Shown here: piece by piece, positions 1 through 64,000 of the stretch | How positions within the stretch are numbered: the first letter of the stretch is position 1 | How the letters are laid out: every line of letters starts with the position of its first letter | From: an uncultured Gemmatimonadota bacterium | Lineage (GTDB): Bacteria > Gemmatimonadota > Gemmatimonadetes > Gemmatimonadales > Gemmatimonadaceae | Reading direction: 5' to 3' | Assembly: GCA_902826615.1 (NCBI GenBank) | Contig: CADEFN010000001.1 | Span: forward strand, 806,001-870,000 | DNA: 64,000 nt | Position numbers and translations under genes: made by a program | Notes under the pieces: model-generated | The model's database searches: none | What the model saw: the letters and a program-made list of their open reading frames with translations, nothing else | Told to the model about the DNA's origin: nothing

Positions 1-1418
1 CCACGGAAGGCGGGCTCCACCCACGCTGGCGCAATGCGACGACGGTCGACTTTGCGAGCGCCAATCGGGTGTATTCGCACGACGCCGCGGCCAAGCGCAC
101 CGATACAACCTCGGTGACACTCAGCGCGCCACGTGCGATTGCCGCGGGCACCATCGCCATCACCGGCGCGCGCATCGTCACGCTCGACAACAAGCGTGTG
201 ATTCCCCGTGGCACCATCGTGGTGAAGGCAGGCCGCATCACCTGCGTGGGATCGTGCAGCACCACCGGCGCCGATCGCGTGATCAACGCCAGCGGCAAGA
301 CGATCATTCCCGGCTGGGTTGATATGCATGCGCACCATCACCGTGAACACATGGCGATGATGCCGGCGAACAACTTCGAGTCGGCTATTTACCTGGCCTA
401 TGGTGTGACCACCACCAGTGATCCGTCGACGTCATCCATCGCGGCCTTCCCCACGGCGGAGATGATCGAGACGGGCGACATGATCGGGCCGCGCGTCTTC
501 AGTGTGGCCGAAGCCCTCACGGACGGCGACACCCCCGCCACCAACGATGTCACCAGCCGCGATATCGCCCGCACCGAGGTGCGGAGACGGATGTCGTGGG
601 GCGCCGTGCTGCTCAAGCAGTACCTGCAGCCTACACGCCAGCAGCGTCAGTGGTCTGTGGACGCCGCGCGCGAGGCCGGGTTGCGTGTGACCGCCGAGGG
701 CAGTGATGACATGAATCACAAGCTCGGCATGATCATGGACGGACACAACGGGGGAGAACATCTCACGGTGCAGTCCCCGCTCTATGGCGACTTCACCACC
801 TTTGTGGGTCAGGCGAAGTACTTCTACTCACACACCCCGCTGGTCAGCGGGTACGGCGCCTGGAACGAGGAGTACTTCTGGCAGGAGAGCCCCATCTGGC
901 AGGACGTCAAGCAGGGCAAGTGGACGCCATGGCGTCAGCTGATACCGCACACCCGGCGTTTCATTCAGCGACCGGTGACCGACTACTCCAAGGACATCGT
1001 ATCGCAGGAGATCGCGGACATCGTGGCCGCTGGTGGTTATTCAGCGGTAGGTTCCCACGGTCAGCAGCCCGGACTCGGCTCACACTGGGATGTCTGGATG
1101 GCGGCCAAAGCTTCGGGCAACATGGGGGCCCTCGAGATTGCGTCGATGCATGGTGCGAAGTTCCTGGGGATGGACCAGGACCTCGGCTCGATCACTGTCG
1201 GGAAACTCGCCGATCTGATGGTGCTCAACGGCAATCCGCTCGACGACATTCGGCAGACCGGCAACATCCAGTATGTCATGAAGGCCGGCACGTTGTACGA
1301 CGCGATGTCGCTGGATGAAGTCTGGCCGCGTCAGAAGCGGTACGGTGACAACTACTGGTATGTGCCGGAGATGTACAAGCGCGACACGAAGGCGGTGGGG
1401 ACGTTCGACCGGAAGTAG
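1..1418 (+). CDS. Amidohydrolase family protein, C-terminal part (left end outside window)
   Basis: The frame is already open at base 3, so the gene begins left of the window; 471 residues are visible and the GTG at 69 is internal. The visible part is a metal-dependent hydrolase (amidohydrolase superfamily). It has the small beta-sandwich strand pattern, then a metal-binding HAHHH around visible residue 108, a possible bridging lysine in LLKQY near 203, later histidines (GEHLT; VGSHG), and the typical end GKLADLMVLNGNPLDDI. The residues at the very left edge resemble the end of a TolB/PD40 beta-propeller, as in secreted propeller-amidohydrolase fusions. I infer a periplasmic peptidase or amidase; the substrate is unknown. 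No intrinsic terminator follows the stop. Confidence 0.85.
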   Translation, partial: TEGGLHPRWRNATTVDFASANRVYSHDAAAKRTDTTSVTLSAPRAIAAGTIAITGARIVTLDNKRVIPRGTIVVKAGRITCVGSCSTTGADRVINASGKTIIPGWVDMHAHHHREHMAMMPANNFESAIYLAYGVTTTSDPSTSSIAAFPTAEMIETGDMIGPRVFSVAEALTDGDTPATNDVTSRDIARTEVRRRMSWGAVLLKQYLQPTRQQRQWSVDAAREAGLRVTAEGSDDMNHKLGMIMDGHNGGEHLTVQSPLYGDFTTFVGQAKYFYSHTPLVSGYGAWNEEYFWQESPIWQDVKQGKWTPWRQLIPHTRRFIQRPVTDYSKDIVSQEIADIVAAGGYSAVGSHGQQPGLGSHWDVWMAAKASGNMGALEIASMHGAKFLGMDQDLGSITVGKLADLMVLNGNPLDDIRQTGNIQYVMKAGTLYDAMSLDEVWPRQKRYGDNYWYVPEMYKRDTKAVGTFDRK

Positions 1419-1710
1419 GGAGCGGCTCACAAAGCTGCCCTCGGCAGTGTCAAAGTCGGTGACAACTCGACGGCGGACCTGGAGGTGACTCGGGCGGGTC
1501 CCGGAGTGCTGCCTCCGGATCCCGTCCTCAGACTTCTGACACGGAACACCTTAGTGGGCTAGTCCAGAAGTATGTTGACAGGATTTGAGATAAGTCGCTG
1601 GGACCGAGAGTGTGTCGCGCCTAACGATAGGCCTGCGGTGCCGTTGACGTGGGCCGCATCGGATTGCCGCGCATCGCGTATGAAGGGGCTGCTCTCGTCG
1701 AAGTTCGTCG
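1419..1710. other. Intergenic left border of the island
   Basis: No convincing gene lies between the amidohydrolase stop and the end of the Abi gene. Small inverted repeats (GCTGCCCTCGGCAG near 1435; TGTCA/TGACA near 1448-1464) are not followed by a T-run. One copy of the CGTTAGGC motif lies at 1619-1626, the last exact copy until 12662. The change from the surrounding gene style to the accessory genes happens here, but I see no direct repeat, tRNA or integrase that would mark an attachment site. Confidence 0.4.
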
Positions 1711-2586
1711 CTACTTGTTTCCGGCTCCCTTGCGAGCAGCCCGGGCGGCCTCCTTCTCGGCCTTCTTCTTCGCGGCGGCTTCTAGGACTTGATCTATTCC
1801 ATCTACAAGACGCTTCCTCGCGACCTGCAGGGCGTCTTCGGAGTCGAGCTTGGAGACCGGCTCATAGAGGCGCGTGAGAAGCTGGGCATGTGCGGAGTTC
1901 AGCCATCGCAACGCCTGTAGGATGTCCGCGTAGCGCGCGCTTGGAGACGGGCTCTTGTCGGTTTTCGCCCAGATCGGTTCGTGGTGAAAGACGCGATTCC
2001 GAAAATGACGGAGGCCGTTGAACGTGGTTCTGATGGTCGTCATCATCTCCTCGTCTTTCGCCCCAGGAAAGACTTTTCCTCTGTGCGTTGGCCACAGGTA
2101 AATTCCGGACGTGCCGGGCTCGTCATAGGCGGTCTCAAGCATGCCGACCCAGAGCCCAAACGAGGTAGCGGCCACCAGATCATCGTGGGTGCGTCGCGCG
2201 TTCTGCGCAGGGTCTTTGCTCAGCACCTTCTCGAGCGCGCGATCCACCGTACCCCGGCCGCCGGGGTGGACGACAACCTCTCCGCTTGGGCGAATGTCTG
2301 GATGGTAGGTTCGGGTCAGCCAGGAACGAATGCCTCGGTATGCCGCCGGATTCTGAGAGACCGGGAAGAGGGGCTTCAAAACTGAGTCGATGCTGTTCCG
2401 TAGATCGATCTCGAGCACCTGAAGCGCCGGATAGGCTGCCTTGCAGAGGTCTATGTTCCAGTAATACCTTGCCAGAGAAAGACTTAGGTCGCCGCCCTCG
2501 GCCGCCATATAGGGGCCAAGCCGGCTGCTGCCGATAAGCGCTTCCAGTCTTCCGAGCTGGGAGACTTGCGTAGAAGTCAAAGACAT
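1711..2586 (-). CDS. Abi-like (AbiD/AbiF, Abi_2-type) HEPN protein
   Basis: A 291-residue, mostly helical protein that resembles the Abi_2 abortive-infection family. The N-terminal half carries the family-like helix ending IDLRNSID. The C-terminal half has FGLWVGMLE followed by GLRHFRNRVFHHEPIW at about residues 193-208. This contains R-x4-H, the catalytic motif of HEPN ribonucleases. Known: AbiD/AbiF proteins stop phage growth, and AbiF-type genes can be paired with a structured RNA antitoxin. Inferred: an RNA-cleaving toxin or defence effector. The tail is rich in Lys, Ala and Arg. The ATG at 2586 has no clear ribosome site. A structured intergenic region and the YfbU gene lie upstream on the same strand. 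Confidence 0.75.
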   Translation of the reverse strand: MSLTSTQVSQLGRLEALIGSSRLGPYMAAEGGDLSLSLARYYWNIDLCKAAYPALQVLEIDLRNSIDSVLKPLFPVSQNPAAYRGIRSWLTRTYHPDIRPSGEVVVHPGGRGTVDRALEKVLSKDPAQNARRTHDDLVAATSFGLWVGMLETAYDEPGTSGIYLWPTHRGKVFPGAKDEEMMTTIRTTFNGLRHFRNRVFHHEPIWAKTDKSPSPSARYADILQALRWLNSAHAQLLTRLYEPVSKLDSEDALQVARKRLVDGIDQVLEAAAKKKAEKEAARAARKGAGNK

Positions 2587-2628
2587 AGTACAGTTTCATT
2601 GCTGAGCCGATTCGTCGGCCCCGAAGTG

Positions 2629-2664
2629 CCCGCCAGCGCTATTCGTAGCCCTGGCGGGTTTTTT
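2629..2664 (+). terminator. Strong stem-loop with T-run upstream of the Abi gene (possible ncRNA or antisense-RNA terminator)
   Basis: Arms CCCGCCAG (2629-2636) and CTGGCGGG (2651-2658) pair perfectly and are followed by six T on the plus strand, the form of an intrinsic terminator. No plus-strand gene precedes it, so it could end an antisense or small RNA crossing the Abi start. Read on the minus strand it is a stem-loop in the leader of the Abi gene. Two further hairpins sit in the same gap: TCGCCT/AGGCGA at 2756-2770 and GCCGG/CCGGC at 2773-2790. Confidence 0.6.
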
Positions 2665-2803
2665 CTTTCTACAAGCTTACGCGCCGACCGAGATCGAGGC
2701 CCGTTTCCGAGGGGCGCGCCGCTGCGAGCAAGCGCCGCCACCGGCCCCGCCCAACTCGCCTTTGAGGCGACTGCCGGCACTAGCTCCGGCGATCCGGATA
2801 AAT

Positions 2804-3493
2804 CTAGGCTTTCAAGAGGTCGGCAATCTGTTGGGCGCTCAATTCGCCGCCGATCAACGAATTCTGCATCCCTCCGAATTGGGCGAGCATTCTCTCGTAG
2901 GTGTCGAGAGTCGGGATGTGCGCGTTCATCTCGCGACCCTTGAAGCGAGAGAATCGTTCCATCTTTTCCACAAGGAATCTGGCGATGCCGATGTGCTCCG
3001 CTTCGTCGTTGCCGTCGAATCCCATGAAATGTACCCTGCTGCCGAGAGGCGCCGCTTTCGTGGCAACGAGCTCTCTGTCCTTCTTCGACAGTGCCTCGTA
3101 TCCACGCTCCATGTGGTCCCACATCGCCAAGACGTTTAAGACGAAGCTGACGTTCTTCGGGTTATCTCGGTGACCGTGGAAGACGCCCGGAAGCTGCCAT
3201 CCCAGTGCCCAGTCGTGTCCACCGAAGATCACGTCCGACACCAAGTCCATATTTAGGTCGGCGTTCTTGATCTTCAGGTGCTGTCCAATGTCTCTTAGGG
3301 CCAGGAGCACCAATTTCTCGCCATCGCTTAGCGAGGGGGTCCGGTGCGCACCATGCGACAGGCCGATCTCCGCCAGGCGCCGCATGGCCTCCGCCCGCGA
3401 TGGGATCTTGTCTTGCCTCCCTCGCCACTCATCAACCCGCGCCAGCAGGTCTTCATCCACCCGCATTTCGAACCGCTCGTCCTTCTTCGCCAT
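2804..3493 (-). CDS. yfbU: YfbU family protein with ribbon-helix-helix N-terminus
   Basis: The central and C-terminal parts match the YfbU family: a MWDHMERGYEAL-like segment, then FDGNDEAEHIGIARFLVEKM, RFKGRE and a YERMLAQF helix. The first 35 residues (ERFEMRVDEDLLARVDEWR) look like a ribbon-helix-helix DNA-binding segment, followed by an SRAEAMRRL helix. I placed the start at the ATG at 3493 (229 aa) because GGAGG precedes it by a few bases; an upstream in-frame start at 3523 lacks this. YfbU proteins are poorly understood; E. coli YfbU has been linked to cell death. In front of the gene lie TACGTA-type repeats that could be its own operator. It may be co-transcribed with the Abi gene 217 bp downstream. 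Confidence 0.85.
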   Translation of the reverse strand: MAKKDERFEMRVDEDLLARVDEWRGRQDKIPSRAEAMRRLAEIGLSHGAHRTPSLSDGEKLVLLALRDIGQHLKIKNADLNMDLVSDVIFGGHDWALGWQLPGVFHGHRDNPKNVSFVLNVLAMWDHMERGYEALSKKDRELVATKAAPLGSRVHFMGFDGNDEAEHIGIARFLVEKMERFSRFKGREMNAHIPTLDTYERMLAQFGGMQNSLIGGELSAQQIADLLKA

Positions 3494-3508
3494 ACTGCCT
3501 CCGTGTCT

Positions 3509-3570
3509 CGTACGTAGCCGCAACGTCGATTACGTATATCTGGCGGTTTATACGGAAGGATACACGTACA
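3509..3570. promoter_or_regulatory. AT-rich repeat cluster, possible operator/promoter of the YfbU gene
   Basis: TACGTA occurs at 3511-3516 and again exactly 20 bp away at 3531-3536. An inverted repeat CGTATA (3533-3538) / TATACG (3549-3554) has a 10-bp spacer, and TACACGTACA follows at 3561-3570. The spacing is near helical periodicity and fits binding of a ribbon-helix-helix dimer array. Autoregulation by the YfbU protein is inference. Confidence 0.45.
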
Positions 3571-3942
3571 ATTACTTCCGTGCAATCGTTGACCGTGGAT
3601 CGCTGGTTGCCGTACTTAGCGCGGGTGGTGGCGACATAGCTCACCGGAGGCCCCGCCCCCGGGCAAACCCCTCCGCCACCCACAGTTCCCACCCAACTTC
3701 GGCCCTCCGCACGGTCGGCGTTTCCCTCGCCCCAGCCTCCTCCGCGGCACTCGCTCATGCAGCGATGGCCTTTACAATCACCAATCCGTTCGTAAGCTGT
3801 TCCCCCTCAAGGACTTGGCGCATCCCGCCCCACCCGGCGGCGTGGATGGCTAGCCAATGCGATCCTAACGTGAAGCCGGACGTACTTTCCGTCAAAGTCA
3901 TTGGCGAACCTGACATTATCGATCAATCGCGGTCCTTGTGAA
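3571..3942. other. Intergenic region without a supported gene
   Basis: This gap separates the divergent YfbU gene and the four-gene operon. A 58-codon frame (about 3768-3941) is open but has no ribosome site or family resemblance. Part of the stretch (3640-3700) is C-rich. No RNA gene, repeat array or attachment site is evident. Confidence 0.4.
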
Positions 3943-3971
3943 TTGACTTTGTCAGCATACGCCGATAGGTT
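3943..3971 (+). promoter_or_regulatory. Candidate sigma70 promoter of the QueC-like operon
   Basis: TTGACT at 3943-3948 and TAGGTT at 3966-3971 are separated by exactly 17 bp, placing a start about 20 bp before the first ATG at 3998. The -35 is near consensus and the -10 is weak, which would suit a regulated promoter. No clear XRE operator palindrome was recognised, though the operon encodes an XRE regulator. Confidence 0.4.
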
Positions 3972-3997
3972 CACAGCGTCCACACATCGAGGCCGGT

Positions 3998-4609
3998 ATG
4001 CCAGACGGGGACGTCATTTCGAGTAGGGTACAGCACAGATGGCGGTCGACCTTGTCGCGCCTCCGGGGTGGCGCGACGCCACTTGAAGTCGCCGTTCACG
4101 CGAACCGAGCGCTATCGGACACGTTTAGGCGCTACGGCGGAATCGGGGGATCGGCTGCGTACGGCGCAATCATCGAGGCGCGCGGTCGTGGGGAACTGTC
4201 ACCTTCGGAAACTCGCCAGCGAGCCCACCGGATCTACAGGTCACAGGAGCAAACCGAGTTTGCCCTACTCGCCTTTCGCGCCGTCAAGCGACTTCTGGCA
4301 TCGCCGCCCAAAAGCGCAGCTGCACTTGAACCGGGGACGATTACTGTCGCCCAGGCCGTCTGCGCTGAACTGTTGAACGCAGAGCTTTTTGAGCGAGTGC
4401 GCCCTCACTTAGTCGGGGATGTTTTCCCCGATCACGAGGCGTTCGACCGCTTCGTGGAGCACTGCCATGCCTTGCTGACTGAGCCTATCGCACACATCAG
4501 CGCGAGCCTGACGCTCCACCCGACGGCTACCGGTCTCCGAGCTGCTCCAACTAGGAGAAGAAAGCGTCGTCAAGCCACGGCGACCATTCTCGATCAGTCG
4601 ATTCTATGA
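3998..4609 (+). CDS. Unknown helical protein, first gene of QueC-like/ImmA-IrrE/PIN operon
   Basis: A 203-residue protein I do not recognise. Its middle contains YGGIGGSAAYG (about residues 46-56), then several amphipathic helices. The tail is strongly basic (RRRKRR) and ends ATILDQSIL. There is no signal peptide, membrane segment or known catalytic motif. It overlaps the QueC-like gene by four bases (ATGA), so the two are probably co-translated and act together. In the Qat anti-phage system the QueC-like protein QatC has an unknown-function partner, QatB. This protein could play that role, but I see no clear sequence match to QatB. Its N-terminus (MPDG) is not the Met-Gly expected of the known deazaguanylated partners. 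Confidence 0.7.
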   Translation: MPDGDVISSRVQHRWRSTLSRLRGGATPLEVAVHANRALSDTFRRYGGIGGSAAYGAIIEARGRGELSPSETRQRAHRIYRSQEQTEFALLAFRAVKRLLASPPKSAAALEPGTITVAQAVCAELLNAELFERVRPHLVGDVFPDHEAFDRFVEHCHALLTEPIAHISASLTLHPTATGLRAAPTRRRKRRQATATILDQSIL

Positions 4610-6237
4610 GAGCCACTCGGCTTGACCCCTCTCTGGTCAAGAATGGACAGTCTCACGCCTCTGGCGGAAGACGACAGAGACGCGCACCCGCTTGTCCCGC
4701 GAGCTACGACGTCGTGTTCTCGGATCAAGGCGAAGTACGTTTCCGCGCGGGCGGGGCGACTGCTGGAATAACGAGCCGCACGTACGTCAACGACCTTCCG
4801 CTTGCCGAAGCATTCGGCGATGTAGTTCCGCCCCACTGCGCGGATCTAATTGACGTCGCGGTCGCCGTATATGTGGCAGATCGTGTTTGTCGACGGCATC
4901 CGCATAAAGCACCGCGTACCTCCGGGCTCTGGCAACGGCGCATACACGTGGAACTGCCATTGCGCGAGCCCGAGCGTTGGAGCCGCGACGCACTCGGCGC
5001 CACACTCGCTGATCTTCTCGGTGACCTTACCGACGACGTGTGGTCGTTTACGTTCGTCCTTCGTCGCGGAGATGCAGCGCGCCAATCAGAGTCGCAGCGA
5101 AGCCTGTTCCTTGACATGCCTCCTCCGCCCGCATCCGCAGCACTATTCAGCGGCGGCCTCGACTCACTCGCCGGCCTAGTCGCCCGTCTCGCTGAACGGC
5201 CGACAGAGACTCTAGTGCTGTTTTGCGGACGCACGAACAGGCGCATCGGCGTACCGCAGCGAGAGTTGTTGAATCTTGTAACGCGAGAATTCGGCCAGCG
5301 TGTGCGCCCTGTTGCCGTTGGCTTCGGCCTCAGCGGACGCCGGAGGCGTGCGTTCGACCATGAGGAGACGAGTCAGCGCACGCGCGGCTTCGTCTTTCAG
5401 GCTTTCGGAGCGGTAGCCGCGAAGATGGCTGGCCTTGATCGTCTCGACGTATTCGAGAACGGAGTTGGAGCGATCAACCTTCCCTACACTGACGCACAGC
5501 TTGGGAGTCAGTCGACGCGCGCAACGCACCCCGTGACGTTGCGCCGTATGTCAGCGCTACTTAGCGGAGTGTTCCGCGCGCCGTTCACTGTTTCGTTGCC
5601 ATTCGCCCTGATCACCAAGGGAGAGCTTTGCGACAGTCTCCGTGATGCTGGGCTCGGGGCCTTGGCTCGCCGGAGTGTGTCGTGCGACGGCTACCCGCAG
5701 CGTAACAGCAAGGCAGATCAATGCGGGGTGTGCCCGTCATGCGTGCTCCGGCGCCAGTCACTTCACCATGCGGGTCTTATCGATGAAGACCCTAAGTCTC
5801 TCTACGTTCACGACGTCTACGACGCCTCTGCGCCGGATGCGTTCGCGCGCCGCTTCTCGCTCCGCGCGATGGGCGGCCAGGTACACCACCTCCGCCGCGC
5901 CCTCAACTCGGCCCGCCCTTGGGAGGCGTTGACGATCATCTATCCAGACCTTGAAGAGGCCGCGGAGGCACTGGTTGACGCAGGTCGTGGGGACGAGGTC
6001 CGCGATGCACTTGTCGCACTGTATCGCCGCTACTGCGATGAGTGGGGTGCATTCGCAGCGAGCACCAATGGGCCGTGCGATGTGGGGCCAGATGGCGCGT
6101 TGGTCCCTGAGATAGGTGCGAGGTCATCGCGATCCTCCCGCGTGATGGCACCGGGCGTACCGACCGTTACCGCACGTCTCATCCCGGGACCGCGAACTCG
6201 GTGGTATGCGCTCGATGTCGGAGGCCCTCATGGGTGA
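4606..6237 (+). CDS. QueC-like (QatC/Cap9-type) nucleotide alpha-hydrolase enzyme
   Basis: A 543-residue protein with a QueC-type core. The ATP-binding PP-loop SGGLDS is at residues 182-187, and four cysteines (C360, C373, C376, C379; pattern C-x12-C-x2-C-x2-C) match the QueC zinc site. Classical QueC makes preQ0 and has about 230 residues. This one has about 180 extra residues in front and about 160 behind, like the defence-linked QatC and Cap9 proteins. Known: QueC converts 7-carboxy-7-deazaguanine to preQ0, and defence QueC-like enzymes have been reported to attach a deazaguanine to partner proteins. No other queuosine gene is nearby, so a defence or protein-modification role is more likely than tRNA modification. 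It overlaps both neighbouring genes. Confidence 0.85.
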   Translation: MRATRLDPSLVKNGQSHASGGRRQRRAPACPASYDVVFSDQGEVRFRAGGATAGITSRTYVNDLPLAEAFGDVVPPHCADLIDVAVAVYVADRVCRRHPHKAPRTSGLWQRRIHVELPLREPERWSRDALGATLADLLGDLTDDVWSFTFVLRRGDAARQSESQRSLFLDMPPPPASAALFSGGLDSLAGLVARLAERPTETLVLFCGRTNRRIGVPQRELLNLVTREFGQRVRPVAVGFGLSGRRRRAFDHEETSQRTRGFVFQAFGAVAAKMAGLDRLDVFENGVGAINLPYTDAQLGSQSTRATHPVTLRRMSALLSGVFRAPFTVSLPFALITKGELCDSLRDAGLGALARRSVSCDGYPQRNSKADQCGVCPSCVLRRQSLHHAGLIDEDPKSLYVHDVYDASAPDAFARRFSLRAMGGQVHHLRRALNSARPWEALTIIYPDLEEAAEALVDAGRGDEVRDALVALYRRYCDEWGAFAASTNGPCDVGPDGALVPEIGARSSRSSRVMAPGVPTVTARLIPGPRTRWYALDVGGPHG

Positions 6238-7477
6238 TGATCAACTCATGTCCGCTGACCCCCGCCGTCTCGGTGAACGCCTGCAGCAAGCGCGCAAGGC
6301 ACGGCACAAAACGCAGCAAGAGGTTGCCGAGTACTTAGGCGTAGCTCGAACGACGGTGGTCGCGTTCGAGAAAGGGGAACGGCGGGTGCAACCGACGGAG
6401 CTTGTACGGCTGGCGAGTCTATACGGTCGCCAGGTTGGCGAACTGCTTAGGGCTGCTGAGCCCACGGCGCCCTTTGCGGTGCAACTTCGCGCCACGCTCG
6501 CACCGGACGAGCCTATCGCGACCGAGCTTGATTCGGCAACGTGGGAGTTCCAGAAGCTCTGCGAAGACTACGCGGAGTTAGAGCAGCTAGCGGACTCCCC
6601 GTTGCCGAGACACTACCCGCCCGTGCGTCAGGTTGGAGGAACCGACGTCGAGCGCGCCGCCGAAGACCTCGCGACAAGCGAGCGAACTCGGCTTGGCTTG
6701 GGCGATGGCCCCATTCTCAATCTGCGAGAGTTACTGGAGCACGAGGTAGGCTTACGCATCTTCTACCTCGACTTACCATCGGCGATATCCGGGTTGTTCT
6801 CTTTCGATGAAACGCTTGGTGGGTGCGTCGCGGTCAATCGGCGCCATCCCGAAGAGCGGCGGCGTAACTCGCTCCTTCACGAGTACCTGCATTTCCTAAC
6901 GACGCGCTACAAGTCCGAGGTAACCGTTCATTCTCGATATCGCCGCCGGCCGGAGCACGAGCGCCTCGCGAACGCGTTCGCGCCGGCGTTTCTCATGCCG
7001 AACGCGGGCCTCAGCCGCCGCTTCAACGAGACGAAGCGGCGACGCGGCGACTTCACTATCGCAGATCTGTGCACGCTCGCTGCGTACTACTTCGTGTCCG
7101 TCGAGAGCCTCACGCGGCGACTAGAGGAGCTCCGTCTTGTACCCTTAGGCACGTGGGACAAGGTTCGAGACGCCGGCCTTCGCGTTCGCGATGCGCGCAC
7201 GCTACTGAACCTTCCGTCGCCGAAGGTTCCGGAGGACTTGCTCACCCCCCGCTACGTGTTCCTCGCGGTCAGCGCATTCCAGGCCGGGGAGGTCAGCGAG
7301 GGGCAGCTTGCGCGATATCTCCGACTTGATCGACTCGAGGCGCGGCGCGTTGCGGTCACGGTCGCTAGCGACCTTGGAGGAGATGAACCGCTCACTATCG
7401 ATCGGTCTGTGTCTACGGCTTCTCGCGCGGCTCCTCCGCTGCCGGATCGTCCCGCGGAAGAGGACTGGCTGCCGTGA
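6230..7477 (+). CDS. XRE-family regulator fused to ImmA/IrrE metallopeptidase
   Basis: A 415-residue protein. Residues about 10-65 form an XRE helix-turn-helix (LGERLQQARKARHKTQQEVA, then VARTTVVAFEKGER). A C-terminal half follows with the ImmA/IrrE zinc-protease motif HEYLH at 217-221 and the third ligand E244 in HERLANAF, ending in the typical FLMP. I chose the ATG at 6230 because GGAGG lies five bases ahead; it overlaps the QueC-like stop by eight bases. Known: such proteins sense a signal and cleave or release repressors, and several act as antitoxins next to PIN toxins. Here it probably controls the operon and neutralises the PIN protein. The last ~110 residues extend past the peptidase. 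Confidence 0.9.
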   Translation: MGDDQLMSADPRRLGERLQQARKARHKTQQEVAEYLGVARTTVVAFEKGERRVQPTELVRLASLYGRQVGELLRAAEPTAPFAVQLRATLAPDEPIATELDSATWEFQKLCEDYAELEQLADSPLPRHYPPVRQVGGTDVERAAEDLATSERTRLGLGDGPILNLRELLEHEVGLRIFYLDLPSAISGLFSFDETLGGCVAVNRRHPEERRRNSLLHEYLHFLTTRYKSEVTVHSRYRRRPEHERLANAFAPAFLMPNAGLSRRFNETKRRRGDFTIADLCTLAAYYFVSVESLTRRLEELRLVPLGTWDKVRDAGLRVRDARTLLNLPSPKVPEDLLTPRYVFLAVSAFQAGEVSEGQLARYLRLDRLEARRVAVTVASDLGGDEPLTIDRSVSTASRAAPPLPDRPAEEDWLP

Positions 7478-8076
7478 CGGGGGCGGACGGAGGGACGTCC
7501 GTCGGCACGACGCCTGGTGGCGGCCGTCGGATCATCCTCGACGCTTGCGCCCTTCTCAACTTGTATGCGAGTGGGCGGATTGCCGACGTCCTCAATACGA
7601 TGCCGCGCCCTTCCGCTGTCGCCGAGTACATTCGGGACCAAGAGGCTCTATGGGTCGGCCGATACAAGACCGGGCCCGAGGCCGACTACGAGCAAGTGAA
7701 TATCCGTCCTCTCGTCGCCTCAGGACTGATCGAGGTCTTGGCGCTCTCTGGTGATGAGGAGCTGGCTAACTTTCTCGCCCTCGCCTCGTCCTCTCGGATA
7801 GACGACGGTGAGGCAATCTGCGGCGCTATGGCTCAAGTGCGCGATCTGGTGGTCGTGACTGACGACAAAGCCGCGTTAAGGGTTTTCGGCTGCCATTCGC
7901 ATTCTATCCAGACCTGCAGCACGGCGAGTCTAATGAAACACTGGGCGGAGTGCATGGCAGTCGACGCAAAGACTCTGCAGAGCGCATTGCTGGACATCCG
8001 CGAGCGAGCGTGTTTCGAACCTGGCCCGCGCGATCCCCTACGCGGATGGTGGAAGGCAGCGATGAACTCCGCGTGA
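7474..8076 (+). CDS. PIN-domain ribonuclease (probable toxin)
   Basis: A 200-residue protein starting at a GTG that overlaps the preceding stop (GTGA). It has the PIN acidic constellation: D23 in IILDACALLNLYAS, D110/D111 and E113 in RIDDGEA, and D130/D131 in VVTDDKAA. The first ~17 residues are Gly/Thr-rich and probably disordered. Known: PIN proteins are metal-dependent RNases, and a PIN gene immediately after an XRE-ImmA/IrrE gene is a predicted toxin-antitoxin arrangement. Inferred: the effector of the four-gene system, restrained by the ImmA/IrrE protein and perhaps triggered via the QueC-like enzyme. No terminator is visible downstream. Confidence 0.85.
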   Translation: MTGADGGTSVGTTPGGGRRIILDACALLNLYASGRIADVLNTMPRPSAVAEYIRDQEALWVGRYKTGPEADYEQVNIRPLVASGLIEVLALSGDEELANFLALASSSRIDDGEAICGAMAQVRDLVVVTDDKAALRVFGCHSHSIQTCSTASLMKHWAECMAVDAKTLQSALLDIRERACFEPGPRDPLRGWWKAAMNSA

Positions 8077-8289
8077 AGTTGTGAGGCGTACCGGTCACGT
8101 TGCAATGCCCTAGTCGCCCTTGGGATGTCTCGTTCCCAGCGAGTGCACGATGAAGTCAAGTTGACGAGTTTCACATCGCTCGTCAGCCTGGCGATCCACA
8201 GGGCGACAGCAGTGTCCGGCCAGACCGGGCTGGATATGAGGTCCGCGATTACCGCTTGCAACAACTGCCTTGCGAGTGGGTCGTCGAGC
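8077..8289. other. Intergenic, right part of island
   Basis: No gene is supported between the PIN stop and the IS remnant. A minus-strand frame is open through 7833-8432 and includes a helical-looking stretch, but it runs antisense through the PIN gene and lacks a ribosome site. It may contain decayed coding DNA. Confidence 0.35.
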
Positions 8290-8406
8290 TGAATCGCCCC
8301 GGCCTTTCCAGAGACTTGGCTACGATAGTGCTGGCGCGGCGAGGTCCGCGCCCGGATGATACGGTGCTTCGTACTCGACGGGCGGCAAGTAACCCAAGGG
8401 TTCCAG
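8290..8406 (-). mobile_element. Remnant of an IS3-family element (transposase C-terminus and terminal inverted repeat)
   Basis: Read on the minus strand, 8406 to 8320 encodes LEPLGYLPPVEYEAPYHP followed by a few residues and a TAG. This matches the conserved last segment of IS3-family OrfB transposases (LGYLSPVEYE). Beyond it, at 8290-8315, TGAATCGCCCCGG and the following CTTTCCAGAGAC resemble an IS3-type terminal repeat. Upstream of LEPLG the match stops and a stop codon appears, so only the last ~115 bp of the element remain. The truncation lies about 35 bp from the end of the next chromosomal gene. Confidence 0.7.
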
Positions 8407-8440
8407 CAGCCCGGATTGCTCACCCTAGCCACGCCCGACC

Positions 8441-10693
8441 CTAACGAGTGACCATCACGGCGCCGCTCGCTCCCACGCCGAAGAGGCGGTTGGCTGTGCC
8501 ATGCAGCCCCGAGAAGAAGAGTGCATCCTCGGGTGCCTTGAGGCGGGTCCAGACGGTACCGTTGAACCGCATCACTTCGCCATTGAAGGTCAGGGCGTAC
8601 ACACTGTTCGGCCCGGTGCCCCAGAGGGCGTAGGTGGCTCCCGGTGAAGGCGCCGGTGTTGTGGCCCAGCTGGTCCCGTTGAAGCGGAACATGTTCGAGC
8701 CGTTGGTCCCCGCGAGGATGCTGCTCACGCTACTCCCCCAGACGGACACAAACGTCGCGCCCCCTGGCTCGCTCGGAAGTGGGGTCAAGGTGCCGCCGGT
8801 GTAGCGCAGCGCGAGCCCGCCCGTGCCCACGATCACGTAGTCCCCCGCGCCCAGCGCAGACAGGGCGGTCGCGTCGTCGGGTGGCGTGAGGCCCGTGGAC
8901 GACCAGGAGGTTCCGTCAAAACGCAGCAGCGGGCTGAAGCGGCTCATGGCCACGAGCTGATTGGACGAGGTCCCCGCAATGCTGGTCAGGGCACCACTCG
9001 CCGGAATGCTCATCTCCGACCACGAGGTCCCGTCAAAACGCATGACGACCCCCTGTCCCTGCACGGTGCCGCCCACGGCATATACCGATGTGGCGGAGGC
9101 GGCCCAGACACCAGAGAACTGATGCATGACACCGGTATTGAGGAGTTGCCAGTTGCCGGAGTTGTAGCGCCATATTGTCCCGTCGTCTCCGACGGCAAAG
9201 GCCGTATTGTCGTCCACGGCGTGCACCGCATTGAGTGTGGGTGCGTAGCTCAGGAAGGTGGAACCGCTCGGCGCCAGCGAGGCGAGGAAGTTGTCGCCCA
9301 TGGCAAAGACGGTGGAGCCTCCTGCGGCGAGGGCCAGAACATTCGTGTTCACACGGCGGGGAAGTGTGGTCCATGTGGCGCCGTTGTAGTGCGCCACAAA
9401 GCCACCGGCACCCGCGATGTACACATCGGTGGGAGAGGTACCGAGGACCGAGCGGAGCGCCGCACTCCGGGCCACCCCGTCTTCGACCCATTGAGTGCCG
9501 TCAAAACGAAAGACCCGGCCGGTGGAGCTCGTGGCGTACGCCAGTGTCGCGCTGCCAACCCAGACCGACGTGAGCGCGACGCCGAGTGATGCGTTGATGG
9601 TCCAGGCCGTTCCATCCCAGCGCAACACCTGACCCGTCGACGTCACGGCAAGGGCGAATGTTGGTCCACTCCCGGACACGCCGAAGATGCTGGCGGTGGT
9701 GGGCGACGATGCCGATGTCCAGCTGGTTCCGTCAAACCGGATGATGGCGCCGGCATCACCAACGGCCCAGACCGTATTGGCCGAACTACCCCAGACACTC
9801 CGCATGTTTTGCGTCGTTGGCGATTGCAGGACCGTCCACGACGAGCCGTTATACCGGAGCAGGCGACGCCCGACTCCGTGCACGTCAGTGGTGCTGCTGC
9901 CCCACATGGCGTCGACACCGAACCCACTTTCACTGAAGCGCGTCCAGGCACCTGCGTTCAAACGATAGAGGCGGCCCGATGACGCCACAAAGAGGTCGTT
10001 GGCGCTTGGGCCCCACGCGGCGTTCACAAAGCTCACGGGTGCGGTGGCGGGTCCAGCGATCCGCAGCTGCGACACATTCCACGAGGCGCCAAGTGGCGGA
10101 ACCGCCACCGTCACGCTCGACGTACCCTGCACACCATTGCTCGTCGCGGTGATGGTAGCCGTGCCCGTGGCGACCGCCGTGACAAGTCCTGCTGTGTTGA
10201 CCGTGGCAACCGCCGAGTTGGAGCTGCTCCATGTCGGCGTGAGCGCACCACAGTTTGTGCCCGTGATGCTGGCGCGAAGTGTGGTGGTGTCGGCAGGCGC
10301 AAGCGCGAGAGTTGTTGGCGTTACTGCCACAGCAGTGACGTTGCACGTCGGAGCCGTCACCGTGATGGAGGCGTTACCGGCCACGCCACCGGCGGTGGCG
10401 GTGATCGTCGTCGTTCCCGCGGCGACACCAGTGACCACTCCCGTTTGTGCCACCGTCGCGACACCAGGGTTTCCGGTGGACCAGGCCGTCACAAGGTTGC
10501 TGCAGTTCGTCTGAGAGACGGTGGCCGAGAAGGTGCTCGTGGCCCCAACGGCCATCGTGGCCGAGCCAGGGGCAACCGCGACGGCTGACACAGCACAGCT
10601 CGCTGTCGGAGAACCACTTTTCTTGTCGCCGCTGCAGGCGATCGCAAGGGTAACCAGGAGCGCGACGGGGACAACGAGCGAACGACGGGACAC
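8441..10693 (-). CDS. Lipoprotein with two BIG2 Ig-like domains and a beta-propeller-like repeat region
   Basis: A 750-residue secreted lipoprotein. I chose GTG at 10693, preceded by a GAGG ribosome site, giving the signal RRSLVVPVALLVTLAIAC with a lipobox cysteine. Two bacterial Ig-like (BIG2) domains follow (VAPGSATMAVGAT..., then VTPTTLALAPADT...). About twelve ~43-residue repeats come next, each with an FDGTSW-type turn and a VWGSS or VYAVG strand, as in glycan-surface propellers. Such proteins display on the outer surface and bind polysaccharide or protein; the exact ligand is unknown. It ends 34 bp from the IS3 remnant. Confidence 0.8.
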   Translation of the reverse strand: MSRRSLVVPVALLVTLAIACSGDKKSGSPTASCAVSAVAVAPGSATMAVGATSTFSATVSQTNCSNLVTAWSTGNPGVATVAQTGVVTGVAAGTTTITATAGGVAGNASITVTAPTCNVTAVAVTPTTLALAPADTTTLRASITGTNCGALTPTWSSSNSAVATVNTAGLVTAVATGTATITATSNGVQGTSSVTVAVPPLGASWNVSQLRIAGPATAPVSFVNAAWGPSANDLFVASSGRLYRLNAGAWTRFSESGFGVDAMWGSSTTDVHGVGRRLLRYNGSSWTVLQSPTTQNMRSVWGSSANTVWAVGDAGAIIRFDGTSWTSASSPTTASIFGVSGSGPTFALAVTSTGQVLRWDGTAWTINASLGVALTSVWVGSATLAYATSSTGRVFRFDGTQWVEDGVARSAALRSVLGTSPTDVYIAGAGGFVAHYNGATWTTLPRRVNTNVLALAAGGSTVFAMGDNFLASLAPSGSTFLSYAPTLNAVHAVDDNTAFAVGDDGTIWRYNSGNWQLLNTGVMHQFSGVWAASATSVYAVGGTVQGQGVVMRFDGTSWSEMSIPASGALTSIAGTSSNQLVAMSRFSPLLRFDGTSWSSTGLTPPDDATALSALGAGDYVIVGTGGLALRYTGGTLTPLPSEPGGATFVSVWGSSVSSILAGTNGSNMFRFNGTSWATTPAPSPGATYALWGTGPNSVYALTFNGEVMRFNGTVWTRLKAPEDALFFSGLHGTANRLFGVGASGAVMVTR

Positions 10694-10855
10694 AGGCACC
10701 TCGGGGTGGCGAGCAAGCGTTGTCTGCAAGACGAACGCCCGCAGTGTCCTGTCACCGGTCAGGCAGGGCACGACGCTGGGCGCCGCGATTCGCCGTGCCA
10801 GTAGCGCGGGACGTCGCCTCGCCCTGAGCGCAATCGGCAGTGGCCCTTGCCGCCC

Positions 10856-13474
10856 CTATTTTCCCAGCTTCGTCAACTTCTCCAGGGCCTGCCTGGCGAG
10901 CTCCAGTTGTTTGGGGCCAATCCTCGGATTTTTCGACATGGCGGTGTACGCCAGGTCGAGGTTGGCGCGCGCTTGTGCGTAGCGCCCCGCGTCAATTTGC
11001 AGCTGCCCGAGGTTTGACAACGTGTTCAGTGTCAGCGGATGGTCGGGGCCTAGAGTGGCGCGTCTCAACGCAAGGGCCTTCTCAAACCACCCTTCGGCCT
11101 CAGCAAGGCGTTTGACCCGACCCAGACTGACGGCCAGGTTCTGATACGAGAAGGCCACCTGCGGATTGTTGGGCCCGAGGGTTTCTGTCATCAGAGCAAG
11201 TGCCTGTTGGTGCAGCACCAGCGCCTCGGCGTTCCTACCCTGATTGTCCAGGACACTTGCCAGGTTGCTCATCGTGTTGCCGAGTCCGGGGTGTTTCTCC
11301 CCAAGCGCCCGTCGTTTCATGGCCAGCGCCTGGCGTAAAAGAGGTTCCGCTTCGGTAAAACGCTTCTGCTCTGACAGGTTGGCGCCAAGATTGTCGAGGG
11401 CACTCCCGCGGATGGGATGTGGATCCGGAAGGTTGAGATCGACAATGCGGTTGGCTTCCCGCAGCAGCGACTCGGCGGGGACAAAACGTCCCTGGCGCAT
11501 GAGTACCGTGGCGAGATTGTTCATCGGTGTGGCGCGTCGCATGGCGTCGCGGCCGCCGGCGAGGGTTTCGACGTCGATGGACTGACGAAGTAATTCCTCG
11601 GCCTCGTCGTATTTCGCCATGTTACCGAGGAGTGAGGCCAGGTCGGACATGCGTCCGGCCAGTTCAGAGGAGGTGTCGGGATACTCCTCGCGAGCGAGGG
11701 CAAGCGCCTGTCGATACACGGGCTCCGCTTCGGGGAGTTTGCCGAGGAGTTGCAGGCTGTTGCCGCGCACCGTAAGCGCGCGAATGCGCTCGTCGCGTTT
11801 GTTGATGGAGTCCCGGGCGAAAACCGTCTCGACCCGGCGTGCCAGCGATTCCGCCGCGGCCGCCTGCCCGGTCTGCTGCAGGAGCCCCGCCAGGGAACGC
11901 TCCGTTGAGGCGGTCTCCATGGCATCGGGCCCCAGCACGCGGCGGCGTATGACGATCGCTTCTTCAAGGAGCGACTGGGCGATGGGGTAGAGCCCGAGAT
12001 CGCTGTGCGCACGACCAAGCACCGTAAGCATCTGCGACTGCAGCAGGGGCTGAGCCTTCAGGTCGCGACGCACCTTGGCCGTCCCTTCGGTGAGAAAGGA
12101 GGCGAGCCGCATCGTGTCGCGGCGCTCTCGTCCGGCGTTGAAGGGACTGGGAGACTTGAACAGTGTTTCGAGGAATGACGACACCTGCACAGCCACGTCT
12201 CGCTCTCGGGCAATGGCGGCGGCCTGTTCACGGCTGCGTGCTGCCGCCCGCGTGGAGACCACCGCCAACGCGGCCAGCGCGAGGGCCGCCGCTGCACCAG
12301 CGGTCACGGCGATGCGGTTGCGCCGGATGAAGCGCGACGCGACATAACCAAACGTTTCCGGTCGTGCCTCCACCGGGAACCCATCGAGATAGCGGCGCAC
12401 ATCCTCGGCCAGCTCACCGACCGAGCGATAACGTCGCTCGGGCTCCTTGCGGAGGGCCTTGAGCACTATGGCGTCGAGATCGCCGACAAGCTGCAGGGCG
12501 GCCACGGGAGCCGTCTTGCGATTCGCCTTCTCCAGCCGCCGGGCATCACGGGCCGCTGCGCTGGGATTCGGTGGGGCCTGTTCGCACACCGCCCGCATCA
12601 GCTCCGCGGGCGCCGTCATCTGGAAGGGCCGCGACCCGGTGAGCAGCTGGAAGAGGAGGACGCCTAACGCGTACACATCGGTGGCCGTGGTGATGGGCTC
12701 ACCCCGGAATTGCTCGGGCGCTGCATGCTCGGGCGTGAGGAGCAGCAGGTCGCCCGTTTGGAGATCGTCGGTACCGGCGTCGAGCACCTTGGCGATGCCA
12801 AAGTCCAAGAGCCGAACCGTGCCCTCGGCCGTGACCAGGATGTTACTCGGCTTCAGGTCGCGGTGAACCACGAGACTCGCATGGGCGGTGCGTACGGCTT
12901 CGCACACCGTGCCGAAGAGCTGCAGCCGTCCGGCCAGGCCCAGCTGTCGTTCGTCAGCCCATTCGGTGATGGGTTTGCCGTCCACGTACTGCATGGCCAG
13001 CCAGGGCTGCCCCGCGTCGGTGACCCCGCCGTCCAGCAGGGTAGCGATGTTCGGGTGCTGCAGCCGCGCCAGAATCTGCCGCTCGCTGCGAAAGCGACGC
13101 ATCATGTCGTTGGTGTCGCGCCCCGCGCGCAACACCTTGATAGCCACTGACTGTTCGTATTGTGCGTCAGCTCGATGAGCGCGGTACACCTCGCCCATGC
13201 CCCCGCGACCGATGAGGCCGTCGAGTTGCCAGGGCCCCACACGCGCACCGGGCGAGAACTGCGACGGATGCGGCTGCGGTGGCGTCAGCAGCCGGTCAGG
13301 GTCGTCGCGACCCCCGGCGGAATTGTGCCCGGCGAGTACTGCGTCCACCTCCCGTCGAAAGGCCATGTCTTCGCCACACGCCTCGTCGAGGTACGCCGCC
13401 CGCTCCTCGGTGGGGAGCTCGATGGCATGCATGAACACGGTCTCGAGTCGCTCCCAGCTGTCGCTATCTGTCAT
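10856..13474 (-). CDS. Membrane Ser/Thr protein kinase with periplasmic TPR repeats
   Basis: An 872-residue kinase. I start it at ATG 13474, after a GGGGGGCG stretch; the frame is open further upstream, but that part overlaps the sigma gene antisense. Order: short helical N-terminus, PknB-type kinase (GRGGMGEVYRA P-loop; AIKVL lysine; HRDLKPSN catalytic loop; DFG; APEQF), one transmembrane helix (AVTAGAAAALALAALAVVS, about residue 400), then about ten TPR repeats of the NLA...G...EAEPLLR type to the C-terminus. The kinase is cytoplasmic and the TPR part extracytoplasmic, so it likely senses an envelope partner. The divergent ECF sigma factor is the probable co-regulator or target, a common pairing in this phylum. 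Confidence 0.92.
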   Translation of the reverse strand: MTDSDSWERLETVFMHAIELPTEERAAYLDEACGEDMAFRREVDAVLAGHNSAGGRDDPDRLLTPPQPHPSQFSPGARVGPWQLDGLIGRGGMGEVYRAHRADAQYEQSVAIKVLRAGRDTNDMMRRFRSERQILARLQHPNIATLLDGGVTDAGQPWLAMQYVDGKPITEWADERQLGLAGRLQLFGTVCEAVRTAHASLVVHRDLKPSNILVTAEGTVRLLDFGIAKVLDAGTDDLQTGDLLLLTPEHAAPEQFRGEPITTATDVYALGVLLFQLLTGSRPFQMTAPAELMRAVCEQAPPNPSAAARDARRLEKANRKTAPVAALQLVGDLDAIVLKALRKEPERRYRSVGELAEDVRRYLDGFPVEARPETFGYVASRFIRRNRIAVTAGAAAALALAALAVVSTRAAARSREQAAAIARERDVAVQVSSFLETLFKSPSPFNAGRERRDTMRLASFLTEGTAKVRRDLKAQPLLQSQMLTVLGRAHSDLGLYPIAQSLLEEAIVIRRRVLGPDAMETASTERSLAGLLQQTGQAAAAESLARRVETVFARDSINKRDERIRALTVRGNSLQLLGKLPEAEPVYRQALALAREEYPDTSSELAGRMSDLASLLGNMAKYDEAEELLRQSIDVETLAGGRDAMRRATPMNNLATVLMRQGRFVPAESLLREANRIVDLNLPDPHPIRGSALDNLGANLSEQKRFTEAEPLLRQALAMKRRALGEKHPGLGNTMSNLASVLDNQGRNAEALVLHQQALALMTETLGPNNPQVAFSYQNLAVSLGRVKRLAEAEGWFEKALALRRATLGPDHPLTLNTLSNLGQLQIDAGRYAQARANLDLAYTAMSKNPRIGPKQLELARQALEKLTKLGK

Positions 13475-13512
13475 CTTGCGCCCCCCCGTCCGGTGGCTGT
13501 AGCTCTTGTCCC

Positions 13513-14133
13513 GTGCGTTTCGTGCTTCCCGTGCTTCCCGTGCTTCCCGTGCCGAATGACACCATTTCGCGCTCGCTCGCCCGGCTGCGTGCCGGTGAGC
13601 CGAACGCGCTGAGCGACCTCTTTCCTCTGATCTATGAGGAGTTGAAGGGCGTCGCCAGAGCACAGCTCGCCGGCGAGCAGACGGGTCACACGCTTGGGCC
13701 AACGGCGCTGGTGCACGAGGCCTACATGAACCTTGCCAAGCGAACCCGGCTGCAGCCCGAGGACCGCACCCATTTTCTGAACGTGGCTGCCCAGACCATG
13801 CGGCGCGTGCTGATTGATCATGCACGGTCGCGCAAGCGGCTCAAGCGCGGGTCGGGGGAGGTGCCGTTGATTCTCGAGGAGATTCACGCCGTCATGACGG
13901 ACACCCACGCCGACGAGCTGGTCGCCCTCGACGATGCACTGTCTCGGCTGGCGACTGTGAACGTCCGGGCGGCCGAAGTGGTGGAGCGTCGATTCTTTGC
14001 CGGCCTCACGCTCGAAGAAACTGCCGAGGTGCTTGGCGTCTCGCTCAAGACGGTTCAGCGCGATTGGATGGTGGCGCGCGCATGGCTTCGAAAGGAGATC
14101 GACCACGATCTCCAGGGCGTTGCTGACCTCTGA
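13513..14133 (+). CDS. ECF-type RNA polymerase sigma factor
   Basis: A 206-residue sigma factor of the sigma70_ECF family. Region 2 contains LFPLIYEELKGVA, LVHEAYMNL and the HFLNVAAQTMRRVLIDHAR stretch; region 4 has the helix-turn-helix LTLEETAEVLGVSLKTVQRDW. The start is uncertain: GTG codons at 13513, 13522, 13531, 13540 and 13549 are all in frame because of a short tandem repeat. The last (MPNDTISRSL) gives the length typical of the family. It is divergent from the TPR kinase, whose start lies 38-75 bp away, so both share one control region. No anti-sigma gene is adjacent; regulation by the kinase is plausible. Confidence 0.9.
   Translation: MRFVLPVLPVLPVPNDTISRSLARLRAGEPNALSDLFPLIYEELKGVARAQLAGEQTGHTLGPTALVHEAYMNLAKRTRLQPEDRTHFLNVAAQTMRRVLIDHARSRKRLKRGSGEVPLILEEIHAVMTDTHADELVALDDALSRLATVNVRAAEVVERRFFAGLTLEETAEVLGVSLKTVQRDWMVARAWLRKEIDHDLQGVADL
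13522..13548. repeat. Three tandem 9-bp repeats at the sigma factor start
   Basis: GTGCTTCCC is repeated three times without change, encoding Val-Leu-Pro three times on the plus strand. Each unit starts with a possible GTG start codon. The reverse strand carries GGGAAG in each unit within the leader of the divergent kinase gene. Copy-number change would not shift frame but would alter start spacing and the divergent promoter distance. Confidence 0.85.
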
Positions 14134-14351
14134 ACGACGACGCACGGATCGACCTCCGGGATGGACAAACAGGAGGGCGATGGCGGCGTCAGGAAGTGGA
14201 CATGGCTGCTGGGCAGTGGCCGTCCGCCGAGTGCCGGGTGCCGAATCAGGTCCGGTGTGATTCCCTGGACTCTCCACGTGAGCTGAGGAGCCTCTCCCAC
14301 GCAACTCCGCACCAGTGTGGTGTAAAATGACCACTCCCGTCCACATCGCGC

Positions 14352-14891
14352 ATGCCTCTGCAGGAAGTGCACAACGTCCGTGGGTTCGAAGTGATCGTGG
14401 AAAACTCGCGCCCCGACATCGAGACCACGGACGTGCTGCAGCGCCTCGATGAGGCCCTGGCGCTCATCGAATCGGCCCAACCCTGGCGGTACCGGCACCT
14501 GCAGCGTGATTTGCGCGCCTTCTATGTCACGCGGTATGCCTGCCGCGGCGCGTATTTCCCTGGTGAGCGCATCTGCATGACCGAGCTCACCTTTCTCAAT
14601 CGACGCGACATCACGGCCGCGCCCGTCGCCTCGTCCATTGTGCACGAAGGAATGCATGCGCGCGTGGATGTGATGGGCGTGCGACGCGAGGGGCGTGACC
14701 GTGCGCGAGAAGAGCGCCTCTGCCGGCGCGCCGAGCTGGCCTTCGGCCTGGCCCTCCCGGAATCGTTAGGTGCCCCGGTGGTGGAGCGTGCGCTGGCGTC
14801 GCTGGAGATGAGCGACCGCGATGTCGCCCCGGTCGTGGACTGGAACGAGGCGCAGCGGCGAATCGACGAGGTCGACCGCGGGGGGAGCTGA
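14352..14891 (+). CDS. Small putative zinc-metallopeptidase-like protein (HExxH)
   Basis: A 179-residue cytoplasmic protein without signal peptide. It has IVHEGMHARVD around residues 97-107; HEGMH fits the HExxH zincin motif, and E-x-x-L-C-R-R-A-E further on could supply the third ligand. The rest is helical. I do not recognise a named family. It stands alone, 218 bp after the sigma factor gene and convergent with the DUF4382 gene. A helix-breaking GAPVVERAL region follows the motif. Enzymatic activity is unproven. Confidence 0.65.
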   Translation: MPLQEVHNVRGFEVIVENSRPDIETTDVLQRLDEALALIESAQPWRYRHLQRDLRAFYVTRYACRGAYFPGERICMTELTFLNRRDITAAPVASSIVHEGMHARVDVMGVRREGRDRAREERLCRRAELAFGLALPESLGAPVVERALASLEMSDRDVAPVVDWNEAQRRIDEVDRGGS

Positions 14892-14994
14892 CAACTCTTG
14901 CAGCCGAGCCGTCAGCAGGCTCTGCTACGACGGTTCCCCTTCTCCCAGCTGCGCGGGCGGATAGGCTTGCTGCGGATGCTCGCATCGCGCGTTG

Positions 14995-15028
14995 AAAAAA
15001 AAAGGAGAGCCGTTACCCACGGCTCTCC
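14995..15028 (-). terminator. Intrinsic terminator of the DUF4382 gene
   Basis: On the minus strand GGAGAGCCGT and ACGGCTCTCC form a perfect 10-bp stem (plus-strand 15004-15013 and 15019-15028) followed by nine T. It lies 29 bp beyond the stop of the DUF4382 gene. Confidence 0.93.
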
Positions 15029-15056
15029 GAAACAACGCCAGATCAGAGCGGGCTGT

Positions 15057-15689
15057 TCAGGACGATGCGACGGGCGCCGCCTTGACCACGGGTTTGAAGA
15101 GCAGCCCGTTTCGCTGAATGGAGTTGCCGAGCATGACGAAGCTGTTGTCGAGATCGAAGTCGATCCGCAGCGTACTGGTGCTGTCCTTCGCCACGCGGAT
15201 GCCATCGGTGAGCACAATCTTGATTCCGCTTCGCGATGCGCTCGGGAAGGTCACCGATGGAGTAGTCGATCCGGTCAGGACCATGCCGCTCTTCAGCGTG
15301 ACGCCCGACTTCGAGGGATCGATCACAAGCCTGAATCCGCGATAGGTGCCCGGCGGCAGGGTGTCCTGACCGATGGCGGCAAAGGTGCCATTGCGCAACG
15401 TGAGCAGATCGAACGACTTGTTGGGCTTCGCGACGGTAATCCAGCCATTGCTGCTGGCGCTGTCATCGCTTGCACCACGCGCCGCCTCCGCAGAGTCACC
15501 TTCGGAGAGTTTGGCGTCGACACGCACCACGAAAATGTCGACACTTTTCACCGAGTCGGAGGGAAAGGGCGCGTCGGTGAGCTGAAGCCGCAGGAAGCCG
15601 TTGCCACCGGCGAGACTGGTGCTATCGGTCGTACCACAGGCCGCAAACGTGGTGGCGGCGAGGAGGCAGATAAACGAGGGCAAGCGCAC
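15057..15689 (-). CDS. DUF4382 domain lipoprotein
   Basis: A 210-residue lipoprotein: MRLPSFICLLAATTFAAC gives a clear lipobox cysteine at residue 18. The mature part begins with FLRLQLTDAPFPSDSVKSVD, the diagnostic TDAP motif of DUF4382. It continues with the strand pattern of this immunoglobulin-like fold (LPPGTYRGFRLVID; LRIDFDLDNSFV). Proteins of this family are secreted and of unknown role, perhaps carbohydrate binding. A Ser/Ala-rich insert (ARGASDDSASS) lies near residue 70. The gene is monocistronic with a strong terminator downstream. Confidence 0.85.
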   Translation of the reverse strand: MRLPSFICLLAATTFAACGTTDSTSLAGGNGFLRLQLTDAPFPSDSVKSVDIFVVRVDAKLSEGDSAEAARGASDDSASSNGWITVAKPNKSFDLLTLRNGTFAAIGQDTLPPGTYRGFRLVIDPSKSGVTLKSGMVLTGSTTPSVTFPSASRSGIKIVLTDGIRVAKDSTSTLRIDFDLDNSFVMLGNSIQRNGLLFKPVVKAAPVASS

Positions 15690-15887
15690 GTGGCGATCCG
15701 TATGGATGGGGTCGCTTTGAATATGCCTGCCACCGCGAGCACGGACAGCGTCCTGCGGTACGCCATGACTGTGACTCAGATCTCAGGGGCCGACGCCCAC
15801 TGGCCGAAAACCGTCGGGCACGGCGGGAAGGCGGCCAAAACGCCCGATGCGTTTGTCGCCTTCCCGCGCGCCAGCTGAACGGGCTTC

Positions 15888-16772
15888 CTACCTCGGAACG
15901 ATGATCAAGTCCTCCGGCCAGTACTTCATGGCCAGCCGGTTGCCAGTGATCTTGATGACATCGTGCAGGTTGCCGAACTCGCGCGCCGAGATGATGAAGA
16001 GCTTGTCGTCACGGTCGGGGTCTTCCCTCAGCCACGCATTGAATTTGCCGAGTCCCGCCGCTTCCCCTACATCGTCAAAGTAGGAGCGCAAACGGCGGTA
16101 CAGCTTGGGCCAGATCACCGCGTTCTCCAGTGCAATGAGCGACGCCAGATGCACCCCCCGCATGGTCTGATCCACGGGCCACATCCCCGCGTCCTCGCTC
16201 CACGCCTCCTCCGCTGCCTGGAGAATGGTGTCGCGCAGGTCAACGGGGAGGCCGGTGTAAAACGTCGGGTAGGCGCGGCCGGCGCGTGTGATGCGATAGT
16301 TGAGACTCTTGCGAATCATGGCCGGAGTGACCCACACACCATCCCGCCGGTCGGGTCCCTCGGCGTCCCCCACAAAGGCGAACGAGACGGGGCGTCCGTA
16401 CGGATCGATGGAGCGGGTGAGGATGTAACCGGGAATCGGATGCGGGTCTGCCGTGCGCACGGACAGACCTTCGCCGCCGCTGTAGGTGATGAAGGTGCCC
16501 AGCAGGCCGGTGAGGGTGTCACGCGCGGCCACGGCCTGATCGCGCTGCTGATGGCTACCGGCAAAATGCAGTTCGAGGGCATCGATGGCCTCGAAGCGCA
16601 GCTGGGCACAGCCTCCGCCATTGAGGTCGGCAGAACGCCCGTCCAGATCATTCAGATGGGACGCATTTCGCGGGCGGAACCAGACGGAATCGCCGTCGGG
16701 CTGAGCGCCAACATGGCGCTTTCCCTGGTAGAACATGACAAACTCGCCCTTCACGCGACGAAATCCTGGCAT
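15888..16772 (-). CDS. Thermonuclease-like (SNase) domain protein
   Basis: A 294-residue protein if started at ATG 16772, which is preceded by GGGAGGGG. The first half resembles the staphylococcal nuclease fold: PDGDSVWFRP, then AQLRFEAIDALELHF (family consensus RLxGIDAPE), then RDTLTGLL and GRPVSFAFVG. The Asp and Glu of the DxxE segment are kept, but the usual Pro is Leu. The second half (YPTFYTGLPVDLRDTIL...) is helical and unassigned. There is no signal peptide, so it may act inside the cell. Its function could be DNA or RNA hydrolysis; I cannot tell whether all catalytic residues are present. It stands alone with short gaps on both sides. Confidence 0.65.
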   Translation of the reverse strand: MPGFRRVKGEFVMFYQGKRHVGAQPDGDSVWFRPRNASHLNDLDGRSADLNGGGCAQLRFEAIDALELHFAGSHQQRDQAVAARDTLTGLLGTFITYSGGEGLSVRTADPHPIPGYILTRSIDPYGRPVSFAFVGDAEGPDRRDGVWVTPAMIRKSLNYRITRAGRAYPTFYTGLPVDLRDTILQAAEEAWSEDAGMWPVDQTMRGVHLASLIALENAVIWPKLYRRLRSYFDDVGEAAGLGKFNAWLREDPDRDDKLFIISAREFGNLHDVIKITGNRLAMKYWPEDLIIVPR

Positions 16773-16904
16773 CCGCCCCTCCCTCGAGTAGAGCCATACT
16801 ATAGGAAGGGTCCCAGCCGTCACGCCACTGGGAGTTGCCCCAGTTTATGGCACCTTGCTGTCGCTACTTCCTGAAGGGGACGCCATCCACCGTCGCCCAC
16901 AGCC

Positions 16905-18137
16905 TCATGACAGGGCGTTGAGCAAGCGCTCCACGTCGGCCATGTCGTTGTAGACCGACGGGGCAATACGCACCCAGTGCGGCGCAACGCGCACGCTGAC
17001 CCGGGCCGCCTCCCACTTTCTGGCCACGGCACTGGTGTCCTTCATCGCAAATGTCACAATCGGCGACGTGGAATGGAGAGGTGTTTGTGGCGTGAAGCCG
17101 AACCGCGGAAGTTCCTGTTGCAGTCTGCGCAACAAGGGTTGCCGGTGTCGCTGAATGTTCTCCACGCCTAACGAGCTGATGTACGGAACAGATGCCGAGA
17201 GGGCGGCGGCGATGGCACTCCCGGTGGTGCCGATCTGCACATGACTGGCAGCATCGGTGCCGGGGGTGTAGGTCACCGGCGCCGGATACCTGGGGTCAAA
17301 GGGTGAGTAGTGCATGTCGGCGTCCGGCGCCGAGTTGTAGCTCCAGTGCGGTCGCTTGAAGACACGACCGATGAGATCTTCGCGAACAAAAAAGAAAGCG
17401 AGCCCGAAGTCACCCATCAGCCATTTGTAGGTGGCGCTGGCGGCAAAGTCGACACCGGTGGCACGCACGTCGAGAGGCACCGCGCCCACACCCTGAATGA
17501 TGTCGGCGTACACCAGCGCGCCGTGCGCATGCGCCAGATCGCACACGGCCTTGAGGTCATGCTGAAAACCGTTGTACATCGCGACCCACGACACCTCGAC
17601 CAGTTTCGTCTTGCGGTCCACCAGTCGTTCGAGGTCCTTCATGTCGACGCGACCATCCTTCTGCCTGGCGATGCGGACGTCGATGCCCTGCTTCCTGAGT
17701 TCGAGGAGATGGATCAGGGCCCCTTCGAAGTGCAGTTCATCGGTGACGATGTTGCCGTCGAATGGGCGATTCAGCCCCAGCGCTTCGATGACGAGATTCT
17801 CTCCGCTCGAGGTGTTCTGGATCCAGCCGATTTCGTGTGGCTTGGCGTTGATGAGCGTGGCGAAGGAGGTGCGTGCATCGGGGCGCGTGGGTGATGGCGG
17901 GGTGGTGAACCCCAGGCGTGACCGGCGCTCAACCACGGCACGCATGGCGTCGGCGGCCACGCGCGGCATGGGGTGCGTATAGGCACCATTGATGTAGGTA
18001 TAACCCTCGGCGATGTCAAAGTCGGCGCGTCGTGGGAACGCTGCGCTGTCCACGGCGTGGCCCTGGGCGTTGAGTTGCCCGAGGGCGGCGGTGGCTGCGG
18101 CGCCGCCAAGTCCTGCAATGAGTTCGCGCCTGTTCAT
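16905..18137 (-). CDS. Class V aminotransferase with Tat signal
   Basis: A 410-residue PLP enzyme of the NifS/isopenicillin-N-epimerase-like group. I start it at ATG 18137, giving a twin-arginine signal (NRRELIAGLGGAAATAALG). Then come the family features: YINGAYTHPMP substrate region, NTSSGENLVIEAL (phosphate binding), VSWVAMYNGFQHDL, YADIIQGVGAVPLDV, and the Schiff-base lysine in ASATYKWLMGDFG. The C-terminal domain has VRVAPHWVRIAPSVYN. Export of a PLP enzyme through Tat implies folding with cofactor in the cytoplasm and action in the periplasm. It lies downstream of the flavin operon on the same strand, 89 bp away, and may be co-transcribed. Substrate unknown. Confidence 0.88.
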   Translation of the reverse strand: MNRRELIAGLGGAAATAALGQLNAQGHAVDSAAFPRRADFDIAEGYTYINGAYTHPMPRVAADAMRAVVERRSRLGFTTPPSPTRPDARTSFATLINAKPHEIGWIQNTSSGENLVIEALGLNRPFDGNIVTDELHFEGALIHLLELRKQGIDVRIARQKDGRVDMKDLERLVDRKTKLVEVSWVAMYNGFQHDLKAVCDLAHAHGALVYADIIQGVGAVPLDVRATGVDFAASATYKWLMGDFGLAFFFVREDLIGRVFKRPHWSYNSAPDADMHYSPFDPRYPAPVTYTPGTDAASHVQIGTTGSAIAAALSASVPYISSLGVENIQRHRQPLLRRLQQELPRFGFTPQTPLHSTSPIVTFAMKDTSAVARKWEAARVSVRVAPHWVRIAPSVYNDMADVERLLNALS

Positions 18138-18226
18138 GGTCACGGTGGTGAGCGGGCCCTGCGCAGTGTTCGGTGGTCCGGCTGGCCTACCAAGATTGTT
18201 CACAGCGCGCAGCGACGCCAACTCGT

Positions 18227-19048
18227 TCAGCTGGCGACGGCGCTCCCCAGGCGCGCCTGCCGATGTGTTCGCTCCCGAACCCGTCGTACCGACTCCAGCG
18301 CGTTGGCCACCAGGAGCCCCCCAGGGAGCCACCAGGCAGCACCCACGAGCACAAAGGCCAGCCAGGTGGCAACGCCGGTCACGACGCCGAACACTACCTG
18401 ATCACGAGCCCGTGGCGGCGAGGTGGGGGGATCGGTCACCATGAAGAAGGCAAAGTAGGTTGCCGCGTGGACGTCGGGTTCGCGGAACACCTCGGCGACC
18501 CCTGCTGTATTCCCAAAGTACGCTGTGCCGGTGAAGAGCACGAAGTAGGCGCCAAGAAAGGCAATGGCAGAGGGCAGCTTCTTCACGCGATCAGACACGA
18601 ACACACCCGTCGCCAGGAGGAGCACGATCCACCAGGCCGGGAGTTCAGGGAGCGCCCCCCACCAGCTGTGGCCCGAGCTGAAGAGGTAAAAACTCGCGAC
18701 CAGTGACAGTGCCGCAGGGTTGAAGGTGTTGGCTCCGCGCGAACGCACGATGTATTTGGAGATGACGCCGATGGCCGTGGTCGACGCGGCGACATACCAG
18801 GGTTCGTAAGGACTCAGCACCATGGCCACGATCAGCCCGGTGAGAATGGCGCCGTCAGGAAAGGTCCAGCGTTGCCGCCTGAAACGGAGCACTACCAGAT
18901 CAGTAACGCCACCGGCCAGCACCGCGCCCAGGAGTCCCGGAGCCGCCAGCCCTGGACCCGTGTGCCACACGGCAGGCAAGAGCAGGACCGCCAGCACGGC
19001 GATGAGCAGTCCCTTGGGTGTGCGGAGATACCGCCGAAGGCGCGGCAT
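18227..19048 (-). CDS. RnfD/NqrB-like membrane protein of a flavin electron-transfer system
   Basis: An integral membrane protein with about nine hydrophobic helices. It carries RnfD/NqrB family marks: RWTFPDGAILTGLIVAMVLSP near the start, the GANTFNPAALSLV loop, and FFMVTDPPTSPP near the C-terminus. I prefer ATG 19048; an in-frame TTG at 19087 would overlap the ApbE gene by 20 bp. RnfD and NqrB hold covalent FMN and pass electrons across the membrane. Together with the FMN-binding protein and ApbE upstream it probably moves electrons out to a periplasmic or membrane-bound flavin carrier. The other Rnf/Nqr subunits are absent from the window. The C-terminal tail is basic (RRVRERTHRQAR). Confidence 0.8.
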   Translation of the reverse strand: MPRLRRYLRTPKGLLIAVLAVLLLPAVWHTGPGLAAPGLLGAVLAGGVTDLVVLRFRRQRWTFPDGAILTGLIVAMVLSPYEPWYVAASTTAIGVISKYIVRSRGANTFNPAALSLVASFYLFSSGHSWWGALPELPAWWIVLLLATGVFVSDRVKKLPSAIAFLGAYFVLFTGTAYFGNTAGVAEVFREPDVHAATYFAFFMVTDPPTSPPRARDQVVFGVVTGVATWLAFVLVGAAWWLPGGLLVANALESVRRVRERTHRQARLGSAVAS

Positions 19049-19067
19049 CACAATGCCATCGCCCGAT

Positions 19068-19931
19068 TCACCCAACGCTCGACCCAACCACCGAAATGCA
19101 GTTCAGGTCCGGAGTCACCAGGAGTCCATCGAGTCCATGACGCTCCAGCAGCGCACGCCCTTCCACTGGCCCCAGGACAAAAGCGGCGGTGCTCATGGCG
19201 TCGGCGACCATTGCCGAGGGCGCCATCACGGTCACACTGATGAGCAAATCGCCGGGGAGTTGCGTGCGGGCGTCGAGGAGATGTGGGCCGCGTTCGTACA
19301 GGCCCGACGTGCAGACCGCCATGTCGCTCACGTCGATGACATCGATGAGGGTGTCGGGATGCAGCGGATGCCTGATGCCGACACGCCAGGGATGCCCATG
19401 GGCGTTGCGGCCACTGGCATACACGTCGCCTCCGGCCTCGATCACAAAGTCGCCGAGATGGTGCAACGCTTTCCTCGCCAGGTCGATCGCCAGCCCCTTG
19501 GCTACAGCGCCGAGGTCGAGTTGCAATGGGCGAGCGAGGACGATGGTGCGTGCGGCGGCATCGCAGTGGATGTCGTGATACGATCCCGAGGTGCCTGACG
19601 AGCGAGTGCGAATACCGGTGGCATAGTGACGGTCAAAGCCACGTTCCACCATCACGTGCCCGATGGTGGGGTCAAAGGCGCCCTCGGAGTCCTCGGCGAC
19701 GGCGCAGGCCATGCTCACTGCCTCGAACAACATGGCGCTCACCGGCACCACCACCCCTGGTTGTGCGCACAGCCGCTGCAGTTCGCTGGCCCCGTCAAAA
19801 CGTGAGCAGCAACTCTCGACGTCGCGAAACCACTGCCAGGCGCGCTCGAAGGCGTCGTCGTCGCGCGTGAGGCTGCGCAACGTCACGAGTGTGCCCATGA
19901 GGGCGCGCGACTCGGAGCAGCCTTCGTTCAC
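19068..19931 (-). CDS. apbE: FAD:protein FMN transferase (ApbE)
   Basis: The enzyme that attaches FMN from FAD to a Ser/Thr in target proteins. Seen: RALMGTLVTLRS at the start (family MGTxxxI), EGAFDPTIGHVM, LDLGAVAKGLAID, EAGGDVYASG, WRVGIRHP and ADAMSTAAFVLG, all ApbE signatures in the normal order. I choose GTG 19931, overlapping the upstream stop by four bases (GTGA); length 287. No signal peptide is visible, unlike many ApbE lipoproteins, so the upstream gene's end or a later start could matter, or it works inside the cell. The neighbours are its probable substrate (FMN-bind protein, upstream) and an RnfD-like partner (downstream). Confidence 0.9.
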   Translation of the reverse strand: MNEGCSESRALMGTLVTLRSLTRDDDAFERAWQWFRDVESCCSRFDGASELQRLCAQPGVVVPVSAMLFEAVSMACAVAEDSEGAFDPTIGHVMVERGFDRHYATGIRTRSSGTSGSYHDIHCDAAARTIVLARPLQLDLGAVAKGLAIDLARKALHHLGDFVIEAGGDVYASGRNAHGHPWRVGIRHPLHPDTLIDVIDVSDMAVCTSGLYERGPHLLDARTQLPGDLLISVTVMAPSAMVADAMSTAAFVLGPVEGRALLERHGLDGLLVTPDLNCISVVGSSVG

Positions 19932-20698
19932 GAGGAGCGCGAGGTGTTCATGGCGTCCATCACGGCCATGTAAAAGGCGTCGCTGCTGACCGTGGCGCCC
20001 GAGATCACGTCGACGTCGGCGGTCTGGCGTGTCACCACCTGGCCCGGGAGCGCTTCGATCCACGAACAGGAGTAGCGCGTGAGGCACTTGCTGATCTCGA
20101 CATGCACAATGCGCCGGTCGGCCACTTCGATTTTCACTTCCAGGTCCCCATGCCTGGACGATCCGTAGCCGTACCAGGTGCCATCCTTGAGGGGGCGAAT
20201 GACCTTGGCCGCCGGTGCCGCCGGTTCGGCGGGTGGAGTGGGTGTGGCGGCAACGGGTGCTGGAGGTGTCACGGGCAACGGCACGACCGTGTCGGCCGGC
20301 ACAGGAACCGGTGCGGAATCGTTAGGCGCGGTTGTGGCGGCCACCAACGGTATGCTCGCAGGTGTCGCGGTGACTGGTGCGGCGGCCGGGAGCGAGGAGC
20401 GCACCGTATCAGTGCCCGTGGGCGCGGTGGACAGCGGAGCAACGACCACTGGCGCGGCGGCGACGATGCTCGTATCGCCCTGGGGAACCTCCGCACTCAC
20501 AGAATCCGCTGGCGCTGGGTCTGCCGGCCGTTCACGACGGACCGCGCTCTCGAGTTCGAGCGCCTCGGCGGCTGCCTCCGTCTTGAGGTACCCCGCCGAA
20601 TAGATCGCCAGCACCGCGGCCGAGGACAGCGCCACGAGAGGGCTCCGTCCGGGGCGGGGACGCGGCGCGGGTTGTTTGGGAGGGACGGATTCAGCCAT
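19928..20698 (-). CDS. Membrane-anchored FMN-bind domain protein with long Pro/Ala/Thr linker
   Basis: A 256-residue protein started at ATG 20698. One N-terminal membrane helix (LVALSSAAVLAIYSAGYL) is followed by about 120 residues rich in Pro, Ala, Thr and Val. The C-terminal FMN-bind domain (DGTWYGYGSSRHGDLEVKI...) ends with DVISGATVSSDAF, which contains the flavinylation motif SGAT; the Thr is the predicted FMN site. Two cysteines near SKCLTRYSCSW are unusual. Known: ApbE loads FMN on such domains, and they form extracytosolic electron carriers. The linker would let the flavin head swing between partners. First gene of the three-gene flavin operon. Confidence 0.85.
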   Translation of the reverse strand: MAESVPPKQPAPRPRPGRSPLVALSSAAVLAIYSAGYLKTEAAAEALELESAVRRERPADPAPADSVSAEVPQGDTSIVAAAPVVVAPLSTAPTGTDTVRSSLPAAAPVTATPASIPLVAATTAPNDSAPVPVPADTVVPLPVTPPAPVAATPTPPAEPAAPAAKVIRPLKDGTWYGYGSSRHGDLEVKIEVADRRIVHVEISKCLTRYSCSWIEALPGQVVTRQTADVDVISGATVSSDAFYMAVMDAMNTSRSS

Positions 20699-20989
20699 CT
20701 GACGTTGGGGGACGCCGCTCACAACTTGCTTCGCCGGAAATGCCACTCGATCCTGGCGCGAGCGCAAAATGCGCCCGGTTCCACTGCGGCAACAGTCGTG
20801 CGCCATTGACGCGCCAGTTCCGGACAGGCCGACGCGGAGCGAGTCGCCTCTACTTGTTTCGCCGAGCTGTCGGCAGCGCCTGGCTGAGGGCTCGCCACCC
20901 GGACGGGTGTCGAATTTCCTCTGCTCGCTGCGCGCTGCGGTAGCGCGCGCTAAGATCCCGGTGGTGTCCCGACTTTCATCCGTGCGACC

Positions 20990-23314
20990 ATGACCCGTCT
21001 TCGTTGTGTCTTCCTGCTGTTTGCTGCGCCACTCATGGCCCAGCAGCCCCGCCAGTTCACGGCCGACGACTACGCGCGGGCCGAGCGTTTTCTTGCGCCC
21101 AACACCGGGCCGCTCGTCACCGGCATCGCCACTCGCCCGACCTGGCTCGCTGATGGGCGCTTCTGGTATCGTGTGTCGACCACCGGCGGCAACGCCTTCC
21201 ACGTGGTGGACCCGGTCAAGCGTACCAAGGCGCCCCTCGCCGATCCGTCACGCCTGAGTGCTGCGGTTGCAACCGCCCTTGGTAACCCTGTCGATCTCAC
21301 ACGACTGGCGCCGGGTGCCTTCCGTGTGTCCGAGGACGCCAGGTCGTTGTCCATTGCGGTGCGTGACAAGTCCGTGTCGTGTGTGGTGGCAACCTACAGC
21401 TGCACAGCCGGCACACCAGCCATGACCATGGGCGTGTCGGCCCCGCCGGCGTCGGTGACGTCGCCCGATGGCAAGACGGCGGTCTACATCAAGGACTACA
21501 ATCTCTGGATGAAGGATCTGTCGAACGGGCTTGATATCCAGCTCACGACTGACGGCATCAAGGAGTTCGGCTACGCCACCAACAACGCTGGCTGGACACA
21601 CGGCCCCGACCCGGTGGTGACCTTCTCACCCGACTCCAGGCAAATCGCGACGTTCCAGCACGATGAACGCGGGACACGGGACATGTTTCTGGTCTCGACC
21701 AACGTCGGTCCGCCAAAGCTCCAGCAGTGGAAGTACCCGATGCCGGGTGACAGCCTGATTTTCCGCATCAGCCGCGTGATCATCAATCAGGGCCCCGATG
21801 GGCGTCCGCGTGTGGTGCGCCTCAAGATGCCCGCTGACGCACATCGCTCCACGGTGTCCGACCACATCGCCTGCGGTGACGAGATCTGTGATGCGCAGTG
21901 GTATCCGGACGGGTCGCACCTCGCCTTCATCTCCAGCTCACGCGATCACAAGACGGCATGGATGCGCGTTGCCAACGCGCAAACCGGCGAGGTGCGCACC
22001 CTGTTCGAGGAGAAAAGCGCCACGCAGGTGGGTGATGCCTCACTCCCCGAGAATCTCTGGCGTGTGCTCCCCGGCTCAAATGAACTCATCTGGTGGTCGC
22101 AGCGCGACAACTGGGTACACCTGTACCTGTATGACCTTGCCACGGGCCAGCTCAAGAATCGCATCACGACTGGCGACGGCAATGTGAACAGCATCGTGCG
22201 CATCGATGAAAAGGCGCGCCTCATCTATTTCATGGCTAACGGTCGCGAGCCGGGCCGTGACCCCTACTACAGCCACTTCTACAAGGTGGGCTTCGACGGA
22301 AAGGGGCTCACGCTGCTCACGCCGGAGGAAAGCCATCACTCCGTCACGTTGTCGCCCGACGGCAAGACCTTTGTCGATACGTATTCCACGATGGACACTC
22401 CGCCGGCCACCGTGCTTCGTGACATGACCGGCAAGCTCGTGCTGGCACTGGAGAAGGCTGACATCTCCCGGCTGCTCGCGACGGGGTGGAAGCTCCCGAC
22501 ACCCGTGCGCATGAAGGCCCGCGACGGTACGACCGACATCTACGGCGTGATGTTCACGCCCTCCAATCTCGATTCGACCAGGAAGTACCCGATCATCAAC
22601 TACATCTACCCCGGGCCGCAGTCCGGGTCGGTGGGGCCGCGCAGTTTCAGCCCGGCCCGCGGTGACAACCAGGCCCTCGCCGAGTTGGGCTTTGTGGTGG
22701 TGTCGATCGATGGGATGGGCACCCCGGGACGCTCCAAGCAATTCCACGACGCCTACTACGGCCGGATGGGGGACAATACCCTCCCCGATCAGGTGGCAGG
22801 CATGAAACAGTTAGCCGATCGCTACAAGTTCATCGATATCGACAAGGTGGGAATCTGGGGACACTCCGGTGGAGGGTTTGCCACTGCTGCCGCCCTGTTC
22901 CGCCATCCCGACTTTTTCAAGGTAGGCATTTCCGAAAGCGGCAATCACGACAACCGCAACTACGAAGACGACTGGGGCGAGCGGTATCAGGGGTTGCTGG
23001 TGCGCAATGGAGAGGGTGACAACTACAGCGACGAAGCCAATCAGACCCACGCCAAGAACCTCAAGGGGAAACTCTTCCTCGTGCACGGCTCGATGGACGA
23101 CAATGTCCCGCCGTACAACACGCAGCTCGTCGTGGATGCCCTGGTGAAGGCGGGCAAGGACTTTGACCTCCTCATGCTGCCGCACGCCCGGCATGGCTTT
23201 GGCGCCGATGGTGCGTACATGATGCGACGACGGTGGGACTACTTCGTGCAGAATCTCCAGGGGGCCATCCCGCCCAAGGAGTATCAAATCGGCCGGCCCA
23301 GGGTCGTGCCCTGA
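20990..23314 (+). CDS. Secreted S9 family (dipeptidyl-peptidase IV-like) peptidase
   Basis: A 774-residue serine peptidase. The signal peptide is MTRLRCVFLLFAAPLMAQQ. Residues ~60-480 form the DPP-IV type beta-propeller (repeats such as SPDGKTAVYIKDYNLWM, FSPDSRQIATFQHD). The alpha/beta-hydrolase domain follows, with the nucleophile in GIWGHSGGGFAT, the Asp in HGSMDDNVPP and the His in PHARHGFG. It removes dipeptides or short peptides from N-termini in the periplasm or medium, feeding amino-acid uptake. The gene faces the BlaI-type regulator gene, and a GC-rich hairpin lies between their ends. Upstream, 290 bp of non-coding DNA separates it from the divergent flavin operon. Confidence 0.92.
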   Translation: MTRLRCVFLLFAAPLMAQQPRQFTADDYARAERFLAPNTGPLVTGIATRPTWLADGRFWYRVSTTGGNAFHVVDPVKRTKAPLADPSRLSAAVATALGNPVDLTRLAPGAFRVSEDARSLSIAVRDKSVSCVVATYSCTAGTPAMTMGVSAPPASVTSPDGKTAVYIKDYNLWMKDLSNGLDIQLTTDGIKEFGYATNNAGWTHGPDPVVTFSPDSRQIATFQHDERGTRDMFLVSTNVGPPKLQQWKYPMPGDSLIFRISRVIINQGPDGRPRVVRLKMPADAHRSTVSDHIACGDEICDAQWYPDGSHLAFISSSRDHKTAWMRVANAQTGEVRTLFEEKSATQVGDASLPENLWRVLPGSNELIWWSQRDNWVHLYLYDLATGQLKNRITTGDGNVNSIVRIDEKARLIYFMANGREPGRDPYYSHFYKVGFDGKGLTLLTPEESHHSVTLSPDGKTFVDTYSTMDTPPATVLRDMTGKLVLALEKADISRLLATGWKLPTPVRMKARDGTTDIYGVMFTPSNLDSTRKYPIINYIYPGPQSGSVGPRSFSPARGDNQALAELGFVVVSIDGMGTPGRSKQFHDAYYGRMGDNTLPDQVAGMKQLADRYKFIDIDKVGIWGHSGGGFATAAALFRHPDFFKVGISESGNHDNRNYEDDWGERYQGLLVRNGEGDNYSDEANQTHAKNLKGKLFLVHGSMDDNVPPYNTQLVVDALVKAGKDFDLLMLPHARHGFGADGAYMMRRRWDYFVQNLQGAIPPKEYQIGRPRVVP

Positions 23315-23328
23315 TCGCAAAAGCAGTG

Positions 23329-23357
23329 GCCGGGGCGTCGCACAGCGGCGCCCCGGC
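23329..23357. terminator. Hairpin between convergent S9 peptidase and BlaI-type genes
   Basis: GCCGGGGCG (23329-23337) pairs with CGCCCCGGC (23349-23357), a perfect 9-bp GC stem with an 11-base loop. It has only a short T-rich follow-up (TCGTTT), so it may serve as a weak bidirectional terminator. Confidence 0.5.
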
Positions 23358-23362
23358 TCGTT

Positions 23363-23827
23363 TCACCCTGCCAGTCGTTGGCTTCTCTGCTCCGCCTCGG
23401 CCAGCTGGCCACTGAGTAATGCCAGCTCCTCAGCGCCCAGTCCGGGCTCTTCGAGCAGGTGCGCAAGCATGTCGCTGGGCCTGCCCCGGTAGAGGCTTTG
23501 CACCATGTTGTTGACCATGGCGCGGCGCACATCGAACTCCGATACCGCAGGTCTGAAGACCTGCTGACGACCCCGACGCTCGAGTGTGAGTACCCCGCGT
23601 CGTGCGAGACGATGGAGCAGCGTGTGGACCGTCGACCGTGCCAGCTCGTGACGGGCTGCGAGCTCGTCGCGCACCGTGTCCACCGAACACTCGCGGTGAC
23701 TCCAGACGATCCTGAGAAGGTCGAGCTGGAGGGGGGTGACATGGGTGCTCGCGCCAAGGTCGGTTGGGATGGGTTCGTCGGCAGGGCTACCGGGCGTACC
23801 TGGCACAGGGTGGGCCGACTCATTCAT
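23363..23827 (-). CDS. BlaI/MecI-family transcriptional repressor
   Basis: A 154-residue regulator. Residues ~35-100 form the winged helix of the BlaI/MecI/CopY family: LQLDLLRIVWSHRECSVDTVRDEL, then LARSTVHTLLHRLARRGVLTLERRGRQQVF. The C-terminal dimer helices follow (RRAMVNNMVQSLYRG, LAHLLEEPGL). BlaI proteins repress beta-lactamase or cell-wall genes and are usually removed by a BlaR-type membrane protease; no BlaR gene is next to it. The first 30 residues are Pro/Gly-rich and probably unstructured. No Shine-Dalgarno sequence is obvious before the ATG. Confidence 0.88.
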   Translation of the reverse strand: MNESAHPVPGTPGSPADEPIPTDLGASTHVTPLQLDLLRIVWSHRECSVDTVRDELAARHELARSTVHTLLHRLARRGVLTLERRGRQQVFRPAVSEFDVRRAMVNNMVQSLYRGRPSDMLAHLLEEPGLGAEELALLSGQLAEAEQRSQRLAG

Positions 23828-24111
23828 GGGGAAACATGGATCGCGGTTGGGGTCAGGCGGCCTATCCAGTGACTACAAGCGCGGACTGGGGCATGACCAT
23901 GCCGCGCAACTCCGAGGCACCCGGCCGGGTCAACCACCCTGAAACCCACCGCACCATGGGGACCATTCAGCCCCATGAATGGCCCCGTTTGACCGGACTC
24001 CGCTCATCCTGGCCGACCGGGAGGCGAAGGCCAACGGAGATCTGAGCCGCCGCGTTAACGGAGAGCCCGCTTCTCGGCGCATACCAACCGCCTATCCCGC
24101 TGCAGTACATC

Positions 24112-24759
24112 ATGTTGCCTCGTGTTTTTGCTGTCGCACTGGCTCTCGTCGCGACCTCCGGCCAGCTCTCTGCGCAGGCCAAGCGCCCGGAATCGCCTCA
24201 GCGTTTTTTGCTCTCCGAGGGCTCCGAGGCCCGCTACATGGTCACTGAAAAGCTGGCCATGAACACCTTTGACAATGAGGTGGTCGGGAAGTCGGCAGCG
24301 GTCACCGGAATGGTCGTGCTGGACGCTTCGGGGCGGGTGGTGCCCGCCGACTCTCGGATCGTCATCGATCTCACTACGCTCAGGACCGATCGCGCCAGGC
24401 GCGACAGTTACGTCCAGAAGAACACCCTCGAAACCGCCCGTTTTCCCAAGGCGGAGCTCAGGATCACCGAGATTCGAGGCCTTCCGGCTCAGCTACCTGC
24501 GACCGGGACCGCCAGCATCACCGTGTTGGCTGACTTTGCGTTGCACGGTGTGACCCGCCCGACCACGTGGACCGCCAGCGTGGAGTTTACAACTGTCGGC
24601 CTCAAGGGGACGGCGAAGACCACGGTCCAGTTCGCCGATTTCAACATCACTGTGCCCCGGGTTCCGGTGGTAGCGCGGGTGGATGACCCCATCACGCTGG
24701 AACTGGCGTTTGCCTTTGTCCGCGACGGTGGCGCCGTGGTCACTCCGGAGAATCGTTAG
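24112..24759 (+). CDS. YceI family periplasmic protein
   Basis: A 215-residue exported protein with signal MLPRVFAVALALVATSGQLSAQ. The YceI beta-barrel pattern is clear: SEARYMVTEKLAMNTFDNEVVGKS near the start, then ADSRIVIDLTTLRTDRARRDSYVQ, ETARFPKAELRI, and a final FADFNITVPRVPVVARVDDPITLEL. YceI proteins bind long isoprenoid or lipid molecules in the periplasm. The stop codon lies inside a CGTTAGGG variant of the repeated 8-mer. The 284 bp upstream contain no recognised gene. It may share transcription with the bactofilin gene 65 bp downstream. Confidence 0.88.
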   Translation: MLPRVFAVALALVATSGQLSAQAKRPESPQRFLLSEGSEARYMVTEKLAMNTFDNEVVGKSAAVTGMVVLDASGRVVPADSRIVIDLTTLRTDRARRDSYVQKNTLETARFPKAELRITEIRGLPAQLPATGTASITVLADFALHGVTRPTTWTASVEFTTVGLKGTAKTTVQFADFNITVPRVPVVARVDDPITLELAFAFVRDGGAVVTPENR

Positions 24760-24824
24760 GGTCTGGGGAATTTGCGGTTGGTGATGCAGGTGACAGCGGA
24801 AAGCGGGTCCCGCGGCCACCCTCC

Positions 24825-25364
24825 ATGGTTCACCAACCGAACCCCACCATGGCACTCTGGAAGGAACCCACGGCACCCAAGCGCGATTCTGCGCTGCTGA
24901 CCCCCGAGCCCGCTGCTGCCCGGGAAGAGTTTACGCCGACCAAAGCGTCGACAGCATGGGAAAACGGCCGCCGCGTCCCGGCGGACATGAAAGAGTCGAT
25001 CATCGGGTCGGCGCTGACCATCGAAGGCAAGATCGAGGGGGCGGGGCATGTGCGGATCGCCGGGCGTTTCAAGGGTGACGTCCATGTGGAAGGCAATCTC
25101 ACGATCGAGCAGGGCGCCAAGGTCACGGGTGGCATCAAGGCTGGCAGTGTGATCATCGCCGGGGAGCTGGATGGCAACGTGCTTGGCGCGGCGACGGTGG
25201 AGCTGCTCGTGACGGGTGTGCTGAATGGCGATGTGAAGGCCGGCACCCTCACTGTGGCGGCCGGGTCGCGTATGCGAGGGCGCGTGGAGTTTGGCTGGGA
25301 TGGCCACGAGCTGCCGCACCACAGCAACGGCGCCGGTGACGGGGAGAACGGCTCCGCCCTATGA
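24825..25364 (+). CDS. Bactofilin
   Basis: A 179-residue cytoskeletal protein. The core (about residues 60-160) is the bactofilin right-handed beta-helix with short Gly/Val/Ile repeats: SIIGSALTIEGKIEG, HVRIAGRFKGDVHVEG, QGAKVTGGIKAGSVIIAGELDGNV. Flanking tails are unstructured. Bactofilins polymerise without nucleotide and scaffold envelope enzymes or stalk growth. An alternative start at ATG 24849 (MALWKEP) is equally possible. It overlaps the next gene by four bases, so the zinc-ribbon protein is likely a functional partner. Confidence 0.9.
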   Translation: MVHQPNPTMALWKEPTAPKRDSALLTPEPAAAREEFTPTKASTAWENGRRVPADMKESIIGSALTIEGKIEGAGHVRIAGRFKGDVHVEGNLTIEQGAKVTGGIKAGSVIIAGELDGNVLGAATVELLVTGVLNGDVKAGTLTVAAGSRMRGRVEFGWDGHELPHHSNGAGDGENGSAL

Positions 25365-25702
25365 ACAACACGCGCGACACCGCCGTTGGCGCGACGCGCA
25401 GTTGTCCGCATTGCCGAGCCCAGATTCTCGCCAGTTCGTCGGTGTGCCCCGCCTGCCGTCATCACTTGCGGTTCGGGGGCAAGGCGGCGGATGCCATCAC
25501 CGTACCCGATCTGGTGCCACTCCGCGTGAGTGGCACCGTTCGGCATGACAACACAGGGCCTGCCTGGGAGTATTCGGTGGTGGTCCTGGTGAAAAACGCC
25601 CGCGGAGAAGAGGTCACCCGGCACGTGGTTGGGGTGGGGGCCTTGGCGCCCGGAGACGAACGCACCTTCTCCCTGGCGGTGGAGGTGTTTACGGGGCGGT
25701 GA
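25361..25702 (+). CDS. Small zinc-ribbon protein coupled to bactofilin
   Basis: A 113-residue protein. CPHC and CPAC, 10 residues apart (about residues 15-32), form a zinc ribbon. The rest (RHDNTGPAWEYSVVVLVKNARGEEVTRHVVGVGALAPGDERTFSLAVEVF) looks like a small FxLYD-type beta-sandwich. The ATGA overlap with the bactofilin stop implies translational coupling. No family name recognised; a role in assembling or recruiting to bactofilin filaments is inference from position only. Confidence 0.7.
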   Translation: MNNTRDTAVGATRSCPHCRAQILASSSVCPACRHHLRFGGKAADAITVPDLVPLRVSGTVRHDNTGPAWEYSVVVLVKNARGEEVTRHVVGVGALAPGDERTFSLAVEVFTGR

Positions 25703-25715
25703 GTAGTGCGGTAAC

Positions 25716-26462
25716 ATGTGCCGCATGCCACGCCTCTATGATGATCTGGCCACCTGGTGGCCCCTGATGTCGGCCCCGGAGGACTACGCGGAAGAAGCGG
25801 AGTTCTACGGGGCTTCGCTTGTTGCGGCCTGCACAGTGCCGCCCCAAACGGTGCTCGAACTCGGAAGCGGGGGAGGCAACAATGCCTCGCACATGAAGAC
25901 GCGCTTCCGGCTCACCCTCGTTGATCCGTCGCCCGGGATGCTCGCCCACAGCCGAACGCTCAACCCGGAGTGTGAGCACATCGAGGGCGATATGCGCACC
26001 GTGCGACTGGGGCGGGAGTTTGACGCCGTATTCATCCACGACGCCATCTGCTACATGACCAGCGAGGACAAGCTCAGGCAGGCCGTGCATACGGCCTTTG
26101 TCCATTGCCGTCCTGGGGGAGGGGCCGTGTTCTGTCCGGACTATGTGCGCGAAAACTTCGTCCCGGGCGTTGAGGATGGTGGCCACGACGGCGCGGGCCG
26201 CTCGTTGCGGTATCTGGAGTGGATGACCGACCCCGACCCCGAGGATACGACCTACACGGTGGATTACGCCTACATGCTGCGTGAAGGCGATGGGTCGGTA
26301 CGGGTGGAGCACGACCGTCATCTGGAGGGGCTCTTTGCACGCGCGCGCTGGTTGACCCTGATCGCCGAGGCCGGCTTTGAGGTGAGTGCACTCCCGTTTG
26401 AGCATTCCGAACTCGAGCCTGGAGCACATGAGGTCTTTATCGGACGCAAACCCCGGCGATGA
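25716..26462 (+). CDS. SAM-dependent class I methyltransferase
   Basis: A 248-residue cytoplasmic enzyme. Motif I is VLELGSGGGNN (about residues 46-56), followed by LTLVDPSPGMLAHS (acidic end of strand 2), the GDMRTVRL motif, and FDAVFIHDAICYM after strand 4. The C-terminal part has a FEVSALPFEHSE strand pattern typical of small-molecule methyltransferases. A second ATG at 25725 could be the start. The substrate is unknown. It ends five bases before the amidohydrolase start, so the two may form an operon. Confidence 0.85.
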   Translation: MCRMPRLYDDLATWWPLMSAPEDYAEEAEFYGASLVAACTVPPQTVLELGSGGGNNASHMKTRFRLTLVDPSPGMLAHSRTLNPECEHIEGDMRTVRLGREFDAVFIHDAICYMTSEDKLRQAVHTAFVHCRPGGGAVFCPDYVRENFVPGVEDGGHDGAGRSLRYLEWMTDPDPEDTTYTVDYAYMLREGDGSVRVEHDRHLEGLFARARWLTLIAEAGFEVSALPFEHSELEPGAHEVFIGRKPRR

Positions 26463-26466
26463 GCCC

Positions 26467-27990
26467 ATGAACCACGAGCCATCGGGGTGTTTATGCGGCG
26501 AGCCCGAGCTGTCGCGCAGGGGATTTGTAGGGACCGCGGCTGCACTGCTGGCCCTTCCAGCGCTGCCGGAGCAGCCGCGCAGGTCGCTCCCACGCAAGCT
26601 CCCGCGCGACTTTGTGGTGGAGGCGTCGTGGGTGCTCGCACAACGCGGTGACGAGCAGGTCTTGCTGCGCGACGCGTCGGTGCGTGTACGCGGCAACGAC
26701 ATCGTGGAGGTGAGAGAAGGGCGTATCGCCGGCACCATGGCGCGCGTGAACGCCACGGGCCAACTCCTGCTCCCCGGCTTCATCTCAGGGCACACACACG
26801 CGGCATCGGGTTCACCCACCCGCGGCATCATCGAGGGTGGACGGTCGTATCAGCGCCCCCTCGAGCTGCTGGAGGCGCTGCCTGACGAGGACCTCGATGC
26901 CATCACCGCCTACAACATCGCCGAGCTCCTGCGTTCGGGGTGCACCTCCCATGTGGAGATGAGCCTCAGTCTGCGGCAGGCGCAGAGTTATGTGCGCGTG
27001 GCACGTCGCTGGCATGTGCGCGGCTTTCCGGGTGGAATGGTCCCCGGTACCGCGCGGCTCTTTCCCGTCTGGCGTCGCACCAGCGATCAGGTGCTCACCG
27101 ATTCCGTGCAGGACACGCTGCGAGAAATCGATGCGAACCGCCGCTTTGCCCTGCAGGTGAATGGCGCCGAAGAAGGGCTCATCCGTCCGATGATGGCACC
27201 GCACGCCACCGACACCCACACCCCCGAGACAATGCGGGCGGTGCTGGCCGCCGCACGAGAGATCGGCAATGGATTGCACATCCATCTGGCGCAGGGGGTG
27301 GGAGAAACCCGAACGGTGCAACGTCTGTGGGGAAAAACTCCCGTCGCCTGGCTCGAGGAACTCGGCGCGTTCTCGCAGCCTGTCTTTGGAGCACACATGA
27401 GTGGGGTGACACCACCCGACTGGGAGATCATGAAACGGCATGGCGCCGTGTACGCGCACTGTCCCAGTGGCGGCGGTGCCGGTGCATCGAGTGGATCGCA
27501 GCCATGGCCTGAGGCGCTCACCGCCGGCGTGTCAACAAACATCGGCATCGACACCCACTCCAACGATTACGTGGAGAACCTCAAGCAAGGGGTGATTTGT
27601 GGGCGCGCCCGGGCTCGTCTGCTCAACGGCGTCAGTCAGGCGGGACTCAAGCTGCCCACCATCCAGGATGCCGTCCGGGGTGCCACCCTTGGCGCCGCCA
27701 TCGGGCTCCGTCGCACAGACCTCGGCCGCATTGCGGTGGGGTGCAAGGCGGACATGACGTCGATTGACGTGAGCGGGTTGCTCGTCGGAGCGGGCGCTCC
27801 AGGCCCGGAGCCACTCAGCAATCTGTTGTACGCCAACGGGTTATCGGTGCGCCATGTCTTCACGCAGGGGTACGCACAGGTGCTCGATGGTGTGCTCGCG
27901 GTCGATGACGAAGCGGCAGTGGCTCGACGCGGCGGTGGGGCGGTGCGAAAGATCTGGGAGCAGCTCCAGGCGGAGCGCTGGTTCAGCTGA
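26467..27990 (+). CDS. Tat-exported amidohydrolase (TRZ/ATZ chlorohydrolase-like)
   Basis: A 507-residue metal-dependent hydrolase. I prefer ATG 26467; in-frame ATGs exist earlier at 26428 and 26386 but overlap the methyltransferase. LSRRGFVGTAAALLALPAL is a twin-arginine signal. Metal ligands: FISGHTHAAS (HxH), LHIHLAQG, FGAHMSG and NIGIDTHSND, in the order of the cytosine/guanine deaminase-like subfamily. The end, GRIAVGCKADMTSIDV, is also typical. Likely a secreted deaminase or hydrolase of heterocyclic compounds. The position directly after a methyltransferase suggests a shared pathway, but no substrate can be named. Confidence 0.85.
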   Translation: MNHEPSGCLCGEPELSRRGFVGTAAALLALPALPEQPRRSLPRKLPRDFVVEASWVLAQRGDEQVLLRDASVRVRGNDIVEVREGRIAGTMARVNATGQLLLPGFISGHTHAASGSPTRGIIEGGRSYQRPLELLEALPDEDLDAITAYNIAELLRSGCTSHVEMSLSLRQAQSYVRVARRWHVRGFPGGMVPGTARLFPVWRRTSDQVLTDSVQDTLREIDANRRFALQVNGAEEGLIRPMMAPHATDTHTPETMRAVLAAAREIGNGLHIHLAQGVGETRTVQRLWGKTPVAWLEELGAFSQPVFGAHMSGVTPPDWEIMKRHGAVYAHCPSGGGAGASSGSQPWPEALTAGVSTNIGIDTHSNDYVENLKQGVICGRARARLLNGVSQAGLKLPTIQDAVRGATLGAAIGLRRTDLGRIAVGCKADMTSIDVSGLLVGAGAPGPEPLSNLLYANGLSVRHVFTQGYAQVLDGVLAVDDEAAVARRGGGAVRKIWEQLQAERWFS

Positions 27991-28042
27991 AGCCTGCGGC
28001 TTCCGTCCTGCGTAGTATTGGTGTCCCCACACCAGAGTCACG

Positions 28043-28936
28043 ATGCCGATCAATCAGCAGGACGCAGAAACCATTGTGGCGGTCGCCGCGCTCGCCGCTG
28101 CCGCCGACGGCAACCAGAGCGACGCCGAGCGGTCCAACATTGCCCAGGCCGCGGAGCGCCTCGGGTTGTCCGCGAGCGACACGCGCCTGACGAGCAGCAT
28201 CGATGTCGCCGCGCTGGTGAAGGGGTTGTCGTCGGATGAAGCGAAGCTGGCGGCGTACGACACGGCCGCCGCGGTCTGTCAGGTTGACGGCCCTCCCAAT
28301 GCAGCCGAGTCGGCCTTCCTCACCTCGTTGTCGCAGGCGCTGGGCGCGGTTCCCGGCATTGCCGAAAGCGCCGCTGCGGCGAGCGCTGCGGCCAGCGCGG
28401 CGTCGACTCCCGGTGAATCGGCGACGGGTGATCTCGATCAGTACATCATGGATCAGGCGATGCTCACCGCGGCCTGCGAACTCCTTCCGCATCGGTTCTC
28501 ATCGTTAGGTATCCTCCCGCTGCAGCTGCGGATGGTGTACGCCATCGGGCAGCGTCACGGGCACGCCTTCGGCATGGATCAGGCAAAGGACCTGGCGGGA
28601 GTGCTCGGGATCGGCGCCGCGGGTCACTTCATGGAAGGGATCGTGCGGGGTGTGGTGGGCAAGGTTGCTGGCGGACTGCTCGGCGGCTTGTTAGGCAAGG
28701 CCAGCGGCGCGGCCACCGGCGTTGCCGTGACGTTTGGCACGACGTACGCGCTGGGTCACGCGGCCAACCAGTACTATGCGCAAGGACGCAAACTGAGCAC
28801 GGGCGATCTCAAGGCGCTTTTTACCCGGTTGCAGGGTGAGGCGAGCACCATGTACCCAAAGATCGAAAGTCGCATTCGCGACGTGGCCAGCGGCACCAAC
28901 ATCAGCTCGATTCTGGCCGGGGTCACGGGGAGGTAG
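28043..28936 (+). CDS. TerB-like / DUF697 protein
   Basis: A 297-residue protein in two parts. Residues 1-110 look like a TerB-type helical domain (DAETIVAVAALAAAADGNQSDAE..., with acidic D/E residues on helix ends). Residues ~140-290 match DUF697: ILPLQLRMVYAIGQRHGHAFGM, a Gly-rich hydrophobic hairpin (VVGKVAGGLLGGLLGKASG) and the YALGHAANQYYAQGRKLS segment. An Ala-rich linker (SAAAASAAASAAS) joins them. DUF697 hydrophobic regions are common next to GTPases and may insert in membranes. Role unknown; it may respond to envelope or metal stress. It contains two CGTTAGG-type motifs. Confidence 0.75.
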   Translation: MPINQQDAETIVAVAALAAAADGNQSDAERSNIAQAAERLGLSASDTRLTSSIDVAALVKGLSSDEAKLAAYDTAAAVCQVDGPPNAAESAFLTSLSQALGAVPGIAESAAAASAAASAASTPGESATGDLDQYIMDQAMLTAACELLPHRFSSLGILPLQLRMVYAIGQRHGHAFGMDQAKDLAGVLGIGAAGHFMEGIVRGVVGKVAGGLLGGLLGKASGAATGVAVTFGTTYALGHAANQYYAQGRKLSTGDLKALFTRLQGEASTMYPKIESRIRDVASGTNISSILAGVTGR

Positions 28937-29001
28937 CCGTGCACGTTCATCCCGTTGAGCCGCGACAGCTGCGTCTCACGCTCAAATGGGAGCAGTAGTG
29001 G

Positions 29002-29787
29002 TCAGGGTGTGAGCCTGATTTCGGCGAGCACCGGTTTGTGATCGGACGTAACGGGATCCGCGATGGCGCGCGCCACTCCGGGTCCCCACCGTCCGGCCGG
29101 TCCCACAAAAACAAAATCGATTTCCTTCACCGGCTCAGTGGATGAGAAGGTGAGTCTCGCATCGGGCGCTTTGGCAATTTCGGTGGCTCGCGCTCTGAAC
29201 AGAGCGATGGTGCGGGAGCCGGGTTCGTCGTTGAAGTCTCCGAGCAGCACAAAGGGACGCTTGAGGCTGTCCAGCCACGCGGAAAGCCGAAGCGCCTGCG
29301 AGTAGCGATAGCCGTCGTTCTGCACCCAGTCGAAGTGGACGTTGATCACACTGATGGTGTCGCCATGAGGGAGGCGCACATCGGCGACCAACGCCACTCT
29401 TGGCTCGTTGCCCACCGGCAACTGCACGACGTGTGTGGCCACGATGGGGTGTCGTGACAGGATGGCCAGTCCGTATCGGCCACCCTGGTAGTCCATGAAC
29501 GACCCGAAGGTGTGGACCATCCCCAGCGAGGCGCCGAGTGCGGCCGCCTCATCGACGTTGCCGCTCCGGATGACCTTTTCATCCACCTCCTGAAGCCCCA
29601 CCACATCGGGTGCGAGTGCGCGCAGTGCGGCAGCGCTGCGGTCAAGCCGCACCACCTCATCGGTTCCGCGACCATGCCGGATGTTGTACGACACCACGCG
29701 AAGTGGGTCGATGGGAGTGGTGCGCGGGGTGCGAGCGGAGTTGTGACAGGCCAGGGCGGCCAGGCCGAGTACCAAAGGGAGTCGCAT
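29002..29787 (-). CDS. Endonuclease/exonuclease/phosphatase-family lipoprotein
   Basis: A 261-residue lipoprotein (MRLPLVLGLAALAC, lipobox cysteine 14). It carries the full EEP motif set: LRVVSYNIRHG, VGLQEVDE, NVHFDW, LLGDFNDEPGS and TSDHKPVLAE. These coordinate Mg and hydrolyse phosphodiester or phosphomonoester bonds. Periplasmic location suggests nucleic-acid or sphingomyelin/inositol-phosphate substrates used for phosphate scavenging. It is divergent from the MATE gene, with only 29 bp between starts. Another EEP lipoprotein is encoded at 33208-34173, but the two are only distantly similar. Confidence 0.9.
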   Translation of the reverse strand: MRLPLVLGLAALACHNSARTPRTTPIDPLRVVSYNIRHGRGTDEVVRLDRSAAALRALAPDVVGLQEVDEKVIRSGNVDEAAALGASLGMVHTFGSFMDYQGGRYGLAILSRHPIVATHVVQLPVGNEPRVALVADVRLPHGDTISVINVHFDWVQNDGYRYSQALRLSAWLDSLKRPFVLLGDFNDEPGSRTIALFRARATEIAKAPDARLTFSSTEPVKEIDFVFVGPAGRWGPGVARAIADPVTSDHKPVLAEIRLTP

Positions 29788-29816
29788 CAGCCCAACTTGT
29801 CGTGCGCAGCGCGCAG

Positions 29817-31310
29817 ATGGGAGGCACGACCCTTCACGTCCGGCTGTTCGCAGTGTTGCTTACCGTACTCAGCCTCACCGCCTTCCCCCTGCCAGTGGCC
29901 GACGCTCCAAAACAGAAGAAGTTCGACCGATCCCTTGTGGAGGGTCCCATCGGTGGTGCGGTCTGGAAAATGGCCTGGCCCACGGTGCTCCAGAACATCC
30001 TCGGGGGGCTGCAAGGGATCATCGACCACGCCATGGTCGGTCACTACGTCGGGTATCGTGGCAACGCCGCGGTGGGTGTGTCGCTCCAGATCTTCATTGT
30101 CGTCATCGTCTTCGTGATGTCGATTTTCACGGGGATGGGCGTGCTGGTCTCGCGTGCGGCAGGCGCGGGCGACGCCCCAACGGTGAACCGCGTGGTGTAT
30201 CAGGGTTTTCTGGCTTCCATCGGGATGTCGGTGTTCTTTCTGGCGCCGATCGGCTGGTTCTCCGCACCGAGTCTGCTGCTGCTGGTGAACGCCGCCCCGG
30301 AAGTCCGGGCCGAGGCGCTGCCGTACCTGCGCATCATGCTGGTCGGTGGCATCTCCACCATGCTGTTTTTCATGCTTGGAGGTGCCCTCCGTGCCGCGGG
30401 CGACGCCAAGACACCGCTGCGGCTCGGTATCGCACTCACCCTGCTCAACGTCTGCCTCAACATCATCCTCATACGTGGGCTCGGGCCGATTCCGGCGTTA
30501 GGCACGGTGGGTGCGGCGCTGGGGACGGTCATCGCCGGACTCATCGTGAGCGGGGTGGGCTTCTGGCTGCTGCTGAATGGCCGTCTGGTGGTGGCCTGGC
30601 ATCGCAACATGGATTGGCGCCCGGACATGCGGATCATCAAGCAGCTCTTCAAGCTGGGGCTCCCCAGCGGACTGCAAGGCATCGCGATGAATGTGGCCGG
30701 AGTGCTGCTCCTGCGCTTCATCGGATCGCTCCCCAACAGCGGGCAGGCGCAGGCGGCCTACGCCATCGGATACACCGAGCTCTTCTCGTTCATCACCTGG
30801 ACCTCGGTCGGTCTCATGGGGGCCGCCGCCACCATTGCCGGGCAGAACCTTGGAGCCGAGAAGCCCGACCGCGCGGAGAAGTCGGTCTACGTTGCGGCGC
30901 GCTACGGGCTCGGGATCGCGGCTTTTGTCGGGACACTGTTCCTCGTCATGCCCGGTGTGCTCTACGGTTTGTTCGGAACGGAAGACCCTGTGGTGCTGAG
31001 CCTCGGCGCGCAGCTGCTGCGGTGGTTGAGTGTCTCGGGCCTCTTTATCACGGTGGCCCTGACCTTCACCGGTGGGTTGCAGGGCACGGGTGATACCAAG
31101 GCACCACTGTACATCTCGATTGTCTCGCAGATCGTGGTGCCCATCGGGCTCTGCACCATCCTGCAGAACACCACCGGGCTTACCCCGGGCGGCATCTGGC
31201 TGGCCATTCTGCTCGGCCATATCACTCGCGCGGTGCTGAGTGTCATGCGTTTCCGGCGGGGCAAGTGGCGCACCATCGATGTAGGGCTTCCGGCGCGCAG
31301 CGGGGCATGA
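29817..31310 (+). CDS. MATE family multidrug/Na+ antiporter
   Basis: A 497-residue transporter with about 12 membrane helices. The MATE hallmark is present in both halves: EGPIGGAVWKMAWPTVLQNILGGLQGIIDHAMVG, and a second bundle beginning IIKQLFKLGLPSGLQGIAMN. It exports cationic drugs or other toxic compounds in exchange for Na+ or H+. I start it at ATG 29817, which adds an N-terminal hydrophobic segment (FAVLLTVLSLTAFPLPV) not usual in MATE proteins; a later start is possible. Control by the nearby MarR regulator is plausible but unproven, since that gene lies downstream and convergent. Confidence 0.88.
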   Translation: MGGTTLHVRLFAVLLTVLSLTAFPLPVADAPKQKKFDRSLVEGPIGGAVWKMAWPTVLQNILGGLQGIIDHAMVGHYVGYRGNAAVGVSLQIFIVVIVFVMSIFTGMGVLVSRAAGAGDAPTVNRVVYQGFLASIGMSVFFLAPIGWFSAPSLLLLVNAAPEVRAEALPYLRIMLVGGISTMLFFMLGGALRAAGDAKTPLRLGIALTLLNVCLNIILIRGLGPIPALGTVGAALGTVIAGLIVSGVGFWLLLNGRLVVAWHRNMDWRPDMRIIKQLFKLGLPSGLQGIAMNVAGVLLLRFIGSLPNSGQAQAAYAIGYTELFSFITWTSVGLMGAAATIAGQNLGAEKPDRAEKSVYVAARYGLGIAAFVGTLFLVMPGVLYGLFGTEDPVVLSLGAQLLRWLSVSGLFITVALTFTGGLQGTGDTKAPLYISIVSQIVVPIGLCTILQNTTGLTPGGIWLAILLGHITRAVLSVMRFRRGKWRTIDVGLPARSGA

Positions 31311-31361
31311 GTCGGCGTGGCAGGTGCCCGCGCGCGCTGCGGTACCACATGAGCTGAAGGT

Positions 31362-31820
31362 TCAGGGCCGCTGAGCTGCGTGGTGCTCGCCGCTCGCAAT
31401 GAGCGTGCGCAAGAGCCGCTGCAGCGTGTGTAGTGACTCGGCACCCAGGACCGAACGATAGTGTGCGTCGATGTCGCGCTTGATGAGCCTGGCGTCCTCG
31501 GCAGCACGCACTCCCTTCGCCGTGAGATAGAGCACCCGCGCGCGCGCATCCTCGGGATCCGCCACACGTCTGACGATCCCATCCCGAACCAGTCCGTCGA
31601 CCAGCTGCTGCACCGCCTGCTTTGTCATCTCCGCACGTTCGGCGAGCACGCCTTGTTGTACGCCGCCGGGATCGAGATGCCGAAACAACTCGCCGCGTGC
31701 CTCGGCGTACCAGCCGTGCCCACGGTCGACCATGGCTGCCGTAAAGCGCTCCTTCCAGCGCGATGTCGCCAGCCACAGGTCCCAGCCCAGGTGCTCAACG
31801 AGGTCATCACGTCGTGCCAT
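31362..31820 (-). CDS. MarR-family transcriptional regulator
   Basis: A 152-residue regulator started at ATG 31820. The winged helix lies at about residues 50-115: GVLAERAEMTKQAVQQLVDGLVRDGIVRRVADPEDARARVLYLT, with the beta-wing arginines. Upstream helices and the C-terminal LHTLQRLLRTL helix form the dimer. An earlier ATG at 31847 would place the operator inside the gene, so 31820 is preferred. Two perfect GTCAAG-N3-CTTGAC palindromes in front of it are likely its own operators and would also control the divergent NTF2-like gene. Confidence 0.9.
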   Translation of the reverse strand: MARRDDLVEHLGWDLWLATSRWKERFTAAMVDRGHGWYAEARGELFRHLDPGGVQQGVLAERAEMTKQAVQQLVDGLVRDGIVRRVADPEDARARVLYLTAKGVRAAEDARLIKRDIDAHYRSVLGAESLHTLQRLLRTLIASGEHHAAQRP

Positions 31821-31842
31821 GCACAGTCCGGTCCGAGGTGTA

Positions 31843-31857
31843 GTCAAGATACTTGAC
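31843..31857. promoter_or_regulatory. MarR operator copy 1
   Basis: GTCAAG ATA CTTGAC is a perfect 6-3-6 palindrome, 23 bp upstream of the MarR start. Its spacing to copy 2 is 37 bp centre to centre, about 3.5 helical turns. Confidence 0.75.
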
Positions 31858-31879
31858 AGAAGACACGACCGAGAATATC

Positions 31880-31894
31880 GTCAAGGCACTTGAC
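31880..31894. promoter_or_regulatory. MarR operator copy 2
   Basis: GTCAAG GCA CTTGAC repeats the same 6-3-6 palindrome with a different centre. Conservation of the arms but not the centre is what a dimeric MarR protein would impose. It faces the NTF2-like gene at 32014 on the plus strand. Confidence 0.75.
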
Positions 31895-32013
31895 TAAATA
31901 GCGGTGCGGCGCGCCGCGGCGTGGTGGGCAGGCAGGTCGCGACAGCCTGCGAACCGTCCTCGCGGCAGGTACCGCCCGCACTCGTAGATCCACTCTCACC
32001 CACGGCTTCCCCC

Positions 32014-32439
32014 ATGACAAAAATCACGGAACTCCTCGCCCTGACGGCAACCATCACGCTTGCGGCGCCGCCTGAGGGGCAGGGAGACATCGAGCGCGCG
32101 GTGCGTTCTTACGCCGCCGCAGCAGACGCCCGCGACGTGGTCGCCCTCGAACGCGCCAGCAGCCCGGACATGCGAATCTCCTTCGTCGCCGACGGCGGTA
32201 AACCGGTCACCATTTCACGCGCAGACTTTGTGGCCCTGCTCCAGGCAGGGAAGGCAGGTGGTGTGACACGTACTGTTCAGATGCTCGGGACAGTGACCAA
32301 CGGGACCTTTGGTGCGGTGCACGTCATTCTGGTGAGCCCTTCGGCGACCTTCGACACCTTGTTCAGTCTGCTGAAGACAGATGCAGGATGGGTGGTAACC
32401 GGTGACGCGACCGTCGTCGTTCCGGCGCCAAAGCCGTGA
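32014..32439 (+). CDS. NTF2-like (lumazine-binding-like) small protein
   Basis: A 141-residue protein with the cone-shaped NTF2/SnoaL fold pattern: IERAVRSYAAAADARDVVALERASSPDMRISFV, then TISRADFVALLQAGK, TRTVQMLGTVTNGTFGAVHVILVS, and a final WVVTGDATVVV. I chose ATG 32014; upstream residues in the same frame look non-coding. It is most like the putative lumazine-binding (Lumazine_bd_2) group, whose members occur next to regulators and oxidoreductases. The short hydrophobic start (ITELLALTATITLAAP) may be a signal peptide. It is divergent from and probably regulated by the MarR gene. Confidence 0.7.
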   Translation: MTKITELLALTATITLAAPPEGQGDIERAVRSYAAAADARDVVALERASSPDMRISFVADGGKPVTISRADFVALLQAGKAGGVTRTVQMLGTVTNGTFGAVHVILVSPSATFDTLFSLLKTDAGWVVTGDATVVVPAPKP

Positions 32440-32561
32440 GCGGTCGCGCTCGGCAAGGCATGGCTGGTGATCATGGTACAGGTCAAGCCAAGCAGGGGTC
32501 GCGCGACGATGGATTCCGGCGCAACTTGAAGGCTCAACCTCTTGCCTGTGAGTTGCCTCTC

Positions 32562-33197
32562 ATGCGTTTTCCCGTTTTGGCAGTTGCGGTCGCGGTTCTC
32601 GGGCTTCCCGCGTCGGCGTCTGCGCAGAAGCCGAACTTCTTTCTCACCAGCGTCGGCCCGGGAAACGGCGCTGATCTGGGCGGACTCGAAGGGGCCGATC
32701 GGCATTGCGCTGAGCTGGCGAAGGCCGCCGGCATGACGGGCATGACGTGGCACGCCTACCTGAGTGCGGTGGCCGCCAATGGAAAGCCCGCCGTGAATGC
32801 GCGCGATCGCATTGGCAAAGGGCCCTGGTACAACGCCGTGGGCGTGATGATCGCGAAGGACCTGGACGAACTGCACAGCGAGGCGAGCAAAGCCGGCAAA
32901 GAGGGCAGTGTGACAGAGAAGGGCGCGAAGGTGAACGGTCGCGGCGATACGCCAAACACTCACGACATCCTCACGGGCTCGCGCATGGATGGCACGGTGG
33001 CCACCGACTCCGTGGACACCACCTGCCGCAACTGGACCAGTCGCGCCGAAGGAGCCGCCTGGGTTGGTCACCACGACCGGCAAGGCGGCGGTGCCAATCC
33101 CACCTCCTGGAACTCCGCGCATCCGTCGCGCGGGTGCAGCCAGGACAACCTGCGTGCGTCGGGCGGGGCGGGGCTCTTCTACTGTTTCGCCATCTAG
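32562..33197 (+). CDS. Secreted lectin-like (endostatin/C-type-lectin-like fold) protein
   Basis: A 211-residue exported protein with signal MRFPVLAVAVAVLGLPASASAQ. The mature part has SVGPGNGADLGGLEGADRHCAELA, RDRIGKGPWYNAVGVMIA, THDILTGSRMDG, TCRNWTSRAEG and GAGLFYCFA. These match a bacterial family annotated as lectin or collagenase-NC10/endostatin-like. Four conserved cysteines probably form two disulfides. Function is unknown; carbohydrate binding is likely. It starts 122 bp after the NTF2-like stop without a visible promoter. Confidence 0.75.
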   Translation: MRFPVLAVAVAVLGLPASASAQKPNFFLTSVGPGNGADLGGLEGADRHCAELAKAAGMTGMTWHAYLSAVAANGKPAVNARDRIGKGPWYNAVGVMIAKDLDELHSEASKAGKEGSVTEKGAKVNGRGDTPNTHDILTGSRMDGTVATDSVDTTCRNWTSRAEGAAWVGHHDRQGGGANPTSWNSAHPSRGCSQDNLRASGGAGLFYCFAI

Positions 33198-33207
33198 CCG
33201 AGGGTAC

Positions 33208-34173
33208 CTAACGCCAGGTGTACGAGCTCACCACCGGAAAGTGGTCGCTCGTCACCTGCGCGTAGCTGGAAATCACCTGGTCGAGCGCAATGGCGCGGGC
33301 CGATCCAGCGACGAACAACGCGCTCAGTTCATTGGTCACCAGGTGATGATCGATGGCCTCGCGGAAGCCGTCGGTGGTTGGTACGCGGGCGAGTGAAAGG
33401 GCGAGCGTTGGAAAGGCGTACCGCGTGGAGTCGGCGAGAAAGGCGAGGTAGGGTGTCCCTCGCGATGAGGTGATGGAGTTGTCGAGGTCGTCATTCCAGT
33501 CGCCGATCACGGTCACGCGCTGCGTGGGCCAGGTGGCATCGAGATAGGCCTTGAGCGCGATGGCGGCATTCGCCCGTCGTTGCCACGACTCCACATCGGT
33601 GAAGGCCTTCATGTGGAGCACCAGCACCACGAGGTCCTGAGTCCTCCCATTGATCGACACCCGCAGCGTGACTTCGAGTGGGGGACGGCCCGCAAACTCA
33701 AAATCGTTGGCCGCGAGCACCACACGGGCGCTCACGAGCGTCGCAAGGGAGCGTTTGAAGAGAATCCCCACTTTCTGCTCGCCGCGGCTGTAGGAACCCG
33801 GACCCCCCGTGACCCAATCCTCACCCGCCAGAAAGCCTGAGTAATCGGGAAGTGCAGCCTCCAGCGCATCCCACTGCGTCTGGCTCACAATTTCCTGCAC
33901 ACCGACGATGTCGAGGTTCATCCCGGCCATCGCCGACCGGACGGTCGACAGCTGCAGCGCCTCGTTTGCCGGGCCATTGCCCGCGTCGCCAAACCACTCG
34001 AGGTTCCAGGTGCCGATGTCGAGCGTGCTGGCCGATCCCACCGGAGTGATGCGCGCGGCCAGGGTGTCGGCGGGCGCGGTGACCGCGTCCGTCACACGCG
34101 TGGAGCGACAGGCCGTGAAGAGCAGCGCGGTCGCGAGGAGGTACGGTACGCCCTGCCGGCGTCTCAAGCACAT
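33208..34173 (-). CDS. Endonuclease/exonuclease/phosphatase-family lipoprotein
   Basis: A 321-residue lipoprotein (YLLATALLFTAC, lipobox cysteine at about 22). EEP motifs: LDIGTWNLEWFGD, DIVGVQEIVS, VLHMKAF, VIGDWNDDLDNS and SDHFPVVS. This version with NLEWFG and GDWNDD resembles secreted extracellular nucleases rather than the sphingomyelinase type. It likely degrades extracellular DNA or other phosphodiesters. Its stop codon TAG lies within a CGTTAGGT copy. It is convergent with the lectin-like gene, with only 10 bp between stops. Confidence 0.87.
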   Translation of the reverse strand: MCLRRRQGVPYLLATALLFTACRSTRVTDAVTAPADTLAARITPVGSASTLDIGTWNLEWFGDAGNGPANEALQLSTVRSAMAGMNLDIVGVQEIVSQTQWDALEAALPDYSGFLAGEDWVTGGPGSYSRGEQKVGILFKRSLATLVSARVVLAANDFEFAGRPPLEVTLRVSINGRTQDLVVLVLHMKAFTDVESWQRRANAAIALKAYLDATWPTQRVTVIGDWNDDLDNSITSSRGTPYLAFLADSTRYAFPTLALSLARVPTTDGFREAIDHHLVTNELSALFVAGSARAIALDQVISSYAQVTSDHFPVVSSYTWR

Positions 34174-34244
34174 GCGGGCAATCTATAACGCCATGGAGTT
34201 GAGCTCGCTGCTATCTTGTTCGGCGAACCGATCCTGATGAACAC

Positions 34245-35354
34245 ATGACCCTGCTTTGGTGGATTCTGGGTGCGCTCGGCGCGCTCTTCGTGGTATATGT
34301 CGTCTACGGCACGTGGCTGGCCATGGTGCTCAAGTGGGAGGACGAGCAGTCGGTGGGCCTCGCGTACTACGGCCTCCCGCCCGAAGGTCGAGCTGCATTC
34401 AAGGCGAAGCTGCGGCAGCATGCGCAGCGGCTTGCGCCCATCATCCGGCTCAACTCAAAGCTCGCCAAGGTCGACTTCAGCAGGGCACGCATTCAATACA
34501 AGGGTGTGTCGGGGCCGTCTGGCAGTTGCAGTGTGGAGAGCTTCACGGCGGCCGCCGCCTACACACCGCGCCCGGAGGACGTATTTGTTGTCACCCAGAT
34601 GAAGTGCGGCACGACATGGATGCAGCACGTGGTGTACGAGGTGTTGCACCGCGGGAACGGTGATATCGTCGCGACCGGCAAGGCCATGTACGCTCTGTCC
34701 CCCTGGATCGAAGGCCGCAAAAGTGTGCCAATGGCCGAGTCACGACCCCTTGGCACCGAGCGCCCCTCGCGCATCATCAAGACACATCTCCCGGTCGCGC
34801 TCTGCCCCTTCAGCGCCGCGGCAAAATACATCTACGTGGCACGACATCCCGTGTCATGCTTCGCCAGCTGCATCGATTTTGTCGACACCAATGTCGGCGG
34901 GATGTCGCCTGAACTCTCGGCCTTCGAGCAGTGGTTCACCTCACCCGATTTGATGTGGTGGGGGACCTGGACCGACCATGTGAAGGGTTGGTGGGTCAGG
35001 CGCAACGAGCCTAACGTGCTGTTTGTGTATTTCGAGGACATGAAGAAGGACCTGGCAAGTGTAGTGCGGCAGGTAGCGACCTTCCTCGGCGTGCAGCCCC
35101 TGAGCGACGCCGAAGTGGCCAGCATCGTGCACAAGTGCGGCTTCGCCTACATGCAGGAGCATCAGGACAACTTCGAAATGCATCCGCCGCATATTCTGCA
35201 GACCAATGCGGAGCTTTTTGTGGCGGGCACCGCTGATCGCTACAAGAATGTGCCGGCCGACATCCGGCAGCGGGTAGCCGCCTGGGTGGTGCGCGAGATG
35301 GCACCGAGCGACTTTCCGCTCAAGGAACGGTACCCCGACGTGAAGGCGGAGTAG
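34245..35354 (+). CDS. Membrane-anchored sulfotransferase (cytosolic-SULT type)
   Basis: A 369-residue enzyme with an N-terminal membrane helix (WWILGALGALFVVYVVYGTWL), then a Sulfotransfer_1 domain. PAPS binding: QMKCGTTWMQHV around residue 117 (family YPKSGTTW), IKTHLPV near 176 and the 3'-phosphate loop YVARHPVSCFAS near 197. The general base histidine is likely in IKTH. It transfers sulfate from PAPS to a hydroxyl or amine of a small molecule. The membrane anchor suggests a lipid or envelope substrate such as a hopanoid or glycolipid. No PAPS-synthesis gene is in the window. Bacterial members are uncommon and often gained by transfer. Confidence 0.85.
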   Translation: MTLLWWILGALGALFVVYVVYGTWLAMVLKWEDEQSVGLAYYGLPPEGRAAFKAKLRQHAQRLAPIIRLNSKLAKVDFSRARIQYKGVSGPSGSCSVESFTAAAAYTPRPEDVFVVTQMKCGTTWMQHVVYEVLHRGNGDIVATGKAMYALSPWIEGRKSVPMAESRPLGTERPSRIIKTHLPVALCPFSAAAKYIYVARHPVSCFASCIDFVDTNVGGMSPELSAFEQWFTSPDLMWWGTWTDHVKGWWVRRNEPNVLFVYFEDMKKDLASVVRQVATFLGVQPLSDAEVASIVHKCGFAYMQEHQDNFEMHPPHILQTNAELFVAGTADRYKNVPADIRQRVAAWVVREMAPSDFPLKERYPDVKAE

Positions 35355-35392
35355 CCCGTCGCAAACAGCTTGGCTCCAGGTTGCAATGCTGA

Positions 35393-35404
35393 GTGACCGG
35401 TCAC
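35393..35404. promoter_or_regulatory. Perfect 12-bp palindrome upstream of the NHL gene
   Basis: GTGACCGGTCAC, 40 bp before the start of the NHL-repeat gene at 35445. It could be an operator, but may also arise by chance in high-GC DNA. No regulator is adjacent. Confidence 0.3.
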
Positions 35405-35444
35405 ACCTTGATCTGCCATCTGTCGTCTCTCACCGCACCCTCTC

Positions 35445-36473
35445 ATGACTCCACGTTACCTGAGTCTGCTGGCCACTCTGGTTGCTGCCCCGCTTGCCGC
35501 GCAGGTCGCACCAGTCAATACTGGCGCGAACCCCTATCAGACTGTTGAAGGATGGGCAAAAATGCCCGCCGGTCGCACCTGGGGCTCCACCTCGGCGGTG
35601 GATATCGACAAGGACGGCAAGAGTATCTGGGTCTTCGAACGGTGCGGGCAGAATTCGTGCGCCGACTCCGATCTCGATCCCATTCTCAAGTTCGACGAAA
35701 ACGGGAAACTCGTGCGGTCATTTGGCAAGGGAATGTTCATCTTTCCGCATGGCATCGATGTCGATGACGACGGCAATGTCTGGGTGGTGGACTGCTCCTG
35801 CATCGGCCGCGCGCGCCCCGATTCGCTCGCGCCCAAGGGGCACCAGGTCTTCAAGTTCAGCCCCGATGGCAAACTCCTTCTCACGTTAGGCAAGGCGGGG
35901 GGAAGCCGCGAGGCGGGCCACCTCTTCCAGCCCAACGATGTGCTCGTCACAAAGACCCACATCTATGTCGCCGAGGGGCACGGTTCCGCGGCCGGGTCCC
36001 ACGCCCGCATCTCCAAGTTCGACGCCAGCGGCAAGTTCCTCACCTCATTCGGCACCTTTGGCGCCGGCAAAGGCCAGTTTGATCAGCCGCACGCCCTGGC
36101 TATGGACTCCAAGGGTCGCCTGGTCATCGGCGACCGCTCCAACAACCGCATCGTGATTGCGGACCAGGACGGCAACTGGCAGGACGAGTGGTATCAGTTC
36201 TCGCGCGCCAGTGGCATCTGGATCGACAAGAATGACATGATGTACGTGACCGACTCGGAGTCGAAGTCGGTGGCGCGCACGCGGCAGGACTGGGAGCGCG
36301 GGATCCGGATCGGGAGCCTGAAGGACGGCAAAGTGCTCTACTTCATCCCTGATCCAGACAAGAATCCTCCCAGCACGAGCATGGCCGAGGGCATTGCGGT
36401 GGATGCGAAGGGCGTGATCTATGGCGCCGAAGTCGGGCCTAAGCGACTGCAGCGGTACGTGAAAAAGCCGTAG
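35445..36473 (+). CDS. Secreted NHL-repeat beta-propeller protein
   Basis: A 342-residue exported protein (signal MTPRYLSLLATLVAAPLAAQ). About six NHL blades are visible: STSAVDIDKDGKSIWVFERCG, FPHGIDVDDDGNVWVVDCSC, QPNDVLVTKTHIYVAEG, QPHALAMDSKGRLVIGDRSNNRI, ASGIWIDKNDMMYVTDS, AEGIAVDAKGVIYGAEV. The order and Cys pairs recall peptidyl-alpha-hydroxyglycine alpha-amidating lyase-like bacterial proteins, but the zinc ligands are not obvious to me. A related protein is encoded at 50926-52101. Role: probably ligand binding or a lyase activity in the periplasm. Confidence 0.85.
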   Translation: MTPRYLSLLATLVAAPLAAQVAPVNTGANPYQTVEGWAKMPAGRTWGSTSAVDIDKDGKSIWVFERCGQNSCADSDLDPILKFDENGKLVRSFGKGMFIFPHGIDVDDDGNVWVVDCSCIGRARPDSLAPKGHQVFKFSPDGKLLLTLGKAGGSREAGHLFQPNDVLVTKTHIYVAEGHGSAAGSHARISKFDASGKFLTSFGTFGAGKGQFDQPHALAMDSKGRLVIGDRSNNRIVIADQDGNWQDEWYQFSRASGIWIDKNDMMYVTDSESKSVARTRQDWERGIRIGSLKDGKVLYFIPDPDKNPPSTSMAEGIAVDAKGVIYGAEVGPKRLQRYVKKP

Positions 36474-36536
36474 GCGTTGTTTCCGGCAAGCCCTTCACCG
36501 GCAGGGGGACGCGCTGGTGCGCGTGAGGAGTCGACA

Positions 36537-37220
36537 GTGCCAGTCACCCTGCTCGCAACAATCGACCAGCTGCTGGCGCTGGACCCCGATGACACAGGCG
36601 TTGAGCGACTGCGCCATCTGGCGGAGAGCCTGTTGATGGAGGCGCTCCGGAGTGCAGGTCGCGCCGGTGTCGAGTCGCAGATAGCCACACTGGAGTCACG
36701 ATACTCCGTGCAGCGCAGCCAGGCACACGCTTGCATGTGGCGTGTGGTGCTTGCTCAGCCGTATGTGCTCGAGTTGTGGTGCAATCCGCCGCTGGATCCG
36801 TACATCGCGGCGTTGTCCTATCGGCGGGGCAGCCCGACGGACACCAGGGCCAGGATTGCCGCGGCTAAACGGCACGCGGAGTTCTACCGCCGGTACGAGG
36901 CGCTGACGGGGACACGCGAAGCGCTCAGTGCCGACGATGCACTCGTCGCACGCGTGGGTGACTTGGAGGCCGACGTCAGCAACGGTGGGTTCAGTCAGTA
37001 TCTGACCAACAATGGGATGGACGTGGCGCGCGAGGCATTGGCAGCGCTTTTGGCCATCGGGGCCAAACGAACCGCCCGGTGGCTTGAATCGGCTATGGCG
37101 GCGGGAGCAGAATCTCCGTCGTTAGCGGGGCTGGATGCGGCATTTCAGGCGAAGCCCGAAGACCTCGCATCGCTTGTCATCCGGCATCTCAAACGTGTGG
37201 CGAAGCGCGACCAACCTTGA
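36537..37220 (+). CDS. DMP19-like (DUF4375) protein
   Basis: A 227-residue cytoplasmic protein started at GTG 36537, with GAGGAG seven bases before it. The C-terminal half has the DMP19/DUF4375 signature: VGDLEADVSNGGFSQYLTNNGMDVAREALAALLAIGAKRTARWL. The N-terminal half is helical and not assigned. DMP19 is known as a DNA-mimic family in Neisseria, where it counteracts a transcription factor; DUF4375 members are usually of unknown role. It sits upstream of the thioesterase gene on the same strand, 18 bp apart, suggesting co-transcription. Confidence 0.75.
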   Translation: MPVTLLATIDQLLALDPDDTGVERLRHLAESLLMEALRSAGRAGVESQIATLESRYSVQRSQAHACMWRVVLAQPYVLELWCNPPLDPYIAALSYRRGSPTDTRARIAAAKRHAEFYRRYEALTGTREALSADDALVARVGDLEADVSNGGFSQYLTNNGMDVAREALAALLAIGAKRTARWLESAMAAGAESPSLAGLDAAFQAKPEDLASLVIRHLKRVAKRDQP

Positions 37221-37238
37221 CGACAGGAGGCAGGGAAA

Positions 37239-37667
37239 GTGGGGGCAGAAGTGCCGAAGGTATTCGAGATCAACATCTCGGTGACAGCCGACGACATCGA
37301 CGACATGGACCACGTGAACAACGTGGTCTACCTGCGCTGGGTTCAGGAGGTCGCCCTGGCCCATTGGCGCGCGCGGGCGACACCGGCCATGATGGCCGAG
37401 CTGGGCTGGGTCGCCACTCGGCATGAACTCGACTATGTGCGAGCGGCACTCCTGGGCGACGAGATCACTGCCAGGACCTGGGTCGGCGCCGTGGATTCAC
37501 GACGCTTCGAGCGGCTCACCGAAATCGTTCGCACGAGCGATGGGACGGTGCTCGCTCGTGGCCGGACCCTGTGGCTTCTGGTGACTCGTGCGACTGGAAA
37601 GATCACCCGCATCAGCCCGGAACTCCGGGCCCTCTTCGCCGAAGCGACCCCCCCGCTTTCGTCCTGA
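37239..37667 (+). CDS. Acyl-CoA thioesterase, hotdog fold (4HBT type)
   Basis: A 142-residue hotdog enzyme. The classic element ADDIDDMDHVNNVVYLRWVQE is at about residues 15-35, with the catalytic Asp before HVNN. The sheet strands follow (VGAVDSRRFERLTEIV, GTVLARGRTLWLLV). It hydrolyses an acyl-CoA or 4-hydroxybenzoyl-CoA-like thioester. The start is GTG 37239 with AGGAGG eight bases ahead. The downstream gap (115 bp) before the S9 peptidase contains no terminator. Confidence 0.88.
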   Translation: MGAEVPKVFEINISVTADDIDDMDHVNNVVYLRWVQEVALAHWRARATPAMMAELGWVATRHELDYVRAALLGDEITARTWVGAVDSRRFERLTEIVRTSDGTVLARGRTLWLLVTRATGKITRISPELRALFAEATPPLSS

Positions 37668-37781
37668 AGACGGAGCGCGGGCCGGTCTCCGCGTCCGACC
37701 CCTGTTGGCTCTCTGCCCCCGGGCTCAACTTCTCGGCAGGGCAGGGCGTATTTCGCGCACAGACACCCACCGGTCCGACTC

Positions 37782-40370
37782 ATGAACATCCGAATTGCAG
37801 GTCTCGGCCTCCTTGCCTTCGCCGCCTCGGCGTCGGCACAAAACGCTGCCAATCGCCCGGCGTCCGTAGACGAGGTCATCAAGAGCGAGTCTTTCGTGAC
37901 GCCGCCTGGCTCTGTCATGGACGCCGTGATGGCGCCGCGCCACCTGAACGTGACGCCGTCAAACCTGAGCCCGGACCGCAAGTGGTTCATCCGAGAGGTG
38001 GGTGACGGTCCGGTGACGATGGATGTGTTCTCCAAGCCGTTCCATGAGCTCGGGGGGCTTTTCGTCGATTTTCGCGCCAACCGCAACCGCAACCTGACCA
38101 TTCGCAACAATGTCAGTCTGGAGTTGCGATCGGCGTCGGCCAACACGCGGGTTGCGGTGACGCTCCCGGCCGGCTCACGCGTTTCGAATGCGAGCTGGAG
38201 CCCGGACGGGAAGCTCGTCGCCTTTTACGTGCACACACCCGACGCCACGCACATCTGGGTGTCCGACGCCGCTGGCAAGGCTCGCCAGGTGACGACGCGC
38301 CCGGTGCTTGCCACGATGGTGACCACCTTCGACTGGACCAAAAATGGCGCCGAGATCGCGACGGTCCTGATTCCGGACGCGCGGGCGGCGCAGCCACAGC
38401 CCCCCGTGGTGCCTCCGGGTCCGCGGGTCAAACTCGCCGAAGAGAGCGACAAGAACCGTCTGCGCACCTATCAGAGCCTGATGGCCACCCCACACGACCA
38501 GGCGCTGCTCGAGTGGCACGTCACGGGCCAGGTGGTCATGATCGATGTGAATACCAAGGCGATCCGGAAGGTTGGAGCGCCCCTGATGGTGCGTGAGATC
38601 GACCCGTCACCCGACGGCAAGTATCTCCGGGTGACTCGAATGAACAAGCCGTTCTCGTATCTGGTGCCGGTCCAGAACTTCGGCTCGACTCAGGAGATCT
38701 GGGACACCGATGGCAAGGTGCTGGCGAAGGTGGAAGACACCCCGCTCAATCTTGGTGTGGACACGGCGCGCGCGGTGGCGGCACCGGGTGCCGGGGAAGG
38801 TGGAGCCAATGCCAACGGCAAACGTGAGCTCACGTGGCGTCCTGACAACATGGGGCTCACCTATCTCGAGCTCGAAGCTCCGGCTCGCCGTGACACCAGC
38901 GCTGCCAACGGCGACTCCACCCGTGCCCAGCGCAAGGATCGGGTGATGCACTGGATGGCGCCGTTTGGCGCCGGCGACCACAAGGTCCTCTACGAGAACA
39001 ACACGCGGATTGCAACGCATCGGTACTCGCCTGATCTCTCGACCCTGTTCCTCACCGAACGGCAGGGGCAGAACACACACGAGTTTGCGGTCTACCTCTC
39101 TGAATCCGGGAAGAAGTACACCATCGCGCGGTATCGCGGCGATGATGTCTACACCAACCCCGGTGCGCTGGTCATGTCCCGTGGCCCGTTAGGCGGCGGT
39201 GGCGGTTTTGGTGGCGGTGGCGGCTTTGGTCAGCCGGCGACCGGCGACAAGCGCGTGCAGGTGAGCGCTGACGGCAGCGTGTACCTGGCGGGCACCGTCT
39301 ACGACCGCAAGCCTGAGGAAGTCGGACCGCGCAGCTTCATCGACAAGGTGAATGTGAAGAGCGGACAGAAGTCGCGGGTGTATCTGAGCGACAACGGGAA
39401 TGTCTTCGAGCGCGCCGTGGCCTTCCAGGATCTCGACAGCAAGCAGCTGATCGTGACGCGCGAATCGGAAATGGAAGTACCGCAGGCGTTTTATCGCAAC
39501 GGTGACCAGCTGGTGCAGATCACCGAAAACAAGGACTACACGCCCGACATCACCAAAACGAAGAAGGAGAACTTCGTCGTCGAGCGCCCGGACGGATTCA
39601 AGTTCAAGGTGAACGTGACCATGCCGGTGGACTACACACCGGGAACGAAGGTGCCGGCGATGTTCTGGTTCTATCCGCGCGAGTTTGCCGGACAGGACGA
39701 ATACGATCGTGGCGCACGCACCTTCAACAAGAACGCCTTCGCCAGCTTCAACCCGCGCTCCATGCAGTTCCTGGCGCGCATGGGGTATGCCGTGGTGGAA
39801 CCCGATGCGCCGATTGTCGGCCCGGCGGGTCAGTGGAACAACAACTATGAGAATGACCTCCGCAACAACCTCGCGGCCGTGATCGATGAGGTGGATCGCC
39901 GCGGGCTCGTGGACCGCACTCGCATCGGCATTGGCGGTCACTCGTATGGTGCCTTCTCCACCGTCAACGCCATGGTGCACACGCCCTTCTTCAAGGCGGG
40001 CATTGCGGGCGATGGGAACTACAACCGTACCCTCACCCCCCTCGACTTCCAGAGCGAGCGTCGCTCGCTGTGGGACGCCAAGGACACGTACCTCTCCATG
40101 TCACCAATGCTGCACGCCAACAACCTCACGGGCGCGCTCCTGATGTACCACGGCATGGGTGACCAGAACGTCGGCACCGAGCTGAGCAATTCACCGCGTC
40201 TGTTTCATGCTCTCAACGGTTTGGGCAAGACGACGTCGATGTACCTCTATCCCTTCGAGGATCATGGTCCGGCGACGAAGGAAACGCTGCTCGATCTGTG
40301 GGCGCGCTGGGGCGCTTGGCTCGACAAGTACGTCAAGAACCCGCCCAAAAAGGACAAGACGGTGTCCTAA
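37782..40370 (+). CDS. Secreted S9 family prolyl-oligopeptidase-like peptidase
   Basis: An 862-residue serine peptidase. Signal MNIRIAGLGLLAFAASASAQ. A long beta-propeller region comes first (SPDGKLVAFYVHTPDATHIWV, SPDGKYLRVTRM, SADGSVYLAGTVYDR), then the hydrolase domain with the nucleophile in GIGGHSYGAFSTVNAM, the Asp in GMGDQNVGTEL and the His in FEDHGPATKE. An unusual Gly/Phe-rich insert (GGGGGFGGGGGFG) encoded by two 18-bp repeats lies at 39195-39230. It digests peptides in the envelope or medium. A strong terminator follows the gene. Confidence 0.92.
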   Translation: MNIRIAGLGLLAFAASASAQNAANRPASVDEVIKSESFVTPPGSVMDAVMAPRHLNVTPSNLSPDRKWFIREVGDGPVTMDVFSKPFHELGGLFVDFRANRNRNLTIRNNVSLELRSASANTRVAVTLPAGSRVSNASWSPDGKLVAFYVHTPDATHIWVSDAAGKARQVTTRPVLATMVTTFDWTKNGAEIATVLIPDARAAQPQPPVVPPGPRVKLAEESDKNRLRTYQSLMATPHDQALLEWHVTGQVVMIDVNTKAIRKVGAPLMVREIDPSPDGKYLRVTRMNKPFSYLVPVQNFGSTQEIWDTDGKVLAKVEDTPLNLGVDTARAVAAPGAGEGGANANGKRELTWRPDNMGLTYLELEAPARRDTSAANGDSTRAQRKDRVMHWMAPFGAGDHKVLYENNTRIATHRYSPDLSTLFLTERQGQNTHEFAVYLSESGKKYTIARYRGDDVYTNPGALVMSRGPLGGGGGFGGGGGFGQPATGDKRVQVSADGSVYLAGTVYDRKPEEVGPRSFIDKVNVKSGQKSRVYLSDNGNVFERAVAFQDLDSKQLIVTRESEMEVPQAFYRNGDQLVQITENKDYTPDITKTKKENFVVERPDGFKFKVNVTMPVDYTPGTKVPAMFWFYPREFAGQDEYDRGARTFNKNAFASFNPRSMQFLARMGYAVVEPDAPIVGPAGQWNNNYENDLRNNLAAVIDEVDRRGLVDRTRIGIGGHSYGAFSTVNAMVHTPFFKAGIAGDGNYNRTLTPLDFQSERRSLWDAKDTYLSMSPMLHANNLTGALLMYHGMGDQNVGTELSNSPRLFHALNGLGKTTSMYLYPFEDHGPATKETLLDLWARWGAWLDKYVKNPPKKDKTVS

Positions 40371-40437
40371 TGACCGGGCTGACGCCGGCCGTTGCGCCGC
40401 GTGTCACCTCGTAACCTTGTCCTGAGGCAAGCGACGG

Positions 40438-40470
40438 CGACGGACCCCTGGCTGGGGTCCGTCGTTTTTT
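40438..40470 (+). terminator. Intrinsic terminator after the S9 peptidase
   Basis: CGACGGACCCC (40438-40448) and GGGGTCCGTCG (40454-40464) form a perfect 11-bp stem with a 5-base loop, followed by six T. It separates the peptidase gene from iorA. Confidence 0.95.
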
Positions 40471-40580
40471 GGAGGAGGGCTACCACCCCGGATGGACGGG
40501 CGGTAGGATCAAGGTTCCCGTCAGCGCTTTGTCGCGGCGGCGCGTTCCTCCTCCGGCCTCGCCCAACAGGAGCGGTACCC

Positions 40581-41090
40581 ATGAAGGTCTCCTTCCGCGT
40601 CAACGGCAAACCGGCCTCGGTGGATGTGGCCGAGGACATGCCTCTGCTCTGGATCCTCCGCGACGTGCTCGATCTCAAGGGCAGCAAGTACGGCTGCGGG
40701 ATCGGCCAGTGCGGCGCATGCACGGTTCACGTGAAGGGCGTCGCGACCAAGTCGTGTCAGCTCCCTGCGTCAAAACTTGCCGGAGCCGACGTGACGACCA
40801 TCGAGGGTCTTTCTCCCGATGGCAGCCACGCGCTGCAGAAGGCCTGGGAAGAACACGACGTACCGCAATGCGGGTACTGCCAGGCCGGCCAGATCATGGC
40901 CGCGGCTGCCCTGCTGGCCAAGAAGCCAAAGCCCACCGACAGCGACATCGACACCGCCATGAATGGCAACCTCTGTCGCTGCGGGACGTACCTTCGGATC
41001 AAGGCCGCCATTCGCTCGGCGTCTGGCACCACCACCACCGACGCTCCTTCGGGCGGCCGCTCCGGCCAGCGCGAAGAAGCCCACGCATAA
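40581..41090 (+). CDS. iorA: Isoquinoline 1-oxidoreductase-like, small [2Fe-2S] subunit
   Basis: A 169-residue iron-sulfur subunit of the xanthine oxidase family. N-terminal plant-type [2Fe-2S] cluster: [14 protein letters not shown] with a fourth Cys in TKSCQLP. C-terminal helical cluster domain: [12 protein letters not shown] and [11 protein letters not shown]. It passes electrons from the molybdenum site of the large subunit to an acceptor. The start at ATG 40581 gives the normal family length; a C-terminal Ser/Thr/Gly tail is extra. The large-subunit gene follows 15 bp downstream. Confidence 0.93.
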
Positions 41091-41105
41091 CGGGAGGCGA
41101 CGACC

Positions 41106-43349
41106 ATGACGACCAGTATCCGCGCCGACCGCCGTGAGTTTCTCCGCGTCAGTGCCATCGCCGGTGGCGGGCTTTTGCTCGGCACCTATATCGAATCTGC
41201 AGGGGCCCTCGAGGCCCTGGCCGCTGCGCCAGGCGCCCCGCTCGCCGAAACCGCCCTCGGCAACTACATCAGCATTGCGGCGGACGGGATGGTGACCATC
41301 GTCGCCAAGAACCCGGAAATCGGCCAGGGCGTGAAAAACATGCTCCCCATGCTGATTGCCGAAGAGCTCGACGTGGAATGGAAAAACGTCCGCATCGTGC
41401 AGGGCGATCTGGACACGGTGAAGTTCCAGGGACAGTCCGCCGGCGGGTCGACCGCCACGCCGACCAACTGGCTCCCGATGCGTCGTGTGGGTGCTGCGGG
41501 TCGGGCGATGATCGTGGCCGCTGCCGCACAGACCTGGAACGTGCCCGCCGGTGAGCTCACAACCGCCGCGGGGCGTGTCCATCACAAGGCGAGCAATCGC
41601 AGCGTCGGCTACGGCGATCTGCTGGCCAAGGCCGCGACGATGACCGCGCCCGCGCTCGAATCGGTGCCACTCAAGGACCCGAAGGACTTCACGATCATCG
41701 GGAAGAGCACCAAGGGTGTGGACATCCCGAAAATCGTCACTGGCAAGCCGTTGTTTGGTATCGACGTCAGTGTGCCAGGCATGCTCTACGCGGTCTACCA
41801 CAAGTGCCCGGTTTTTGCCGGCAAGGTGGCCAGCGCCAACCTCGACGATATCAAGAAGATCCCGGGCGTGAAACACGCCTTTGTGGTGCAGGGCACGACC
41901 CCCACGCAGCTCGCGGGTCTCGTGAGTGGTGTGGCCATCGTGGCCGACAGCTGGTGGACCGCCAACTCGGCGCGCAAACAGCTCAAGGTGACGTGGGATG
42001 AAGGGGCCACCGCGTCACAAAGCAGCGCCAGCTACCAGGCCCAGGCCGAGGCGTTCAGCAAGGGCACGCCACAGCGCAACCTCCGCAAGGATGGCGATGC
42101 CGATTCCGCCATGTCGGCCGCTGGCGTCAAGATGGTGAAGGGGGGGTACTTCTATCCCTTCATCTCGCATGCGCCGCTCGAGCCGCAGAACACCACGGCC
42201 CACTGGAAGGACGGCAAACTCGAACTCTGGTCGCCGAGCCAGACCCCGGCCGGTGGTCGTGGGCTGGTGTCCCGTTCGTTAGGCATTCCCGAAACCGATA
42301 TCACGCTGCACCTCACCCGCATGGGGGGTGGCTTTGGCCGCCGGCTCTACAATGAGCCCATGGTCGAAGCGGCGGCCATCGCCAAACAGGTGGGCGCACC
42401 CGTCAAGCTGCTCTGGACGCGCGAAGATGACATGCATTACGACCAGTATCGCGCAGCCGGGTGGCATTACTTCTCGGGGGCGGTCGACGCCAGCGGCAAA
42501 CTCGTCGCTTGGAAGAACCACTTCGTCGGCTTTGGTGACGGCGAGCGCTTTGCCCCGAGTGCCGGTATGGGTGCGGGTGAATTTCCGGCCGGGTTCATTG
42601 CCAATTATGCGCTCGATGTCTCGATGATCCCCACGGGCGTGCCAACAGGTGCGTTGCGCGCCCCGGGAAGCAACGGGATTGCCTTTGCGGTGCAGTCCTT
42701 CATTGACGAACTCGCGGAAGCCGCAGGGAAAGACCCGATTCAGTTCCGACTCGACCTGCTCTCCAACACACCAATTGCGCCACCGGCACCGGCGGCGGGC
42801 CAGCAGCCGGCGCCCGCCGGGCTCGATGGCGCACGGATGCGCGGCGTGCTGGAGATGGTGCGCGAGAAATCAGGCTGGGCAAACCGCAGCTCGCTTCCCA
42901 AGGGCACGGGAATGGGTGTGGGTTTCCACTACTCACATCGCGGCTACTTCGCCGAGGTGGTGCAGGCCACGGTGCGGAAGGATGGTGAAGTGCAGGTGGA
43001 CAAGGTGTGGGTGGCTGGTGACATCGGATCGGTGATCATCAATCCATCAAACGCCGAGAACCAGGCGCAGGGCTGCGTGATCGATGGACTTTCCGAGGCG
43101 TTCGGGCAGGAGATCACCATCCAGAACGGGCGCGCGGTGCAGTCCAACTACAACAACCATCCGATGTTGCGGATGAACGAGGCGCCGCCCATCGAAGTGC
43201 ACTGGGTGAAGTCGAACAATGCGCCGACGGGGTTGGGTGAGCCGGCGCTGCCGCCAGTGGTTCCGGCACTGACCAGTGCGATTTATGCGGCCACGGGGAA
43301 ACGTGTCCGCACGCTGCCCATCTCGAAGCACGATCTGAGCTGGAGATAA
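41106..43349 (+). CDS. iorB: Isoquinoline 1-oxidoreductase-like, molybdenum subunit with Tat signal
   Basis: A 747-residue molybdenum hydroxylase. The Tat signal is [21 protein letters not shown], consistent with export of the folded complex. Family features: [21 protein letters not shown] near the N-terminus, [13 protein letters not shown] for cofactor binding, [13 protein letters not shown], and the catalytic Glu in [11 protein letters not shown] near the C-terminus. It oxidises an aldehyde or N-heterocycle in the periplasm using iorA as electron carrier. No XdhC-type maturation gene or cytochrome partner is in the window. A hairpin lies six bases after the stop. Confidence 0.93.
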
Positions 43350-43354
43350 CCGGT

Positions 43355-43383
43355 GAGGGGTCAGGCGCTGTTGCCTGACCCTC
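43355..43383 (+). terminator. Hairpin downstream of iorB
   Basis: GAGGGGTCAGGC and GCCTGACCCTC pair with one bulged G around a 6-base loop. There is no T-run, so it is either a factor-dependent terminator or an mRNA 3'-end stabiliser. Confidence 0.55.
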
Positions 43384-43483
43384 GTCCTGGGTCGCAAGGG
43401 CGAAGCTGGAGGTCGCGCGGCCGGACACCAGCGCGCGAGTACCCGAGCGCGCGTAGATTGAGTGGACGCCCCTGCGAACTCTC

Positions 43484-43747
43484 ATGACCTCAGCACACGA
43501 CACCGACCAGGCCACCACCGCGCGACATCGCGCCCTGCTCGACTCATTGTCGCACAGCGAGCGCTTGGCGCGGATGTTTGCGCTCAGCGACTTCGCCAGG
43601 CAGATGACGGTCGAAGGAGCGCGCCGTTACGTGGGTCCCGACGCCGACCAGACAATCGCACGCGAGCGATTGCTGATTCAGATGTATGGGCCGGACGAGG
43701 CGCTGCGCCTGAGCACCATGATTGCCCGGGCGCAGAAGGATGGCTGA
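43484..43747 (+). CDS. Small helical protein paired with nucleotidyltransferase (possible antitoxin)
   Basis: An 87-residue protein, all helical by eye (RHRALLDSLSHSERLARMFALSDFARQMTVEGARRYV...). No signal, zinc site or catalytic motif. The stop overlaps the next start by eight bases (43740-43747), a hallmark of toxin-antitoxin pairs. Not assigned to a named family. Its likely job is to control or complete the nucleotidyltransferase encoded next. Confidence 0.65.
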   Translation: MTSAHDTDQATTARHRALLDSLSHSERLARMFALSDFARQMTVEGARRYVGPDADQTIARERLLIQMYGPDEALRLSTMIARAQKDG

Positions 43748-44333
43748 GGTTTCAGATCTTGCCGATGTCGTCGAGCTCGTCGTCGCATCGCTGGATCGGC
43801 AACACGTCGGCTACTACATCACGGGATCAGTGGCCGGAGCCCTGCACGGGGAGTTTCGAGCGACCAATGACGTGGACCTTGTAGCTGCTCTCGACCCGAC
43901 CAGCGTGGCCCTTGTCTTCCGCGATCTCGAGGCGCACTTCATCGGCGACGAGGAACAAGCGCGTCGTGCCATCGCAACCTCGTCGAGTTTCAACTTGATT
44001 CATAACGAATCGTACCTGAAGGTCGACGTGTTTCCCCTGGACTCGGCCTTCAGCGAGTCCGCGCTCACGCGAGCGATCAGCGTGACGCTGTCCGGCAGGT
44101 CACGATCCATCCGGGTGTGTACCGCCGAGGACCTTGTGCTCGCCAAGCTCCGCTGGTACCGGCTGGGCGACGAGCAGTCCGCGGTGCAGAAACGCGACCT
44201 GAAGAACCTCCTCCGGCTCAACGCGACAAGGCTTGATATGGCGTATATCCGCCATTGGGCTCCAGCGCTGGGTGTCACGCAGCTGCTGGAGCGTTTTGTT
44301 CGTGAGGGCGATCGAGAGGTCAGCGGCGGCTGA
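43740..44333 (+). CDS. Nucleotidyltransferase (AbiEii/DUF6036-like)
   Basis: A 197-residue protein with the minimal pol-beta nucleotidyltransferase motif: YITGSVAGALHGEF (GS motif) followed by D44 and D46 in NDVDLV. A later YLKVDVFPL strand could give the third Asp. The C-terminal helices (AEDLVLAKLRWYRLG) are typical of AbiEii/MNT-type toxins that transfer nucleotides to tRNA or proteins. Start ATG 43740 overlaps the previous gene. The 3' end overlaps a serine hydrolase pseudogene on the other strand. Role: probable toxin or housekeeping transferase. Confidence 0.82.
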   Translation: MAEVSDLADVVELVVASLDRQHVGYYITGSVAGALHGEFRATNDVDLVAALDPTSVALVFRDLEAHFIGDEEQARRAIATSSSFNLIHNESYLKVDVFPLDSAFSESALTRAISVTLSGRSRSIRVCTAEDLVLAKLRWYRLGDEQSAVQKRDLKNLLRLNATRLDMAYIRHWAPALGVTQLLERFVREGDREVSGG

Positions 44334-44460
44334 ACCAGATGTTGCGTACTCGTCCCGCCACGATGGAAAATGCCCCCGGCGCGACCTGAGACTCCTTCGA
44401 ACGCGTCGCCCAAGCTTCATCGCCGGGAAGTGTTCGGCAATGCGGGTGCGACAGCACTTT
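44320..44460 (-). pseudogene. Remnant of a serine hydrolase (class C beta-lactamase-like) gene
   Basis: On the minus strand, TRIAEHFPAMKLGRR (about 44411-44455) matches YRIADHFLATKLGPR of the intact serine hydrolase encoded at 48044-49417. Then, after a deletion of the intervening ~90 residues and a frame change, VAPGAFSIVAGRVRNIWF leads to the stop and matches its last residues (GFSVAAGRVRNIQF). The fragment's end overlaps the nucleotidyltransferase gene by 14 bp. A further decayed minus-strand fragment (GSRLVGRAIGSFEVARFVSD, about 44630-44745) lies nearby but I could not identify it. Confidence 0.75.
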
Positions 44461-44732
44461 GGGCGCCCGTTTTGTGACCCAGCAAGTAGTCGAAGGCTTC
44501 GAGAGTTCGTGATTCCGCCCCGGTGGTTCCATTCGCGCGCGGTCACGGTGCGATGCATGAAGGGCCGAAGCGTACACGACGCTCACATGGTCGAGGCTCG
44601 ATCTGTGCCTCAAATCAGGGGTTGGCCGGGACAACCCCTGAGCGCTCTGCGAGTATCGCGGGCAAGCTATCGCTGACAAAGCGCGCGACCTCAAAACTTC
44701 CAATCGCGCGGCCAACCAGGCGCGACCCAGCA

Positions 44733-45238
44733 GTAAACACGCGGATAGGATTTCGCGGGCGGCTGCTCACTCCATCGCTGTCGGACTCGACGTTCACCAT
44801 CATGCTGGTGCCGCTGCCGCCCATGCTGGACCGGGTTGTCGTGGAGGAAGAGGCCCTTCCTGGCTGGCTCAGACGCGAGGGACGCAATCGCGACTTGATG
44901 GATGCGCGGAGAGGAGGCCGCCTTCTCTTGCGCGCTGACATCGAACGCCTCGGCAGTCCTTTCCTCACGAACGTGCTCGAGCGCGTGCCTGGGCTTAAGG
45001 TCGAAGGGGATGTGGTTTACGTACCCCGGGCACGGAGAAGCTCGATCGAAAGGCCGTGTGCTGGCGTAGTTGTATATCTCGATGGCTCAAGCCTCGGCGA
45101 GGTCGACAACATGAACCATGTCATCCGCCCGTCGGAGCTGGAGGCAATCGAGGTGTTGTCGGGCCGTCGTCGGTGCCGCGAAGTATGGCGGGCCCGCAGT
45201 CCGGTTGCGGTGTCATTGCGCTCTGGTCAAAGCGGTAA
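44733..45238 (+). pseudogene. Truncated, frameshifted copy of the TonB-plug protein gene
   Basis: From TRIGFRGRLLTPS to the end this stretch is a close copy of the intact gene at 45364-46143, at an offset of about 905 bp. The 5' half (signal peptide and regulatory domain) is missing. A single T is deleted at about 45155 (GTGTTGTCGGG here, GTGTTTGTCGGG in the intact copy), so the final PSSVPRSM...GVIALWSKR segment is in another frame, with the stop at 45236. Many residues still match, so the duplication is recent or was recently functional. Confidence 0.85.
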
Positions 45239-45363
45239 CTATCGGACGCAGCTGCCATCGGTTTCCTCCTGCGCAGCGTTCCATCGGTAGATATTGACTC
45301 CTCTGCGTCGCAAAAGCGGATGAGCTTGCCTGGCCGGGGGCCACGGCTGACATTTGTCGCAAG

Positions 45364-46143
45364 ATGCCTCTGTCCACGCGCCTCCTTGTTCTGGTGCATC
45401 CGCTCCTGTGGCCGGGCGTCAGTGCGCAACATCGATCCAGCCTGCCCGTAGCAAAGACAGCGGAGCACAGCGCAGTGGGCGTCGTTCATCAGCCGCGCCG
45501 TGCTCGCGTCATTGACAGTTTGTCTGGCGCACCCATTCCTGGTGTCAGGCTCCGTTTCCCCGACGAGAAGGCCGAGCGACGAACCGACTCAACCGGGAGC
45601 TTTACGTGGCCCGGCTCCGGCCTGCCGGCGTGGGTCTATGCCACACGGATCGGATTTCGCGGGAGACTCCTCACCCCGTCACCGTCGGACTCGACGGTTA
45701 CGATCATGCTCGTGCCGCTGCCGCCCATGCTGAACCGGGTTGTTGTGGAGGAAGAGGCCCTCCCCGCCTGGCTCCTACGCCAGGGACGCAATCGCGATCT
45801 GCAGGATGCGCGGAGAGGTGGTCGTCTTCTTTTGCGCGCTGACATCGAACGGCGTGGGGCGGCTACCCTGGCGCAGGCGCTCGAGGGGGTGCCGGGCCTC
45901 AGGGTGTTTGGGGACTATGTCTATGTGACCCGTGCTGAGCGCTCGTCGCTTTTGAACCCGTGCACTGCCGTTATTGTGTATCTCGATGGCTTGAACCTTG
46001 GCGAGGTCGACAACGTGAACAATGTCATCCGCCCGTCGGAGCTGGAGGCCATCGAGGTGTTTGTCGGGCCGTCATCAGTGCCACGAAGTATGGCGACCCA
46101 GCAGTCAGCTTGTGGGGTTATCGCGCTCTGGTCAAAGCGTTAG
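45364..46143 (+). CDS. Secreted CarboxypepD-regulatory / TonB-plug protein lacking a barrel
   Basis: A 259-residue exported protein (MPLSTRLLVLVHPLLWPGVSAQ). Residues ~45-115 form a carboxypeptidase-regulatory-like domain (RVIDSLSGAPIPGVRLRFPDEKAERRTDSTGSF). The rest resembles a TonB receptor plug: GGRLLLRADIERRGAATLAQALEGVPGLRVFG, VIVYLDGLNLGEVDNVNNVIRPSELEAIEVFVGPSS and a final CGVIALWSKR. The outer-membrane barrel is missing, so this is a stand-alone plug. Such proteins are frequent in this phylum and may bind receptor partners or form pores with others. A degenerate tandem copy precedes it. Confidence 0.8.
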   Translation: MPLSTRLLVLVHPLLWPGVSAQHRSSLPVAKTAEHSAVGVVHQPRRARVIDSLSGAPIPGVRLRFPDEKAERRTDSTGSFTWPGSGLPAWVYATRIGFRGRLLTPSPSDSTVTIMLVPLPPMLNRVVVEEEALPAWLLRQGRNRDLQDARRGGRLLLRADIERRGAATLAQALEGVPGLRVFGDYVYVTRAERSSLLNPCTAVIVYLDGLNLGEVDNVNNVIRPSELEAIEVFVGPSSVPRSMATQQSACGVIALWSKR

Positions 46144-46206
46144 GCCGGGTGTAGGGAAGCTCGGTCGGTGATGCTGACGAGGCGTGTGGGGGCGACGCGT
46201 ATGGTC

Positions 46207-48039
46207 TCAGCGCACCGGGAAAACGGCGTCGAAGTTGTTGAAGCTTTTCACGCGGAGAGTCAGCGCCCCGCGTCGTGGCGCAACGACTACATCCATGGTT
46301 TCCCCCGGGCCAAGCGCAAAGCGCGCCGGCCGCGTTAGCGGCACAGGAAGGTCCGCACCATCCTTTGCCACCAGTTGCCACGTCAGTGCACTCTCACCCT
46401 GCAACGCCTCAACGTCCACTACGTCAGCAGCAGCAATGTTGATGAAGCGGAAGCGATACGACACGCCAGCCTGCAGCGGCTGCTTTGACCGATGGGCGAC
46501 AACTGACGCGGTATCACTGGTCCCTGCGACGGCAAACACCACCACCCGATCACGATCCGGGTTCCATCGCCGTCCGGGCTCCAGCACGATCATCGCGCCA
46601 TACATGCCTGACGAGATCTGCCGTACTTCCGAGAAGTGTGAGTGGTACATGAAGGTGCCGGCGCGCGGTGGCGTGAATCGCGCGACAAAGGAGTCGCTTG
46701 GCGCAATTGAAGGCGCGACGCGCCTCGCCGAGCCGCTCCATCCACCTACCCCATCGAAGTAGCTCTCGAGCTCCATGCCGTGCCAGTGCACTGCGGTTGG
46801 TTCGCTCAGGCGGTTGTGCACCGTGATCGCCACCGGCTCACCGCGTGTGAGAATCAGGGGTGGGCCGGGAATGGTGATGGAATCGCCGGGAATGGCGTTT
46901 GGAGAGGCAAGCACAAAGCCGATGCCAACGGAATCTCCAAACACGCGAGCACGCTGCTGAACACTCAAGTCGATGCGGCGTGCGGTCAGTGGGGGGGCCA
47001 CATCATCGGGGCCCGTCACATCGATTCCCATCACAAGGCCCGACATGCCGTGGGTACTCGACCCGCCGACGTGCCTTGCCGCTGGGAGTGGCGTGGTATC
47101 TCCGAGCAGCGCCATGCGCCACATCTCCGCAGCGACCGGGAGATTGGCCTCCATTTCATGCTCGACGTGAAAGGCGTCGTGGCAATGAAAGAGCCATCGT
47201 CCTGCGCGGGCCGGGCTCCAGGAGATGGTCATGCTTTCGCCGATGTTGAGCACTTCGGTGACCGCGAGCCGTTGTTGTGCCGCAGTGTAGGCCGTATCGC
47301 CGGTTCGTGTGCCACGGGCGTCCACACGGAAGTATGCGCCGTGCAGGTGCATGGGGTGCACACTTCCGGCAAAGTTGATGACGCGCCAGTGTGCAGTGTC
47401 ACCAACTGCCAGCTGCAGGCGTTCGGTGTGTGGCCACATCTTGCCGTTGATGGCCAGCACAAAGGTCGAGTCTCCCCCGCTGGGAGGTGCGCCAGCCCAG
47501 GCCGTAATTGCGAAAATCCGGTCTGGGGGTGCCGCGATCGAATCCACGGCGATCACGCCGACGAGTTGTCCGCCGCGCCCGCCAAACCGCTGTTGCGCCC
47601 CACGTCGTGTGCGTCCGGCATACCCATGCAAACCGGGATACCGAGCGACGAACTTTGCGGTGCCAGTAGCACCGGGCGCAACAAGCAGCGTGTCGCCTGA
47701 TCGAGGATCGAGCAGACCGGAGACGAGCAGCGTGTCACTGAGCCGGTTCGCCAGGGTCAGGCTCACCGTGTCCCCAATCTGCACACGAATCAGGGGCCCG
47801 GGCACGGACGGTGTCTTGCCGACCTCCGCGAATGCGGCCACTTCCAGTGTTGGTCCGTCGCTGGACGAGGGAGCCCAGTGCGCCGTCCGCGCCTCGAGGG
47901 CAATCGTTCGTCTCCCGTGGGTTCCAACACCGGCTGACATGCTGAGGTCGTTGACTACGGCATTGGGTGTTGCCGGCCCCGTGCAGGCTGCACACCACAG
48001 GCCCGTACACAGGGCCACCGCTGCATAACGAGGGCGCAC
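46207..48039 (-). CDS. Multicopper oxidase with permuted copper-site order
   Basis: A 610-residue secreted oxidase. All copper ligands are present but in unusual order: HPMHLHG and HCHDAFHVEHEM (normally C-terminal) come first at about residues 228-295, and HWHGMELESYFDG plus MYHSHFSE (normally N-terminal) come later at about 410-470. The flanking cupredoxin domains have lost their histidines. The architecture therefore looks like two fused two-domain oxidases in which one trinuclear centre remains, between the second and third domains. It likely oxidises phenols or Cu(I)/Fe(II) with O2. Start GTG 48039 lies 4 bp after the serine hydrolase stop. The N-terminal CTGLWCAAC may be a lipoprotein signal. 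Confidence 0.85.
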   Translation of the reverse strand: MRPRYAAVALCTGLWCAACTGPATPNAVVNDLSMSAGVGTHGRRTIALEARTAHWAPSSSDGPTLEVAAFAEVGKTPSVPGPLIRVQIGDTVSLTLANRLSDTLLVSGLLDPRSGDTLLVAPGATGTAKFVARYPGLHGYAGRTRRGAQQRFGGRGGQLVGVIAVDSIAAPPDRIFAITAWAGAPPSGGDSTFVLAINGKMWPHTERLQLAVGDTAHWRVINFAGSVHPMHLHGAYFRVDARGTRTGDTAYTAAQQRLAVTEVLNIGESMTISWSPARAGRWLFHCHDAFHVEHEMEANLPVAAEMWRMALLGDTTPLPAARHVGGSSTHGMSGLVMGIDVTGPDDVAPPLTARRIDLSVQQRARVFGDSVGIGFVLASPNAIPGDSITIPGPPLILTRGEPVAITVHNRLSEPTAVHWHGMELESYFDGVGGWSGSARRVAPSIAPSDSFVARFTPPRAGTFMYHSHFSEVRQISSGMYGAMIVLEPGRRWNPDRDRVVVFAVAGTSDTASVVAHRSKQPLQAGVSYRFRFINIAAADVVDVEALQGESALTWQLVAKDGADLPVPLTRPARFALGPGETMDVVVAPRRGALTLRVKSFNNFDAVFPVR

Positions 48040-48043
48040 TCGA

Positions 48044-49417
48044 CTATCGCTTCGTGAACTGGATGTTTCGAACCCGACCGGCCGCTACCGAGAAGCCGGT
48101 AGCGCCTTGCGCAAAGGTCAGCGTGATCCCGGCGGCGCGATACGTTCCTTCTGGCGACACGGTCAAGGTGTCACTCCGTCCTGGTGGCCGGTCCACGACC
48201 AGTCCGCCATTCACAGCGCGGACTACCCAGGTTGCGTCCACTTCCGGTGAGTAGTACGTCCCGACCAACGATGCCTCAGACGCACGTGAGGGCGCGGTCC
48301 GCTGGGCAGGAGCCGGCATCGCGCGTGGTGTCGGCCGAGGCCCGAGCTTCGTCGCCAGGAAGTGGTCGGCAATGCGGTACGACAGTGCATCAGGTGCGAT
48401 CGTGCCGAGATTGCACTGCGCCAGCACGGTAAAGTGCTGATCGGGAAAGCGCAGGATGTTCGCCTTGAAGCCCATGAGTGCGCCGCTGTGTTCGGTGACC
48501 CGAAGCCCGCGATAGGTGGAGACGTTGTTGCCGAAGGCGTAGGGAAGGGTGTCGCCACTGGCCAGCACGGCCCGCTCGTGAATGAGGCGCTGCAGGGCGT
48601 CACCGCCAACTTTCTTTGTGTAGAAGTTCTCGTCCCACTTCTGCAGGTCGTCGAGGGTGGTGTACAAGCCACCGGCGCCGATCTTGTCGAAGTTCTGGAC
48701 ATAGGAGAGGGTGAACCCGCCTTTGCCGTCGGGTTCGTAGGCCATCGCCCGCCCCGGCATGACATGACCCGGGTCGTCGTGGAAGTGCGTGCGGGTCATG
48801 CCTAACGGTTGGAAGATCGCGGAGTCGGCGAAAACACGAAGTGACTGGCCGGTCACGCGCTTCACCAGCTGACCCAGCAGGAAGTAGCCGGAGTTGGAGT
48901 AGAGGTGGTCCGTGCCAGGGCGAAAGTTGAGCTCCTTCTGACGGGCGATGAGCTGCAAGGCGTCGGCGTCGGTGAAGACATCTTCCAGGCGTTTCCCGGC
49001 CAGCGCCATGAGCACATAGATGTCGCGCAAACCGCCGGTGTGATACACCAGCTGCCGCACGGTCACGGGGGTGCCGTAATCCGGCATCTCGGGAAAATAC
49101 TTCCGGATATCGTCGTCGAGGCTGATACGTCCGGCGAGTGACAAAATGGCAATCGCCGCCGCGGTGAACTGCTTGGAGTCGGAGCCGACGTAGTAGAGCT
49201 TGTCGGGACCGTTAGGCAGCCGGTAGTCGAGGTTGGCCGACCCGTATCCGCGCTTGTACAGCCACTTTCCCTGCTGCAGCACGCCAACGGTACACCCGGG
49301 CGAATCGGCGCGGTCCCACGCGGCAAAGAGTTTGTCGATCGCCGGAATTCGCGGTTGCGCGCCACTGCTGAGGGGCAGGAGAAGCAGGGCGGCGGCAAGG
49401 AGAGGACGGGAGTTCAT
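48044..49417 (-). CDS. Serine hydrolase (class C beta-lactamase/DD-peptidase family)
   Basis: A 457-residue periplasmic enzyme with signal MNSRPLLAAALLLLPLSSGAQ. Catalytic motifs: SDSKQFT (SxxK), LYSNSGYFL (YxN) and TEHSGALMG (HxG, the KTG equivalent). A C-terminal ~90-residue beta domain (SLVGTYYSPEVDATWVVRAVNGG...) is typical of this family. It hydrolyses beta-lactam-like or D-peptide/ester substrates. The first ATG overlaps the HupE stop by four bases, and the multicopper oxidase gene follows 4 bp on, so all three are translated together. A decayed relative lies at 44320-44460. Confidence 0.9.
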   Translation of the reverse strand: MNSRPLLAAALLLLPLSSGAQPRIPAIDKLFAAWDRADSPGCTVGVLQQGKWLYKRGYGSANLDYRLPNGPDKLYYVGSDSKQFTAAAIAILSLAGRISLDDDIRKYFPEMPDYGTPVTVRQLVYHTGGLRDIYVLMALAGKRLEDVFTDADALQLIARQKELNFRPGTDHLYSNSGYFLLGQLVKRVTGQSLRVFADSAIFQPLGMTRTHFHDDPGHVMPGRAMAYEPDGKGGFTLSYVQNFDKIGAGGLYTTLDDLQKWDENFYTKKVGGDALQRLIHERAVLASGDTLPYAFGNNVSTYRGLRVTEHSGALMGFKANILRFPDQHFTVLAQCNLGTIAPDALSYRIADHFLATKLGPRPTPRAMPAPAQRTAPSRASEASLVGTYYSPEVDATWVVRAVNGGLVVDRPPGRSDTLTVSPEGTYRAAGITLTFAQGATGFSVAAGRVRNIQFTKR

Positions 49418-50811
49418 GGTTGCGAGGGTTGAATGTTCTGCAAAACGTCGGGGTCCGGTGTTGTCGCTCCGCCCACGCGACGGATGAGCGCGCGTGTCCC
49501 CCAAGCCACCACACCAACAATCAGGGCCAGCATGGCCAGCCGCATCAGACCGGCGCCAGACGTCGCGTCGGCCGCCGGGAGGCTCCAGTCATACTCACGA
49601 AGTGTGGCACCGCGTTCCGTCATCCAGTGCCACGCGGTGTGCGCCACAAGGGCCGAGAGCAGGATGGTCACCATTCGTTCGTTGGCGACACGCCGGAAGG
49701 TCAGTGACAACACGGGCACAGCGATTGCCACCACCAGCAATTGGCCCAGCTCGACTCCCACATTGAAGGAAAGAAGCGAGGTAGGGAGATGTGAGCCGGC
49801 GAACTGCAGCGACTCCCGGAGTGCAAACGAAAAGCCGAAGCCGTGAATCAGACCGAACCCGAACGCCAGCATCCACCGTCGCTCGAGATGTGCGCCGAGG
49901 ATGTTCTCAAAGGCCATCAAGAGGATGGAGAGGGCAATGAGTGTCTCGACCAGCGGCGGAAACCAGAGGGCATCGGGTGCGAAACCCGAGGCTGACGCGA
50001 TAAGCGTCACCGAGTGCGCGGCGGTGAAGGCGGTCACGATGCCGATGAGTGGCCGTAACCGCCGGACCGGAATCACCAGGCAAAGGAGAAACAGCAGGTG
50101 ATCGACGCCATCAAGGATGTGCCGGAAGCCCAGGGCGACAAAACGCCAGGCCGCGTGCCAGAAGCCAGGATCGAGTTCGACGCGACCGGGATCGCCAGTG
50201 TACTGAAAGACGCGTTCACTCCCGCCGGCGGGGAGGAAGCGCAGCACCGTGGTGGTCTGCAGCCCGAGTTGGGCGAGAAAGGGCTCGATGGCGAACTGCG
50301 CACTTTCGGAGGTGATGGGATACTCGAGCAGCACATCGAGCATGGCTTGCTGCCAGGGAATTTCGGTGTCACTGCCGAGTGGGGGGCCATTCACATGGGC
50401 GAGTGCGGTCGCGAACTCCGCAAAGGCACGATCGGATGGGAGCGACGCCCGCGCGGACACCACCTGCCCGCCCTCGAGCTGCCGACTGTCCTGAAAGAGA
50501 TGGATGTAATCGGCGAGCCAGAGCTGGGCCGCGTCGCGGAAGTGCTGCTGGGCGCGGTCGACGTCGAGGTACCCGGCGCCCTTGAGCGGAAAATCCATGT
50601 CCCGCATGGCGCCGAGCGGTGCGCGCACGAGGATCTGGAGGCGTGACCCGGTGGGTTTGACGTACACGATGGCCGACACGCGGCTGGGGATTTCGTGCGC
50701 GCGCGCGGGAACTGCCGACACCACGAGCATCGCGGCGACCAAACCGGAGAGCGTGGCTGCGCGACGCAGGTGATGCGCGGCGAAGGTGACGGTTTCGGCC
50801 AACAGTTGCAC
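49414..50811 (-). CDS. HupE/UreJ family membrane protein
   Basis: A 465-residue protein with a signal peptide (LSGLVAAMLVVSAVPARA) followed by HEIPSRV, then ~180 residues of extracytoplasmic domain and about seven membrane helices. The HupE/UreJ mark is FRHILDGVDHLLFLLCLVIP, with further histidines in FTAAHSVTL and GLIHGFGFSFAL. Members are putative Ni, Co or other metal permeases; the long N-terminal domain is found in the HupE/UreJ_2 group. First gene of a three-gene operon with the serine hydrolase and multicopper oxidase, which suggests a metal (perhaps copper) link. Confidence 0.85.
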   Translation of the reverse strand: MQLLAETVTFAAHHLRRAATLSGLVAAMLVVSAVPARAHEIPSRVSAIVYVKPTGSRLQILVRAPLGAMRDMDFPLKGAGYLDVDRAQQHFRDAAQLWLADYIHLFQDSRQLEGGQVVSARASLPSDRAFAEFATALAHVNGPPLGSDTEIPWQQAMLDVLLEYPITSESAQFAIEPFLAQLGLQTTTVLRFLPAGGSERVFQYTGDPGRVELDPGFWHAAWRFVALGFRHILDGVDHLLFLLCLVIPVRRLRPLIGIVTAFTAAHSVTLIASASGFAPDALWFPPLVETLIALSILLMAFENILGAHLERRWMLAFGFGLIHGFGFSFALRESLQFAGSHLPTSLLSFNVGVELGQLLVVAIAVPVLSLTFRRVANERMVTILLSALVAHTAWHWMTERGATLREYDWSLPAADATSGAGLMRLAMLALIVGVVAWGTRALIRRVGGATTPDPDVLQNIQPSQP

Positions 50812-50925
50812 TGGACGAGGTGGTGCCCCGGGGATTAGTTAGGGGGCCGCGCTGGCCCCCGGAGACGCCCCGAAGGTAGCCTCGGGACAGAGCCACCGCA
50901 CGCCACCACACGAGGGAGAACAGGG

Positions 50926-52101
50926 ATGACCGGACGACGCACGATCCTGATCGGACTTTCCGTTGCGGCCGCCGTGGCGGCCCTGGGGGTCGGCCAATCG
51001 CGACTGCAGGCGGCCTCGCGAGACCAGGCGGTGCAGGCCCCGCGGTTCGAGGTGGATCCGATGTGGCCCAAACCCATGCCTAACAACTGGATCCTGGGCT
51101 CGACGATCGGGGTGGGTGTCGACTCCAAGGACCATGTCTTCATCATCCATCGAGGAGACTCCACGCTCAATCAGCGCACCGAGGCGGGTGGTGGCGGCCG
51201 GATCGGGGAGTGCTGTCTTTCGGCGCCGCCGATTCTCGAGTTTGATCCGGCGGGCAACCTGGTCAACTCGTGGGGCGGCCCGGGACAGGGGTACGACTGG
51301 CCCTCGTCCAATCACGGCGTGTCGATCGACGCCAAGGACAATGTGTGGATTGGTGGCAACGGCAACGGCGATTCGCACATTCTCAAATTCTCACACGATG
51401 GCAAGTTCCTGGCGCAGTTTGGCCAGGCCAAGCAGCCCGTGAACAGCAGCAGCAAGACGAGCTTTGGCCGTGTGGCAAAAATCTCGTTCGATGACAAGGC
51501 CAACGAGGCCTATGTCTCCGATGGTTATGCCAACAAACGTGTGGCCGTGATCGACATGAACACGGGCGCGGTGAAGCGTTTCTGGGGCGCATATGGGGAA
51601 GCGCCCAAGGACACCAACATGGGGCCCTACAACCCCGATGCGCCGCTCATCCGCCAGTTCCGCAATCCGGTGCACTGCGCTGAGCCGACCAACGATGGAT
51701 TGGTGTACGTCTGCGACCGGCCGAATGATCGCATTCAGGTGTTCCAGAAGGACGGCAAATTCGTGAATGAGGTGCAGGTGGCGCCGAAAACTCGTGGCGA
51801 CGGCTCGACGTGGGACATTGCCTTCTCGCGTGACGCAGCGCAGCGCTACCTGTATCTCGCGGACGGCAAGAACGAGAAGATCTACGTGATGGACCGCAAG
51901 ACGCTCACGATTCTCACGGAATTTGGCGACGGGGGCCGTCAGCCGGGGCAGTTCTTTGCGGTGCACAGCATCGCGACGGACTCCAAGGGCAACATCTACA
52001 CAACCGAGACCTACGAAGGAAAGCGACTCCAGAAGTTCACCTACAAGGGAGTTGCCAGCGTGCCGCGCAAGCAGGGTGTGCCTTGGCCGAAGGGAAAATA
52101 G
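50926..52101 (+). CDS. Secreted NHL-repeat protein (amidating-lyase-like)
   Basis: A 391-residue protein with an N-terminal hydrophobic signal (TILIGLSVAAAVAALGVG). NHL blades follow: GSTIGVGVDSKDHVFIIHRGD, LEFDPAGNLVNSWGG, SNHGVSIDAKDNVWIGGNGNGD, LKFSHDGKFLAQFG, DEAYVSDGYANKRVAVID, NRPNDRIQVF-type and HSIATDSKGNIYTTETYEGKRLQKF. It resembles peptidyl-alpha-hydroxyglycine alpha-amidating lyase-like propellers. The GECCLSA site near residue 90 is a notable cysteine pair. Related to the 35445-36473 protein. Substrate unknown; periplasmic. Confidence 0.85.
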   Translation: MTGRRTILIGLSVAAAVAALGVGQSRLQAASRDQAVQAPRFEVDPMWPKPMPNNWILGSTIGVGVDSKDHVFIIHRGDSTLNQRTEAGGGGRIGECCLSAPPILEFDPAGNLVNSWGGPGQGYDWPSSNHGVSIDAKDNVWIGGNGNGDSHILKFSHDGKFLAQFGQAKQPVNSSSKTSFGRVAKISFDDKANEAYVSDGYANKRVAVIDMNTGAVKRFWGAYGEAPKDTNMGPYNPDAPLIRQFRNPVHCAEPTNDGLVYVCDRPNDRIQVFQKDGKFVNEVQVAPKTRGDGSTWDIAFSRDAAQRYLYLADGKNEKIYVMDRKTLTILTEFGDGGRQPGQFFAVHSIATDSKGNIYTTETYEGKRLQKFTYKGVASVPRKQGVPWPKGK

Positions 52102-52223
52102 GGCACGGCCCACACGCGCATCGATGAACGCGGCAGTGCGCGAGTCCTGAACGAACCACGAGCCTCACGACACGGGCTCCTTGCGCAGCCGAGCGAGGGG
52201 CCCGACGTATTCCACAGACACCG

Positions 52224-55200
52224 ATGAGACACATGCGAACCCTGCTGGTAGCCTTCACACTCCTCCCACTGGCTCTCACCGCTCAGCCTCGTGGCGGTGG
52301 ACCTCGGCAGGTGCCGAGTGGTGACCCCCGGTTCACCTACGTGGGTCCGAACCCGGCAGGCCGCGTCTCGGCGATCGCCGGGATCCCGGGCGATACGATG
52401 ACGTATTTCGCCGGTGGTGCATCGGGCGGTGTGTGGAAGACCACCGATGGCGGCCGGAGCTTCGTGCCGACCTTTGACGACATGCCGGTGCAGGCCATCG
52501 GCTCGATCGCGGTGGCACCGTCCAACCCGCGCATTGTCTGGGCGGGCACGGGCGAGGCCTGGGCCATTCGCGACAGCGACATGCAAGGGGACGGGATCTA
52601 CAAGTCCACAGATGGCGGGATGACGTGGAAAAACAGTGGGTTGCCGGAATCGGGACGCATCGGACGCGTGATCATTCACCCCACCAATCCCGAGATCGTG
52701 TTTGCGTGTGTGCTCGGCCGCACGACTGGGCCGCAGGAAGAACGCGGGGTGTATCGCACCACTGACGGCGGTGCCACATGGACGCGCACCCTCTTTGTGA
52801 ACCCCAATACCGGATGTTCCGGCATCGACATCGACGACAAAAACCCGGGCACCCTCATCGCGGGAACGTGGGAAGTGGAAATGAAGACCTGGGTGATGAA
52901 CTCGGGGGGGCCTGGCAGTGGCGTGTTTGTCTCGTCAGACACAGGCAAGACCTGGACGCGACAGGTCACTGGGATGCCCAAGTCACCGGTGGGCAAAATC
53001 GACGTGGCGATTGCGCCGTCGAACCCCAAACGGATGTATGCGCTGATCCAGACGGCCAACCAGGGCTCGCTCTGGCGGACCGACAATGGTGGCGGCGAAT
53101 GGAAGGTGGTCAGCTGGGACCGGCGACTGATCGGGCGTGCGGGTTTCTACATCCGTGTGGACGTGAACCCTGAAAATGATCTCGAAGTGCTGGTGGCCAA
53201 CTCGTCGTTGCTTCGCTCGGTCGACGGTGGTGAGACCTTTCCGTTCGAAGGTGGTGGCTGCGGCGACTGCCACGACATCTGGTTCGACCAGCGGAATCCC
53301 GCACACTGGGCGGTCACCGGTGACGGCGGCTGGGGTGTAACGCGCAACCATGGGCAGGCGTATTCGCAGTTCGTCCTTCCGGTGGGCCAGATGTACCACG
53401 TCGCGATCGACGAGCGCACCCCCTACTGGATCTACTCCAACCGGCAGGACTGCTGCACCATGCGGGGGCCGAGTGACCGGCCGACCCCGGTGCCTAACGT
53501 GCCGTCGTACAATCTGCGTGGCGGAGACCAGGCGTTGCCCGGAATGTTCGGCGCCATTCAGCGGGCGAACATGTGGGAGCAATCGTTAGGTGGATGTGAG
53601 TCGGGGTTCACGATTCCCGTGCCGAGCGACCCGGAGCTGATCTGGGCCACCTGCTACGGCGCCACGGTGTCGTTGTACGACGGTCGCACCGGCCGCGCAC
53701 GCCACGTCTCACCCACCATCCACACCCTCGACTCCGCGCCTGACGACACGAAATATCGCTGTCACTGGTCGGCACCGATTGCCATCGACCCCTTCGACCA
53801 CAACACGGTCTACCATGGCTGCCAGGTCATCTTCAAGACCACCAACCGCGGTCAGACGTGGACGGTCACCAGCCCCGACCTCAGTACCCAGGATCCGACG
53901 CGCATCGTCTCGTCAGGCGGGATTGTCGGCGACAATCTGGGCCAGTTCTACGGCGAGGTGGTCTTCGCGATCGCGCCGAGCCCCATGCAACGCGGGCTGA
54001 TCTGGGCCGGCACCAACGACGGGCTGGTCTGGATCTCGCGCGATGGCGCCAAGACCTGGACCAACGTGACGAAGAACATCACCGGCCTGAAAGAGTGGGG
54101 GATCATCCGCCGCATCTATCCATCCACGTTCGACGCGGGCACGGCCTACATGGCGGTAGACTACCACCTGATGGACGACCGGCGCCCGTTCATCTACAAA
54201 ACGACAGACTTCGGCAAGACGTGGACGCGGCTCAGTGATGCGCTGCCGAGTGCACATCCCCTCGACTACGTGCTCAACGTCGTGGAGAATCCGAATCGCA
54301 AGGGAATGCTGCTCGCCGGAACGGGCCATGCCTTCCACTACTCGTTTGATGACGGCAAGACGTGGACGCAGTTCAAGGACGGACTGCCAGCCGCGCCGGT
54401 GTCGTGGATCGAGGTGTCGAAAGCGATGCACGAGGTCGTGGTCTCCACGTACGGGCGCGGCTTGTATGTGCTGCGCGACTTCACGGCGCTCGAACAGAAG
54501 GACAAAGTCGCCGCAGATGCAGCGGTGTACGTGTACGAGCCGCGCCCCGCGATTCGGCTGGGACGCTCTGGCTCGGCAGAGATCCTGGTGAAGCTCAAGG
54601 ATGCGCCGAAAGACTCAGTGCTCCTGGAGGTCATGGACTCGACCGGGGCCCTCGTGCGCACCCAGCGCTTCCAGGCCAGGACTGGCACGAACCGCTTCAC
54701 CTGGGACCTGCGCTACGACGGCCCCAAACAACCCGAGCTGCGCGCGCTCCCACCGGACAACCCGCACATCTGGGAGGAAGCCCGGTTCAAGGGGAAGGAA
54801 ACCCGCGGGATCTTCCACTGGGGGATTCAGGGTCCGCAGACCGTTGGCGCGCTTGCTGCACCGGGGCGATACACCATGAAGGTGAGCGCGAATGGCCAGG
54901 TGGCCACGCGAGCACTCACCGTGGTCAAGGACGCCGCCATTCCCAGCTCGGTCGCTGACCTGCAGGCCTCTACAAAAATGCAGCAGGAGATCACGAAGGA
55001 CCTCAACGAGTCGGTGGAGATGATCAACCGGCTGGAGTCCCTGCGCAAACAGGTGGAAGACCAGATCAAGGCCAACCAGGGGAATGCCGACGTCGTGGCG
55101 CGCCTCAAGTCGCTGGATTCCACCATGTGGTCGGTGGAGAACTACCTGCTGTCGCGCGCCGATGTTCACAGCGACGACAAGTACTTCATGGAGCGCTACC

Positions 55201-55421
55201 GCGTCTACATGAACCTCGTGTGGCTGAACGGCGAAGTTGGGACAGGGGCGGGAGATGTCGCTGGTGGCGCCGACTTCCGGCCGACCGACACGCAGGTGCA
55301 GGTGCACACCGACATCCGCAAGGATCTGAACTCAGCGCGGCTCAAGTTCAAGCAACTCATGGAGACCGAGATCAAGGCGTTTAACGCGCTGATGGCGGGG
55401 AAGGTGCAGGTCGTGATGTAG
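52224..55421 (+). CDS. Secreted sortilin-like BNR/WD40-type propeller protein
   Basis: A 1065-residue exported protein (signal in MRTLLVAFTLLPLALTAQP). It contains many BNR/VPS10 Asp-box repeats such as STDGGMTWKN, TTDGGATWTR, SSDTGKTWTR, TTNRGQTWTV, SRDGAKTWTN and SFDDGKTWTQ, forming a ten-bladed propeller of the sortilin/glycosyl-hydrolase type. A C-terminal Ig-like domain and a helical coiled segment (SVEMINRLESLRKQVEDQIKANQG) follow. Bacterial members are secreted and of uncertain role, perhaps binding peptides or polysaccharides. Two CGTTAGG-type motifs lie inside. Confidence 0.88.
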   Translation: MRHMRTLLVAFTLLPLALTAQPRGGGPRQVPSGDPRFTYVGPNPAGRVSAIAGIPGDTMTYFAGGASGGVWKTTDGGRSFVPTFDDMPVQAIGSIAVAPSNPRIVWAGTGEAWAIRDSDMQGDGIYKSTDGGMTWKNSGLPESGRIGRVIIHPTNPEIVFACVLGRTTGPQEERGVYRTTDGGATWTRTLFVNPNTGCSGIDIDDKNPGTLIAGTWEVEMKTWVMNSGGPGSGVFVSSDTGKTWTRQVTGMPKSPVGKIDVAIAPSNPKRMYALIQTANQGSLWRTDNGGGEWKVVSWDRRLIGRAGFYIRVDVNPENDLEVLVANSSLLRSVDGGETFPFEGGGCGDCHDIWFDQRNPAHWAVTGDGGWGVTRNHGQAYSQFVLPVGQMYHVAIDERTPYWIYSNRQDCCTMRGPSDRPTPVPNVPSYNLRGGDQALPGMFGAIQRANMWEQSLGGCESGFTIPVPSDPELIWATCYGATVSLYDGRTGRARHVSPTIHTLDSAPDDTKYRCHWSAPIAIDPFDHNTVYHGCQVIFKTTNRGQTWTVTSPDLSTQDPTRIVSSGGIVGDNLGQFYGEVVFAIAPSPMQRGLIWAGTNDGLVWISRDGAKTWTNVTKNITGLKEWGIIRRIYPSTFDAGTAYMAVDYHLMDDRRPFIYKTTDFGKTWTRLSDALPSAHPLDYVLNVVENPNRKGMLLAGTGHAFHYSFDDGKTWTQFKDGLPAAPVSWIEVSKAMHEVVVSTYGRGLYVLRDFTALEQKDKVAADAAVYVYEPRPAIRLGRSGSAEILVKLKDAPKDSVLLEVMDSTGALVRTQRFQARTGTNRFTWDLRYDGPKQPELRALPPDNPHIWEEARFKGKETRGIFHWGIQGPQTVGALAAPGRYTMKVSANGQVATRALTVVKDAAIPSSVADLQASTKMQQEITKDLNESVEMINRLESLRKQVEDQIKANQGNADVVARLKSLDSTMWSVENYLLSRADVHSDDKYFMERYRVYMNLVWLNGEVGTGAGDVAGGADFRPTDTQVQVHTDIRKDLNSARLKFKQLMETEIKAFNALMAGKVQVVM

Positions 55422-55434
55422 GCCTCGACCGCGC

Positions 55435-55459
55435 GGTGGCCCGGTCCTGCCGGGCCGCC
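55435..55459. terminator. Hairpin between convergent genes
   Basis: GGTGGCCCGG and CCGGGCCGCC pair with one G-U around TCCTG, between the sortilin-like gene and the following minus-strand lipoprotein gene. No T-run; weak bidirectional terminator at best. Confidence 0.45.
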
Positions 55460-55461
55460 AC

Positions 55462-55887
55462 TCATCGAAGGGCTGTGGCCCGCGAGATTTCGATGACGAC
55501 GCCGTCCGCTTTGTATCCGCGCAAGACAAAACGCGCGCTGTCGGACGGCGTGAACCAGGTGAGGGTAATCGTGTGGCGAATGGTGGCGAGGTCGTCGGTG
55601 CATGCCGCGCCGGCTGGAACGCCACGCAGCCTGGGGATGATGAGTACACGTGTGCCATCAAACGCCGTATCCGGAGGCTCGTGCACGGAGCACGAGGAAC
55701 TGCCGAACGTCGCGTATGTGACCTGGAACGGCACGTTGAGTGTGATCTGAGCTGGAAGCTCGAACACCGAGTTGAACCCCAGGCCCGCCGTCACGATGAC
55801 CGGCCGGAGTGCCACGAGGGGTACGACTCCGTGCGACTCGGCGCAGGCCGCGAGTGCTGGCAAAAACATGAGGAGGCGTCGTATCAT
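55462..55887 (-). CDS. Small lipoprotein of unknown function
   Basis: A 141-residue lipoprotein: MIRRLLMFLPALAAC has a clear lipobox cysteine at 15. The mature part is a beta-sandwich by eye (VIVTAGLGFNSVFELPAQITLNVPFQVTYATFG..., RVLIIPRL, HTITLTWF, ARFVLRGY), with two further cysteines (SSSCSVHE and AACTDD) that may pair. No family recognised. It is divergent from the amidohydrolase gene at 55996. Confidence 0.7.
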   Translation of the reverse strand: MIRRLLMFLPALAACAESHGVVPLVALRPVIVTAGLGFNSVFELPAQITLNVPFQVTYATFGSSSCSVHEPPDTAFDGTRVLIIPRLRGVPAGAACTDDLATIRHTITLTWFTPSDSARFVLRGYKADGVVIEISRATALR

Positions 55888-55995
55888 CGTCGTGATCGTG
55901 AAAGGGCTCTGCCATGCACCGACTCGTGAGTCGCTCTCGGCCCCTGATCGTTCCGTCACCGCTCCACCAGTCTGCCACGCCCCACTTCGCTTGCC

Positions 55996-57879
55996 ATGAT
56001 CTCACTGCTCGCCGCCCTGCTGATCTCCGCCTCCGACACCTCGCGCTGGGTGGTGACCAACCACGGGCGCAGCGCGGGGGATCTGGTGGTGGTTCGCAAC
56101 GGCGATTCAGTGGTCACGCGATACATCTATCGTGACCGCAATCGCGGCACGCGTCTGGAGAACCGGTACCGCCTGGCGCGCGACGGCAGATTCCTTGGCG
56201 CCGAGGCGCGCCCACTCCGGCCCGATGACACCGCGGGTGAGGTGGCCGAACGCCTCGAGCTGACGGGTGACGTGGTACGGCGAGACACGGCAACCACGCG
56301 CGCTGAATCCGGGGGCTGGTACGGCCTCCGTTTCTCCTCGCCGTGGGAGATGGCCGCGAGTGCGCGCTACCTGCTAAGCCGACCGGCGCGGACCGCACTC
56401 ACGTTCGGGGGTACCCTGCGTGCCGAGCTCATTGCCGATACCACCCTGAGGTTGGGCGCGCGTCGACAGCGCGCGCGATTGGTGATTCTACATGGTCAGC
56501 CCGGGAGTGTGCCTAACGGCGTGTGGCTCGACGAGCGCGGCGAGCTGCTGGCCAGCGACGTCCAGTGGTTTATCACGGTGCGGGAAGAGGCGAGAGCACT
56601 GCTTCCCGCGCTGCGGCGCATCGAGCTGCGCTGGCGCAACGCCGAAGGGGAACGCGTGTCCGCTCGCGTACGTACGGCGGCATCGAAGGTAGTGGCGATC
56701 ACGGGCGGTGATCTGTTCGACAGCGAAACCGGCTTGGTTCGTGTCGGGCAGACGATTGTGGTGGAGAATGATCGGATCACCCAGGTGGGCCCCGCGGCGT
56801 CTGTGACCGTACCGCAGGATGCCACCGTGATCGACGCGCGCGGCAAGATGGTGTTGCCAGGGATGTGGGACATGCACGCGCACGTGCAGGTCTCCAACCA
56901 GTCCTATGGGAGCCTGATCCAGCTGGCACAGGGCATCACCACCGCACGCGACCTTGCCGCCGACGAGGATGTGGCGGTCTCACAGCGCGATCGCGAGCGC
57001 GCAGGCAAACTTGCCTCGCCGCGGTACATCCTTGGCGGGTTCATCGAGGGGCCACTGGCATGGGCAGGACCCTCTGAAGCACTGACCGCGACCGAAAGTG
57101 GTGCACGTGCCTGGGTGGCCCACTACGACTCGCTCGGCTACAAACAGATCAAGCTCTACAATGTCTTGCATCCGGACCTGGTGCCGACCATCGCTGCCGA
57201 AGCCAAGAAGCGGGGCATGAAGCTGAGTGGGCACATCCCCCGCGGCATGTCGGTCCGCGCGGCGGTATCGTTAGGCTACGACGAAATCCAGCATGCCGCT
57301 TTCCTGCTGTCGGATTTCTTTCCCGACTCGCTGTATCTCCCCACCATGCGCGCCTACTCGGCCGTCGCCACGGCGGTCGCACCCACGTTCGACGTGGATA
57401 GCCCCGGGATGCAGGCGCTGATCGCGTTCCTGTCGCAGCATCGCACGGTGATCGATGGCACCTTCAACCTCTGGATTGGTGGCGGTGCCTCGGTAGTCGG
57501 TGCGGGCGGATCCACCAATCAGCAGCGCGCCGACTCAACCTATGTGAAGCTTATTCGGCGTCTGTACGAGGCCAACGTGCCGCTCGTGGCGGGAACGGAC
57601 AACTTCACGGGTGCCACGTACCATCGTGAGCTGCAGATGTACGCGCTGGCCGGTATCCCACTCGCCAGGGTCCTGCAGATTGCCACCATCGATGCTGCGC
57701 GTTTCATGGGTGAGGAGCGCGACTACGGGAGCATTGCCACCGGCAAAGTTGCGGACCTGGTGATCGTGGATGGACGGCCGCTCGATCGCCTCAGCGACCT
57801 CTCCCGGACGGAGACGGTCATTCGAGGCGGGCGAGTCTATCGTGTGGCAGACCTCAAAGGCGCGGTCGCCATTCCCTGA
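55996..57879 (+). CDS. Secreted amidohydrolase with N-terminal beta domain
   Basis: A 627-residue hydrolase. The first ~230 residues form a beta-rich domain of unknown role (RYIYRDRNRGTRLENRYRL...). The amidohydrolase domain follows: GGDLFDSETGLVRVGQTIVVENDRI, MWDMHAHVQ (HxH), IKLYNV (bridging Lys), GHIPRG, DEIQHAAF, VAGTDN (Asp) and the end GKVADLVIVDGRPLD. All metal ligands of the subtype I site are present. The N-terminal MISLLAALLISASD may be a signal peptide. It runs convergently towards the MacB-type permease gene. A relative of the protein at the left edge of the window. Confidence 0.88.
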   Translation: MISLLAALLISASDTSRWVVTNHGRSAGDLVVVRNGDSVVTRYIYRDRNRGTRLENRYRLARDGRFLGAEARPLRPDDTAGEVAERLELTGDVVRRDTATTRAESGGWYGLRFSSPWEMAASARYLLSRPARTALTFGGTLRAELIADTTLRLGARRQRARLVILHGQPGSVPNGVWLDERGELLASDVQWFITVREEARALLPALRRIELRWRNAEGERVSARVRTAASKVVAITGGDLFDSETGLVRVGQTIVVENDRITQVGPAASVTVPQDATVIDARGKMVLPGMWDMHAHVQVSNQSYGSLIQLAQGITTARDLAADEDVAVSQRDRERAGKLASPRYILGGFIEGPLAWAGPSEALTATESGARAWVAHYDSLGYKQIKLYNVLHPDLVPTIAAEAKKRGMKLSGHIPRGMSVRAAVSLGYDEIQHAAFLLSDFFPDSLYLPTMRAYSAVATAVAPTFDVDSPGMQALIAFLSQHRTVIDGTFNLWIGGGASVVGAGGSTNQQRADSTYVKLIRRLYEANVPLVAGTDNFTGATYHRELQMYALAGIPLARVLQIATIDAARFMGEERDYGSIATGKVADLVIVDGRPLDRLSDLSRTETVIRGGRVYRVADLKGAVAIP

Positions 57880-59173
57880 CCTGCGGGCGCGACCGGAGCG
57901 TACGCCGTAAGCGCTCGCTACTCGATCCCGATCGCCGCGATCGGCTGAAGACGTGCCGCACGTCGTGCCGGGTATGTGCCGAATACAAGCCGATCAGTGC
58001 CGAGGTGCCTAACGCAATCAAGAGCGTGATCGGAGTGATCACCGGGTACACCGGCGCCTCCGTGAAGAAGCGAAAGCCTGCGGTGGTCACGAGTGCCAGT
58101 GCAATTCCGACAACCACCCCGAGCAGCGTCCCGGCCGCCGATATCGCCACCGACTCGGCGAGGAACTGACTGCGGATATCGCGGCTGCTCGCTCCGATCG
58201 CTTTGCGAATCCCGATCTCTCGCGTCCGCTCGGCAATGCTGGCGAGGAGCACGTTCATGATGCCGATGCCGCCGACGACGAGGGAAATCCCGACGAGGGT
58301 GCCGAGGAAGATCTTGGCAAGCAGGATTCCGCGTTCCACCTCGGCGAGTTGCTCGAGCCGGACATTCACGCGTACTCGCTCTTCCCAGCGCAAATACCGC
58401 CGGGCGAGCCAATCCTGCGCCCCTTCCTTGAGCCGGTTGACCCCTTCCACGTTGGACGCCTTGAGCTCGATGGTTGGCGTGAAGCGACCGGAGGGTGGTG
58501 GTTCGAGTACCGTGCCTAACGCACGATACGGGAGGTATCCCCGGAACACCGGGTTGCGGGGGTCTTCGTACGGGTCGCGTTCCATCACCCCAATAACCCG
58601 CACCACACCGCGCCCCACGCGGACTTCCTCGTCCAGCAGATCGGCAGCAGCGCGTCCCGAGGCCAGTTCACGCGCGAGTTCGTGATTCAGCACTATCACG
58701 CCACGACCATGACTCGCTTCGGTGGCGCTGAAAAAACGCCCGGCGGCGAGTTTGACCTCTCCGAAATCGGGAAGTGTCGCCCCGCCGAGCGTGAGCGACA
58801 TTCGGCGTTCGATACTTCGATAGCGAGCCGTCGCTGACGCCGAGAGGAGGAGGGTCGTGGACGCAGCACCGGGGATCTCACGACCTGCTTCGGCAGCATC
58901 CTGCTCGGTGAACACCGGATAGTCGTTGATGCGCACCCATTCACCGCCCCGGAAGTCGCTGGTGCGCGAGCCCAGGCTGACCACTTGCACCGACGTCTGA
59001 TGCTCGATGCGCCCCCGGATGAAGGCCATCACCCCATCGCTCACCGCCATGATGGCCACCAGCGAGGCCGACCCGATGATGATGCCAAGGATCGATAGCA
59101 GCGTGCGCAGCGGATGAATCCGCAGGGCGTCGATGCCGACACGTACGTTGTTGAACAGCGCAACCACATTCAT
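57854..59173 (-). CDS. MacB-type ABC transporter permease, frameshifted near the 3' end
   Basis: Features of FtsX/MacB permeases: HPLRTLLSILGIIIGSASLVAIMAV at the start, a ~200-residue periplasmic MacB_PCD domain, then GGIGIMNVLLASIAERTREIGIRKAIGAS and three further helices. Near 57982-57988 one base is missing: the frame should continue LVFGTYPARRAARLQPI...IE to a stop at 57918, the normal family end. As read, it instead gives HTRHDVRHVFSRSRRS... and runs into the neighbouring amidohydrolase's end at 57854. This is a real mutation or a sequencing error. No ATPase gene is next to it, so the partner is elsewhere. Confidence 0.85.
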   Translation of the reverse strand: MNVVALFNNVRVGIDALRIHPLRTLLSILGIIIGSASLVAIMAVSDGVMAFIRGRIEHQTSVQVVSLGSRTSDFRGGEWVRINDYPVFTEQDAAEAGREIPGAASTTLLLSASATARYRSIERRMSLTLGGATLPDFGEVKLAAGRFFSATEASHGRGVIVLNHELARELASGRAAADLLDEEVRVGRGVVRVIGVMERDPYEDPRNPVFRGYLPYRALGTVLEPPPSGRFTPTIELKASNVEGVNRLKEGAQDWLARRYLRWEERVRVNVRLEQLAEVERGILLAKIFLGTLVGISLVVGGIGIMNVLLASIAERTREIGIRKAIGASSRDIRSQFLAESVAISAAGTLLGVVVGIALALVTTAGFRFFTEAPVYPVITPITLLIALGTSALIGLYSAHTRHDVRHVFSRSRRSGSSSERLRRTLRSRPQVREWRPRL

Positions 59174-59263
59174 CCGGCCAGACCCCCCTGCGACGATTCT
59201 GAAGCGTTCGAGGTCGTACGTGAGTGGAGCGCCGCCGGTGTCATGTCGACGTCTGTAACAGAC

Positions 59264-60259
59264 CTATCGGGCCAGCACCCGACTCGCCCACGCCACTCCG
59301 TCCGGGGTTTCGCCGGCCGCCACGTGGCCTTTAACCGTTCGCGACGCCACGTCGATGATGGCGACCCGGCCCTCGTTGCTGAGCGAAAGAAAGGCAGTCC
59401 GCGCCCCATCGCCTAACGTGATGCCTTGTGGCCCCGCCCCGGCGAGGGTGAGCCGGCCGAGCTCTTTGCGGGTGACCCGTTCCACAAAACGCAGGGCGTC
59501 GCCGCGGTAGTCCGGGAGCATGACGAGGGAGGCGTCTGGCGTGAAGAGCACCCGATACGGCCAGCTGAAGCCTTCGGCCGCCGTCGTGACCGTGCCTGAC
59601 GAAAGATCGATTGCACTGACTTTGCCGGTGGCATTGCTCCCAACCCAGACCTCACGTCCGTCAGGAGTAACGTTGACGGCTTCGGGCTGTGCCGGGACAT
59701 CGAAACGGCGAAGCACGGCGCCTGACACCATGTCGAGCTCCGTCACGGTATTGCTTCCGATATCGCCGGTGTAGCCCTTCACTCCGCTCGCGACTACGCC
59801 GACCATGTGTGAACCCAGCTGGTTGGTCATGGCGACGCGTACCAGCGCTCCCGTCCGCACGTGGACTGTGATCACCGCCTTGTTTGTCTCTGAGGTCACG
59901 GCAACAAGGGAGTCACCGGGAAGGAAAACGATGCCGTGCGGGCGCCGGTACTCGCCAAGCGGAATGGTGCGTGCGACCCTGAGGCCGGGCACATCGATGA
60001 CGGTGAGGGAGTTGCCCGGAGTTTGTGCTCCGTAGTCGGTGACCACGGCGGTGGAGCCGTCGCGTGAGATCACCACCTCATGCGGGCCCTGGCCGGTGGG
60101 CAGCGTAGCGAGGAGACGTCCCGATCCTACATCGATGATGGAGGCGGTGGCGGGGGTCTTGTTGGTCACCACGAGTGTGCCCGTCACCCCCGCGACCTGT
60201 GCCTGCAGGGGCGACACAACCAGGGAGAGCACAATAAGGGAGCGCAAGCTGAACGTCAT
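59264..60259 (-). CDS. Secreted YVTN/lactonase-like beta-propeller protein
   Basis: A 331-residue protein with signal MTFSLRSLIVLSLVVSPLQAQ. Seven YVTN-type blades: LVVTNKTPATASIIDVGSG, HEVVISRDGSTAVVTDYG, LTVIDVPGLRVARTIPLG, PHGIVFLPGDSLVAVTSE, GYTGDIGSNTVTELDMVSG, VTPDGREVWVGSNATGKVSAID and LSLSNEGRVAIIDVASRTV. Such propellers bind ligands or act as 6-phosphogluconolactonase relatives, but no catalytic residues could be assigned. It lies on the same strand as the enoyl-CoA hydratase and MacB genes, about 90 and 64 bp apart, so an operon is possible. Confidence 0.85.
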   Translation of the reverse strand: MTFSLRSLIVLSLVVSPLQAQVAGVTGTLVVTNKTPATASIIDVGSGRLLATLPTGQGPHEVVISRDGSTAVVTDYGAQTPGNSLTVIDVPGLRVARTIPLGEYRRPHGIVFLPGDSLVAVTSETNKAVITVHVRTGALVRVAMTNQLGSHMVGVVASGVKGYTGDIGSNTVTELDMVSGAVLRRFDVPAQPEAVNVTPDGREVWVGSNATGKVSAIDLSSGTVTTAAEGFSWPYRVLFTPDASLVMLPDYRGDALRFVERVTRKELGRLTLAGAGPQGITLGDGARTAFLSLSNEGRVAIIDVASRTVKGHVAAGETPDGVAWASRVLAR

Positions 60260-60322
60260 GAGCGTTGGGGTAGCTGGTGATGCGGCGACTGGTGATCGGC
60301 TGCAGGTGGTTCGCCGTGCGGA

Positions 60323-61069
60323 CTACTTGCGTTGGAGAAAGGCGCGGAAGATGTCACGGGCTTCCTGCGACTGCATGAGGCGCTCGAAGTGCGGGTACTC
60401 GTCTTCGATGGCCTCGAGGGAGGTGCGTCCCGGGGAGCGCTTGAGGAGCGCTTTCGAGGTACGCATGGCGTCGGCGGGTTGCTGGGCGAGCTTGAGCGCG
60501 AGGGCCCGGGCGGTCTCGAGAATTGAGCTGTCAGCGACCACCATGTTGACGAACCCTGCCTCACGTCCCTTGTGGGCATCGAAGGGTTCGCCCAGGAGCA
60601 GGAGTTCGGCCGCCAGTCGATGTCCGGCCATCTGCGGGAGAAGGGCACTCGAGCCACCTTCGGGGCAGAGTCCGAGCTTGACGAAGGGCAGCTGGAACCG
60701 GGTGCCTTCGCCCGCGACCACGAGATCGCAGTGGAACAACATGGTCGTGCCGATCCCGATCGCCGGGCCTCCAACCGCCGCTACCACCGGTTTGGGAAAG
60801 CTCGCAATGGCGTGCAGAAACCGGATCGCGGAGCGGGTCTCCCGCGCGGCGGGAGAGAGGAAGTCCGCGAGATCGTTGCCGGCGGTGAAGAGGTCGGACT
60901 GGCCGTGCAGCAGGACCGCAGCCACCCCCGGCGCCTCGGCCGCCTCTTCAAACGCCTCGGCCAGCGCGGCGTACATCTCGGTGGTGATGGCGTTCTTCTT
61001 CTCACGACGGAGGAGCTCGATGGCGAGCACCCGGTCGCTGAGGGTGGTGACGACGTGTGTCGACGGCAT
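60323..61069 (-). CDS. Enoyl-CoA hydratase/isomerase family protein
   Basis: A 248-residue crotonase-fold enzyme. Oxyanion-hole strands: AVLLHGQSDLFTAGNDLADF and KPVVAAVGGPAIGIGTTML. The second catalytic Glu position is in LGLCPEGGSSALLPQ, while the first Glu found in hydratases (family AGADI/REM) is replaced by a loop of the ENDL type. This makes isomerase or hydrolase activity as likely as hydratase. The C-terminal helix EYPHFERLMQSQEARDIFRAFL is typical. Acts on CoA thioesters in fatty-acid or aromatic degradation. Start ATG 61069. Confidence 0.88.
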   Translation of the reverse strand: MPSTHVVTTLSDRVLAIELLRREKKNAITTEMYAALAEAFEEAAEAPGVAAVLLHGQSDLFTAGNDLADFLSPAARETRSAIRFLHAIASFPKPVVAAVGGPAIGIGTTMLFHCDLVVAGEGTRFQLPFVKLGLCPEGGSSALLPQMAGHRLAAELLLLGEPFDAHKGREAGFVNMVVADSSILETARALALKLAQQPADAMRTSKALLKRSPGRTSLEAIEDEYPHFERLMQSQEARDIFRAFLQRK

Positions 61070-61234
61070 GGGCGGAGTGGACGGGGAGAGGAAGTTACCC
61101 CCGCGAGCGGCGGCTGGCGCTGGTTGGCCTGACAGGAGGGCGTTCCGGGCGCAGATTCAGGGGTTCCTTCCCCCGCCTTCGCCCCCCAGGAAGGGACGAC
61201 GACGGCGCGCCTTCACCATCCAATTCGTTAGGCC

Positions 61235-61648
61235 ATGCCCGTCGGCTACTCGGGAACCCCCCTCGCAAAGAAGCTCGGGATCAGTGAGGGCTCGGTGGTG
61301 GTGACCACTGGGGCGCCGCCAAACTATGCCAGGTTGCTGGCTCCCCTTCCGGCAGGGGTGAAGATCACCTCGCGCTTCACCGCCAGCGCCGATGTTTTCC
61401 ATCTCTTCATGACCGATCGCAAGGCACTGGGCGACGCACTCGTCAGGCTGCGCGAGCGGATCAAGCCTGATGCCGCCATTTGGGTGTCGTGGCCGAAGAA
61501 AACATCGAAGGTGCCGACCACCATAACCGAAGACACCATTCGCGAACTCTGCCTTCCCATAGGGCTGGTGGATATCAAGGTCTGCGCCGTCGACGAGACG
61601 TGGTCCGGCCTCAAACTGGTGATCCGCAAGGAGCTGCGAGGCCGCTGA
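61235..61648 (+). CDS. DUF3052 family protein
   Basis: A 137-residue cytoplasmic protein typical of DUF3052: MPVGYSGTPLAKKLGISEGSVV at the start, then KALGDALVRLRERIKPDAAIWVSWPKK and a CAVDETWSGLKLVIRKEL end. The family is widespread and uncharacterised. A CGTTAGGC copy ends one base before the start codon, overlapping the place where a ribosome site would sit. Confidence 0.85.
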   Translation: MPVGYSGTPLAKKLGISEGSVVVTTGAPPNYARLLAPLPAGVKITSRFTASADVFHLFMTDRKALGDALVRLRERIKPDAAIWVSWPKKTSKVPTTITEDTIRELCLPIGLVDIKVCAVDETWSGLKLVIRKELRGR

Positions 61649-61786
61649 ACTGCATTTGTGCGGCAGGTCACAATCGGGCTACTCGTCAGGCAGCGCATTC
61701 TCAGCTGACGCTAATGTTAGGCACCGCCTCTTTACGGGAGCGCGTACCAGCTATGACATTACGTCCTTCGCGCGACGAGCCGCCAC

Positions 61787-62362
61787 GTGGAAACACCCTT
61801 CCTCGAAATCGTACGGCGCTGGGGAGAATCGATCGAGTCGAAAGACCTCTACACACAGGGACACTGTGTGCGGGTTTCCGACCTCGCGTGTGCGATTGCC
61901 AGCCGGATGGGGTTTGAGCAGCGCCGTCTGTTCTGGTTCCGGGTCGGCGCCCTGCTGCACGACGTTGGCAAGATCAGCATCCCGGCCGAGGTGCTCAACA
62001 AACCCGACCGCCTGACGGACGAGGAGTGGGCGCTGATGAAGGCGCATCCCACGTTAGGCGTGGAGTTGCTGGCCGATATCGAGTTCCCCGATGACGTGCT
62101 CCCCGTGGTGCAGTCCCATCATGAGCGCTGGGACGGTACCGGCTACCCCAACGGCCTGCGCGGCGGCGAAATCCCGCTGGGCGCGCGCATTCTTGGGGTG
62201 GCAGATGTGTACGATGCATTGACCACCGACCGCGCCTACCGCCCCGGACTCGATCATGACGAGGCCATGGCGCTTATGCGGCAGGACGCCGGCACACACT
62301 TCGATCCCAGGGTGTTTCAGCAGTTCGAGGCCGTGATGCAGGAACGGGTGGTGATGGGATAG
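61787..62362 (+). CDS. HD-GYP domain phosphodiesterase
   Basis: A 191-residue protein that is almost only an HD-GYP domain: KDLYTQGHCVRVSDLACAIA, LLHDVGKISIPAEVL (HD and GK), HPTLGVELL, HHERWDGTGYPNGLRGGEIP (GYP) and ADVYDALTTDRAYR. These residues bind two or three metals and cleave cyclic di-GMP. No receiver or PAS domain is attached, so activity may be set by expression or a partner. Start is GTG 61787, the only candidate after an in-frame stop. 138 bp of non-coding DNA precede it. Confidence 0.92.
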   Translation: METPFLEIVRRWGESIESKDLYTQGHCVRVSDLACAIASRMGFEQRRLFWFRVGALLHDVGKISIPAEVLNKPDRLTDEEWALMKAHPTLGVELLADIEFPDDVLPVVQSHHERWDGTGYPNGLRGGEIPLGARILGVADVYDALTTDRAYRPGLDHDEAMALMRQDAGTHFDPRVFQQFEAVMQERVVMG

Positions 62363-62395
62363 TTTTCCGGCGTCGCGTCAGCGGAGCCGTGAGTC

Positions 62396-62665
62396 ATGTG
62401 CCGGAACATCAAGGTGCTGCACAACTTCGAGCCGCCAGCCACCGAAGATGAGGTGCGCGCCTCGGCGCTTCAGTTTGTGCGGAAGCTGAGTGGGTCGACC
62501 CGTCCTTCGCGCGCCAACGAGGCGGCGTTCAACGTGGCGGTGGAGGAGGTGCACGCCGCCGCGCTCAAACTGCTGCGTGGGCTGACCGCACACGCGCCGC
62601 CCCGCACGCGCGAAGCCGAGGCGCTCAAGGCGAAGGAGCGGAATCTCAAGCGCTTCGGCGCCTAA
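62396..62665 (+). CDS. DUF2277 family protein
   Basis: An 89-residue protein matching DUF2277 over its full length: MCRNIKVLHNFEPPATEDEVRASALQFVRKLSG at the start and EAEALKAKERNLKRFGA at the end. The conserved N-terminal Cys-Arg-Asn-Ile is notable and may bind metal or be modified. Function unknown. The stop TAA is inside a GCCTAACG copy. Confidence 0.85.
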   Translation: MCRNIKVLHNFEPPATEDEVRASALQFVRKLSGSTRPSRANEAAFNVAVEEVHAAALKLLRGLTAHAPPRTREAEALKAKERNLKRFGA

Positions 62666-62803
62666 CGCCGGATCGCGACCCGTCCACCGGGTCGAATCAC
62701 CCGGGTCACACGCCTCATTCGCGACACGTGGCCCATGGCGATCATCAGGGTGCGCAACGGACTTGCGCCTACACCAACCCTGCGCCGATCGAGCGGCGAT
62801 GCC

Positions 62804-63661
62804 ATGTATAACCACTTTCTCCTTCGTGTCGTTCGCGCTGTCATGGGCAGCGCCATGCTGGTCTCCACCATCGTTGCGTGCGGCAAGGAAAGCACGTCAC
62901 CCTCGGGTGACCGCCGAGCCTACGGTCCGGCCCAGACCCTGGGTGAGGGCACCGCACGCACCTTTGTCACGGTGGATCGCAGTGGTGCTCCAAAGTCGTT
63001 AGGCGTGGCGCTCTCCGAGTCGGCCATGCGCGGGCTGCCCACTACTCCCATGCCGGGCATGCCCTCGGCGGCCATGCTGGTCCTGCAGCTCCCCTCGGAG
63101 GCGACCACGACCGGCTTCGACCACGTGATGCTGGACTGGAACCCCGCTGGCCACGAACCGCAGCACGTCTACACGCTGCCGCACTTCGACTTTCACTTTT
63201 ACAACATCACGTCGGCCGAGCGCGAGTCGATCGTCCCCACCAACCCAGCCTGGGCCTCCAAAGCGGCCGCCTTCCCGTCTGCCGCGTTTGTGCCGAACGG
63301 GTATGTGGCGTTCTCCGTGCTCGCGGGGGCACCGGCCCCGGCTGTCGCGGTCCCATTCATGGGGATGCACTGGGTAGATCCCACCTCATCGCCCGAACTC
63401 CAGCCGCCGCCAGCTGGCAAGGCATTCACGACCACGTTCCTCTATGGGACCTGGGATGGCCGTTTCATCTTCGCCGAACCCATGATCACCAAGGCCTATA
63501 TCGAGTCCATGAAGGACAAGCCTGAAGGGGTCACGCTGCCGGTCGGAACCGCGCAGAGGGTGTCGAAGGCGGGCATGTATCCCGGCGCCTACTCCATCAA
63601 GTACGACGCCAAGGACAGGGAGTATCGCATCACCCTCGAGAACCTGACCAGCCGCCAGTAG
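62804..63661 (+). CDS. TTHB210-like (DUF5602) lipoprotein
   Basis: A 285-residue lipoprotein started at ATG 62804; MYNHFLLRVVRAVMGSAMLVSTIVAC gives a lipobox cysteine. The mature domain matches the TTHB210/DUF5602 type: GEGTARTFVTVDRSGAPKSLGVAL, a HxFDFHFYNIT-type histidine cluster (LPHFDFHFYN), MGMHWVDPTSSPEL and YGTWDGRFIFAEPMITKAYIES. TTHB210 of Thermus is a periplasmic protein controlled by an ECF sigma factor. The histidines suggest metal binding. Downstream, 124 bp lead to the response regulator. Confidence 0.85.
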   Translation: MYNHFLLRVVRAVMGSAMLVSTIVACGKESTSPSGDRRAYGPAQTLGEGTARTFVTVDRSGAPKSLGVALSESAMRGLPTTPMPGMPSAAMLVLQLPSEATTTGFDHVMLDWNPAGHEPQHVYTLPHFDFHFYNITSAERESIVPTNPAWASKAAAFPSAAFVPNGYVAFSVLAGAPAPAVAVPFMGMHWVDPTSSPELQPPPAGKAFTTTFLYGTWDGRFIFAEPMITKAYIESMKDKPEGVTLPVGTAQRVSKAGMYPGAYSIKYDAKDREYRITLENLTSRQ

Positions 63662-63785
63662 GCCTGCTTGTCAGCGGGGAGGCCGAGGTATGGGTCAAAC
63701 CACCCAAGAGGAGCGCGTCGGGGGGAAGCAGCTTTCAGCGACTATCGCCCCCGTCGCCCTCCGACCGCAAATTGAGCGTGCAGCC

Positions 63786-64000
63786 ATGAAGCGAATCCTC
63801 ATTGTAGAAGACAACGTCGACCTCGCCAACGGCCTCAAGCGCAACCTGGAGCATGAAGGGCACAAGGTCTCGGTGGCCGGTACGGCGAGAGATGCCCTGA
63901 CATGCGTGACGCGCGAGGTACCTGACCTGGTGGTGCTCGATCTGGGTCTTCCCGACCGCGACGGCTACTTTGTGCTCGAACAGATGCGGAGCCGCGGCGT
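63786..64000 (+). CDS. Response regulator, N-terminal receiver part (right end outside window)
   Basis: A frame from ATG 63786 runs off the right edge with 71 codons visible. MKRILIVEDNVDLANGL supplies the two acidic residues of the phospho-pocket (E8, D9), and VVLDLGLPDRDGY contains the phospho-accepting Asp at about residue 53. This is the receiver domain of a two-component response regulator, probably OmpR/PhoB type, with its DNA-binding part and possibly a sensor kinase to the right. Confidence 0.88.
   Translation, partial: MKRILIVEDNVDLANGLKRNLEHEGHKVSVAGTARDALTCVTREVPDLVVLDLGLPDRDGYFVLEQMRSRG

Follow-up and report, generated by a model that had tools for sequence, protein, structure and literature searches.

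A predicted divergent small RNA beside an AbiF-like HEPN gene of a Gemmatimonadota bacterium as a candidate RNA antitoxin

Introduction

Cas13 has been proposed to descend from AbiF-type HEPN RNases, whose control by small RNAs was discovered only recently. The occurrence of a small RNA next to AbiF is itself not new, and the related AbiF precedents for an antitoxin RNA bound to a HEPN dimer are RCd22 (of C. difficile) and the PbAbiF-AbiFr pair (8VZ6); RCd22 neutralises a related AbiF through direct binding (PMC12373285). The abiF RNA of these systems (RF03085) lies on the same strand as the abiF gene and is co-transcribed with it. RNase toxins are also held by adjacent small RNAs in the type III toxin-antitoxin (TA) systems ToxIN, CptIN, and TenpIN, where the antitoxin RNA is a tandem-repeat pseudoknot encoded on the strand of the toxin and the toxin fold is unrelated to HEPN. 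In the type I system SymE/SymR, an opposite-strand RNA, SymR, covers the start of the toxin mRNA. The accessible part of the description of PD-T4-5, an Abi defence gene of E. coli plasmids, presents it as a plasmid-borne, distant AbiF/D relative with TA-like abortive defence and does not mention an RNA partner (PMC9519451).

Here, we analyzed an Abi gene and its upstream region in a stretch of 64,000 nucleotides, referred to as the window, from an uncultured Gemmatimonadota bacterium. The locus resembles the AbiF/abiF RNA systems in the HEPN RNase fold of its protein and in a small structured RNA immediately upstream that comprises two hairpins and a terminator near abi. However, the predicted RNA is divergent from the gene, is served by a promoter and a terminator of its own, and fails to match RF03085 in sequence. 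With PD-T4-5 the locus has the protein family in common. The RNase toxin held by an adjacent small RNA, a likeness to type III systems that is proposed here by analogy, would be combined with a HEPN protein and with an RNA that is free of tandem repeats and lies on the opposite strand. As in SymE/SymR, an opposite-strand RNA is found at the 5' end of the putative toxin gene, but it is predicted to start upstream of the ATG and to head away from the gene.

The Abi protein

The Abi gene (1711-2586, minus strand) encodes a 291-aa protein similar to PD-T4-5. Residues 40-212 matched the PADLOC PD-T4-5 model PDLC04038 with an E-value of 1.6e-25, while the Pfam Abi_2 model (PF07751) stayed below its gathering score (14.9 vs 25.6 bits), a score that was exceeded by the relatives L013, L020, L022, and L026. 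The HEPN catalytic motif R-N-R-V-F-H is located at 1984-2001 (minus strand, residues 196-201), and the sequence RNRVFHHEPIW was invariant in all 21 aligned homologs. An AlphaFold2 model with a pLDDT of 88.5 aligned with 8VZ6, the structure of PbAbiF bound to its ncRNA, at a Z of 10.7 over 216 residues, which by itself is modest for helical proteins, and the next row reached a Z of 5.0. Foldseek with the same model ranked 8VZ6 first, but at an E-value of 0.09. Among solved structures, a single-sequence search with Abi gave no AbiF match, and a profile search placed 8vz6 third (E 0.034). Since the drop in Z to the next row, the profile match to the 8VZ6 chain, and the HEPN motif combine, we regard the assignment to the AbiF fold as sound. 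The protein is presumed to be an AbiD/F-like HEPN RNase and a putative toxin.

The predicted small RNA

The Abi gene is separated from an upstream gene, which is likewise on the minus strand and encodes a YfbU-domain protein with an N-terminal extension (2804-3493), by a gap at 2587-2803. The first-pass annotation of this DNA had described the 217-bp gap as holding three hairpins (2629-2658, 2756-2770, and 2773-2790) and had proposed a structured RNA next to an AbiF-like HEPN gene. All three hairpins were found again at these positions. As a whole, the gap folded no better than shuffles on both strands (z -1.64), whereas the 64-nt stretch at 2602-2665 folded better than its shuffles, with z of -4.2 on the plus and -6.5 on the minus strand and no shuffle as good. 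The proposal of a structured RNA thus held for the abi-proximal 64 nt and failed for the rest of the gap. The hairpins at 2756-2770 and 2773-2790 were dropped as unsupported, as they sit outside the conserved stretch of the gap.

Within the abi-proximal stretch, a small RNA unit of approximately 63 nt (about 2601-2664, plus strand) is very probably encoded divergently from abi and equipped with a promoter and a terminator of its own; its start is predicted from the promoter and its end from the U-tract. The predicted promoter TTGCGT-17-TACAGT spans 2566-2594 and overlaps the start of abi. Its -35 box TTGCGT (2566-2571) lies within the coding sequence of abi, which runs on the opposite strand, and is part of the top-scoring plus-strand site of the whole region, and its -10 box TACAGT (2589-2594), at a spacer of 17, ends 11 nt before the first stem. 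The first hairpin, GCCGA-UUCG-UCGGC, occupies 2606-2619. It is followed by a terminator hairpin, CCCGCCAG-c-GCUA-UUCG-UAGC-c-CUGGCGGG (2629-2658), and a U-tract at 2659-2664 (TTTTTT). No tandem repeat was seen in the 64-nt unit, which consists of two unequal hairpins.

The hairpin at 2629-2658 with its T6 is a proper plus-strand terminator, as had been claimed, and the puzzle that no plus-strand protein gene precedes it is explained by the second hairpin at 2606-2619 and the promoter. Both of these elements, the conserved hairpin and the same-strand promoter inside the 5' end of Abi, had been overlooked. The earlier suggestion of a sense ncRNA or an antisense RNA over the Abi start was not borne out. 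The predicted plus-strand RNA starts upstream of the abi ATG, at a distance of approximately 15 nt, and leads away from the gene, which makes it neither a leader in the sense direction nor an antisense transcript covering the start of Abi; the only overlap with the abi start is the promoter of the predicted RNA.

Conservation in a second genus

The search covered 288 genomes from the order and 395 from the phylum and turned up one close Abi relative, L003, with 62% protein identity, in a different genus of the same family. Upstream of its abi gene, L003 carries CTGAGCCGATTCGTCGGCCCC..CCCGCCAG.GCTATTCGTAGCCCTGGCGG followed by a T-tract, matching the window. The RNA element is identical at 58 of 64 positions (91%), compared to 63% for the abi coding sequence as a whole and 42% for its third codon positions. 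Past the T-tract, the similarity dropped to the level of shuffles, and the sequences are unrelated. The first hairpin is identical in sequence, the terminator hairpin is kept, and the U-tract reads TTTTTTTT in L003. The first-pass annotation was to be judged by whether its hairpins are conserved next to homologous Abi genes, and this was found for 2629-2658 and not for the other two. In the computed minimum-energy fold of L003, an alternative pairing of the segment corresponding to 2606-2619 was preferred.

The promoter is also present in L003 at the equivalent place (TTGCGC-17-TATTCT), with the -10 box again ending 11 nt before the first stem. Scored at fixed geometry against dinucleotide shuffles, it reached p=0.005 in L003 and p=0.04 in the window; taken alone, the latter is weak by consensus, as the sigma70-like matrix follows the E. 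coli consensus and this phylum may use different promoters.

A covariance model of the window and L003 element, termed R1, was searched against 179 and 394 genomes with the family and the class sampled. It returned the window and L003 at E-values of about 1e-24 to 1e-26, both beside Abi. The remaining matches were weaker (E 1.7e-6 and above), and those inspected had no nearby Abi and looked like ordinary terminators. Two sequences of the exact window type are thereby known, the window itself and L003. In viral contigs, the 16-mer of hairpin 1 gave 10 chance-like matches, none of them with Abi, and neither the second sequence pattern nor Abi relatives of the window and L003 were found. No Abi relatives above 60% identity were found in phages and plasmids, and the RNA element was not found in plasmids.

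An Rfam search of the window, the region, and the relatives gave nothing at gathering score. The abiF RNA model RF03085, which the first-pass annotation had pointed to as a check on both strands, gave nothing at gathering score over the 64-kb window, and within 1500-3600 it stayed without a match even up to E 10. The same model recovered the known RNA in phage phiC2 on the abiF strand.

Structured elements beside distant Abi relatives

A structured element upstream of abi was also found for Abi relatives of 24-36% identity in many phyla. From one large group, 25 element copies were aligned (alignment A5). Their common structure comprises an outer and an inner stem, a three-pair NUC/GAN helix adjacent to a short bulge, and internal loops in which TCRTCAC and GGAGAGGA (read in the sense of abi) are conserved. 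A model built from 11 of these copies, termed R2, recovered 27 loci at E <= 0.01. Covariation of the R2-type RNA was 0.293, compared to 0.06-0.12 for slid partners, and 45 double-change cells stood against 17.6 in shuffles; these counts lean towards structure because the alignment was fitted by the model and many rows are closely related. The G-U asymmetry was tried as a strand test for the wider family and was discarded as uninformative at 7 vs 5 cells. On 19 R2-type loci, Rfam gave nothing at gathering score, and in two of them not even a near match was obtained.

With filters off, the best score of R2 in the window was 4.4 bits, which is not a match, so that by sequence the window RNA falls outside R2. 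Its tie to the distant relatives consists instead of position and promoter geometry: the window and L003 show the arrangement of the R2 family (divergent, gap 11, spacer 17), so that the RNAs share position and promoter spacing, and the window RNA has its own terminator. The simplest view, in our opinion, would be that the RNA varies among the Abi sub-branches, as might be expected for a partner co-evolving with the protein. Other structured elements without an R2 match lie upstream of abi in L004, L006, L017, L022, L023, L084, L086, and L114-L133, where the first hairpin is often preceded by ACGA/ACGAA; these are probably further RNA types with the same arrangement. Hairpins and promoter-like sites upstream of abi were likewise seen in the enterobacterial plasmid relatives. 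Three such plasmid loci (L117, L118, and L122) carry a palindrome-like sequence, CTGACG-N4-CGTCAAG or CACGTCAAG, about 30-65 nt before the ATG, which overlaps the -35 box of the RNA promoter and may be an operator.

Across 385 genomes of the phylum, R2 gave 39 matches at E <= 0.01. Thirty of these loci were read, and an Abi ORF in the expected orientation directly adjoined the RNA in 19, while it was absent in 11 (L139, L141, L142, L144, L146, L147, L148, L151, L155, L159, and L165). These 11 copies have no Abi within 1.5 kb, and their motif and hairpin are intact (E about 1e-5 to 1e-11), with a clear promoter in only 2-4 of them and a degraded or absent one in the others. They could be orphan RNA antitoxins or remnants after the loss of abi, and since they may be remnants, they were left out as evidence of an independent function. 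Broken-looking Abi genes beside an intact RNA motif were observed as well: Abi in L077 (1501-2154) contains an in-frame TGA, and in L009/L012, which belong to the same contig, the gene is in two pieces in different frames.

Proposed role of the RNA and alternative explanations

We hold it moderately probable that, taken as a whole, the plus-strand RNA is a divergently encoded RNA antitoxin of the AbiF-like HEPN RNase. Sequence comparison supports the existence of the RNA unit well and also speaks for its strand and for its association with abi, while the antitoxin role is one that we infer by analogy. The RNA would be made constantly from its own promoter, fold into two UUCG hairpins, and bind the dimeric AbiF-like HEPN RNase, thereby holding it inactive. 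Upon phage shut-off or breakdown of host RNA, the short RNA would be depleted and the RNase set free, and the infection would abort. For binding, neutralization, and release upon infection, this scheme draws on AbiF-RCd22 and PbAbiF-AbiFr, and each of these steps may apply here.

Alternatively, the RNA could act in a type I-like manner, pairing with the 5' leader of the abi mRNA and blocking translation or transcription while binding no protein. Such pairing is conceivable in the window, where the predicted RNA start is only 15 nt from the abi ATG. Any promoter upstream of 2665 would yield an abi transcript containing the full complement of the RNA, and the complementary hairpins could interact through loop-loop pairing of UUCG with CGAA. 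Against this stands the observation that in several enterobacterial plasmid relatives, a separate abi promoter is situated in the interval from the RNA promoter to the ATG (for example, CTGACG-15-TATAAT in L122; TATACT in L117, L123, L127, and L133). With the abi promoter downstream of the RNA, RNA and mRNA would not overlap in these relatives, which favors protein binding over antisense pairing, and it is the protein that the known AbiF RNAs bind (PMC12373285). We consider antisense control unlikely.

The strand itself was also open to question, as the functional RNA could be on the minus strand, as a structured abiF-like leader co-transcribed with abi in the manner of RCd22. The known abiF RNAs share the strand of abiF, and the minus strand of the 64-nt stretch folds slightly better (-36 vs -31.5 kcal/mol; z -6.5 and -5.9), with G-U pairs gained in both hairpins. 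However, neither a promoter before the element nor a terminator after it was present on the minus strand, whereas both lie on the plus strand, and the RNA was placed there on these grounds; a sense-strand promoter upstream of the element was also missing in the relatives, and the abiF model RF03085, as reported above, had no match.

The distant relatives provided a broader view of the strand. For 34 motif loci, the best sigma70-like site was scored at a fixed distance from the motif, with the mirrored sense position serving as a control. On the strand opposite to abi, the mean promoter score was 6.9, compared to 0.66 for shuffles, with loci L074-L083 forming a same-class cluster within the scan that is not independent; the mirrored sense control gave -1.9 vs -1.3 for shuffles, i.e., no promoter. 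The signal was equally clear in unrelated loci from Cyanobacteria, Legionella, Chloroflexi, Geobacter, and Planktothrix. The opposite-strand sites nearly always read TTGnnn-17-TAnnnT or GATnnT, with the -10 box usually ending 11-12 nt before the stem. When the whole upstream region of 59 loci was scanned, the mean z was 1.42 on the opposite and 0.20 on the sense strand, and with regard to a hairpin plus T-rich run, the RNA strand outscored the sense strand in nearly all scorable loci. Promoter and terminator thus stand at fixed distances on the opposite strand, and the predicted promoter geometry decides the strand of the RNA as opposite to abi, leaving the minus-strand leader improbable.

It is very improbable that the element acts only as a terminator, shielding the divergent region from antisense transcripts that leave abi, with no functional RNA. 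A hairpin with T6 is indeed a standard terminator and many similar ones exist in other genomes of the family, but here the entire 64-nt unit is conserved, including the first hairpin and the linkers, a promoter precedes it, and the elaborate covarying fold of the wider family is unneeded for termination.

Novelty and implications

Divergent transcription from an own promoter and these RNA sequences were found neither in Rfam nor in the part of the literature covered by our search. A wider proposition, for which we see the case as evenly balanced, is that the PD-T4-5-like Abi/HEPN branch is paired across phyla with divergent RNA antitoxins that have their own promoters and terminators and differ by sub-branch, the window and L003 being a distinct two-hairpin type. 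Beside the abiF RNA, this would constitute a second, independently organised class of AbiF-type TA RNA that is absent from Rfam and bears on the origin of RNA control in the Cas13 lineage. If this is true, there are two or more genetic arrangements for the RNA control of AbiF-type RNases, and an RNA partner may have escaped annotation for many entries named "Abi family protein", including those of enterobacterial plasmids. Defence tests of PD-T4-5 that omitted the upstream RNA, or unknowingly included it, would then need to be re-examined. The spacing from promoter to stem offers a simple handle for finding such RNAs.

Neighboring genes

The YfbU gene was considered as a member of the RNA-Abi unit and rejected, as L003 has no YfbU-like ORF at the equivalent place; judging from this comparison, YfbU is probably outside the unit. 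Near the Abi gene, the window also contains a run of four genes on the plus strand (3998-8076), encoding an unknown protein, a QatC-like QueC homolog (PADLOC E 4.4e-50, under the NCBIfam cutoff), an HTH and M78 peptidase protein (IrrE-like), and an unknown 200-aa protein. The four genes resemble an atypical defence cluster of the Qat-like or ImmA/IrrE kind adjoining the Abi gene.

Follow-up and report, generated by a model that had tools for sequence, protein, structure and literature searches.

A four-domain multicopper oxidase with its copper motifs in reversed order, common in Gemmatimonadota

In the window that we analysed, a stretch of 64,000 nucleotides from an uncultured Gemmatimonadota bacterium, a multicopper oxidase (MCO) gene runs on the minus strand from 48039 to 46207 as a single open reading frame with no internal stops (Table 1). 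The sequence-only reading that had singled out this gene gave its coordinates correctly, and to these the strand can now be added. Upstream of the oxidase lie the genes for a beta-lactamase-fold serine hydrolase and for a HupE/UreJ-type membrane protein. Because the HupE/UreJ and hydrolase genes share an ATGA overlap and the hydrolase ends only 4 bases before the oxidase start, these three genes probably form one transcript. Among the loci we compared (L002-L110), HupE adjoins the oxidase only on an acidobacterial contig assigned to Bryobacterales (L074:2565-7836), where the NHL, HupE and oxidase genes are found again and a small gene replaces the hydrolase. HupE homologues were present in 20 of 60 genomes, but adjoined the oxidase in no other genome when the places were compared by eye, and no convincing recurrent neighbour family emerged among 80 loci, for which single-linkage clusters mixed large families. 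The operon was considered as a clue to function and set aside, since the HupE-hydrolase-oxidase run is not general, and the neighbourhood therefore offers no firm hint of the substrate. Beyond the 3' end of the oxidase, two adjacent plus-strand ORFs (44523-45290 and 45364-46143) contain a closely similar stretch, GFRGRLLTPS...VVVEEEALP; a TonB plug match was seen in ORF 45364-46143 and none in 44523-45290, and the arrangement looks like a decaying tandem copy.

Table 1. Features of the oxidase locus, in window coordinates
Feature	Residues	Position	Strand	Remarks
Four-domain multicopper oxidase ORF		46207..48039	-	610 aa; GTG start at 48039, stop at 46207
Domain 1	38-168	47536..47928	-	N-type cupredoxin without copper ligands; two-domain MCO domain 1 nearest (hhalign 105)
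Domain 2	172-305	47125..47526	-	C-type, type 1 copper and trinuclear half-site; Pfam Cu-oxidase_2; hhalign 131
Linker, domains 2-3	306-351	46987..47124	-	Contains lower-confidence model block, residues 321-330
Domain 3	352-488	46576..46986	-	N-type, other trinuclear half-site; Pfam Cu-oxidase_3; hhalign 165, 157
Domain 4	489-610	46210..46575	-	C-type without copper ligands, resembles laccase domain 2
HPMHLHG motif	228-234	47338..47358	-	His 228, 231, 233 invariant, 70/70
HCHDAFHVEHEM motif	285-296	47152..47187	-	H285, C286, H287, H291 invariant, 70/70; M296 variable
HWHG motif	418-421	46777..46788	-	H418, H420 invariant, 70/70
HSH motif	466-468	46636..46644	-	H466, H468 invariant, 70/70
Beta-lactamase-fold serine hydrolase, upstream of oxidase		48044..49417	-	PF00144; likely ATG at 49417; ends 4 bases before oxidase GTG
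HupE/UreJ-type membrane protein, probably first in the unit		49414..50811	-	PF13795; ATGA overlap with hydrolase start
NHL-repeat gene, divergent, upstream		50926-52101	+	

The copper motifs of the oxidase occur once apiece in the order HPMHLHG, HCHDAFHVEHEM, HWHG and HSH, and the best Pfam stretch for Cu-oxidase_2 (residues 193-302, 5.3e-27) precedes that for Cu-oxidase_3 (residues 390-487, 7.2e-28), which inverts the laccase order. Both the motif positions and the Pfam order bear out the earlier observation that the motifs usually found at the C-terminus come before the N-terminal ones.

This order was found at 27 of 30 loci in a first genome search and, as one frame with an HPxHLH motif preceding HWHG, at 76 of the best 80 loci kept from a second search that scanned named genome contigs. 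Both sets were picked by likeness to the query, so the fractions hold for the family, not for oxidases at large. The exceptions in the first search were a fragment (L025) and two weak matches of canonical order (L029 and L030); those in the second were L040, with HMMHLHG in the motif's place, the truncated L043, and L046 and L047, which the motif pattern did not pick up. Some match was present in 53 of 60 related genomes, many of these being single domains of ordinary oxidases, and a match at E ≤ 1e-100 was present in at least 86 of 298 genomes drawn across the phylum (printed rows counted by eye), a lower bound because four candidates per genome were scored. The four-domain family is common in Gemmatimonadota and extends to Acidobacteriota, Bacteroidota and others: the named sources, nearly all metagenome bins, are mostly Gemmatimonadota, followed by Acidobacteriota, Bacteroidota, Rhodothermota, Balneolota, Eremiobacterota and one alphaproteobacterial bin. 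The window's own genome holds three four-domain genes (that of the window, C1:532603 and C5:289660) in addition to canonical-order oxidases. The description of the protein as a rare intermediate does not survive this spread.

Several oxidase genes met in these searches deserve mention in their own right. Two canonical-order oxidases of the window's genome (L134 and L136) have frames that run ~240-320 residues ahead of HWHG, and a 1219-residue frame (L121), considered as a six-domain homologue, proved to be a canonical-order oxidase. One relative (G020) has five four-domain copies (C2:1161062, 1542292, 3207318 and 5003672; C3:418931), and the coordinates of one of them coincide with those of the match on the Gemmatirosa kalamazoonensis plasmid of 1.1 Mb.

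Of the 76 frames extracted, seven were dropped as partial (L079, L081, L084, L087, L106, L108 and L109), and the remaining 69, which are 31-69% identical to the window protein, were aligned with it. Eleven ligands (H228, H231, H233, H285, C286, H287, H291, H418, H420, H466 and H468) do not vary in any of the 70 rows, so that every row has the eight trinuclear His and the type 1 Cys and two His by which the multicopper oxidase superfamily is recognized; the assignment of these residues to type 1, 2 and 3 coppers follows the general pattern of the superfamily. The axial position (M296, window 47152-47154) is M in 2 of the 70 rows, Q in 9 and otherwise mostly V, L, A or I, and in the four closest relatives of the window it is Q where the window has M. 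An axial Met was accordingly discarded as a conserved family feature, and the earlier statement that every ligand is kept applies to the complete, invariant set of 11 but not, across the family, to M296.

Profile comparison and alignment divided the chain into four cupredoxin domains (D1 to D4) of N-C-N-C type, the first and last of them without copper ligands. In profile-profile comparison (hhalign) with two-domain and canonical-order oxidases of the same phylum as reference, D1 scored 105 against two-domain D1; D2 scored 131 against two-domain D2 and 107 against laccase D3; D3 scored 165 against two-domain D1 and 157 against three-domain D1; and D4 scored 69 against two-domain D2, 66 against D2 of its own family and 56 against three-domain (laccase) D2. 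D1 has lost the HxHG/HxH positions: a single one of the four His is retained in 31 of 70 rows, no row retains two, and the second His of HxHG persists as a vestige in 28 rows. The sequences nearest to D1 come from nitrite reductases and two-domain oxidases, in both cases from the N-domain. No copper motif was seen in D4. The PDB sequence matches of D4 lie nearly all in laccase D2, and in sequence alignments to PDB chains D3-D4 is collinear with laccase D1-D2. Taken with the ligand alignment, the domain profiles support the single complete pair of trinuclear half-sites that had been placed in the two middle domains.

AlphaFold2, run with the 70-row alignment, predicted the whole chain with a pLDDT of 90.3 and a pTM of 0.91, and D2-D3 alone with a pLDDT of 88.5 and a pTM of 0.85. 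The top ranks of a whole-chain Foldseek search went to the six-domain proteins factor V, factor VIII and ceruloplasmin, while MnxG (9bxa) stood at rank 19 (TMq 0.61, rmsd 7.5) and laccases reached just TMq 0.35. By VIA-align the whole chain matched two-domain oxidases and nitrite reductases over ~240-260 residues (Z 23-25). The best VIA-align match to D2-D3 was ceruloplasmin 185-547 (Z 17.3, 264 residues aligned, rmsd 3.7), with three-domain oxidases nearly equal (Z 16-17); because rows within one Z unit tie, a ceruloplasmin-like D2-D3 interface is supported but not singled out. The models are consistent with the copper sites of D2 and D3 meeting in one chain, and they bear indirectly on the question raised by the sequence-only reading, whether a predicted structure brings the two motif sets together.

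The motif order, the invariance of the ligands, the N-C-N-C domain homology and the confident predicted fold are the direct evidence behind the enzyme that we propose. We consider it likely that the protein is an exported multicopper oxidase that reduces O2 and belongs to a family with four cupredoxin domains, that it is built of two tandem N-C units with a single D2/D3 cluster, and that it functions as an ordinary four-copper oxidase whose predicted cluster lies at the D2/D3 junction. Its copper loading, electron path, in-chain cluster assembly, scaffold role and export are inferences, and the mechanism draws on established MCO chemistry. In D2, the type 1 copper (H228, C286 and H291, with M296 as a weak axial ligand) would take up an electron from the substrate. 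By way of H285-C286-H287 the electron would reach the trinuclear cluster, with H231, H233, H285 and H287 of D2 and H418, H420, H466 and H468 of D3 as its ligands, where O2 would be reduced to water. Having lost their ligands, D1 and D4 may serve as flanking scaffold. Two N-C units in tandem would each lack a different half-site, and the lone site would therefore fall at the inner D2/D3 junction. An N-terminal helix suggests export of the oxidase. Export as a lipoprotein was considered and set aside: a simple lipobox pattern was found in 4 of 70 rows, and the start codons chosen for the rows may be wrong.

The way the four domains came together had been read as a fusion of two two-domain oxidases after loss of one site. 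The N-C-N-C profiles fit two joined units, and the phylogeny of single cupredoxin domains that had been proposed as a check is compatible with them, but it leaves fusion and tandem duplication undecided. For the single-domain trees one row in four was taken from the four-domain set; the trees are short and many of their forks stay open. In them neither a D1+D3 clade (p 0.74) nor a D2+D4 clade (p 0.54) was rejected, and in the C-type tree D4 groups with laccase D2 (support 98) while a grouping of D2 with two-domain D2 was not rejected (p 0.62). We tentatively suggest, as a possibility that falls short of an even chance, that the family is a fourth structural class of MCO and a surviving stage between the two-domain trimers and six-domain MnxG, Fox1 and ceruloplasmin, with D3-D4 homologous to laccase D1-D2. 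If that homology is true, laccases and the four-domain family would have come from one tandem N-C array that was pruned in two different ways.

The protein could instead be a shortened six-domain oxidase, that is, a MnxG/Fox1-like protein minus domains 5 and 6 and not two two-domain proteins joined, which we consider rather unlikely. According to PMC3600357, all the bacterial six-domain oxidases analysed there have their trinuclear His in domains 2 and 3 and the mononuclear, type 1 site in domain 2, as this oxidase does, and MnxG is within the whole-chain fold matches of highest TMq. Set against this, MnxG was absent among the 60 chains listed by sequence match, as it was among the VIA-align rows listed, an absence that carries little weight, and the sequence of D1 lies closest to N-domains from nitrite reductases and from two-domain oxidases. 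PMC3600357 also describes trinuclear His in domains 2 and 3 of the Chlamydomonas and Dunaliella ferroxidases, and with a trinuclear site between domains 2 and 3 on record for six-domain Fox1 and MnxG, the reversed order has a published precedent that the sequence-only reading had implied was lacking. In the open-access PMC text searched, no four-domain or reordered MCO came up apart from the six-domain case.

A circular permutation of a three-domain laccase (D3-D1-D2) with an extra domain in front would also put the C-terminal motifs first, and the collinearity of D3-D4 with laccase D1-D2, the placing of nearly all PDB matches of D4 in laccase D2 and the tree of C-type domains, where D4 and laccase D2 group together, would all suit it. 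That grouping may however be long-branch attraction, because both domains have lost their ligands. A permutation would have to account separately for D1, an N-type domain directly ahead of a C-type one, which a tandem origin accounts for free, and the trees do not reject D1+D3, D2+D4 or D2 with two-domain D2; we regard it as distinctly improbable.

Two-domain MCOs assemble their clusters between subunits, and since they are the nearest relatives of this oxidase at the level of domains, its trinuclear cluster might be formed by D2 and D3 of different chains, as in the trimeric two-domain laccases. We think this very unlikely, as the single-chain models place the domains confidently and the D2-D3 packing resembles that of ceruloplasmin D2-D3 inside one chain. 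To an artefact, in which misassembly or a rearranged dead gene produced the reversed order, we give practically no credence, as the same order is seen in other assemblies (the 27 and 76 loci above) and the ORF has no internal stops and 11 invariant ligands; the relatives' shared order and invariant ligands rule out chance as well.

PMC3600357 groups multicopper oxidases as two-, three- and six-domain, and the four-domain oxidase shares features with each. With the two-domain laccases and MCOs, which have two domains and both half-sites per chain, it has in common that D1-D2 and D3-D4 each match an N-C two-domain unit, but here two units stand in one chain of four domains, each missing half the ligands, and the chain has just one complete site. 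Like the three-domain laccases, CueO and CopA, it has all the ligands, and its D3-D4 is collinear with laccase D1-D2; those proteins, however, have three domains with HxHG/HxH first and HPxHLH/HCH last, whereas here the C-terminal motifs come first and there is an additional N-terminal domain. No NCBIfam oxidase model reached its cut-off (TIGR01480, CopA type, 115.2 against 478.95 bits; NF008205, CueO, 67.1 against 525). Laccase profile screens that find the motif domains may tally such four-domain proteins as ordinary laccases. NirK shares the two-domain fold of D1-D2, and its N-domain is of the kind nearest to D1 in sequence, but D2-D3 here holds a full trinuclear ligand set, and the copper nitrite reductase model TIGR02376 scored 57.5 against a cut-off of 296.3 bits. 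Ceruloplasmin residues 185-547 pack as D2-D3 is predicted to (Z 17.3), yet that protein has six domains, and PMC3600357 places its cluster at the junction of domains 1 and 6. Six-domain oxidases of the MnxG and Fox1 type likewise draw their trinuclear ligands from domains 2 and 3 and have the type 1 site in domain 2, and the MnxG structure 9bxa matches the whole-chain fold (TMq 0.61); they are 1217-2681 aa long (PMC3600357) versus ~600-700 aa here, where there are four domains and the ORF stops after D4. A four-domain group with the MnxG/Fox1 cluster position would be a living stage on which the evolutionary scheme can be tested, and with its oxidases from soil bacteria it would enlarge an enzyme class that matters in the chemistry of copper, iron, manganese and phenols. 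The window oxidase is not a laccase by motif order, nor a two-domain nor a six-domain oxidase; it is a new four-domain variant, and a common one.
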